This document shows, piece after piece, positions 1 to 33,016 of a stretch of DNA of 33,016 nt; positions within the stretch are counted from its first letter, which is position 1; each line of letters starts with the position of its first letter. Origin of the DNA: Cyanobacteria bacterium SW_9_44_58 (GTDB lineage: Bacteria > Cyanobacteriota > Cyanobacteriia > Cyanobacteriales > Rubidibacteraceae). The notes under the pieces were generated by a model that was not told the origin of the DNA, made no database searches, and saw only the letters and a program-made list of their open reading frames with translations. A program made the position numbers and the translations under genes. The stretch covers positions 1-33,016 of the forward strand of contig PXPI01000046.1 of NCBI GenBank assembly GCA_003021905.1, in the 5' to 3' direction.

Positions 1-96
1 AAAGATTTAGTTGATGCGATTACAGAGGCAATGCTAAAAGTAACTAATCAAGATATTCGGAATTGGTTTACTCACTGTTGTTACTGTACCTCATGA
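1..96 (+). CDS. IS630-family transposase, C-terminal end only (5' part outside window)
   Basis: The frame is open from base 1 to a TGA at 94-96 and encodes 31 residues ending in WFTHCCYCTS. That tail, preceded by an ITEAM-type helix and the DIRNWF segment, matches my memory of the C-terminus of cyanobacterial IS630 (Tc1/mariner-like) transposases. The DDE catalytic residues lie upstream of the window and cannot be checked, so I cannot say whether the enzyme is intact. The stop codon lies inside the presumed terminal inverted repeat. The frame overlaps the minus-strand gltS-like gene by 29 bp. The family call rests on this short tail and on the related end sequence at 18918-18947. Confidence 0.7.
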   Translation, partial: KDLVDAITEAMLKVTNQDIRNWFTHCCYCTS

Positions 97-114
97 ATTT
101 GAGAATTGCTATAA
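1..114 (+). mobile_element. Right end of an IS630-type insertion sequence
   Basis: Bases 85-114 look like the terminal repeat that follows the transposase tail. They begin TGTACCTCATGA and end GAATTGCTATAA. A second copy of this end sits at 18918-18947 with 24 of 30 identical positions by manual alignment. IS630/Tc1-type elements target TA dinucleotides, and the end lies in a TATAA context, but the exact boundary and the target duplication cannot be fixed without the left end. Confidence 0.65.
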
Positions 115-1480
115 TCCAAAATAAAAGGAGACTTGCGGTTAAAATTAAAACCGGTATGGGGCCTAATTGAAAAATAAAGATCGGAGCGGCTGCAGTAAAG
201 AAACCGCCGCCAACAATGGGCTCAAATAAAAGCTGTTTATAGGCAAAACTTTCTAAGGCACCGGTGCGATTATCCGGATCAACCATCTGCAATAATAAAA
301 GACCGGTTGCCGTGACCCCCATCGATTGTCCCATATCCCCAATTCCTCGCTCAAACCAGTAAGTGGACAATAGACGAGGCGCAAAGAATAAAAAGGCAAA
401 AATATTCCAACTAATTCCTGCTACCGATAAAATTAAGAAGGGAATCAAATTAGCGCTAAGAACGGTTAGCGAAATGGACGCGATCGCGCTAAAGATAACC
501 ACATCTAGGGCAACGCCTGCAATATTTTTTTGCAGAGGCCGCAAAATTAAGCCATCTAATCCCAAACGTTTCATGGTGAGTTGAACAATTAAGCCGCCAA
601 TCAACGCCATGGGAAATAGGGGAACATAATTCATAATTTCAATTTCTAATTTCGCCCAAGTTAGGGTTTCCAGTTCTTGCAGCGCTTCTAGAATCAGCCA
701 GCCCACAGTAACCGCGATCGAGACAAATCCTAAATTAATTGATAACGGATCAATCAAAAGATTCTTACTTAAACTTTTATAGTCTCGTTGAAAATGTTCT
801 GATTCCCACTCCGATAATTCTTGAAACTCAGGGGAGGATAATCTGTGCTTGGTTTCCGATTTTAAATACCCTTTTCGACGTCCCCAATTGATTAAAACGG
901 TCCCTGTTATCACTCCTGACAGTAAGCCCACTGTGGCTAAGCCTAATGCTAATTCTCCGCCTTGTTGAAATCCAAAATCTTCTAGCACTTGTGCCATCCC
1001 GGCTGCTGTACCATGTCCCCCTTCAAATCCCATTTCAATTAAGGCGCCGGCAATGGGATTGATATCAAAAATCGGCGTTAAAATCAGCAGCGTTATAGAT
1101 AATCCCACCACGTATTGTCCCCAAGCTAAAATTTGAGCAAAGGCAACTTGGGGCGCAATTTTACGCCATACTTCTTTTGGGCTAGGAATGGTTTCTCCTA
1201 AAAAGAGGGTAGCAAAAACCAGATTAATAAAAACACTTGGGGCTTGAGACCACACTGTCGCAATATTGTCGGGAAATAATCCTTGATTTCCCAACCAAGT
1301 ATCGGCAGGAAAAATGTTGCCTAATCCTTCTTGTCCTAATAATAAAGCAACTCCCCCGGCGAGAATCGACTCGGGTAAATAAAGTTGATCAAAAATTTCA
1401 ACTTTGTGTTTCAAAATTCGTCCAATTAGGAGTAGTAAACCTAAAACAATAAAAGCAGCAAAAACATCGACTAATTCCAA
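68..1480 (-). CDS. gltS: GltS-like sodium/glutamate symporter family protein
   Basis: A polytopic inner-membrane protein of about 470 residues resembling the GltS (ESS) family, which imports glutamate with sodium. It has roughly ten hydrophobic segments and a glycine-rich stretch, GALIEMGFEGGHGTAAGM, typical of the family's re-entrant region. A hydrophilic cytoplasmic loop rich in charged residues lies between the two halves. No ATG is available at the 5' end. A TTG at 1480 is preceded by GAGGA with an 8-nt spacer and is the preferred start; an in-frame TTG at 1495 lacks such a site. The extreme C-terminus (about the last dozen residues) is encoded by bases that belong to the neighbouring IS630 end, so the original tail has probably been replaced. 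Substrate specificity is inferred from family only. Confidence 0.82.
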   Translation of the reverse strand: MELVDVFAAFIVLGLLLLIGRILKHKVEIFDQLYLPESILAGGVALLLGQEGLGNIFPADTWLGNQGLFPDNIATVWSQAPSVFINLVFATLFLGETIPSPKEVWRKIAPQVAFAQILAWGQYVVGLSITLLILTPIFDINPIAGALIEMGFEGGHGTAAGMAQVLEDFGFQQGGELALGLATVGLLSGVITGTVLINWGRRKGYLKSETKHRLSSPEFQELSEWESEHFQRDYKSLSKNLLIDPLSINLGFVSIAVTVGWLILEALQELETLTWAKLEIEIMNYVPLFPMALIGGLIVQLTMKRLGLDGLILRPLQKNIAGVALDVVIFSAIASISLTVLSANLIPFLILSVAGISWNIFAFLFFAPRLLSTYWFERGIGDMGQSMGVTATGLLLLQMVDPDNRTGALESFAYKQLLFEPIVGGGFFTAAAPIFIFQLGPIPVLILTASLLLFWIIAILKFMRYSNNSE

Positions 1481-1793
1481 TACGTTTGTCCTCAATTAAG
1501 TACTTTCCTTACCTATTCCTAACGACAGTAAAATCGCATTTCCCCTGAATCGGTTTCACTCCTAGCTAAAATAGAGAGTATCCAAACAAGGGAAATCTAT
1601 CAAAAACAGGGGAATCGTCATTAACATCGGATTAATTAAACTAGAGACCGATTATAGTTTGAAATGTTTTGTGTCGCTAAGCGGTAACAATAGTTACATG
1701 AAGGAACCGTTTTTTGTGTTCTTAGTTGAACCTTATCTGCTCAAAGCAGGGCTAATTTCTGGCAAAAATGCCCATTTGTCCGATTTTGAAAAA
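1481..1793. other. Intergenic stretch between pyrB 3' end and gltS start
   Basis: About 310 bp, AT-rich, holding the presumed promoter and ribosome-binding site of the minus-strand gltS gene. A distant 8-bp inverted pair (TTCCCCTG at 1540 and CAGGGGAA at 1607) is present, but its 59-nt loop makes a terminator or operator unlikely. I see no convincing RNA gene or conserved ORF here. Confidence 0.5.
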
Positions 1794-2789
1794 CTAAGAA
1801 CTGGTGCCGATCAGATACAATAAGGCCATCCGCACGGCTACCCCACTGGCAACTTGTTGGGAAATGAGACTGCATTCAGGATCATCCATGAGATCCGAAC
1901 TGATTTCTACACCGCGATTTACTGGCCCCGGATGGAGAATTTTGACGTGATCTTTGGCTAAGCGGGCGCGATCGCGCGTAATGCCAAATCGCTGATGATA
2001 TTCCCGCAGACTTGGCAATAAATGGTCGCTCATCCGTTCTTTTTGCAACCGCAGGGTCATAATAAAATCAGCTTCGGCAAGGGCGGGTTCAATCTCCCAA
2101 TGACAAATCAATTGGTCTTGATAAGATTCCGGCAACAGCCCCTGAAAAGCTTTGGGAAGCAGCGTCGGCGGTGCCGCTAAATGAACCGTTGCCCCCATAG
2201 CCGTCAAACTATATAAATTGGAACGCGCAACGCGAGAATGGAGAATATCGCCTACTAACGCCACTTTTTTCCCGGCTAAAAACTGATGGGGAGACGAGGA
2301 AGACAGCCATTGATAAAGGGTAAATAAATCCAACAACGCTTGAGAGGGATGTTCATGCTGCCCATCTCCCGCATTGAGAATGCGAACATCCGTTTGTAAG
2401 CGATCCATTTCCGCTGCAATAGTATGGGGAACTCCCGCTTGCCGATGACGGATTACCATAATATTGGCACCCATGGCCATATAGGTTTTAGCCGTATCGA
2501 AAATGGTTTCTCCTTTGGCAAGAGAGGAAGAACTCCCGGAAAAATTCAACGTATCGGCTGATAACCGTTTCGCCGCCAATTCAAAACTGCTGCGGGTACG
2601 AGTTGAGGGTTCAAAAAACAAGTTAGCGACAACTTGTCCTTGCAATGCCGGCACTTTCTTCGTCCGACGGGATAATACCTCCCGAAAACTGTCTGCGGTT
2701 TCCAGGAGGGTTTCATACTCTGGGGCAGCAAACGTCTCTAAAGAGAGAATATGGGGTTTTGTCCAAGCCGTCGTTGTTTCGGTGGTCAT
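1794..2789 (-). CDS. pyrB: Aspartate carbamoyltransferase catalytic subunit
   Basis: Catalyses carbamoyl phosphate plus L-aspartate to N-carbamoyl-L-aspartate, the committed step of pyrimidine synthesis, in the cytoplasm. The 331-residue length is normal for PyrB. The carbamoyl-phosphate signature [19 protein letters not shown], the HPSQALLDL motif and the late [11 protein letters not shown] motif are all present. I chose the ATG at 2789-2787, giving MTTETTT, because it overlaps the rlmN stop in the sequence ATGA, a typical translational-coupling arrangement. A GUG/TTG-type extension to 2819 would overlap rlmN more deeply and seems unlikely. There is no regulatory subunit gene nearby, as usual in cyanobacteria. 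Confidence 0.96.
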
Positions 2790-3829
2790 TGATTTTGGTT
2801 GGCCCGTAGTTGTCCACAAGCCGCATCTGCTTCCAACCCACGGGAATAGCGGACACTGACAGCAATATTAGCGTCTTCCAAGACCGATTGAAAGGCTTGA
2901 ATGCGCTTTTTGCTCGGACGTTGATAATCCACCTCGCTGATGGGATTGTAGGGAATCAGATTAACATGGGTTTGGAACCCGCGTAAAAGTTGCGCTAATT
3001 CTTGAGCATGGTCTGGCGTATCATTAAAGCCTGCTAACAGAATATATTCAAAGGTAACCCGGCGGCGAGTCCATTTTACATAGTCGCGGCAATCCGCCAT
3101 AATTTGTTCTAAGGGATAGCCCCCGCCGCTGGGAATCAGTTGTTCTCTTAAGGCTTGGTTCGAGGCATGCAGGCTGATGGCAAGGGTAATTTGCAATTGT
3201 TCTTCCGCCAGTCTAGGAATCTGATTGGGAACGCCCACGGTAGATACGGTTAAGGAACGCTGTCCAATGCCCACATCTTGATTTAATGATTTAACAGCAC
3301 TGATAACTTCCTCTGAGTTAAGCAGAGGTTCTCCCATCCCCATAAAGACGACATGACTCACTCGTTGTTGGAAATCCTCGCTGACTGTAAGGACTTGATC
3401 CACAATTTCATGGGCTTTGAGATTGCGAGTAAAACCGCTTTTGCCGGTAGCACAAAAATCGCAAGCCATGGGACATCCCACCTGCGAGGAAACACAAACC
3501 GTTAAGCGTTTGGCAGTGGGAATGCCAACGGTTTCAATAATTTGTCCATCATAGAGGCGCAGTAAGTATTTACGGGTTTCGTCCGGGGCAATGCTGCGAT
3601 GCGCAATAGTGGAGCGTCCAATGGGTTGATGTTCCAGTTGTTCCCGCCACTGTTTGGGAAAGACAGTAATCTCGTTCAGCGATCGCGCCCCTTTTTGATA
3701 CAGCCAGCGATGCAGTTGTTTCCCGCGATAAGCGGGTTGTTTCTGTTCTTTGACCCAATTGGTCAATTCTTCTAGAGATTTTCCTAATAATGCAGATTGA
3801 CTCAACAGTTTCCTCCCTTTTGTCAGCAT
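2786..3829 (-). CDS. rlmN: Dual-specificity RNA methyltransferase RlmN (23S A2503 / tRNA A37)
   Basis: A radical SAM enzyme that methylates C2 of adenosine 2503 in 23S rRNA and A37 in some tRNAs. The cluster-binding CX3CX2C motif lies in [12 protein letters not shown], with cysteines near residues 119, 123 and 126 of the chosen start. Other family landmarks are [18 protein letters not shown] and GGGYPLEQ, and the C-terminal cysteine is in DAACGQL. The ATG at 3829 gives 347 residues, matching the family. A frame extension to a TTG at 3895 adds 22 residues of no recognisable homology. The gene's last codon overlaps the pyrB start by 4 bp, so the two are probably co-transcribed, rlmN first. Confidence 0.95.
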
Positions 3830-4089
3830 CAGTTCCGCATTTTCTATTGTAGAGAGTGTCTTGCTAAGTCTTGTTGGGCAATTTGACCCTTGCAATTCGT
3901 TTTTTTTCAGAAACGTGTAAATGTTTATTAAAAAATAAAAAGAAATCTATTCAAAAATAACAATCAGAGAAATTTGTTAATCAAACTAGAAAGAAAGCCC
4001 CTAAATCTACATTAGAATTAAACTAAACCCCATTACATTATTACTCATAGCAAAAATTAAGAAAAGATAAACAAAAAAGGATAACGCTT

Positions 4090-4407
4090 ATGAATGAGCT
4101 ACAAAAATACCAATTCAAATGTACATTAAGCTTTGGCGACATTTACGGCCAAATTATCGTTTGGCTAATCGTAATCTTTCTTAGTCTTGCAACAGCACTG
4201 GCATTGTGGAGTAATGAAGGACAAATTTATGCCCTCGCGACTGTAGGATTAATTTTAGTGCTTTCTCTGCCCTTCTTGCTATTTGCGTTTGTCACCACGC
4301 TGTTGAACAATATTCAATTGATTCCCTTAGAGGAAAATTCAGAAAGGAAAACGCGTTCTCAACGCGCACAAAGTCAGCAAAAAGCGGCAACTTCCTCGGC
4401 TGGCTAA
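4090..4407 (+). CDS. Small two-helix membrane protein of unknown function
   Basis: The product has 105 residues. Two strongly hydrophobic segments (about residues 20-40 and 48-72) are separated by a short polar turn. A charged, Gln/Ser-rich C-terminal tail (ERKTRSQRAQSQQ) follows and is probably cytoplasmic. An AAAGGA-like ribosome-binding site precedes the ATG. I do not recognise a named family. It stands alone between the minus-strand rlmN gene and the fbp operon, with its own upstream AT-rich region of about 190 bp. It may be a lineage-conserved cyanobacterial protein. No function is assigned. Confidence 0.7.
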   Translation: MNELQKYQFKCTLSFGDIYGQIIVWLIVIFLSLATALALWSNEGQIYALATVGLILVLSLPFLLFAFVTTLLNNIQLIPLEENSERKTRSQRAQSQQKAATSSAG

Positions 4408-4558
4408 CGTTAACAATTCCTTCAGCTTAAATTCATTCGGGATTAATCATCGCTGTTTAAGCTTGGAGTAGAAGAAAACACGAACAGTGCTGTCTTGCCA
4501 AACCTAAATTTGGTCTAAAGTTAGAAGCCTGTTAGTGAATATTTCTTTATGATTGTAA

Positions 4559-4574
4559 TTAGGAAATTTCCTAA
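4559..4574. promoter_or_regulatory. Perfect 16-bp palindrome upstream of fbp (candidate operator)
   Basis: TTAGGAAATTTCCTAA is its own exact reverse complement and is centred about 50 bp before the fbp ATG. It has no loop, so it suits a dimeric DNA-binding protein better than an RNA hairpin. No known operator is recognised. Confidence 0.45.
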
Positions 4575-4616
4575 CAATACTCCATCACTGCCTTGAACGC
4601 AACCAAGGAGAAAACT

Positions 4617-5669
4617 ATGGTTAATCCCGCGCAATCTCCCAGTTTAGATCGAGATTGCACGACGCTATCTCGTCATGTTTTACAGCAATTTCAAGGGTTT
4701 TCCGCCGAAGCGCAAGATTTAAGCGCCTTAATGAATCGGGTTGCTTTAGCGGGAAAACTCATTTCCAGACGACTCAGCCGTGCCGGAATTGTAGAAGGGG
4801 TCTTAGGCTTTACAGGAGAAACTAACGTCCAAGGCGAATCCGTCAAACGAATGGATGTTTATGCTAACGACGTTTTTATCTCAGTATTTAAGCAAAGCGG
4901 GTTAGTCTGTCGCCTCGCCTCGGAGGAAATGGACAACCCCTATTATATTCCTGAAAATTGCCCGATCGGGCGCTACACCCTGTTAATGGATCCCATCGAT
5001 GGATCCTCCAATATCGACACCAATCTCAGTGTGGGCTCAATTTTCTCCATTCGTCAACAAGAAGGAGACGATAGCGATCAAAGTGCCAGCGATTTGTTAC
5101 AAAACGGACATAAACAAGTTGCTGCTGGATATATACTATATGGTGCCAGTACCATGTTGGTTTATTCCCTGGGAAATGGAGTACACTCTTTTACCCTCGA
5201 TCCCAGTTTAGGAGAGTTCATCCTGGCCGAAGAAAACATAAAGATTCCCGAATCGGGGTCAGTGTATAGCCTCAACGAAGGCAACTTCTGGCAATGGGAA
5301 GAAGCCATTCGCAATTATGTGCGTTATGTTCATCGTCAAGAAGGATATAGCGCTCGCTATGGGGGAGCGTTAGTGGCAGATTTTCATCGTATTATCCAGC
5401 AAGGAGGAGTCTTCCTCTATCCAGGCACAGTCAATCAACCGGAGGGAAAGTTACGCTTATTGTATGAATCGGTTCCCCTTGCCTTTTTGGTGGAACAAGC
5501 AGGCGGCAAAGCGAGCACCGGAACCCAACGATTGTTAGATGTCGTACCGGATAAGCTTCATGCGCGTTCTCCTTTAGTGATTGGCAGCAGTAAAAACGTC
5601 GAGTTAGTGGAATCGTTCCATCAAGAACAGGCAACTAGTTCTCAGCAACCTGCTATGGCAGATGAGTAA
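4617..5669 (+). CDS. fbp: Class I fructose-1,6-bisphosphatase
   Basis: Hydrolyses fructose 1,6-bisphosphate to fructose 6-phosphate for gluconeogenesis and sugar-phosphate recycling. The 350-residue protein has the metal-binding signature [12 protein letters not shown], an earlier LASEEMDNP segment that supplies metal-liganding acidic residues, and the substrate-binding stretch [11 protein letters not shown]. The start is the ATG at 4617, preceded by AAGGAG with a 6-nt spacer; the frame also extends to a TTG at 4593, which lacks this site. It opens the fbp-tal-zwf-opcA operon, an order known from heterocyst-forming cyanobacteria. The C-terminus is a short polar tail. The class II (GlpX-type) enzyme that serves the Calvin cycle in many cyanobacteria is a different family and is not in this window. 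Confidence 0.95.
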
Positions 5670-5703
5670 CGTTAATCAACACAAAAATAAGGAGGAATCA
5701 ACA

Positions 5704-6858
5704 ATGACAGTCGCCGATCAAAACCCAATTTTACAAATTGAGAAAGAATACGGTCAAAGCGTTTGGATGGATAATCTCAGCCGTGATATTATCCGTTCCG
5801 GCGAATTGAAAGAATTGACCGAAAATCGCGGCATTCACGGAATTACATCCAATCCTACCATTTTTGAAAAAGCGATCGCGGGCAATGAAACCTACGACGC
5901 TGATATTGAAGCTGGGATCAAAGAAGGCAAATCCGTGCAAGCCATTTATGAATCCCTAGTATTTGAAGATATTCGGGAAGCCTGCGATACCCTTCGTCCC
6001 ATTTACGATGAAACCAACGGTCTCGATGGCTACGTCAGCATCGAAGTGCCGCCCACAATTGCCCAAGATACCGAAAGCACACTCCAGGAAGCCCGCCGTT
6101 ACTTTAAAGAAATTGGTCGGGAAAATGTCATGATTAAAATTCCCGGTACCAGTGAAGGGTTGCCGGCAGTGGAAGCGGCGATTCGGGAAGGGATTAATGT
6201 CAATATTACCCTTCTATTCTCTGTGCAAAGCTATATTGACACCGCTTGGGCGTATATTCGCGGTTTAGAAAAACGCCTCGAAGATGGCAACGATATCAGT
6301 AAAATTGCCTCTGTCGCTAGTTTCTTCCTCAGCCGCATTGATGTCAAAATCGACAAAATGGTTGATGAGAAGCTGCAACAAGAAACGGATGCGGCGAAAC
6401 AGGAAAAATTAAAATCAATTAAAGGCAAAGTTGCCATTGCCAACGCCAAAATTGCCTATCAAGAGTTCAAGAAAATCTTTGGCAGCGATCGCTGGCAGAA
6501 ACTCGAACAAAAAGGCGCACACCTGCAACGTCTTCTCTGGGCAAGCACCGGGGCGAAAAATCCTGATTACAGCGACGTCATGTATGTGGACGAATTAGTG
6601 GGCAATCATACCGTTAACACCATGCCCCCCGATACCATCGAGGCTTGTGCCGATCACTGCAGCCCGGCTGATCGCATTGAAATGGACATCGACCAAGCCT
6701 ATCAACTCATGGAAACCCTCAAAGATCCCGATGTCAATATTGATTTAGACCAAGTCATGTCTGAATTGCTTGAGGAAGGAATCGACAAATTCGTCAACCC
6801 CTACGAATCCCTTCTATCTTCCCTAGAGGAAAAAGTGAAACAATTGGCCTCTGTCTAA
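5704..6858 (+). CDS. tal: Transaldolase
   Basis: Transfers a dihydroxyacetone unit between sedoheptulose 7-phosphate and glyceraldehyde 3-phosphate in the non-oxidative pentose phosphate pathway. At 384 residues it fits the longer bacterial transaldolase subfamily. Visible landmarks are GIHGITSNPTIFEKAI near the N-terminus, the Schiff-base lysine in VMIKIPGTSEG (Lys145 of this start), and LLWASTGAKNP near residue 280. The ATG at 5704 has a strong AAGGAGG site 8 nt upstream; the frame also opens at 5662 inside the end of fbp, but that start has no ribosome site. It sits 34 bp after fbp and about 110 bp before zwf in the same operon. Confidence 0.95.
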   Translation: MTVADQNPILQIEKEYGQSVWMDNLSRDIIRSGELKELTENRGIHGITSNPTIFEKAIAGNETYDADIEAGIKEGKSVQAIYESLVFEDIREACDTLRPIYDETNGLDGYVSIEVPPTIAQDTESTLQEARRYFKEIGRENVMIKIPGTSEGLPAVEAAIREGINVNITLLFSVQSYIDTAWAYIRGLEKRLEDGNDISKIASVASFFLSRIDVKIDKMVDEKLQQETDAAKQEKLKSIKGKVAIANAKIAYQEFKKIFGSDRWQKLEQKGAHLQRLLWASTGAKNPDYSDVMYVDELVGNHTVNTMPPDTIEACADHCSPADRIEMDIDQAYQLMETLKDPDVNIDLDQVMSELLEEGIDKFVNPYESLLSSLEEKVKQLASV

Positions 6859-6870
6859 GTTGGCCTTGTC

Positions 6871-6897
6871 CCCTCAATCCTCAATGATGGTTGAGGG
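6871..6897 (+). promoter_or_regulatory. Alternative stem-loops in the tal-zwf spacer
   Basis: The right arm TTGAGGG (6891-6897) can pair with CCCTCAA at 6871-6877. Its first six bases can instead pair with CCTCAA at 6879-6884. The two stems are mutually exclusive. No T-run follows, so this is not a standard terminator. It could be a processing or mRNA-stability element, or a relaxed internal attenuator. This is an inference from base pairing alone. Confidence 0.4.
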
Positions 6898-6966
6898 TGG
6901 GGGGAAATTATTTTCTGGGGAAACCGATATTTTCTAACGCAATAATTTATAACTGATAACCGGAAT

Positions 6967-8496
6967 ATGGTAGTAACGAAAGAAAATCCACTTCGTATCG
7001 GCTTACAGCAGGAACGCACCCCAGAACCCTCAATCATGGTAATTTTTGGGGCCTCAGGAGACTTAACCCAACGCAAACTGGTTCCCGCCCTTTATGATCT
7101 CAAACGAGAACATCGGTTGCCGGGAGAATTAACCATTGTTGGGGTTGCCCGCCGCGATTGGAGTCATGAATATTTCCGCGAACACATGCGGGAAGGGGTA
7201 GAAAATTACACCGCCGGCATCGGCAACGAAGAACTCTGGAAAGACTTTGCGGAAGGATTGTATTACTGTTCCGGCAACATTGACCAAGAGGAAAGTTATC
7301 AGAAGTTAAAAGCCTTTCTGCAAGAGTTAGATGGAAAACGGGGCACCAGAGGGAACCGCGTTTTTTATTTAGCAGTTTCTCCCAAATTCTTCCCCGAAGC
7401 GATTCAACAGCTGGGAAAAGCCCGAATGCTGCAAGATCCCAATAAGCAACGCCTGGTGATTGAAAAGCCCTTTGGCAAAGATTTAGCCTCGGCCCGGTCT
7501 CTGAATCGAACAGTGCAAAAGGTCTGTTACGAAAACCAAGTTTATCGCATCGACCACTATTTGGGGAAAGAAACCGTACAAAACCTGTTAGTGTTCCGGT
7601 TTGCCAATGCCATCTTTGAACCCCTTTGGAACCGTCAATTTGTGGATCATGTGCAGGTAACTGTGGGGGAAACGGTGGGGGTGGAAGATCGCGCCGGCTA
7701 TTATGAAAGTTCCGGTGCCTTGCGAGACATGGTGCAGAATCACCTCATGCAGTTAGTGTCCTTGACTGCCATGGAACCCCCTAACTCTCTCGATGCCGAT
7801 AGTATTCGCACGGAAAAGACCAAAGCGTTAGAGTCCTTTTACTTAGCCGATCCCAATAATCTCGATAAATGTGCCGTCCGGGGCCAATACAGCGCCGGTT
7901 GGATGAAAGGCAAATCTGTACCGGGATATCGGGAAGAAAACGGCGTGGATCCCAATTCCACTACCCCCACCTTTGCCGCCTTAAAATTATATTGTGATAA
8001 CTGGCGTTGGAAAGGGGTTCCGTTTTATTTACGCACCGGGAAACGACTGCCCAAGAAAGTCACCGAAATTGCCATTCAGTTTCGGGAAGTTCCCTTATTG
8101 ATTTTCCAATCAGCTGCGCAGCAAACCAATCCCAATGTTTTAACCATGCGGATTCAACCCAATGAAGGGATTTCTTTGCGGTTTGAGGCTAAAATGCCAG
8201 GCCCCGAACTCAGAACGCGATCGGTGGATATGGACTTTAGCTATGGGTCATCGTTCGGCATAGCAACTGCCGATGCCTATAATCGGTTGCTGTTGGATTG
8301 TATGTTAGGGGACCAAACCCTATTCACCCGTTCCGATGAAGTAGAAGAAGCTTGGCGCGTCCTTAGCCCTGCCTTATCCGCGTGGGATGAAGCTAGCAAC
8401 CCCGAATTAGTCCCGCAATACGAAGCAGGCACCTGGCAACCGTTTGAAGCAGAAGCGCTGATTAATGCTGACGGTCGGCGTTGGCGCAGATTATAA
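6967..8496 (+). CDS. zwf: Glucose-6-phosphate 1-dehydrogenase
   Basis: Oxidises glucose 6-phosphate to 6-phosphogluconolactone with NADP, the entry step of the oxidative pentose phosphate pathway and the main dark NADPH source in cyanobacteria. The 509-residue length is normal. The N-terminal Rossmann motif is [13 protein letters not shown], the substrate-binding signature RIDHYLGKE begins at Arg194, and EKPFGKDL precedes it. The ATG at 6967 gives the expected short N-terminal extension before the nucleotide-binding strand; the ribosome site is weak. opcA begins 44 bp downstream. In cyanobacteria the enzyme's activity is set by OpcA and by thioredoxin; the sequence itself does not show which cysteines are involved. 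Confidence 0.97.
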
Positions 8497-8540
8497 TTAC
8501 CACCTTTTTCCAGTCGTACATTGCAAAGCGAGGAATAATA

Positions 8541-9887
8541 ATGACGCAATCTCCACCGCTTCTTTCCTTACAAAGTCCCAAAGACGTTTCCCTTGAAGAA
8601 ATCGAAGCCGAACTCAATCAGATTTGGCAAGCCAATCGTACGGGGGAGGAAGGAACCGTTGCCACTCGTGCGACCACCTTTACCATGGTGATTTATGAGT
8701 CCGAAGAAACCCAGCAGTTATTAGCGGCCTTAGGCTTTTATCAAGGCCCCATTGACGGCATTATTGGATCGGATACCGTAGAAGCCATTAAAGCGGCGCA
8801 AAAGGCATACGGCTTTGAAGAAACCGGGAATCCCACTCGGGAATTTTTAGACCGTCTCCGTTCGGCTTATCAACAAGCGCAACAGCAAGCTGATTTCAGC
8901 AATAATCATCAAAAATATGTTTATGATGGGGATGGCAGTGCCATTGCCGACGCGATCGCGGCCGCCAATCCTTGCCGCATCATTACCCTGTATCCCACAG
9001 CCGGAGAAGATGAAGGCGTTTCCGCCCAAGTATCCGCTTATTGTCCCATTCAAAAACAAGGCAGCAACAGTTTAGTTTGCTGCGAGTATATTAACCTCAC
9101 CGGCACCGCTGAAGCCTTAGAACGAATTGGCGGGATGGTTTCGGCTTTAATGGTCAGTGAATTGCCGAAATTTATCTGGTGGAAAGCGACCCCTAATCCC
9201 GAATATGGGCTATTTCAACGCCTCAGTGAATATAGCGATATTATTATTATTGATTCCAGTACCTTTGCTGACCCGGAAGGAGAATTGGAATGTATCGGCA
9301 AGCTTCTCTCCGAGGGCATGATATTTGCCGATCTCAACTGGCGGCGGTTAGCGGCTTGGCAAGAATTAACCGCAGAGGCGTTTGATCCCCCGGAACGACG
9401 CAGTGCCTTAAACCAAGTGGATCGCGTAACTATTGATTATGAAAAAGGCAATCCCGCCCAAACTTTGATGTTTCTAGGTTGGTTAGCCTCGCGGTTGCAG
9501 TGGCAGCCCACGTCCTATGAGTATGAAGGCGGGGACTACGACATTCGTCGCGTAAAGTTTGTCAATGATGAACAGAAAGAAGTGGAAGCCGAGTTAGCTG
9601 GAATTCCCACTGAAGCCGGAGAGATTCCCGGCGATTTGATTAGTTTGCGCCTGAGTTCCACCAATCTCGAAGCAGACTGCTGCACAGTTCTCTGTTCCGA
9701 AACCACAGGCTGTATGCGGATGGAAGCCGGCGGCGGCGCCCAGTCTTGCCGCATTCAACAAGTTACCCCGCTATTTGACCAAAAAACGGAACAGCTATTA
9801 ACGAAGCAGTTGCAACGGTGGGGACGGGAAGTGTTATACAAAGAAAGTATGAAGCTTACCTACGACATGTTAAAGCTAAGGCATTAG
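8541..9887 (+). CDS. opcA: OpcA, redox-sensitive activator of glucose-6-phosphate dehydrogenase
   Basis: OpcA binds G6PDH, promotes its active oligomer and relays thioredoxin redox state. The product has 448 residues. A peptidoglycan-binding-1-like three-helix domain (about residues 50-100, containing LLAALGFYQGPIDGIIG) precedes the OpcA core, an arrangement I recall as usual in cyanobacterial OpcA. A cysteine cluster lies near the C-terminus at residues 380, 381, 385, 391 and 403. The 385/391 pair has the same six-residue spacing as the redox disulfide I recall for the Anabaena protein. The ATG at 8541 follows GCGAGGA by about 6 nt; the frame also opens at 8481 inside zwf, which is unlikely. 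It is the last gene of the fbp-tal-zwf-opcA operon. Confidence 0.93.
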   Translation: MTQSPPLLSLQSPKDVSLEEIEAELNQIWQANRTGEEGTVATRATTFTMVIYESEETQQLLAALGFYQGPIDGIIGSDTVEAIKAAQKAYGFEETGNPTREFLDRLRSAYQQAQQQADFSNNHQKYVYDGDGSAIADAIAAANPCRIITLYPTAGEDEGVSAQVSAYCPIQKQGSNSLVCCEYINLTGTAEALERIGGMVSALMVSELPKFIWWKATPNPEYGLFQRLSEYSDIIIIDSSTFADPEGELECIGKLLSEGMIFADLNWRRLAAWQELTAEAFDPPERRSALNQVDRVTIDYEKGNPAQTLMFLGWLASRLQWQPTSYEYEGGDYDIRRVKFVNDEQKEVEAELAGIPTEAGEIPGDLISLRLSSTNLEADCCTVLCSETTGCMRMEAGGGAQSCRIQQVTPLFDQKTEQLLTKQLQRWGREVLYKESMKLTYDMLKLRH

Positions 9888-9906
9888 CCTATTCCATTGA
9901 AATTAT

Positions 9907-9944
9907 TTTCCCATGGCAACCCCTTGCGAGGTTGTTATGGGAAA
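9907..9944 (+). terminator. Strong hairpin after opcA, probable operon terminator
   Basis: Fifteen-base arms starting TTTCCCATGG (9907-9921) and ending ATGGGAAA (9930-9944) pair fully if two G-U pairs are allowed, around an 8-nt loop. Only a short, imperfect T-stretch (ATTTCT) follows. It lies 19 bp after the opcA stop and 59 bp before cobB. Confidence 0.6.
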
Positions 9945-10002
9945 TTTCTGAGTTCCCCGAAACTCCCTTTGATTCCATTGCTTTGATGAGCAACCATCGC
10001 TT

Positions 10003-11349
10003 ATGGCATTCATTATTGCCGGTGAACGCAGCGGGGTGGGCAAAACCACCATTACCCTGGCCCTGCTTTCCTTTTTAGCGCGCCAGCAGGAATGGATACA
10101 GTCGTTTAAAGTGGGACCGGATTATATTGATCCCATGTTCCATACCCAAGTCACTGGGCGTCCTTGTCGCAACTTAGATCCGGTTTTAACAGGGCCTGAC
10201 TATGTCCAGCAATGTTTTTTCCGGCACTGTCAAGGGACTCAGTATGCGCTAATTGAAGGGGTAATGGGATTGTTTGACGGCGTGTGTTTCCACCAACAAA
10301 ATGATTATGCCTCCACCGCGCATATTGCCAGAATCTTAAACATTCCAGTTGTATTGGTCATCGATGCGTCTCGCTTATCGGGATCTGTGGGCGCGATCGC
10401 GCAAGGTTATACTAATTTCGATCCGCAAGTAAGGGTCGCCGGCATCATTCTGAATCGGGTGGGCAGCGATCGCCATTTGGAACTTCTCAAAACAGCTTTA
10501 GAACCGCTTCAGATGCCTATATTGGGAGTATTTCGCCGTCAGGAAAATATTGCGCTGCGCCATCGGCATTTAGGATTAGTACCCACCGAAGAAGTGGAAT
10601 CCTTCCCCCAAATTCAAGATCGGTTGGCAACCATAGCTCAAAATAGTTTAGATTGGGACCAAATTTTCCCCTTGCTAGGTGCCCCCCAAACTGCCGTTTC
10701 TCTCCTTTGGGATGAAATACCTCCTCACACTCCTGTACGAATTGGCATCGCGCGCGATCGCGCCTTCAATTTTTACTATCAAGACAACCTCGATCTCTTA
10801 GAACATCTGGGGGCAGAACTCATTCCCTGGAGTCCTCTCCACGATTCCGCTCTCCCGCCTTCTCTGGATCGCCTGTATTTTGTCGGCGGTTTCCCCGAGG
10901 TTTTTGCTGAGGAATTATCCCACAATAGAGATGTTATTCAACAACTGCAAGCAGCGATTGCCAATGGCATTCCTACCTATGCTGAATGTGGGGGATTGAT
11001 GTATTTATCCCAAAGCATTACTGATTTGGCAGGAGAAACTTGGCCCATGGCAGAAATCTTGCCCACTCATACCATCATGGAAAAACGATTAACCCTAGGC
11101 TATCGCCAAGCTATTCCCTATCCCAATAATCCTCTGCTTTCAGCAAATACTGCCATTTGGGGACATGAATTTCATCGTTCCCAATTGCAAACTCCTTCCG
11201 CTTCTCCCCTGTATCAACTTTGCGACCTATACCGAAACCAATACCAAGAAGGATGGAAATTGGGATCAGTTTATGCCTCTTACTTGCATCTGCATTGGGG
11301 CAATCTCCCTCATTTTCCCAAAAAATTCATACAAGGTTTATTAAAATGA
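10003..11349 (+). CDS. cobB: Cobyrinate a,c-diamide synthase
   Basis: ATP- and glutamine-dependent amidation of the a and c carboxylates of cobyrinate in cobalamin or pseudocobalamin synthesis (CobB/CbiA). The 448-residue protein opens with the P-loop GERSGVGKTTITLALL and has VGPDYIDPMFH and LIEGVMGLFDG in the N-terminal ATPase domain. The C-terminal class I glutaminase domain shows FVGGFPEVFAEEL, the nucleophile cysteine in YAECGGLMYLS, and a histidine in GHEFHRSQ. The ATG at 10003 puts the P-loop at the usual distance from the N-terminus. The gene follows opcA after a probable terminator, so it is likely a separate transcription unit. No other cobalamin gene is in view, which is normal for scattered cyanobacterial cob genes. 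Confidence 0.95.
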   Translation: MAFIIAGERSGVGKTTITLALLSFLARQQEWIQSFKVGPDYIDPMFHTQVTGRPCRNLDPVLTGPDYVQQCFFRHCQGTQYALIEGVMGLFDGVCFHQQNDYASTAHIARILNIPVVLVIDASRLSGSVGAIAQGYTNFDPQVRVAGIILNRVGSDRHLELLKTALEPLQMPILGVFRRQENIALRHRHLGLVPTEEVESFPQIQDRLATIAQNSLDWDQIFPLLGAPQTAVSLLWDEIPPHTPVRIGIARDRAFNFYYQDNLDLLEHLGAELIPWSPLHDSALPPSLDRLYFVGGFPEVFAEELSHNRDVIQQLQAAIANGIPTYAECGGLMYLSQSITDLAGETWPMAEILPTHTIMEKRLTLGYRQAIPYPNNPLLSANTAIWGHEFHRSQLQTPSASPLYQLCDLYRNQYQEGWKLGSVYASYLHLHWGNLPHFPKKFIQGLLK

Positions 11350-11422
11350 TGGTTAAGTGAAGTCAAAGAAGATAGGATAACTCATCAAACGTAATCAAAA
11401 ATCAATAAGCAGATCTGTGGTG

Positions 11423-12052
11423 ATGGAGTCGGAATCGAATCAAGCTGAAAAAACAAATACTGCCGTCGTTGCAAACAGGCAAATGCGTTCCCCGTTTTAT
11501 TTCCGGAATCAATTTGAAGGAACGATGGCCATGGCAAGCGATGCGGCAACGGTGAAAGAATATCTCAACGCCCATCAGGGATGGTTTGTCCGATGCGCTA
11601 AACCTATGCAAGCAGAACCCATTGGTGAAAATAGCTATGCCTTAACCATTGGCCGCTTTCGTGCCTTGGGATTTGAAATTGAACCGAAATTAGGCGTGGA
11701 ATTGCTCCCAGAAGCAAACGGCGTTTACCGAATGAAGACAGTGCCGCTAGAAACGAATGATTCTCATTTGTATGAAGTGGACTATCAAGCAGCGTTACAA
11801 TTAGTAGAAAATACAAATACATTGCAATCAGACCTTTCTGCCCCTGTCACAACAGTGGAATGGACATTAGATTTAGGCGTCGCCATTGATTTTCCTCGGT
11901 TTATTTATCGTTTTTCCCAGTCTATGGTTCAAAGAACCGGCGATCGCGTTTTAGCCCAGATCGTCCGTCAAATGTCCCATCGTCTCACTTACAAAGTTCA
12001 AACCGATTTCCATACCCGATACAATCTCCCATTGCCTTGTTCAGGGCACTAG
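11423..12052 (+). CDS. DUF1997 family protein
   Basis: A soluble protein of about 209 residues with no signal peptide. The pattern FYFRNQFEGTM, then WFVRCAKPMQAEPIGENSYALTI and a later WTLDLGVAIDFPRFIY, is characteristic of DUF1997, a family found in cyanobacteria and plant plastids. The fold may be START/SRPBCC-like; that is inference. I chose the ATG at 11423, and a GTG two codons earlier (11417) is equally possible. The ribosome site is weak. It sits about 70 bp after cobB and 61 bp before the P450 gene, on the same strand. Function unknown. Confidence 0.8.
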   Translation: MESESNQAEKTNTAVVANRQMRSPFYFRNQFEGTMAMASDAATVKEYLNAHQGWFVRCAKPMQAEPIGENSYALTIGRFRALGFEIEPKLGVELLPEANGVYRMKTVPLETNDSHLYEVDYQAALQLVENTNTLQSDLSAPVTTVEWTLDLGVAIDFPRFIYRFSQSMVQRTGDRVLAQIVRQMSHRLTYKVQTDFHTRYNLPLPCSGH

Positions 12053-12065
12053 TGGAAGTTGGTCA

Positions 12066-12079
12066 GCTTGTAAACAAGC
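12066..12079 (+). repeat. Short palindromic hairpin between the DUF1997 and P450 genes
   Basis: GCTTGT and ACAAGC face each other across two A residues. ACAAGC recurs about 20 bp later, just before the P450 ribosome-binding region. There is no T-run, so the role is uncertain. Confidence 0.35.
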
Positions 12080-12113
12080 ACGCCCAATTTTTGTATAACA
12101 AGCAAGAAACACC

Positions 12114-13517
12114 ATGAATTCAAAAACGGCAACTGTACCTACCCCGAACAAACCTATTGCGCTACAAATCGGTCAATGGATTTTTGATCCCCTTGGCTAC
12201 ATGAAAAGTAACTTTCAGCAATATGGAGACATTTTCCATGCCTACGTCTCTTGGGGAAGTCGGGAATCATTGGTGATGCTCAATGAGCCTCAAGCACTTC
12301 AGTATCTGTTAACGCATGATACGGGAAACACCTTTACAGCACCAGGAGAGGTCAATGAAATTTTGGAACCGCTGCTAGGGCGGCAAGGCTTAATTTTGCT
12401 AAGCGGGGATCATCACCGGCATCATCGCAAGTTAGTAATGCCTCCGTTTCATGGGGAACGCCTCAAAGCTTACGGCGATATTATTCAACAAATTACCCAG
12501 GAAGTCATTGCCCAATGGTCCACTGAAAGCCCTTTCAAAGTGCGCAGCGCCATGCAGACAATTACCATGCGGGTTATCCTGCAAGCGGTATTTGGACTGC
12601 GTGAAGGAGAGCGCTATCGGCAATTGGAACGCTTGCTAAGTCAGCGGTTAGACATGACCGGTTCTCCGGTGTCTTCTGTCATTCTGTTCTTTCCATGGCT
12701 GCAAAAAGACTTAGGGAGTTGGAGTCCTGGAGGTCGCCTTCGTAAATTGGGTGAGGAAACTGATAAGCTATTATTCGCCGAAATTAAGGAACGCCGAGCC
12801 AATCCCGATCCCAATCGCACTGATATTTTGTCTTTGCTTCTGCAAGCTGAAGATGAAGCGGGAAATGGGCTAAGCGATCAAGAGTTGCACGATGAATTAA
12901 TGACTCTGCTGGTAGCCGGTCATGAAACGACAGCCACAGCACTAACTTGGGCCATGTATTGGATTCATTCTCTCCCGGAGGTCAAGGAAAACTTGCTTGC
13001 CGAGTTAGATGCCCGCTCTGATGAGAGTGATCCCTTGCAACTTATTAAACTGCCTTATCTCAGTGCCGTCTGCAATGAAACCCTGCGCATTCATCCCGTT
13101 GCCATGCTAACTTTTCCCCGCCGCGTTGAAGAACCGGTGGAACTATGCGGTTATCAATTGGAACCGGGGACACTAATTATGGGCAGTATTTACTTGCTTC
13201 ATCAACGGGAGGATCTCTATCTGCAACCGCAACAATTTCGACCGGAACGGTTTTTAGAACGGGAGTTTTCGCCTTATGAATTTATGCCCTTTGGCGGAGG
13301 CGTTCGTCGCTGTGTCGGCGCGGCGCTAGCTCAATATGAAATGAAAATTGTTTTGGGGACGATTCTGTCTCAACTGGATTTAGCATTGCTGAACCAGCGT
13401 CCTGTTCCCCCAGCACGTCGAGGAATTACTTTAGCACAAGGCAAACCGGTTTGGATCCAAAACAAAGGCCCACGGAGTGCCTCTCAAAGTTGGAAACAAC
13501 AACCGGTTACAAAATAA
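12114..13517 (+). CDS. Cytochrome P450 (CYP110-like)
   Basis: A soluble bacterial-type P450 of 467 residues. The oxygen-activation helix motif is AGHETTATALTW, the K-helix ExxR is in NETLRIHP, and the heme-thiolate loop is PFGGGVRRCVGAALAQ with the ligand at Cys400. There is no N-terminal membrane anchor. The overall pattern resembles the CYP110 family widespread in cyanobacteria, which oxidises fatty acids, alkanes and terpenoids in the cases studied; the substrate here cannot be read from sequence. No terpene synthase, polyketide or ferredoxin-reductase gene is adjacent, although a ferredoxin lies about 2 kb downstream at 15664. The ATG at 12114 is preceded by a weak AAGCAAGA site. Confidence 0.92.
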   Translation: MNSKTATVPTPNKPIALQIGQWIFDPLGYMKSNFQQYGDIFHAYVSWGSRESLVMLNEPQALQYLLTHDTGNTFTAPGEVNEILEPLLGRQGLILLSGDHHRHHRKLVMPPFHGERLKAYGDIIQQITQEVIAQWSTESPFKVRSAMQTITMRVILQAVFGLREGERYRQLERLLSQRLDMTGSPVSSVILFFPWLQKDLGSWSPGGRLRKLGEETDKLLFAEIKERRANPDPNRTDILSLLLQAEDEAGNGLSDQELHDELMTLLVAGHETTATALTWAMYWIHSLPEVKENLLAELDARSDESDPLQLIKLPYLSAVCNETLRIHPVAMLTFPRRVEEPVELCGYQLEPGTLIMGSIYLLHQREDLYLQPQQFRPERFLEREFSPYEFMPFGGGVRRCVGAALAQYEMKIVLGTILSQLDLALLNQRPVPPARRGITLAQGKPVWIQNKGPRSASQSWKQQPVTK

Positions 13518-13627
13518 ATTGCTTGGGCAGATATAGCACAAATTACTGCGGGTAAGAAACGGGCTAAAGAGACTCTATTGATATAGCATTGTCGGGAAAA
13601 ACGGCAAAAATTCCGAGATATGTATCC

Positions 13628-13656
13628 GTTTTAATGGTAGAGAGCAGTTTTAATGG
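13628..13656 (+). promoter_or_regulatory. Direct repeats GTTTTAATGG upstream of the remA-like gene
   Basis: The 10-mer GTTTTAATGG occurs at 13628-13637 and 13647-13656, one and a half to two helical turns apart. A near copy, CAGTTTTATGGATA, spans the start codon at 13700 and matches CAGTTTTAATGGATA of the second repeat apart from one A. The array could be an autoregulatory site, since RemA proteins bind DNA repeats. This is inference. Confidence 0.35.
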
Positions 13657-13699
13657 ATAACATAGGAACTAAGGAAAATTAAGAACTGCCGTCAGTTTT

Positions 13700-13966
13700 A
13701 TGGATATGCAGCTTATCAATATTGGGTTTGGAAATATTGTTTGTGCCAATCGGGTAGTGGCGATTGTTAGCCCGGAATCAGCCCCCATTAAACGAATTGT
13801 TACTGATGCACGCGATCGCGGTCAATTAGTTGATGCCACTTATGGTCGGCGCACAAGGGCAGTGATAATTACCGATTCCAGTCATATTGTTTTATCGGCG
13901 ATTCAACCGGAAACTGTTGCACATCGCTTTGTTTTGAGTAAAGATAGCCACGCAGCTAGCAATTAA
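13700..13966 (+). CDS. remA: RemA-like (DUF370) DNA-binding regulator
   Basis: An 88-residue protein of the DUF370/RemA family. It begins with the family signature [20 protein letters not shown] and contains [20 protein letters not shown] and [12 protein letters not shown]. In Bacillus, RemA is an oligomeric DNA-binding activator of matrix and osmoprotection genes; its role in cyanobacteria is not established. The next gene, 11 bp downstream, is gmk, and this remA-gmk pairing is conserved across Firmicutes and cyanobacteria. Either ATG (13700 or 13706) could serve as start. The gene copy is full length. Confidence 0.88.
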
Positions 13967-13977
13967 TTCAAACATTC

Positions 13978-14541
13978 ATGGAAAGCGGTCAACTGATTGT
14001 CATTACCGGACCGAGCGGGGTAGGAAAAGGAACTCTCGTCAAATCCCTTCTACAGCGGCATAATCAGCTCAGTTTATCAATTTCAGCAACGACTCGGCCA
14101 CCGCGTGCTGGGGAAACCAACGGTAAAGATTATTTTTTCTTGTCTCGCCCGGAATTCGAAGCCATGATCGAGACAGGAGACCTGTTGGAATGGGCGGAAT
14201 ATGCAGGAAATTACTATGGAACACCGCGTCAAGGCGTAGAAGATAAACTGCAACAAGGAGAACAAGTCATTTTGGAAATTGAAGTGGTGGGAGCGAGGAA
14301 AATTCAGCAAAGTTTCCCCCAAGCAATGCGAATTTTTATTTTCCCCCCTTCCTTAACGGTCTTGGAAGAACGGCTGCAAAAGCGAGGCAAAGATGATCCA
14401 GAAATTATTGCGCAGCGTCTGGATCATGCTAAAACCGAAATTGCAGCCGCTGATGAATTTGATTACACCATCGTCAATGATGACCTCGATCGCACTTTGA
14501 CTCAATTAGAACAGATTATTTTGCAACCGGAAAAATCATGA
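13978..14541 (+). CDS. gmk: Guanylate kinase
   Basis: ATP-dependent phosphorylation of GMP to GDP in nucleotide metabolism. At 187 residues it is typical. The P-loop is ITGPSGVGKGTLV, followed by the GMP-binding stretch TTRPPRAGETNGKDYFFL, and EWAEYAGNYYGTP and RIFIFPPS are also present. It follows the RemA-like gene by 11 bp and is almost certainly co-transcribed with it. Its TCA-TGA end is the palindrome TCATGA, which also encodes the Ser-stop end of the convergent aminopropyltransferase gene, leaving no room for a terminator between them. Confidence 0.97.
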   Translation: MESGQLIVITGPSGVGKGTLVKSLLQRHNQLSLSISATTRPPRAGETNGKDYFFLSRPEFEAMIETGDLLEWAEYAGNYYGTPRQGVEDKLQQGEQVILEIEVVGARKIQQSFPQAMRIFIFPPSLTVLEERLQKRGKDDPEIIAQRLDHAKTEIAAADEFDYTIVNDDLDRTLTQLEQIILQPEKS

Positions 14542-15489
14542 TTGATTTTGAGCGGTAACGCCTTTGCCAAAGAATTTCGGCGGTTCGGAAAGGGTATAGA
14601 TTTCTTGATGCTGCGCGATCGCGCGACGAACATACGCGGGCGTTTGCAGCAATCCTAAATAGGTGGTGCCATCAATGAGACTTAAGCCGCCTGTGGTTTT
14701 CTCTTGCAGCAGCCGGTCAATTTCGGCAGGTTCGGGGCGAGTGTCAATCGGGGTATGGGAAGATAGCGTCAGACTCCACGGTTCTCCATAAGTGGGAACA
14801 AACGTGGTGTAAGAAACATTATCACGAAACACGGTTTTGAGCGTATTCACCAATCGGGCATGAATGGCAATGTAAGGGGATGCCACAGGGCCGGCTTGCA
14901 AAACGAATTTACCATCCGGGGCTAATACCCGATTCACTTTTTCATAAAATTCTTTCGTAAATAGCTTAAAAGAAGGACCTTCTTCAATGGGATCTGAGAG
15001 ATCGCTAATTACAATATCCCAAGTTTGGCTGCTATTATCTAAAATGTCTAAGGCATCGCCAATCACTACTTCATGACGAGGATCATCAAACGCCCCAGCG
15101 TGCATTTCCGGTAAATGTTGCTTACAAGCTTCTACGACTTCCCCATCAATATCTACCATCTTCACTGTTTCGACGGTATTCCAGCGTAAAACTTCCCGAC
15201 TGGTGGCCCCTTCGCCCCCGCCTAAAATTAACACCTTTTTCGGGGCTTGATGGGCAATCATTGCCGGATGCACCAATGCTTCATGATAGAGAAATTCATC
15301 TTCGGTGGAAGATTGCCATTTCCCATCCAAAATTAAGCCTTTGCCATAGGACCCTGATTGAACAATATACATCTCCTGAAAGGCTGTTTTTTGAAAGGCT
15401 AAAATTTCGGTTGCCCCATGGGCATAAATATCCCAAGGCGTCATGTATTCGGTAATCCAAAGATCGGCTTTTAATTCGCTGCCGGCCAT
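14536..15489 (-). CDS. speE: Polyamine aminopropyltransferase, thermospermine-synthase (ACL5)-like
   Basis: Transfers an aminopropyl group from decarboxylated S-adenosylmethionine to a polyamine. The 317-residue protein has the nucleotide-binding signature VLILGGGEGATSREVLRW and the substrate-loop sequence SDLSDPIEEGPSFKLFTKEF. Plain spermidine synthases usually have GGGDG and a DSSDP motif. The GGGEG and D(L/A)xDPxExGP forms instead resemble plant ACL5 thermospermine synthases and their bacterial relatives, so the product may be thermospermine or a related amine. The start at 15489 follows AAGGAG with a 7-nt spacer; the frame extends to 15513 without a site. It ends head-on with gmk, sharing 6 bp. 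Confidence 0.88.
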   Translation of the reverse strand: MAGSELKADLWITEYMTPWDIYAHGATEILAFQKTAFQEMYIVQSGSYGKGLILDGKWQSSTEDEFLYHEALVHPAMIAHQAPKKVLILGGGEGATSREVLRWNTVETVKMVDIDGEVVEACKQHLPEMHAGAFDDPRHEVVIGDALDILDNSSQTWDIVISDLSDPIEEGPSFKLFTKEFYEKVNRVLAPDGKFVLQAGPVASPYIAIHARLVNTLKTVFRDNVSYTTFVPTYGEPWSLTLSSHTPIDTRPEPAEIDRLLQEKTTGGLSLIDGTTYLGLLQTPAYVRRAIAQHQEIYTLSEPPKFFGKGVTAQNQS

Positions 15490-15663
15490 AATCAATCTCC
15501 TTTTTTCACTCAATCATCTTAGAGATTTTTAAGTTAGCACAAACCGATCCTTGCCAGAAATCTCCCATGGCATCAGCTTTTAAGCAGAATCCCCTCAAAT
15601 TTGCTAAAATCGGATACGCAACAAGTTAAAACGCGATGGCCACTGGGCGGTCTAATCAGATTT

Positions 15664-15981
15664 ATGGCAAATACCTATACTGTCGAAATTCATCACCAAG
15701 GTCAAACTCATACGATAACGGTTCCTGAAGATCAAACAGTTCTGGAAGCTGCCTATAACGAAGGAATTAATCTTCCCAGTTCTTGCCAAGCAGGCGTTTG
15801 TACTACCTGTGCCGCCATGCTGTTAGAAGGAGAAGTGGATCAAACCGATGGCATGGGCGTCTCTCCGGAATTGCAAGAAGAAGGATATGCCTTGTTATGT
15901 GTTTCCTATCCTCGGTCCAATTTAAAAATCGAGTCGGAAAAAGAAGACGAGGTCTATACTCGACAATTTCAACAACCTTAG
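15664..15981 (+). CDS. petF: Plant-type [2Fe-2S] ferredoxin
   Basis: Small soluble electron carrier, 105 residues. The four cluster ligands are Cys41, Cys46, Cys49 and Cys79, in the spacing CX4CX2CX29C (SCQAGVCTTC and LLCVSYP). The chain is acidic overall. The C-terminal tail after the last ligand is a little longer than in the main photosynthetic ferredoxin, so it may be a secondary PetF paralogue. The ATG at 15664 is the natural start; the frame also extends upstream to a TTG at 15601 with no ferredoxin homology. Possible clients include the P450 upstream, but nothing shows this directly. It is followed within 12 bp by a hairpin repeat and then a lipoprotein gene. Confidence 0.92.
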   Translation: MANTYTVEIHHQGQTHTITVPEDQTVLEAAYNEGINLPSSCQAGVCTTCAAMLLEGEVDQTDGMGVSPELQEEGYALLCVSYPRSNLKIESEKEDEVYTRQFQQP

Positions 15982-15992
15982 TTCACTAGATG

Positions 15993-16019
15993 GTAGGGTG
16001 TTTCCCAAATACACCCTAC
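15993..16019 (+). repeat. Inverted repeat GTAGGGTGT / ACACCCTAC
   Basis: Perfect 9-bp arms at 15993-16001 and 16011-16019 flank a 9-nt spacer, directly after the ferredoxin stop. No T-run follows. The TAGGGTG/CACCCTA core is like a dispersed intergenic palindrome I recall from many cyanobacterial genomes, so it may be a small repeat copy acting as a transcript-end hairpin. Confidence 0.5.
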
Positions 16020-16037
16020 TTAGAATCAAAAACAATA

Positions 16038-17696
16038 ATGACCGATCGCGCTTTATTTCAATTTTCTCGACAGTGGAAGCGGCTGCTTAAGTTTATTAGT
16101 CTGTTTGGGTTATGTGTCGTTTTAATTATCGGCTGCAATAATCAACAACAAACCAATTCCAATAACGCTACAGGCACCGGAGATCGCGTTAGGATGGGAA
16201 CCACTCTCAAGCCTCGCACCCTAGATCCGGCCGATAGCTACGAGTTAGCGGGATTAGGGATTATTTACAACCTAGGCGATTCTCTCTATACCTATGAATT
16301 AGGCACAACGAATTTGAAACCGAAGTTGGCAACCGCGATGCCGACAATCAGCGAGGATGGCTTAACCTACACCATTCCCTTGCGAGAAGGGGTGGCTTTC
16401 CATGATGGAACGGCCTTTAATGCTGAGGCCATGGCATTTTCATTGGAACGATTTATTGAAAATGGCGGGAAACCTTCTTTTCTCTTAGCAGACATTGTTC
16501 AAGAGATTCAAGCAACCGGCGAGTATGAACTCACCATCACCCTAAAACAACCCTTTGCGGCGCTTCCTGCCTTGCTGGCTTTTCCTGGAGCTTGTGCTGT
16601 TTCTCCAGCGGTCTATGAAAAGGGAACTGGCCAATTCAATCCCAATGAGTTTGTGGGAACCGGCCCTTATCAATTAACCGATTTTACCAGCGATAAAGTC
16701 CGCCTTGATCCGTTTCCGGATTATTGGGGGGAACAGCCCGCTAATGAAGGGGTGGATATGCAAATTTATGCCAGTAATCCGGCGAATTTGTTTAATGCCT
16801 TTCGCAGCCAAGGAATTGATGTAGCCTATCACTCCTTTGATCCCAATCAAATAAAAAGCCTCAGACAAGGGGCAAATGATGGAAAATGGCAAGCGATCGC
16901 GTCTTCGGGGACAGCAGTTAATTATTTAATGTTGAATACCCAATCGCCGCCGCTGGATCAAATCGAAGTGCGACGGGCAATGGCACTGATGATCGATCGC
17001 GCATTGCTCAATGAACGGGTATTGCAAGGGCAAGCAGAACCCATTTACAGCTTAATTCCCACCTCGTTTGAGGCTTATGAACCCGTCTTTCAATCAAGAT
17101 ACGGCAATGGCAAGTTTGACCAAGCCAAACAGAAATTGCAAGAAGCCGGCTATTCGGTTGATAATCCCGCAAGCCTGGAAATTTGGCATCCTTCGGGGTC
17201 AACCATTCGTTCTTTAGTGGCCAGTACTCTCAGCGCGATCGCGAAACAAGAATTAGATGGCATTTTGCAATTGGAACCCAGAACAGTGGAAGCAGCCTCC
17301 TTTTTCAGCAACGTTAGCAAAGGCATTTATTCGGCAGCGTTAATTGACTGGTATCCCGATTTTTTGGATGCGGATAATTACATTCATCCCTTTTTATCTT
17401 GCAGCCAAGGCAGTCAAGAAAAGGGATGTCAACAGGGAGGGGCCAAAACCCAAGGATCCTTTTATTACAATGAGCAGATGAACCAATTAATTGATAAACA
17501 GCGGCGATTGCAAGATTCTGAAAAACGGCAAGAAATTTTTGCTGAAATCCAAGAACTGCTAGCCGAGGATGTGCCTTATGTTCCCCTTTGGCAAAGTATT
17601 GATTATGCCTTTGCCCAAAACAATGTTCAAGGCGTTATGATTAATCCCAGCCAGAATTTTCCCTTTTGGACCATTGAGAAATCAGCCAACAATTAG
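16038..17696 (+). CDS. ABC-transporter substrate-binding lipoprotein, peptide/nickel family (SBP family 5)
   Basis: Periplasmic solute-binding protein of 552 residues. A lipoprotein signal runs to the lipobox LIIGC with Cys33 as the predicted acylation site, then a Gln/Asn-rich linker. The mature part begins with LKPRTLDPADSYELAG and contains EGVAFHDGTAFNAEAMAFS, GTGPYQLTDF and a C-terminal EDVPYVPLWQ, which are hallmarks of the DppA/OppA/NikA family. The substrate could be oligopeptides, dipeptides or another ligand. The start is the ATG at 16038; the frame opens at 15990 inside the hairpin repeat, which is unlikely. No permease or ATPase genes adjoin it, so the transporter partners must be encoded elsewhere. 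Confidence 0.92.
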   Translation: MTDRALFQFSRQWKRLLKFISLFGLCVVLIIGCNNQQQTNSNNATGTGDRVRMGTTLKPRTLDPADSYELAGLGIIYNLGDSLYTYELGTTNLKPKLATAMPTISEDGLTYTIPLREGVAFHDGTAFNAEAMAFSLERFIENGGKPSFLLADIVQEIQATGEYELTITLKQPFAALPALLAFPGACAVSPAVYEKGTGQFNPNEFVGTGPYQLTDFTSDKVRLDPFPDYWGEQPANEGVDMQIYASNPANLFNAFRSQGIDVAYHSFDPNQIKSLRQGANDGKWQAIASSGTAVNYLMLNTQSPPLDQIEVRRAMALMIDRALLNERVLQGQAEPIYSLIPTSFEAYEPVFQSRYGNGKFDQAKQKLQEAGYSVDNPASLEIWHPSGSTIRSLVASTLSAIAKQELDGILQLEPRTVEAASFFSNVSKGIYSAALIDWYPDFLDADNYIHPFLSCSQGSQEKGCQQGGAKTQGSFYYNEQMNQLIDKQRRLQDSEKRQEIFAEIQELLAEDVPYVPLWQSIDYAFAQNNVQGVMINPSQNFPFWTIEKSANN

Positions 17697-17746
17697 CAGT
17701 TAGGGGCACCCGTTTTTTCTTGAGGTACGCTGGTTTCATTAACGGC

Positions 17747-18091
17747 TTACTCGGTTTTAATGGGAGAATCTTCACTGGAACTCGAAGATTGTTGCTGTAA
17801 TAGCTGTTGCTGCTGTTGCCGAAACTTAGATGCTGCCGAATCTAAACTGCGCTGTTGTTGTTGCCGAAAGTCTTCTAACGATTTGCCCTGACTATTGTTC
17901 AGACGATGATACAAATCAAATGGACTGATGTTATCGCCTAACCCACTGGAAAAGGTATCGCGTTCGCTAGACTGATAGGGATCATCTTGTTCCGGCGCTG
18001 TCGTTTGACTAGATGCCGGAGAGCCCCCTAAATTGAAAACTAACGCGAGACTAACACTGACACTTAAACTAACAAATAAATAACGAATCAT
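17747..18091 (-). CDS. Secreted Gln/Ser-rich hypothetical protein
   Basis: 114 residues. An N-terminal hydrophobic signal-like segment (about residues 3-22) ends near SPASSQ. It is followed by an acidic region, a central block NISPFDLYHRLNN, and a C-terminal half dominated by glutamine runs (RQQQQRSLDSAASKFRQQQQQ) and a serine run. The glutamine region may form a coiled coil. It is probably periplasmic. I recognise no family. It converges on the solute-binding protein gene, 50 bp away, with no clear terminator between them. Confidence 0.6.
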   Translation of the reverse strand: MIRYLFVSLSVSVSLALVFNLGGSPASSQTTAPEQDDPYQSSERDTFSSGLGDNISPFDLYHRLNNSQGKSLEDFRQQQQRSLDSAASKFRQQQQQLLQQQSSSSSEDSPIKTE

Positions 18092-18145
18092 AACCCAACC
18101 TCACATTTTTTTTCGCAGTTATTTTTATCATATCAATCTCAATCA

Positions 18146-18424
18146 ATGCCGGATTTACCTCAATCATCATCGTCTTCAACTGAACAAGCTTCCTCAAATA
18201 ATGAAGGAAATGCGACATGGGAGCTGATTTTAGGAGGCGCGATCGCGCTATTGTTGCTGGGTTGGCTGTTTGACAACCCCTTGCTGCTGATGCCGGGCAT
18301 CCTCATCGCCTTGTTGTTATCCTGGCCAGTGGTTTCAGTTCCCTTCCAATTCCTATATCAACTGATTCAACCGCAGAGGCGAAAAGTTGTCTTAGCTTGG
18401 GCGGCTGGATTGTTGCCATTGTGA
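18146..18424 (+). pseudogene. N-terminal fragment of a frameshifted membrane/pentapeptide-repeat protein
   Basis: A polar Ser/Gln-rich start is followed by two adjacent hydrophobic segments (about residues 26-58). The frame stops at 18422-18424 just after QPQRRKVVLAW. The frame that carries on the homologous protein lies one base back, from about 18397 (GGWIVAIVSVFKL). The joined product resembles the N-terminal membrane half of a cyanobacterial pentapeptide-repeat family. The simplest explanation is loss of one T in the AGCTTGGG stretch near 18397. It could alternatively be a real small two-helix protein of 92 residues. No slippery heptamer is present to support programmed frameshifting. Confidence 0.55.
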
Positions 18425-18906
18425 GCGTCTTCAAATTATTGGGCGTAGGAAGCCGAGTTAGTAACCTGCTGATAGCGATTAAATGGGATGAATTTGGATC
18501 TTGGGCAGATTGGTTTGGGGCCTTAGGGCAAATTTCCATTGCTGTGATTGCGGTTTATGTCGCCTGGCGCCAATATATTATTTCCAGAGACTTAACCATC
18601 CAACAAAATCGCATTACCCAACAGCAAACCATTGATACCTATTTTCAAGGGATTTGTGAATTGGCCCTGGGCAATGACGGGTTTCTCGAAGATTGGCCCC
18701 AAGAACGGGCATTTGCCGAAGGACGAACCTCTGCCATTCTCAACAGTGTGGATGGGCCAGGCAAGGCGAAAATTATCCGGTTTCTCTCCCAATCTCGGCT
18801 GCTAACGCCGCTCAAGCGCGATCGACATTTTTATTGGGACGATAATGAATATATAACATTTCCCAGTCAGGTGAGGTACAGAAAAATAGGTACAAAAACG
18901 CCCTAA
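18397..18906 (+). pseudogene. Central fragment of the same gene, truncated before the pentapeptide repeats
   Basis: The frame encodes a further membrane segment (FGALGQISIAVIAVYVAW), then ISRDLTIQQNRITQQQTID, and then LEDWPQERAFAEGRTSAIL and RFLSQSRLLTPLKRDR. From memory, this order is the conserved middle of cyanobacterial proteins that continue into a pentapeptide-repeat (A(D/N)Lxx) domain. Here homology stops after KRDR at about 18828, and an unrelated tail ends at 18906. That tail runs into an IS630-type terminal repeat. The only in-frame start near the 5' end is a TTG with no ribosome site. Together with the upstream frameshift this indicates a decayed gene. Whether the N-terminal part is still expressed is unknown. 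Confidence 0.65.
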
Positions 18907-18947
18907 AGCTTAAACGGTGTACTCCATGAGTTCAATAATTGCTATAA
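18852..18947. mobile_element. IS630-type remnant or MITE at the truncation point
   Basis: Bases 18918-18947 match the IS630 end at 85-114 in 24 of 30 positions, ending in the identical AATTGCTATAA. About 40 bp upstream, 18852-18881 resembles the inverted copy of that end: TATA at its edge and TGAGGTACAG at its inner side, about 21 of 30 matches. The pair would define a 96-bp MITE-like element or a deleted IS. The right end is well supported. The left end is tentative. Confidence 0.5.
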
Positions 18948-19159
18948 AACTATTTTAAATTTCACTGGCAACAAGTTAAAGAAAAAAGGGGAAATTCTGT
19001 TGGCAGTAGAACAGTTTTAAAAATAGCACATACAATACAAAAATTGAGATCAAGGTCTGGCAATATAAAAGACAAGCAGGACTTGATTATTAGAAAGTGC
19101 TGTGAGGAATTCGGAAACTTTTTTTCTCCTATTAGGTCTAACAGACAAGACAATTAAAA

Positions 19160-19837
19160 ATGACTGCAAGCAATCGCTCAATGAATTCATCATTTTCTGC
19201 TTCCTGGTCAGCAACAGACCTTTCTGCAATGGCCAAAGCGAATCTTGCTCCTGCTGAACTGTCTAATTATGAATTAATTCTCCGTTGTCAGCAAGGAATT
19301 AAACCCGATCGCGCTGCTTTTTCAGAACTGTTGCGCCGTCATCAATCCCATGTAGAAAAAATGCTCTATCATTTAGCGCCGGATTGGTCCGATCGCGCTG
19401 ATTTAGTGCAAGAAGTATGGATTCGCGTCTATCGGAATATTCAACGATTGAAAGATCCCGGCAAATTTCGAGGGTGGTTAAGCCGCATTGCGACAAACTT
19501 ATTTTATGATGAATTGCGCAAAAGAAAACACGTTAAAAATCCCATTTCTCTCGATGCCCCTCGTCAATTTGAAGATGGAGAATTAACTTGGGAAATTGCA
19601 ACGGCATTGCCCAGCCCTGACCAAGATTTAAGCAGTCAAGAATTTTATGACCAATTAAATCAGGCCATTGCCGACTTGCCGGAATCCTTTCGTACTACCA
19701 TTATTTTGCGGGAAATTGAAGGATTTTCCTACGAAGAAATTGCAGAAATGACAGGGGTCTCATTGGGAACGGTCAAATCAAGAATTGCCAGAGCCAGAGC
19801 CAGATTGCAAAGCGTCTTGCATTCCTATCTAAGTTAG
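19160..19837 (+). CDS. sigG: ECF RNA polymerase sigma factor, SigG type
   Basis: An extracytoplasmic-function (group 4, formerly cyanobacterial group 3) sigma factor of 225 residues. Region 2 is visible as FSELLRRHQSHVEKMLYHL, DLVQEVWIRVYRNIQRL and GWLSRIATNLFYDELRKRK. Region 4 is LPESFRTTIILREIEGFSYEEIAEM followed by the recognition helix VSLGTVKSRIARARARL. The extended N-terminus of about 30 residues before region 2 is Ser/Ala-rich. The next gene encodes a short protein with an anti-sigma-like layout, matching the sigG/anti-sigma pairing of other cyanobacteria. The 250-bp upstream gap contains the IS630 scar at its far end. Confidence 0.93.
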   Translation: MTASNRSMNSSFSASWSATDLSAMAKANLAPAELSNYELILRCQQGIKPDRAAFSELLRRHQSHVEKMLYHLAPDWSDRADLVQEVWIRVYRNIQRLKDPGKFRGWLSRIATNLFYDELRKRKHVKNPISLDAPRQFEDGELTWEIATALPSPDQDLSSQEFYDQLNQAIADLPESFRTTIILREIEGFSYEEIAEMTGVSLGTVKSRIARARARLQSVLHSYLS

Positions 19838-20019
19838 ACTAAAAAAAGGCGACAGCTAACTTTGACCCGGATTACTTCTCACGCCTTTCTGCTTCTTTTT
19901 CCATCTTATCCCCCTGTGGGAGTCTGAAAGCGTTTATTTCGGAATAGCTGACAGCAGATAAGTGGGAGGTGCAATCAGCAACGGAACAATTCCATTACAC
20001 GTCAATAGCGAGGAAAAAG

Positions 20020-20493
20020 ATGAACAGCCAACAACGCTTTGAGTTGTTAAGTGCTTACCTGGATCGAGAACTTCCCCCAGATCAACGCCAGCAAGTGGAA
20101 CAATGGTTAAGCCGCGATCCTCAAGCCCAACAAACTTATCAAAATCTATTAAAGCTCCGTTACCAGCTTCGGGAAAGTACAGTGCCCTCCTCGCATTCTT
20201 CTCAAGAACAACTGATGGAAACGGTTGTTGCTAAAGCCAATCGTCAAACTTGGAAACAGGCTTTCTTGTGGGGCGGCGGAACTGCCGCTGCGGTGTTTAT
20301 CGCGCTAATTTCAGGGAGCTTGTTTTCTAATTATTCCCCAATTCCTCGGTTGGCAAATTCGGGGAATTCCAATCGCGCTTCCGAGTCATTAATGATTGCC
20401 CTAAATCAACCAGTGGTAGAAATGCCGAAAGCTCCCAAATATCGGTATTCCCCAAGGCAAAAAGCGGTTTCCTCTCCCAAATCTTCCCCTTAA
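20020..20493 (+). CDS. Probable membrane anti-sigma factor for SigG
   Basis: 157 residues. The N-terminal part, RFELLSAYLDRELPPDQRQQVEQWLSRDP, is the anti-sigma-domain helix pair typical of RseA/zinc-finger-type anti-sigma factors. The HX3CX2C zinc ligands are absent. A single membrane segment (WGGGTAAAVFIALISGSLF, about residues 83-103) is followed by a short, mostly polar outer tail. The start at 20020 follows GAGGAAAAAG; the frame also opens at 19969 with no such site. It is 182 bp after sigG on the same strand, which suggests control of SigG at the membrane. Its stop overlaps that of the convergent GGCT gene in the palindrome TTAA. Confidence 0.78.
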   Translation: MNSQQRFELLSAYLDRELPPDQRQQVEQWLSRDPQAQQTYQNLLKLRYQLRESTVPSSHSSQEQLMETVVAKANRQTWKQAFLWGGGTAAAVFIALISGSLFSNYSPIPRLANSGNSNRASESLMIALNQPVVEMPKAPKYRYSPRQKAVSSPKSSP

Positions 20494-20894
20494 TGCCCTC
20501 GCCAACAGCCTGACGGTAAAAAGACGCCTCCCAACTGTTGGACGCGCCAGAACGCCATCCGATAGCCCCAAGCTTTTCCCAGGGATTCTCCCGAGGGGGC
20601 ATACAGCGTTAACCATTCTCTTTGATAAACATTCTCCTCTGCTTCTCGCGTGGGATCATAGTCTTCCAACTCATCAATATCAGCTAATAATTGTTCATCG
20701 GAAAAGGTAAGCAAAACGCCGCTTACTTCCGTATCCCCGGTTGTCATGGCGGGATACCCCACCGGCAGGGCATAAAGATGGCCAAACGTATAAGCCGGCG
20801 TTACTTTGCTGACTTTCCCGCCGCAATAGCGTTCAAAGTTAGCTTCTCCGGGTTTGAGCGTTCCGTAAACAAAAACTCTCACCGATCGCCTCAC
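20490..20894 (-). CDS. Gamma-glutamylcyclotransferase (GGCT/AIG2-like) fold protein
   Basis: A 134-residue cytosolic protein opening with VFVYGTLKPGEANFERY, the signature of the GGCT-like superfamily. An acidic residue in the IDELEDYDP stretch is the likely catalytic glutamate. Family members act on gamma-glutamyl amines, glutathione or related compounds; the substrate here is not determinable. The start is a GTG at 20894 that overlaps the stop of the upstream phosphoribulokinase-like gene as GTGA, so the two are probably translationally coupled. The 3' end overlaps the anti-sigma gene by 4 bp. Confidence 0.85.
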   Translation of the reverse strand: MRRSVRVFVYGTLKPGEANFERYCGGKVSKVTPAYTFGHLYALPVGYPAMTTGDTEVSGVLLTFSDEQLLADIDELEDYDPTREAEENVYQREWLTLYAPSGESLGKAWGYRMAFWRVQQLGGVFLPSGCWRGH

Positions 20895-21832
20895 TTAACC
20901 TGATAATTATAGGATGCTTTTAGCATATGATACGTGACAAGGAGTTGTGTCAGCGCCAGGGGATAACTTTGGAGGTTTTCTCCGGTGGTGCCAACGACTT
21001 TGCCGATTTGCACATCGCTATCAATGCGACAGAAATTGGAAAGATAGGGAACTTCAGAACAGAGAACTTTTTCCATATCAATCACTTGTTCTTTGGTAGC
21101 ATTGCCGTCAATTTCCAACACATCAACAGGTTTGCCCATATCGCGGTCTAATTCCAAGCGAACTGCCCCTTGTTCCGACTTTGATTCAAATAAACGGAGC
21201 AAATCCGGGTGAGGAATCGTCGGTCTTAAAACCAAACGAACATTGAGATTGCCGTTGCTTTCTTCGGAATGTTCTTTTGGCGGATAGAAACTAACGACCA
21301 CATCCGCCCATTCACGTTGGGGGCGAATGAAGGCTTCCGAATCCGGTTCCCGCCTTCTTAAGGCTTCTAAAACCTCTTGTTCGCTATAACTGCGTTTACG
21401 GGTATCCCGTTTCACTTTCCAAGTTTCCCGCAAGGATTCGGGCGGCGCCAGATAGACTTTCACATCAAAGGCATCGCGACAGGCTTGCGTATAGTAGCCT
21501 AATAAGCCTTCGAGAATCACAAATTTTTTCGGTTCAATGTACTCTGGCGGATCAAATTTGCCGGTATCGTGATTATAAATGGGTTTGAGAATGGGTTGTC
21601 CCCCGCGCAGCAAGGAAATATGCTGTTGCATGATATCCAAATAATTACAGTCGGGATGAAGGGCGCTTAACCCGACTTCCTTGCGTTGGGCGCGATCGTA
21701 GCGGTGATAATCATCAGTGCAAATGACAGTAACATTTTCTTCCCCTAAAATTTGGGCAATTCCTTTTGTTAAGGTGGTTTTCCCAGCGGCACTATCACCA
21801 ACAATCCCGAGAATAATTCGACGTTCAGCCAT
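20891..21832 (-). CDS. Phosphoribulokinase-family kinase, non-canonical paralogue
   Basis: A P-loop kinase of 313 residues in the phosphoribulokinase/uridine kinase superfamily. The Walker A motif is GIVGDSAAGKTTL (Lys18). The catalytic and substrate region VICTDDYHRYDRAQRKEVG and the later REPDSEAFIRPQREWADVV both match canonical PRK closely. It differs from the Calvin-cycle enzyme of cyanobacteria. The P-loop cysteine (GDSGCGKS in canonical PRK) is Ala16 here, although Cys38 remains at the partner position. The C-terminal regulatory cysteine pair is missing, and the C-terminal third is different in sequence. It may phosphorylate ribulose 5-phosphate or another sugar phosphate or nucleoside without thioredoxin/CP12 control. 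It overlaps the downstream GGCT-fold gene by 4 bp. Confidence 0.85.
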   Translation of the reverse strand: MAERRIILGIVGDSAAGKTTLTKGIAQILGEENVTVICTDDYHRYDRAQRKEVGLSALHPDCNYLDIMQQHISLLRGGQPILKPIYNHDTGKFDPPEYIEPKKFVILEGLLGYYTQACRDAFDVKVYLAPPESLRETWKVKRDTRKRSYSEQEVLEALRRREPDSEAFIRPQREWADVVVSFYPPKEHSEESNGNLNVRLVLRPTIPHPDLLRLFESKSEQGAVRLELDRDMGKPVDVLEIDGNATKEQVIDMEKVLCSEVPYLSNFCRIDSDVQIGKVVGTTGENLQSYPLALTQLLVTYHMLKASYNYQVK

Positions 21833-21971
21833 AATTGTCAGTTAATTAGCATTTTAGTTTCAGAATGTCCGATTCATTGTACCTGTTTTTGGGCAATATT
21901 TCTGAAGTGGTTTAAAAAAATACGTCAATTTTTGCTTCCAACAATGGTTAACAGCGAAGATCGACAAGGGG

Positions 21972-22961
21972 TTATTGCTGGCTAATTGCCTCATCAAGAA
22001 GCATTAACCCTTCTTCTAACCCTTGAATTTGGGAGAGATTATCCCGCAATTGGGCGGCACCGGGAAATCCTTTCGCATACCATGCCAGATGTTTGCGCGA
22101 TTGATAAATGCCGCGATCGCCGCGATATTCCCATAATCCCTGTAAATGTTGTTTGGCACAAGTTAACCGTTCCCCAGGTGTGGGTTGCGGACGTTTTTCG
22201 CCGGTTTTCAAAAAATGATCAATCTCGCCCGCTAAAAAGGGATAGCCTAAAGTTCCCCGGGAACACATGACACCATCGGCGTTGGTTTCTTCTAAACACT
22301 GAACTGCATCCTCAACGGAAAAAATATCGCCATTGGCAATGACGGGAATCGATAAAATCTGTTTAACCTGTTTAATCCAATGCCATTGGGCGTTTCCCTG
22401 ATAGCCTTGCGATCGCGTGCGGCCATGCAGCGTTAGCATTTGTGCCCCAGCATTTTCTAGCCGTTGGGCAAACTCCAGGATATTGATGTCAGTTTCATCC
22501 CAACCGATGCGGGTTTTAACCGAAACCGGCACTTCCACCGCCTCAACCACACTTGCCACAATCGCTTCGGCTACCTCTGGTTGACGCAGTAGAGAGGAAC
22601 CGCCTCCTTTTTTAGTAATTTTATTGACGGGACATCCCATATTGATATCGATGGTTTGCGCCCCTTCGGCAACCGCTTTTTGCGCTGCTTCTCCCATAAA
22701 ATCGGGACGAGAGTCAAATAATTGAATACTAATTGGACTTTCATCGGGGGCAATATTCATCACTTGGGGCAACTCTCGCAGATGATGGATTTCTTTCGCT
22801 TTCACCATCTCCGTATAAAGCATGGAGTCAGGGGCATAACGTCGCACTAAACGACGAAATACCATATCGGTTACCCCAGATAACGGCGACTGTAAAACAC
22901 GGCTGTTCACTTTCACTGAACCAATTTTAAGCGGTGTTGTTTGTTGCAGGGTTGCTATCAT
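21972..22961 (-). CDS. dusB: tRNA-dihydrouridine synthase
   Basis: FMN-dependent reduction of uridines to dihydrouridine in tRNA. The 329-residue protein shows the TIM-barrel start LQSPLSGVTDMVFRRLVRRY, the catalytic cysteine in DINMGCPVNKITKKGGGSSLL, the VSVKTRIGWD strand, the LHGRTRSQGY flavin/tRNA motif and IPVIANGDIFS. The layout fits the DusB-type subfamily, but DusA is not fully excluded. Its ATG directly abuts the TAA of glcD with no spacer, so it depends on the glcD transcript and perhaps on re-initiation. Confidence 0.92.
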   Translation of the reverse strand: MIATLQQTTPLKIGSVKVNSRVLQSPLSGVTDMVFRRLVRRYAPDSMLYTEMVKAKEIHHLRELPQVMNIAPDESPISIQLFDSRPDFMGEAAQKAVAEGAQTIDINMGCPVNKITKKGGGSSLLRQPEVAEAIVASVVEAVEVPVSVKTRIGWDETDINILEFAQRLENAGAQMLTLHGRTRSQGYQGNAQWHWIKQVKQILSIPVIANGDIFSVEDAVQCLEETNADGVMCSRGTLGYPFLAGEIDHFLKTGEKRPQPTPGERLTCAKQHLQGLWEYRGDRGIYQSRKHLAWYAKGFPGAAQLRDNLSQIQGLEEGLMLLDEAISQQ

Positions 22962-24449
22962 TTAATACAACTGTGCCCCTTGAAATTCAGCCAATTTGTT
23001 TGCATTGGCGGCTTCCCCGCAAGTTTTCGGGGTGGGAAAGAGTTTTGTCGGATTCGCCAATCCTTTGGGATTAAAGGCCCCGCGAACATATTGCATGGTT
23101 TCGAGATCCACCTCGCTAAACATATCGCTCATGTAACAGTTTTTATCAGCGCCAATGCCATGTTCCCCGGAAATACTCCCGCCTGCTTCGATACACCGTT
23201 TCAGAATTTTGCCACCAATTTCTTCGACAATTTCTAAAGACCCTTCCACCGATTCATCATATAAAATTAAGGGGTGTAAATTGCCGTCTCCGGCATGGAA
23301 AACATTGGCAATGCGATAGCCATACTCTTCGCTTAGGGCTTCAATATCGCGTAAGACGGCGGCAAGTTGCGTCCGGGGAATTACTCCATCTTGCACAAAA
23401 TAATCCGGGCTTAAATGCCCAGCGGCGGCAAAGGCTGCTTTTCGTCCTTTCCATAGTTTTGCCCGTTTTTCCGCATCCCAGGCAATGGTGGTGTCTCGCG
23501 CCCCATTTTCTCGACAACGGTTGGCGGTGCGTTTAATATTGTGGGTAACTTCCACTTCCGAGCCATCCAATTCTACTAATAAAATGGCACCGGCATCGCG
23601 AGGATAACATCCTGCCCCCACCACATCTTCGACAGCATTGGTGGTAAGATTATCCATCATTTCCATCCCGGCAGGAATGATACCATCGCCAATAATTGCT
23701 GCTACAGCATTGGCTGCTTCTTCGACGGTTTCAAAGTCTGCGAGTAAAACAGCAACGGATTCAGGGGTTTTCAAGACGCGGAGAGTAATTTCCGTGGCAA
23801 TCCCTAAGGTTCCCTCAGATCCCACAAACAACCCAGTGAGATCATAACCGGGCATTTCCGGCAAGGTTCCCCCAATGTCCATAATGGAACCATCGGGGGT
23901 AACAATTTTCAGTCCCAACACATGATTCGTGGTCACGCCATATTTTAGACAATGGACACCGCCCGAGTTTTCGGCAACATTGCCCCCAATGGAACAAATA
24001 ATTTGACTGGAAGGATCTGGGGCATAGTAAAAGCCTTTTCCACTCACTGCTTGCGTTACCCAGTTATTAATGACCCCTGGCTGTACCACGACCCGTTGAT
24101 TGTCGATGTCGGTTTCTAAAATTTGATTCATGCGGGCCGTAACAATTAACACCCCATTTTCGATGGGCAATGCCCCTCCAGATAATCCGGTTCCAGCGCC
24201 TCTTGCTACCCAAGGCAAGTTATACTCATCGCAAAGTTTTACCACACCTGCTACTTGTTCTGTAGTACAGGGAAGAACCACCACCGGCGGACGTTGGCGA
24301 TAACTGGCTAATCCGTCACATTCATAGGTGAGGAGTTCGTCTTTGCGTTGAACAACGCCATCTTTTCCCACAACTTTTTCCAAGGCTTTGATGATGGGTT
24401 GCCACTGCTTGTCTGTGGATTGTTGATTGAAAAGATTTTTCAAAAACAT
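22962..24449 (-). CDS. glcD: Glycolate oxidase/dehydrogenase subunit GlcD (FAD-linked oxidase)
   Basis: Oxidises glycolate to glyoxylate, the photorespiratory salvage step after phosphoglycolate phosphatase. The 495-residue protein has the FAD-binding-4 (VAO-type) domain with VARGAGTGLSGGALPIENGV and CSIGGNVAENSGGVHCLKYG. The C-terminal FAD-oxidase domain contains VFHAGDGNLHPLILYD and GSISGEHGIGADK, which supply substrate and metal ligands. D-lactate dehydrogenases share this fold, and some cyanobacterial members oxidise both substrates. Glycolate is the likelier main role in a phototroph. It is in a run of closely spaced minus-strand genes, 30 bp after the barrel-protein gene and abutting the dus gene. 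Confidence 0.92.
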   Translation of the reverse strand: MFLKNLFNQQSTDKQWQPIIKALEKVVGKDGVVQRKDELLTYECDGLASYRQRPPVVVLPCTTEQVAGVVKLCDEYNLPWVARGAGTGLSGGALPIENGVLIVTARMNQILETDIDNQRVVVQPGVINNWVTQAVSGKGFYYAPDPSSQIICSIGGNVAENSGGVHCLKYGVTTNHVLGLKIVTPDGSIMDIGGTLPEMPGYDLTGLFVGSEGTLGIATEITLRVLKTPESVAVLLADFETVEEAANAVAAIIGDGIIPAGMEMMDNLTTNAVEDVVGAGCYPRDAGAILLVELDGSEVEVTHNIKRTANRCRENGARDTTIAWDAEKRAKLWKGRKAAFAAAGHLSPDYFVQDGVIPRTQLAAVLRDIEALSEEYGYRIANVFHAGDGNLHPLILYDESVEGSLEIVEEIGGKILKRCIEAGGSISGEHGIGADKNCYMSDMFSEVDLETMQYVRGAFNPKGLANPTKLFPTPKTCGEAANANKLAEFQGAQLY

Positions 24450-24479
24450 ATCTGAGAGGGGCGTGAAAATCGGTCTTGA

Positions 24480-24983
24480 TTAAAATTGTAACCCGACTCC
24501 TCCCTGCAAGGAAAAAGCGGTATTATTTCCTTGTTCATACCCATCAAAAGCCACGATCGCGTTCCCGAATAAGACAGTGTTACTATTGGGAATCATAAAA
24601 TCGACACCGGGTTGAATGGCAAAACTGGTTTCATCCCCGATGGGGGAGAGAGACTCTCCCGTGGGAATGGAAACGCCTGCCCCCAGGTAAGCATCGGTTT
24701 GCCAGTTAAGCGGAAAATCGTAGGAGACAGTCGGAACAATTGCGGTTCCCTCGCCAATTAGCGTTTGCACTCGCAGCGAAATTGGGGCTTTTAAAAACTT
24801 ATAGCGCGCACCAATGAAGCCGCCCACTTGTTCCCCTTCATCATTATTATTTTCCGTTGCGCCATAACTTGCCCCAACGCCGATATAACTGCCATAAGCC
24901 GCTTGCGCCGAAGCAGATTTAGCCATTAGGAAGAAACTGCTGCTGAGAGTAAGCGTTGCCAATAAGACTTTAAAATAATTCAT
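24480..24983 (-). CDS. Small outer-membrane beta-barrel protein
   Basis: 167 residues with a classic Sec signal peptide, cut predicted after KSASA near residue 26. The mature part is a series of short amphipathic strands with alternating aromatic and small residues (YGSYIGVGASYGATE, GGFIGARYKFL, WQTDAYLGAGVSIP). The chain ends in phenylalanine (GGVGLQF), the usual outer-membrane assembly signal. It resembles OmpA-like or opacity-type eight-stranded barrels. A strong GGAGG ribosome site precedes the ATG. It lies between cofG and glcD with gaps of about 28 and 30 bp, although its function has no obvious tie to either. Confidence 0.72.
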   Translation of the reverse strand: MNYFKVLLATLTLSSSFFLMAKSASAQAAYGSYIGVGASYGATENNNDEGEQVGGFIGARYKFLKAPISLRVQTLIGEGTAIVPTVSYDFPLNWQTDAYLGAGVSIPTGESLSPIGDETSFAIQPGVDFMIPNSNTVLFGNAIVAFDGYEQGNNTAFSLQGGVGLQF

Positions 24984-25011
24984 TGCTCCTCCACCCCAAA
25001 GACTTCAAATT

Positions 25012-25956
25012 TTATGCTGATTTTAGCGTTTTTTGATCTAAAAGATGAGAGACCAGCCAAGGATAATATCGGGGATAGACGGGAAGACGAGGTTGGAGTT
25101 CCCAGCCTCCTTGCTTTAAGATTTTTTCTAAGGAATCAGGATGAAGATGGGGATAATCGGGATTGACTTCATCAATCACACCAATTCCTCCGAAATCGGT
25201 TGTCCCTGCTTCTAAACAAGCCAGTAGAAATTGCGAGTCCTCAATCAGATTGGGTGGAATTTGAATCCCAATTTCTGAGGGTAAAATCTCCCGCGCCTTT
25301 CTAATTAATTTGGGAAATTCTTCTAGATTAAAGCCATCTTTTGTCCAGCTTTGTTGGCTTCCGATACGATGGGGTTGTAAAATAACTTCTTGAATCTGTC
25401 CCCAGCTTTGATGTTGTTGCGCGATCGCGCTTAAACTGTCCCGCCAATCCGCTTCCGTCTCCCCAATTCCTAACAAGATCCCTGTGGTAAAGGGAATTTT
25501 TAATTCTCCTGCCCAAGCTAACTGTTGCAACCGCATCTCCGGTTCTTTACTGGGGGCATTTTTATGCACAGTTTCTAATAATTTGGGAGTCAGTTGTTCC
25601 AACATTAACCCCATCGAAACATTCACTTGTTTGAGTTGTTTCATCTCCGAATAAAAAAGAGGCCCGGCATTGGTGTGGGGAAAAAAGCCCAAATCCAAGG
25701 CTAACTCACATAACTTATAGATATGTTGAAACCAAGCCTGACGGCGAGGGGAATGGGGATGAACTTCTCCTGAAAGAATTAAAATTTCCCAAACGCCTTT
25801 TCCTTGAAGCGACACTAACCGTTGTTTGGCTTCTTCTAAGGTTAACCAACTGTCTTTTCCTGGATCTCTGCGAAAATTGCAGTAGGAACAGTGATTAAAA
25901 CATTCGTAGGTGGGAACTAGGGTATAAGCAGGACTATAGGTAATCGTAGAAGACAT
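25012..25956 (-). CDS. cofG: 7,8-didemethyl-8-hydroxy-5-deazariboflavin synthase subunit CofG
   Basis: A radical SAM enzyme that, with CofH, makes the deazaflavin chromophore FO (8-HDF) from a tyrosine-derived intermediate. The 314-residue protein has the CX3CX2C cluster motif at Cys19, Cys23 and Cys26 (ECFNHCSYCNF). Family features include LSGEVHPHSPRR, ILLGIGETEADWRDSL, EVILQPHRIG and the late TTDFGGIGVIDEVNPD. In cyanobacteria FO mainly serves as antenna in photolyases. No cofH or photolyase gene is in the window, which fits the unlinked cofG and cofH genes I recall in this phylum. It is 26 bp downstream of the oxidoreductase gene. Confidence 0.93.
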   Translation of the reverse strand: MSSTITYSPAYTLVPTYECFNHCSYCNFRRDPGKDSWLTLEEAKQRLVSLQGKGVWEILILSGEVHPHSPRRQAWFQHIYKLCELALDLGFFPHTNAGPLFYSEMKQLKQVNVSMGLMLEQLTPKLLETVHKNAPSKEPEMRLQQLAWAGELKIPFTTGILLGIGETEADWRDSLSAIAQQHQSWGQIQEVILQPHRIGSQQSWTKDGFNLEEFPKLIRKAREILPSEIGIQIPPNLIEDSQFLLACLEAGTTDFGGIGVIDEVNPDYPHLHPDSLEKILKQGGWELQPRLPVYPRYYPWLVSHLLDQKTLKSA

Positions 25957-25982
25957 TGCAATTAATAAGAAATTTGATAATT

Positions 25983-26981
25983 CTAATCCATGACTAACGC
26001 CAATTTGCCCGTCATACCGCCAGCTTCTAGGGTCTTATGGGCTTCGGCTGCTTTTTCCAGGGGGAAGGTTCGGTTCAGATAAATGTTTAACCCGCCTTGA
26101 TCAATTAAACGGGAACATTGTTCTAAAATTTTCGTTTGGGCAAGTTGGGCGTCCCAGTTATGGGTTAGCTGCGGGGTCAACATTAACTCAAGCCCAATGC
26201 GAAGATTGCGCGATCGCGCTTGTTTCCAATTGGTCCTGTCACTGGGATTTAATAGCGTCACCACATCCCCATATAATTGCACTGCCGGAAAGGTTTTTTC
26301 TAAGGTTTCTCCCCCAACCGTATCAAATGCTAATTCCACCCCTTCTTCATTGGTCCAATCATTAACGGCATCCACAAAATCAATCTCTTTGTAGTTAATG
26401 GGATGGGCCCCTAAATTCTTAACAAATTCCGCTTTTTCCGAGGAGCTAACCGTCGTACAAACCTCTGCCCCTTTTAATTTAGCCAATTGAATGGCCACAT
26501 GACCAACGCCGCCGCTTCCGGCATGAACTAATCCCCGTCTGCCAGCTTCTAATCGCCCGCGATCATACAAGGCTTCCCAAGCGGTAATCAAGACTAAGGG
26601 GGCAGCCGCCGCTTCCGCAAAGGAAAGAGACGCCGGTTTCGCAGCCGCCAACTGTTCATCCACCACAGCATATTCGGCATAGTTGCCCGTGCCTTTTTTC
26701 CCTAATCCCCCATGGCAAAAATAAACCGCATCTCCGACTTGAAAGCGGGTGACGCCGCTGCCCGCTTCTTGGACAACCCCTGCCCCGTCACAGCCCAAAA
26801 TAGCTGGTATTTGTTCCGGGTAAAAGGTGCCGCGATGGCGCAATTTGGTATCAATGGGATTAATGCCAGCAGCGCGAAGACGGATTAAAATATCTTGTGA
26901 GCCCTTAATTTTGGGACTGATGACATCTTGGGGCTGTAACACACTCGGTGTTCCATTCGTCGTCATCGCGATTGCTCGCAT
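25983..26981 (-). CDS. Quinone oxidoreductase-like MDR-family NADPH oxidoreductase
   Basis: A 332-residue medium-chain dehydrogenase/reductase. The N-terminal GroES-like domain has RAAGINPIDTKLRHRG and ILGCDGAGVVQEAG. The Rossmann nucleotide motif is HAGSGGVGHVAIQLAKL. The residue that would be the catalytic zinc cysteine is not present in the GINPIDTK stretch, so it belongs to the zinc-free QOR/enoyl-reductase-like branch. Such enzymes reduce quinones or reactive enals with NADPH. A GAGG ribosome site lies 9 nt before the ATG. It is the first gene of the tight minus-strand run down to dusB and is divergent from the hydrolase gene. Confidence 0.88.
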   Translation of the reverse strand: MRAIAMTTNGTPSVLQPQDVISPKIKGSQDILIRLRAAGINPIDTKLRHRGTFYPEQIPAILGCDGAGVVQEAGSGVTRFQVGDAVYFCHGGLGKKGTGNYAEYAVVDEQLAAAKPASLSFAEAAAAPLVLITAWEALYDRGRLEAGRRGLVHAGSGGVGHVAIQLAKLKGAEVCTTVSSSEKAEFVKNLGAHPINYKEIDFVDAVNDWTNEEGVELAFDTVGGETLEKTFPAVQLYGDVVTLLNPSDRTNWKQARSRNLRIGLELMLTPQLTHNWDAQLAQTKILEQCSRLIDQGGLNIYLNRTFPLEKAAEAHKTLEAGGMTGKLALVMD

Positions 26982-27067
26982 AGGTTTTCCTCTAAAATAC
27001 GGTTCAAATTGTTCAGAGTTCTATTTTATCTTTCCAACAAACCAATAGAGACCATAACCAATTCCCT

Positions 27068-27691
27068 ATGTTCCAATCACCTGATTATCTTCTTTTTGCC
27101 CAACATGGCTGGGCTGATACTTCCGTTACCATGCGAACGTTAGCTAATCGTTTACAGTTGCAAAATACAGTGATTATTACGCCGAATTTAGGGTTTTATC
27201 GAACCTGGTGGCGGATGACGCCGCTAATTCAAAAAGTGAGCGCGATCGCGCAACACTACCTCAATAATTTTCCCAAAGTTCCCGTTAAAATCATCGGCCA
27301 TTCTATGGGAGGATTAATTTGGTTGGACATTCTACAAAAGCATCCCGAATTATGGTCAAGAGTGGAAAGTTTAATATTAATTGCCTCTCCGGTTAAAGGG
27401 GCAACGCTAGCCCGCCTCATTGATCCGTTTCGTTTGGGAATCGGCGTGGCTAGAGAACTGGCAAGAAACCGTCAATATTTAGCCGAAAACATTGCCAAAG
27501 CTATTCCGACCTTAAGCATTGCCAGCAATTATTTTCTGGGAACAGATGGGACAATTTCCATCCATTCTACCCAGTTTCAATATGCCAAATGTGTTTGTAT
27601 TTCCGGCGTTTCTCATGCTGATCTGCGAATTTCTCCCCAAGTGATTAGAAACATTCGTCAGTTTTGGGGCCTTCCTCCTCAAATTAACTAA
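27068..27691 (+). CDS. Alpha/beta hydrolase
   Basis: 207 residues, cytosolic, no signal peptide. The core alpha/beta-hydrolase features are present: FAQHGWADT near the N-terminus (oxyanion region), the nucleophile elbow IIGHSMGGLIWLDIL, an acidic residue in LGTDGTISI and a histidine in ISGVSHADLRI as the probable triad. The lipase-like GHSMGG elbow suggests an esterase or lipase activity, but the substrate is unknown. It is divergent from the oxidoreductase gene with an 86-bp shared promoter region. Confidence 0.85.
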   Translation: MFQSPDYLLFAQHGWADTSVTMRTLANRLQLQNTVIITPNLGFYRTWWRMTPLIQKVSAIAQHYLNNFPKVPVKIIGHSMGGLIWLDILQKHPELWSRVESLILIASPVKGATLARLIDPFRLGIGVARELARNRQYLAENIAKAIPTLSIASNYFLGTDGTISIHSTQFQYAKCVCISGVSHADLRISPQVIRNIRQFWGLPPQIN

Positions 27692-27938
27692 AAGAAAGCT
27701 GCCATTAACTTTACAAAACGTTACAAATCAAACAAGAATTGTCGCCTTTGGTTTAGCCAGGAACGGGTTCTTAGAACTGGGTAACTCTCAGGGAAACCAA
27801 TTCTAAATTTGCGATCAAGCCTAGATTTCAGCGGTTTCGGATTTTTCTGATAAGATCGGCAAAAGCAAGACAATGGCAAGTGTCAATTGTCTAAATTAGT
27901 AATTAGATGTTCGCTCTAAAAATAAGGAATTGTTAACT

Positions 27939-28358
27939 ATGGAACCGACAACAGAAAGCCAAGAAAAACAAACCCAACAAGAAATTAGTACCGAAGCTGG
28001 CGGAGAACTTGCTCCTACCAATAATCAACCACAGTGGCAACAACAAGTTCAACCGGTGGTTGATGTCATCTCCAAACTTCCCAGCTACGTTGGACAATTT
28101 TTTGCTGACTATCAGCAGCCGCTACTGGTTATTCTACTGTTTATTGTCGCTTTTATTACGGTAAAAGTCACCTTTGCTGTCCTGGGCGCGATCAACGGCA
28201 TCCCTCTATTATCGCCAATTTTTGAATTGGTGGGACTCGGTTACACCGGTTGGTTTATCTATCGTTATCTGTTGCGCGCTTCTACCCGTCAGGAATTGCT
28301 GTCTGAGTTTAACGACTTAAAAGCCCAAGTTGTTGGGGAGGGTTCCCAAAAGTCTTAA
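27939..28358 (+). CDS. curT: CURT1/CAAD-domain thylakoid membrane-curvature protein
   Basis: 139 residues. A Gln/Glu-rich cytoplasmic N-terminal tail of about 50 residues precedes the CAAD domain. The domain comprises VISKLPSYVGQFFADY, two hydrophobic segments (PLLVILLFIVAFITVKV and the ISPIFELVGLGYTGWFIYRYLL region) and a C-terminal amphipathic helix with RQELLSEFNDLKAQV. This is the pattern of CurT/CURT1, which bends thylakoid margins and, in Synechocystis, shapes the photosystem II assembly zone. The ATG at 27939 has AAGGA about 11 nt upstream; the frame also opens at a TTG nine bases earlier. It converges on the ferredoxin-like gene through a shared hairpin. Confidence 0.9.
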   Translation: MEPTTESQEKQTQQEISTEAGGELAPTNNQPQWQQQVQPVVDVISKLPSYVGQFFADYQQPLLVILLFIVAFITVKVTFAVLGAINGIPLLSPIFELVGLGYTGWFIYRYLLRASTRQELLSEFNDLKAQVVGEGSQKS

Positions 28359-28392
28359 AATTTCGCCATCTGTTGGTATCCCAAACACAGTA

Positions 28393-28441
28393 ATTCCCCT
28401 AACAACGAACTTGGAAGCCTCGAAGCAGTTGTTAGGGGAAT
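28393..28441. terminator. Bidirectional hairpin terminator between curT and the ferredoxin-like gene
   Basis: Perfect 14-bp arms ATTCCCCTAACAAC (28393-28406) and its exact complement (28428-28441) flank a 21-nt loop. The hairpin lies between two convergent genes, 34 bp after the curT stop and 22 bp before the other gene's end. There is no long T-run on either side, so termination would rely on stem strength. Confidence 0.7.
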
Positions 28442-28463
28442 CAATTTGTCTCGCCCGTGGGTA

Positions 28464-29093
28464 TTAAGACACCAAAGCCCCGTATTGTTGGCCGATCAAC
28501 TCTTTGACTTGTTCCGGCACCACTCCCAAATGACGGGATTTATTTCCTTGCATGACAACACAAGGTCCTTTTTTGCATTTTCCCATGCAACCGGTTGGTT
28601 TGACCTGAACGCGATCGCTGAGTTCATGGGTTTCCACTGCCTCTTGGGCGGCTTGATAAACGGCTTTCCCCCCCCGTTTACAGCAAGAGGACTTTTGGCA
28701 GACTAAAATGTTGTCTTTTTGATTCTTTTGTTTCTTGTTTTTCTTATCTTGATTTTTATTCTCTTGTTTTGTAGGTAAAGGGGCAGTGTAAGAAGGGAAA
28801 TCTGCTGTAGAAGATGCCGTTGTCAGTTCCTGGGGTTCAATGGCATGGATTTTCCGTTTCCATTTGCCTTTTTTCGGCTTGTAAGTCTCTTGCCCGGATA
28901 CTGTAATCCAAGTTCCCACTGGCCATTGCTTGTGAGTGACCAACGGGCGCACTTCTTTGCTGAGTTTAATCAATTGTTCTCCTTCAGCAGTGGCAAGGCG
29001 AAGATACTTCGGCTTTAGAGGGGATTTTCCTAAAGCCTCTAGAAAACGTCCTTCCAGAACAAAGGTTGTCACTTGTTTTTTACGTCCGCTCAC
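28464..29093 (-). CDS. Two-domain protein with C-terminal thioredoxin-like [2Fe-2S] ferredoxin
   Basis: 209 residues in two parts. Residues 1-85 are strand-rich (TTFVLEGRFLEA, KYLRLATAEG, WITVSGQETYKPKKGKW) and could be OB-fold-like; this part is basic. A very lysine/asparagine-rich linker (QENKNQDKKNKKQKN) follows. The C-terminal 80 residues form a thioredoxin-like [2Fe-2S] domain with cysteines in CQKSSCCKRGG and GCMGKCKKGPCVV, the layout of clostridial and NuoE-like ferredoxins. Role unknown; a redox-sensing or nucleic-acid-associated function is conceivable. The frame starts at the ATG at 29093, and a divergent 187-bp region separates it from the histidine kinase gene. Confidence 0.82.
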   Translation of the reverse strand: MSGRKKQVTTFVLEGRFLEALGKSPLKPKYLRLATAEGEQLIKLSKEVRPLVTHKQWPVGTWITVSGQETYKPKKGKWKRKIHAIEPQELTTASSTADFPSYTAPLPTKQENKNQDKKNKKQKNQKDNILVCQKSSCCKRGGKAVYQAAQEAVETHELSDRVQVKPTGCMGKCKKGPCVVMQGNKSRHLGVVPEQVKELIGQQYGALVS

Positions 29094-29280
29094 GTTTATC
29101 TCCCTGCTTAAAAATGCAAATTATTCTCAACTTGTTACTTCTAGAATGACAAAAAAGATATAATTTAGCAAGAAGGCGTTAACAAAAATTCTTTCTTAAG
29201 AATTACGACGAAGGGAAGACTCCCTTGATAAGATAAATGAATCAGTTTTCAATCAAGTGAATGGATTGGCCTAAATTGGA

Positions 29281-31497
29281 ATGCCATCAGAGTCCCTGGA
29301 ATCGGATTTAGAGCAACTAAGAGAGCAACAAGCGTTAATCTTGGAACAGATTGATCGCGCGATCGCGATTTTTGATCCTAGTCATCGCCTCATCAACTAC
29401 AATCAATCCTTTCTCATCCTCGGCGGATTTTCGCCGGACTGGTTAGCGCAACAGCCCTCTCAAAGCGAAATTTTGACTGCAATGGCAAGCAAAGGAAATT
29501 GGTCGGCCGGGCAACAGCAAGTTTTAGAAAACACCATTGAAAAAGCCGACTCCAACCCTACTCCTTGCCTCATTGAACAACCTTCGGGAGAGAACTTGCA
29601 TATTCTTGTCACTGCCACCAACGACGGGGGATATTTGCTCAATATTCGGCAGTTGGGGATTGATTTAGATTCTCAAGATATTGTTAACCGGGAACTGAGA
29701 CGACTGACCTTTCTATTGGGATTAACGGAACGTCTGCAACCGGCTACAGAAATTCAGGAAATTGGTCGATTCGCCCTTTCTTATCTCATTGAAACCACCA
29801 ACGCAGCCTTTGGGGATGTCAAAGTTATTACCGGCAATGGAGAGAATCGGCAAGCAGGGCTGTTAGTGAATGAAATTAGTTCGCAATTTGTGGCCACCTA
29901 TGGGGAATCGATTCCAGAAATGGAAGAACAGATGCAACAAGGCATTCCCTATGGACAAGGGTTGCTTTGGCAAGTAGTAGAAACCGGCAAGCCGCTTTTT
30001 GTGGAGGATTATGCCAACCATCCCCAAGCGGTGGAAGCGTTTCGCCATCCCGGGATTGGACAACTGGGACTGTTTCCGATTCCTGGCTATTATGGGGAAA
30101 TTATTGGGGTTCTCACGTTGGAATCGCGGTCGGAAAATTCCTTGCAAAGCAAAATCCAGGAAAATATGGTGTTAGCGGCTTGCCGCACCTTAGGGGTAGC
30201 CATTGAACGGGCACAAGTACAGCAAAATCTGCGCAAAGTGAATGAAGATTTAGCCCAAGCTTCTCAGATGAAGTCAGAGTTTTTGGCGTCTATGTCTCAT
30301 GAATTGCGAACTCCCCTCAATAGTATTCTTGGGTTTGCCGATTTACTGGAACGGCAGCGCAAAGATTCCCTCAGCGACAATCAACTTAAGCAGGTGAAAG
30401 CGATTCAACGCAGTGGGGAACACTTGCTGCAACTAATTAACGATATTTTAGACCTGTCCAAAATTGAGGCCGGCAAAACCGAATTAGAGTTACAAACTGT
30501 CGTGATTCATAATTTATGCAATCAGTGTTTACGGATGGTACAACCCCGGGCGGATAAAAAACGCATTGCTTTGTCCTTAGAATTGGATTATCGAGTGGAA
30601 CGGGCCCAGTTGGATGAACGGCGAGTTCGACAAATTTTAATTAATTTATTTTCTAATGCCATTAAGTTTACCCCGGAAGAAGGGAAAGTGAAACTCAGCG
30701 GGCATTTGCGCTACGGTAGCCAGTTGTTGGAAGAATCGCGCCTGGACCATAGTCCCATTAATGACAGTACCCCGTATTTATGTTTAGAAGTTTCCGATAC
30801 CGGCATTGGCATTCCCCAAGAGAAACAAGCGTTATTATTCCGTCCGTTTCAACAGCTGGATTCGTCTCTCACCCGCCGTCATGAGGGAACCGGCTTAGGA
30901 TTGGCCTTAACCAAACGACTGGCAGAACTCCACGGCGGCACCATTTCTGTGGAGTCGGAAGAAAACCAAGGCAGTGTATTTCGCGTTTGGTTGCCGTTAA
31001 CAGAACGACGAAGTGAAAAAGAACAAGCGGAAGCGACAGTCAGCAAAGAAGGCGCCGCTGATGAAATTGATCGCCCTCTCGGTCAAGACAACCCTGATGC
31101 CGGGGACAGTCCTCGGGTATTAGTGGTAGAAGATCAACCCTTTAATCAAGCCTTGATTTGTCAGGTTTTGGAGTTGGAAGGCTATGCCGTGGAAGAAATT
31201 GATGACGGCAAGACCATGCAAGAATTGATTGGGGCCGAACTCCAATCGCGCGAGGTATTGCCCCATCTCATTTTACTGGATATTCAACTGCCGGAAGTGG
31301 ATGGCTTTGACTTGTTGCAACAGTTGCGCCAAACAGAACACTGGCAAGATATTCCCGTAATTGTCCTTACTGCCATGGCTATGCCCGGCGATCGCGATCG
31401 CTGTTTGCAAGCGGGGGCCAATGACTATATTGCTAAACCGCTACATCTAGAAACCGTTATTGAAAAAGTCAAGCGCTATATTGCTGAGTCCTCCTAG
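29281..31497 (+). CDS. Hybrid sensor histidine kinase with C-terminal receiver
   Basis: 738 residues, soluble, with no membrane segments. A PAS-like region (about 15-120, AIAIFDPSHRLINYNQSF) comes first, then a GAF domain (about 150-310, YGQGLLWQVVETGKPLF). HisKA has the phosphoacceptor His340 in SMSHELRTPLNSILGFADLL. HATPase_c has the N-box NLFSNAIKFTP, DTGIGIP and GTGLGLALTKRLAELHGG. The receiver domain (from about 612, RVLVVEDQP) carries phospho-acceptor Asp667 in LLDIQLPEVDG and the switch residues TAMAMPG and KP. A cytosolic or GAF-bound ligand is a likely input, but the GAF lacks the obvious bilin cysteine context in what I can see. No separate response regulator gene adjoins it. Confidence 0.93.
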   Translation: MPSESLESDLEQLREQQALILEQIDRAIAIFDPSHRLINYNQSFLILGGFSPDWLAQQPSQSEILTAMASKGNWSAGQQQVLENTIEKADSNPTPCLIEQPSGENLHILVTATNDGGYLLNIRQLGIDLDSQDIVNRELRRLTFLLGLTERLQPATEIQEIGRFALSYLIETTNAAFGDVKVITGNGENRQAGLLVNEISSQFVATYGESIPEMEEQMQQGIPYGQGLLWQVVETGKPLFVEDYANHPQAVEAFRHPGIGQLGLFPIPGYYGEIIGVLTLESRSENSLQSKIQENMVLAACRTLGVAIERAQVQQNLRKVNEDLAQASQMKSEFLASMSHELRTPLNSILGFADLLERQRKDSLSDNQLKQVKAIQRSGEHLLQLINDILDLSKIEAGKTELELQTVVIHNLCNQCLRMVQPRADKKRIALSLELDYRVERAQLDERRVRQILINLFSNAIKFTPEEGKVKLSGHLRYGSQLLEESRLDHSPINDSTPYLCLEVSDTGIGIPQEKQALLFRPFQQLDSSLTRRHEGTGLGLALTKRLAELHGGTISVESEENQGSVFRVWLPLTERRSEKEQAEATVSKEGAADEIDRPLGQDNPDAGDSPRVLVVEDQPFNQALICQVLELEGYAVEEIDDGKTMQELIGAELQSREVLPHLILLDIQLPEVDGFDLLQQLRQTEHWQDIPVIVLTAMAMPGDRDRCLQAGANDYIAKPLHLETVIEKVKRYIAESS
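31388..31401. repeat. Doubled HIP1 palindrome
   Basis: Two GCGATCGC octamers overlap by two bases (GCGATCGCGATCGC) inside the receiver domain coding sequence. HIP1 octamers occur more than twenty times in the window (for example at 480, 1968, 5872, 10393, 18238, 25420 and 27240). This is a cyanobacterial genome signature. Confidence 0.8.
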
Positions 31498-31607
31498 TCT
31501 GTTACAACTTTAAACCAAATATCGGTTTTCTCGACTATTCATTACGGGCGCGATCGGTCACAATAGACAGTAAAGAATCATTTAAAGTCGAGCGCAAAGA
31601 AACTGCT

Positions 31608-32336
31608 ATGAGTAATAGTTTCAATTTCCGCGAAGCCATTCAAGAAAACCGCGGCAACGCAATAGTTGGGCCGAATGTTATTTCCAATGCCCTTCCTTAT
31701 TTAGGAGGAGGATTAGTTCTCACCGCAGTGGGAACCTATGGTGGGTTAGGGGTGATTGACAATGCACGCGACTTATTTATGCCCACCTTTTTCGCTGCCA
31801 TCATTGCCGAATTAGTTCTCTTTTTTGTGGCGCGAGGCATTGCTGAAAACGGCAATAACACTACAGCACTGCCGCTGCTTGCCCTCTACAGCCTCTTATC
31901 CGGTTATACCCTCAGCGGTTTAATTTTTGTTGCCCTCCAAAGCAGTGCTGGCGTCGGCGGGGTTGGCATTGCCGCCTTAGGGTGCGGTGCCACCTTTATT
32001 GTGGCTCGTTCGGTGGGATCCAACCTCTCCGAAGAAGACGGCATGGCACTCACCAAAACAGTGCAGCTGGGAGTGATTGCCCTATTAGTGGTCTTAGTGG
32101 GGCAATTCCTGTTTAGCATGTTTGGGGTATTTACGCCCACTTGGCTAGAAATTGGTATTTCCGGCATTGGTACCTTGATCTTTGCCGGGATGGCAGTTGT
32201 TGACTTTTATATTCTTCCTCGCACGTATGAGGATGACAAATATCTCCCGGCTGCCCTTTCCATGTATCTGACCTACATTAACTTGTTCATCTTTATCTTA
32301 CGCCTGGTCATTGCCCTCAGCGGCGGTCGTGATTAG
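31608..32336 (+). CDS. Bax inhibitor-1/YccA-like integral membrane protein
   Basis: 242 residues with seven hydrophobic segments. Landmarks include FREAIQENRGNAIVGPNVI before the first helix, a glycine-rich third-to-fourth helix region (YTLSGLIFVAL and GIAALGCGATFIVA), and the C-terminal VVDFYILPRTYEDDKYLPAALSMYLTYINLFIF. The acidic-residue-containing final loop and helix match the BI-1/TMBIM family, which in bacteria forms pH-sensitive calcium channels. The function in cyanobacteria is not established. It ends at a clear intrinsic terminator. Confidence 0.78.
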   Translation: MSNSFNFREAIQENRGNAIVGPNVISNALPYLGGGLVLTAVGTYGGLGVIDNARDLFMPTFFAAIIAELVLFFVARGIAENGNNTTALPLLALYSLLSGYTLSGLIFVALQSSAGVGGVGIAALGCGATFIVARSVGSNLSEEDGMALTKTVQLGVIALLVVLVGQFLFSMFGVFTPTWLEIGISGIGTLIFAGMAVVDFYILPRTYEDDKYLPAALSMYLTYINLFIFILRLVIALSGGRD

Positions 32337-32361
32337 TTGGTCTTCAGCCGTATCAATCTTC

Positions 32362-32392
32362 AGCATCCTCGAAAAGCGAGGGTGCTTTTTTT
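32362..32392 (+). terminator. Intrinsic terminator after the Bax-inhibitor-like gene
   Basis: A 9-bp GC-rich stem with one G-T pair (GCATCCTCG / CGAGGGTGC) encloses a 5-nt loop, and seven T residues follow. It starts 26 bp after the stop codon. It has the standard form of a Rho-independent terminator on the plus strand. Confidence 0.85.
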
Positions 32393-32477
32393 GGAAATCT
32401 GCTCAAATGGCGATTGGCATGCTATTGTAAGCATTGGGGGGAATTGCCGTAAAAAAAACACAATTATTGAAAGTTTT

Positions 32478-32846
32478 ATGGGAGTCACGCGCTATCTCCA
32501 CACAGCTATTCTAGTATCTGATGTGGAAAAAGCAGAAGCCTTTTATTCCCAAGTTTTAGAATTGCCAAAGGCGGAACGCAACTTGAAGTTTCCCGGTATT
32601 TGGTATCAATTGGGAGATTATCAAATTCATCTCATTGAGGATGAAAATTGGCAACCGGTGGAACTGAATGCCCAAAAATGGGGACGCAATCCGCATCTTG
32701 CCTTAGCCGTCGATGATTTGGAGGCAATGAAAGCCCGTCTCACAGAGAAAGGATATCCGTTTCAGAGTAGTTCTTCCGGGCGCGCAGCTTTGTTTACCAA
32801 AGACCCAGATGGGAATATTATTGAACTAAGGCGCGACAGTCCCTAA
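32478..32846 (+). CDS. VOC (glyoxalase/bleomycin-resistance) family protein
   Basis: 122 residues forming two beta-alpha-beta-beta-beta halves: YLHTAILVSDVEKAEAFY and later HLALAVDDLEAMKARL. Possible metal-ligand positions are His (YLHTA), Glu/His (YQIHLIEDE) and the closing Glu in NIIELR. The NIIELR ending matches typical VOC enzymes. The substrate is unknown; family members act as glyoxalases, dioxygenases or resistance proteins. The start is the ATG at 32478; an in-frame extension upstream would run through the terminator and is rejected. The stop codon lies inside a small inverted repeat. Confidence 0.85.
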   Translation: MGVTRYLHTAILVSDVEKAEAFYSQVLELPKAERNLKFPGIWYQLGDYQIHLIEDENWQPVELNAQKWGRNPHLALAVDDLEAMKARLTEKGYPFQSSSSGRAALFTKDPDGNIIELRRDSP

Positions 32847-32868
32847 TCTCAGCGGAAGCGGATTAGGG
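32841..32868 (+). repeat. Inverted repeat CCCTAATC / GATTAGGG spanning the VOC gene stop
   Basis: Perfect 8-bp arms at 32841-32848 and 32861-32868 flank a 12-nt loop. The VOC stop TAA lies in the left arm. No T-run follows, so it is at best a weak transcript-end hairpin. Confidence 0.45.
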
Positions 32869-32938
32869 AAGGTGATTCGCGGATGTCGAACGGTTCAATG
32901 CCTTGAGACATCTATCTTTTAGCAAAAATGTGCAAAGA

Positions 32939-32975
32939 ATCCTACGACTACAGCCTTTAGGCTTAGTCGATAGAT
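32939..32975. mobile_element. Imperfect hairpin resembling an IS200/IS605-type end
   Basis: CTACGACTACAGCCT and AGGCTTAGTCGATAG pair around a TT loop with single-base bulges, and a few further bases extend the stem on both sides. From memory, hairpins of the CTACGACT...AGTCGTAG form flank TnpB-type (IS200/IS605, IS607) elements in cyanobacteria. On the minus strand a frame open from the window edge ends in a stop inside this hairpin, as would occur at the end of a minus-strand tnpB. The rest lies outside the window. Confidence 0.4.
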
Positions 32976-33016
32976 GGGGCGTATAAACATCTGAGGAAAT
33001 CCTCACTCTCCTCACT

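Follow-up and report, generated by a model that had tools for sequence, protein, structure and literature searches.

A probable second phosphoribulokinase in cyanobacteria, without the canonical regulatory cysteines and with invariant cysteines of its own

Introduction

Accounts of phosphoribulokinase (PRK) usually present a single enzyme under tight redox control, which commits carbon to Rubisco. A further PRK that lacks the canonical switches raises the question of when ribulose 1,5-bisphosphate (RuBP) that CP12 cannot stop is needed, and for carbon-fixation engineering a natural enzyme without the regulatory cysteines of the canonical type could be of use, if active.

The closest described proteins fall into several groups. 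Plant-type PRK carries two regulatory cysteine pairs (PMC9978339), and oxidation of the C-terminal pair is reported to support the binding of PRK into the CP12 complex (PMC9623430). Kono et al. (2017; PMC5241800) list the residues of archaeal and bacterial PRK that bind ribulose 5-phosphate (Ru5P) and ATP; for MhPRK they are His55, Arg59, Arg62, Tyr98, His100, Lys151 and Arg154. Closest of all are three structures released on 2026-04-08 under the title ‘Structure of the cyanobacteria specific PRK’, namely 9QKN (Gloeocapsa PCC 73106) and 9QKO and 9QKP (Chroococcidiopsis / Hyella disjuncta PCC 6712). Through these entries the second-PRK type is already recognised; the name PRK is the depositors’ label, and the chain record of 9qkn reads ‘Uridine kinase’. 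Literature searches, with preprints outside their scope, returned no title or abstract start concerning a second cyanobacterial PRK or its activity.

Here we report on a kinase of this type encoded in a 33,016-nucleotide stretch of contig PXPI01000046.1 (hereafter the window), which is part of the 2.94-Mb genome of Cyanobacteria bacterium SW_9_44_58. The original prediction for this locus, made from the sequence alone, described a redox-insensitive-looking PRK paralogue coupled to a GGCT-like gene, the two possibly forming a metabolite-repair or salvage module. The features discussed below are collected in Table 1.

Table 1. Features of the kinase gene and its GGACT/AIG2-like neighbour, in window coordinates.
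Feature	Coordinates	Strand	Basis
Second phosphoribulokinase (‘cyanobacteria specific PRK’ type), 313 aa	20891..21832	(-)	ORF; PF00485, NF005655; 9qko/9qkn matches; predicted model
P-loop GDSAAGKTT, residues 12-20; Ala16 where the canonical enzyme has a regulatory Cys	21773..21799	(-)	Alignment
C38 and T39 codons, 5' of the DDYH motif; C38 lies in the canonical Cys41 column	21716..21721	(-)	Alignment
C62 codon (HPDCNYLD); clade-invariant in the sequences examined; Ala in canonical PRK	21647..21649	(-)	Alignment
C258-C268 codons (C-x9-C); invariant in cyanobacterial members; lacking in canonical PRK and the two non-photosynthetic relatives	21029..21061	(-)	Alignment
GGACT/AIG2-like gene, 134 aa, GTG start	20490..20894	(-)	ORF, PF06094, homologue alignment, predicted model
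4-nt GTGA overlap of kinase stop and GGACT-like start	20891..20894	(-)	Sequence and relatives

Results and Discussion

Identity of the Kinase

We consider it likely that the kinase is a second genuine Ru5P kinase, belonging to a PRK lineage separate from that of the cell’s canonical plant-type PRK; the reaction to which its sequence points is the conversion of Ru5P and ATP to RuBP. Family searches placed it accordingly, with 134 bits against Pfam PF00485 (cut-off 22) and 455 bits against the NCBIfam phosphoribulokinase model NF005655 (cut-off 236), while it missed the cut-offs of two uridine kinase models (98.9 of 180 bits for PRK05480, 90.1 of 220.3 for TIGR00235). The best matches among PDB sequences by phmmer were 9qko and 9qkp (505 bits) and 9qkn (497 bits), as against 199 bits for the best canonical entry, 6gve. 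A Foldseek search with the predicted model (mean pLDDT 79.5, with low confidence in region 261-290) returned chains of 9qko, 9qkp and 9qkn as its top five hits, at TM-scores of 0.85-0.91. These three structures come from other species and belong to the same clade as the window kinase, to which they are 69-72% identical in the fold alignment, at nearly full length; the alignments show an identical P-loop and all four of the cysteines discussed below.

Other members of the superfamily share some features with the kinase. The canonical plant-type enzyme (6HZK, 6KEV and the window genome’s own copy) has the fold, the P-loop kinase core, the catalytic Asp and the Ru5P residues in common with it, whereas the paralogue lacks the P-loop Cys and the C-terminal CxxxxxC stretch, reads EGLLG in place of EGLHP, carries a C-terminal C-x9-C of its own, and occupies a separate branch of the tree. 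Archaeal PRK (5B3F, Methanospirillum) matches in its Ru5P residues by motif and in its fold at a TM-score of 0.76, with 27-28% identity in the fold alignment. Uridine kinases (UCK) share the core of the PRK/UK superfamily, although E. coli Udk lacks equivalents of H43, R47, R50, H88 and K139.

Two PRK-Family Kinases in One Genome

The original prediction would have failed had the kinase been the only PRK in the genome. It is not: a canonical PRK (L001, 333 aa) is encoded on another contig and is about 41% identical to the kinase over 218 residues. The same genome encodes a CP12-family protein (111.5 bits), weaker CP12-domain matches and a single Rubisco large subunit. Both paralogues receive the one name phosphoribulokinase from NF005655, so that annotation alone is no safe guide to which gene in a cyanobacterial genome is the PRK.

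Full-length paralogues (554 bits or more) were present in at least 77 of 386 genomes of the phylum, the window genome included, with one further genome (G006) carrying the gene in pieces only, and canonical PRK in at least 127 (131 genomes with matches, minus four weak ones outside the class). The sample takes in lineages without plant-type PRK, and both counts are lower bounds, as at most five first-look candidates were scored per genome under strict E limits. All 77 genomes with a full-length paralogue also hold a canonical PRK, and the paralogue is therefore no replacement for it. Its distribution is all or none in two large families: among sampled genomes with canonical PRK, the paralogue was found in 42/42 of one family (f33) and in 0/16 of another (f8). 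Within a set of 60 relatives, again counting the window genome, 36 carried it at full length.

Matches also occurred on mobile elements. In five phage records the match was confined to the kinase core, covering 52-57% of the query at less than 60% identity. Matches were found in 76 plasmid records as well, none of them reaching 60% identity, and the cyanobacterial type thus has no close copy among them. The kinase is under purifying selection: in comparisons with five same-genus genomes, dN was 0.055-0.067 and dS above 1.1, near saturation, in all five pairs.

Relatives Outside the Cyanobacteria

The useful surprise in what is otherwise an ordinary, recognised second PRK is that clade members occur in non-photosynthetic Rubisco gene clusters. 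The plasmid-record search recovered a protein of Mycobacterium intracellulare subsp. chimaera with 44% identity over 97% of the kinase. Its gene comes directly after rpe and tkt, at a distance of 6 kb from rbcL, rbcS and cbbX, in a 10-kb stretch with an aldolase gene in between and with rbcL, rbcS and cbbX on the opposite strand; this Calvin-cycle stretch adjoins hydrogenase-maturation genes. With the Mycobacterium protein as query, a second homologue was found on a plasmid of Allomeiothermus silvanus, where it sits in a tight same-strand run of glpX-rbcL-rbcS-cbbX-prk-rpe-fba. Among PDB sequences, the Allomeiothermus protein matched 9qko best (256 bits), with canonical PRK at 173 bits.

The original prediction had called for a phylogeny of PRK homologues, and the one we obtained resolves the paralogues as a lineage separate from the canonical PRKs. 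The tree comprised 19 of the 117 paralogues, 15 of the 30 canonical loci, the two plasmid relatives and three PRK-like fusion proteins. A first version, which also included E. coli Udk and a bacterial-type PRK of Bradyrhizobium, was dropped; both of these sat on branches of length 10, and the tree was for that reason computed again with these two left out and the number of paralogues reduced. In the rebuilt tree both plasmid relatives fall with the cyanobacterial paralogues and apart from the canonical PRKs and the fusion proteins, with support of 99/97; the branches of both are long and were flagged by the tree program as possible long-branch joins. The branching order inside the paralogue clade was weakly supported (80/36). 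Because the two plasmid relatives join it, the clade is probably not strictly cyanobacterial, in contrast to the depositors’ description of 9QKN, 9QKO and 9QKP as cyanobacteria specific. These two, both plasmid-borne, were the non-cyanobacterial members found in the plasmid records searched; the further set of named loci used below comprised the best 80 of 565 relatives.

In both of these informative contexts, Mycobacterium and Allomeiothermus, the clade member is the annotated PRK of its cluster, and its job looks like that of a Calvin-cycle PRK. The position of the plasmid relatives inside Rubisco gene clusters thus argues for a real Ru5P kinase.

Cysteines and Redox Control

Redox escape was proposed for the kinase on the grounds that it has Ala in place of the P-loop regulatory cysteine and lacks the C-terminal cysteine pair. 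Both observations hold well beyond the window. The paralogue alignment had 118 rows, with the window protein entered twice and a 97-aa fragment dropped beforehand, leaving 117 distinct sequences; Ala16 stands at the position of canonical Cys19, the residue found in the genome’s own canonical PRK, in 117/117 of them, with C38 kept. The stretch that holds canonical Cys229 and Cys235 is deleted. Canonical sequences, for which 30 loci were fetched from the 127 genomes with canonical PRK, retain both Cys19/Cys41 and Cys229/Cys235 in 29/29 distinct cases.

With Ala16 and without the C-terminal pair, the known P-loop disulfide cannot form in the paralogue. Capture by CP12 is also unlikely, because the missing C-terminal pair is the one whose oxidation is reported to support CP12 binding (PMC9623430). 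To this extent the predicted escape from thioredoxin and CP12 stands, the P-loop disulfide being impossible and CP12 docking improbable on the residues present. A general redox insensitivity is doubtful on the same alignment, since four cysteines of the paralogue’s own, C38 (in the Cys41 column), C62, C258 and C268, are invariant in 117/117; the next commonest cysteine columns are occupied in 23/118 rows. The original prediction had passed over these residues, both the Cys41 equivalent C38 and the further invariant C62, C258 and C268.

Comparison with two outside sequences, the non-photosynthetic relatives, divides the four cysteines: C62 occurs in both, C38 in one, and C258 and C268 in neither. 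For the cysteines confined to the photosynthetic members among those examined, a thiol switch and a structural disulfide would both give such a pattern. A PRK with no thiol control at all, fully blind to redox state, is thus a serious possibility, if one we lean against, and it would be compatible with the catalytic part of the Ru5P-kinase reading. The absence of both canonical pairs fits it, as does the sharing of C62 and, in one case, C38 with non-photosynthetic relatives, which suggests that some invariant cysteines may be structural. It is less easily reconciled with four cysteines kept without exception, two of which, C258 and C268, are found only in the photosynthetic members examined.

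If the kinase is indeed a second Ru5P kinase, it would escape both the canonical P-loop disulfide and capture by GAPDH-CP12, as it lacks the residues that these require, and its activity may be adjusted through the invariant cysteines particular to it, with C258 and C268 as the best candidates. One could imagine that it supplies RuBP when the canonical enzyme is oxidised and complexed, as in dark-light transitions, fluctuating light or oxidative stress. More broadly, and tentatively, since we think the full scheme rather unlikely to hold in every part, many cyanobacteria may possess two kinases that make RuBP and answer to different switches: the canonical one, governed by its P-loop disulfide and CP12, and a second one that would stem from the PRK lineage found in Rubisco clusters of non-photosynthetic bacteria, would have lost or never had the canonical switches and, in photosynthetic cells, would have gained a thiol switch of its own (C258-x9-C268, perhaps with C38/C62 as well). 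Were this so, RuBP supply would be set by two redox sensors that can be tuned independently.

Active Site and Substrate

By motif spacing rather than structure superposition, the MhPRK residues given by Kono et al. (2017) for Ru5P and ATP binding map onto H43, R47, R50, Y86, H88, K139 and R142 of the kinase. These seven residues are identical in 117/117 distinct full-length paralogues, as are D41, E108, D143 and the GK of the P-loop, which bears out the prediction that PRK active-site motifs are kept; E. coli uridine kinase, in a distant alignment, differs at H43, R47, R50, H88 and K139. One motif has changed: canonical EGLHP reads EGLL in 117/117 paralogues, followed by G in 116 and S in 1, and the substrate pocket is therefore not identical to the canonical one.

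The change in this motif is the main reason to consider a sugar-phosphate or nucleoside kinase of other specificity that merely descends from PRK. Such a kinase would also accord with the limited identity to canonical PRK over the aligned 218 residues, and with the constant co-existence of the two enzymes, which makes retention of the paralogue explicable without Ru5P kinase activity. We nevertheless regard it as unlikely, given that every tested Ru5P-binding residue is invariant and that the lineage appears in two Rubisco gene clusters whose kinases likewise have L where the motif has changed. The suggestion in the original prediction that the enzyme acts on a different sugar is also made less likely by the setting of the closest relatives found outside the cyanobacteria, which lie in Calvin-cycle gene clusters. 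A regulatory or catalytically inactive homologue, for example a binder of PRK, Ru5P or CP12, would suit an extra gene kept alongside an intact canonical copy, but it is very improbable when the P-loop GK, D41, E108, K139, R142 and D143 are all invariant, as dead enzymes usually lose some of these.

The GGACT/AIG2-like Neighbour

The overlap predicted between the kinase stop and the start of the downstream gene is exact: the kinase TGA (20893-20891) shares bases with the GTG (20894-20892) of the second gene. The GGCT-like identity proposed for this gene is right as to fold, its protein scoring 75 bits against PF06094 (GGACT/AIG2-like), and not as to GGCT specifically, as the match is to gamma-glutamylamine cyclotransferase/AIG2. 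Its predicted model (mean pLDDT 93.6) retrieved AIG2-like, GGACT and YkqA structures at E-values of about 1e-6 to 1e-5, and matched the cyclotransferases 1VKB, 3JUB and YkqA (2QIK) at TM-scores of 0.65-0.71 and 21-23% identity. Every one of the 18 aligned homologues has the YGTL motif and Glu77, and from its family position Glu77 is the putative catalytic glutamate. This gene too is under purifying selection, with dN of 0.15-0.21 in four pairs and dS near or past saturation.

We then asked how far the pairing extends. Taking the first in-frame start, the GTG-stop overlap of the window recurs in three relatives (G001, G002 and G005); an ATG overlaps the kinase stop in G008, and in the same-genus genome G004 a TTG start falls immediately past it. 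All of these, like the window, belong to one family (f1). Within that family there are exceptions: G003 has the kinase and no GGCT match at E 0.001 genome-wide, G007 has both genes apart, and in G006 the GGCT gene adjoins the kinase in pieces. Outside the family, adjacency was seen in 0/24 relatives holding both genes, three of them with partial GGCT matches only. Among the 30 best-match loci, a GGCT gene lay within 1.5 kb of the kinase in six, all from the window’s family and including the window itself; four of the 30 had shortened flanks (L006, L009, L029 and L030, the last two on the downstream side). Of the 80 named loci (the best 80 of 565), 78 of which have at least 1 kb of downstream sequence, one showed the adjacency, and it was the same-genus one. 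Across 59 relatives, presence of the GGCT gene was unlinked to that of the kinase (30/35 with the kinase, 19/24 without; Fisher p = 0.73).

The pair was thus not borne out as a conserved module: in the genomes searched, adjacency is confined to the window’s family and the genes occur independently of each other, so that we reject a general kinase-GGCT module and regard this as a local gene pair. A role of the pair may be shared inside that family. Joint action of the kinase and the GGCT-fold protein in metabolite repair or salvage, for which the retained overlaps and adjacencies and the purifying selection on both genes could be cited, has next to no credibility against the absence of adjacency outside the family, the unassociated presence of the two genes, the G003 kinase without a GGCT match and the G006 GGCT gene beside a broken kinase. 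The GGACT-like gene is better seen as a family-level neighbour of the kinase, which may share its transcript and not necessarily its pathway.

Other Neighbours

Function was also sought in the wider neighbourhood. Within 7 kb of the kinase in the 80 loci, the five clusters that were named, by one representative each, encode RadC-like proteins (28 loci), rhodanese/UPF0176 proteins (20), O-methyltransferases (15), AIRC-like proteins (13) and U32 peptidases (9); those left out include an antisense ORF cluster (20 loci) and a cluster found at 11 loci. None of the five named clusters is a Calvin-cycle gene, and as they point to no function, we rejected an assignment from neighbours. In the window, a gene for a glycolate-oxidase-like GlcD (22962-24449) shares a strand run with the kinase, an arrangement that hinted at photorespiration.

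Gene neighborhood of the kinase and its relatives

Both flanks of the kinase/GGACT-like pair are described here (coordinates are collected in the table below). On its upstream side, the second phosphoribulokinase (PRK) paralogue is abutted in the window by DusB and GlcD-like glycolate oxidase genes on the same strand, and a dusB-like ORF, recognized by eye, likewise lies upstream of the kinase at other same-genus loci. At the other end of the pair, the zf-HC2 anti-sigma-like gene runs convergently to the GGACT-like gene, their 3' ends overlapping by 4 bases. Similar convergent genes follow the pair in four related genomes of the window's family, identified as zf-HC2 by Pfam in G001 and recognized by eye in G004, G005 and G008.

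Of the 80 named kinase loci (L033-L112, the best 80 of 565 relatives), 28 have the kinase followed closely, in the same orientation, by a RadC-like gene, whose family was named from a single representative; the spacing runs from overlap up to 1.24 kb.

Features in the window, in its own genome (G000) and at the plasmid loci (L201, L203, L204)
Feature	Location	Strand	Score (cut-off), bits
ECF sigma factor + zf-HC2 anti-sigma-like gene	window 19160-20493	(+)	
DusB + GlcD-like glycolate oxidase gene	window 21972-24449	(-)	
CofG (FO synthase subunit)	window 25012-25956	(-)	390 (209)
CP12-domain match	G000:C96:30392-30532		
CP12-domain match	G000:C51:39719-39915		
PRK-like fusion gene	L201:1915-3897		
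PRK-like fusion gene	L203:3795-5894		
PRK-like fusion gene	L204:3777-5894		

Two kinase copies call for comment. One, in the related genome G006 (G006:C143:14771-16098), lies in several pieces in different frames, adjoined by a GGACT-like gene, and represents either a pseudogene or an assembly error. The other, at 78% identity, is borne by a contig titled Chloroflexaceae bacterium MAG (L034). This locus agrees with G018:C300, and because that counterpart is assigned to the window's own order in our genome set, the title looks like that of a misnamed MAG.

Of the two further CP12-domain matches in the window's own genome, one falls in a 188-aa frame.

PRK-like fusion proteins on plasmids

PRK-like domains preceded by an N-terminal part of ~370-415 residues were found on Escherichia coli, Hirschia and Azospirillum plasmids; in one of the three fusions this part gave a weak, below-cut-off match to GT87. 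GtrA, a GT2 glycosyltransferase, a PI-PLC/GDPD-like gene and a HAD hydrolase accompany the fusion at all three loci, and an NTP transferase and a class II aldolase are also nearby at two. Our guess is that these loci encode a surface-sugar pathway, as yet unstudied, in which the kinase is of the pentulose type. When aligned with the kinase paralogues, all three fusions carry Pro at the R50 position and Ser at the E108 position (kinase numbering).
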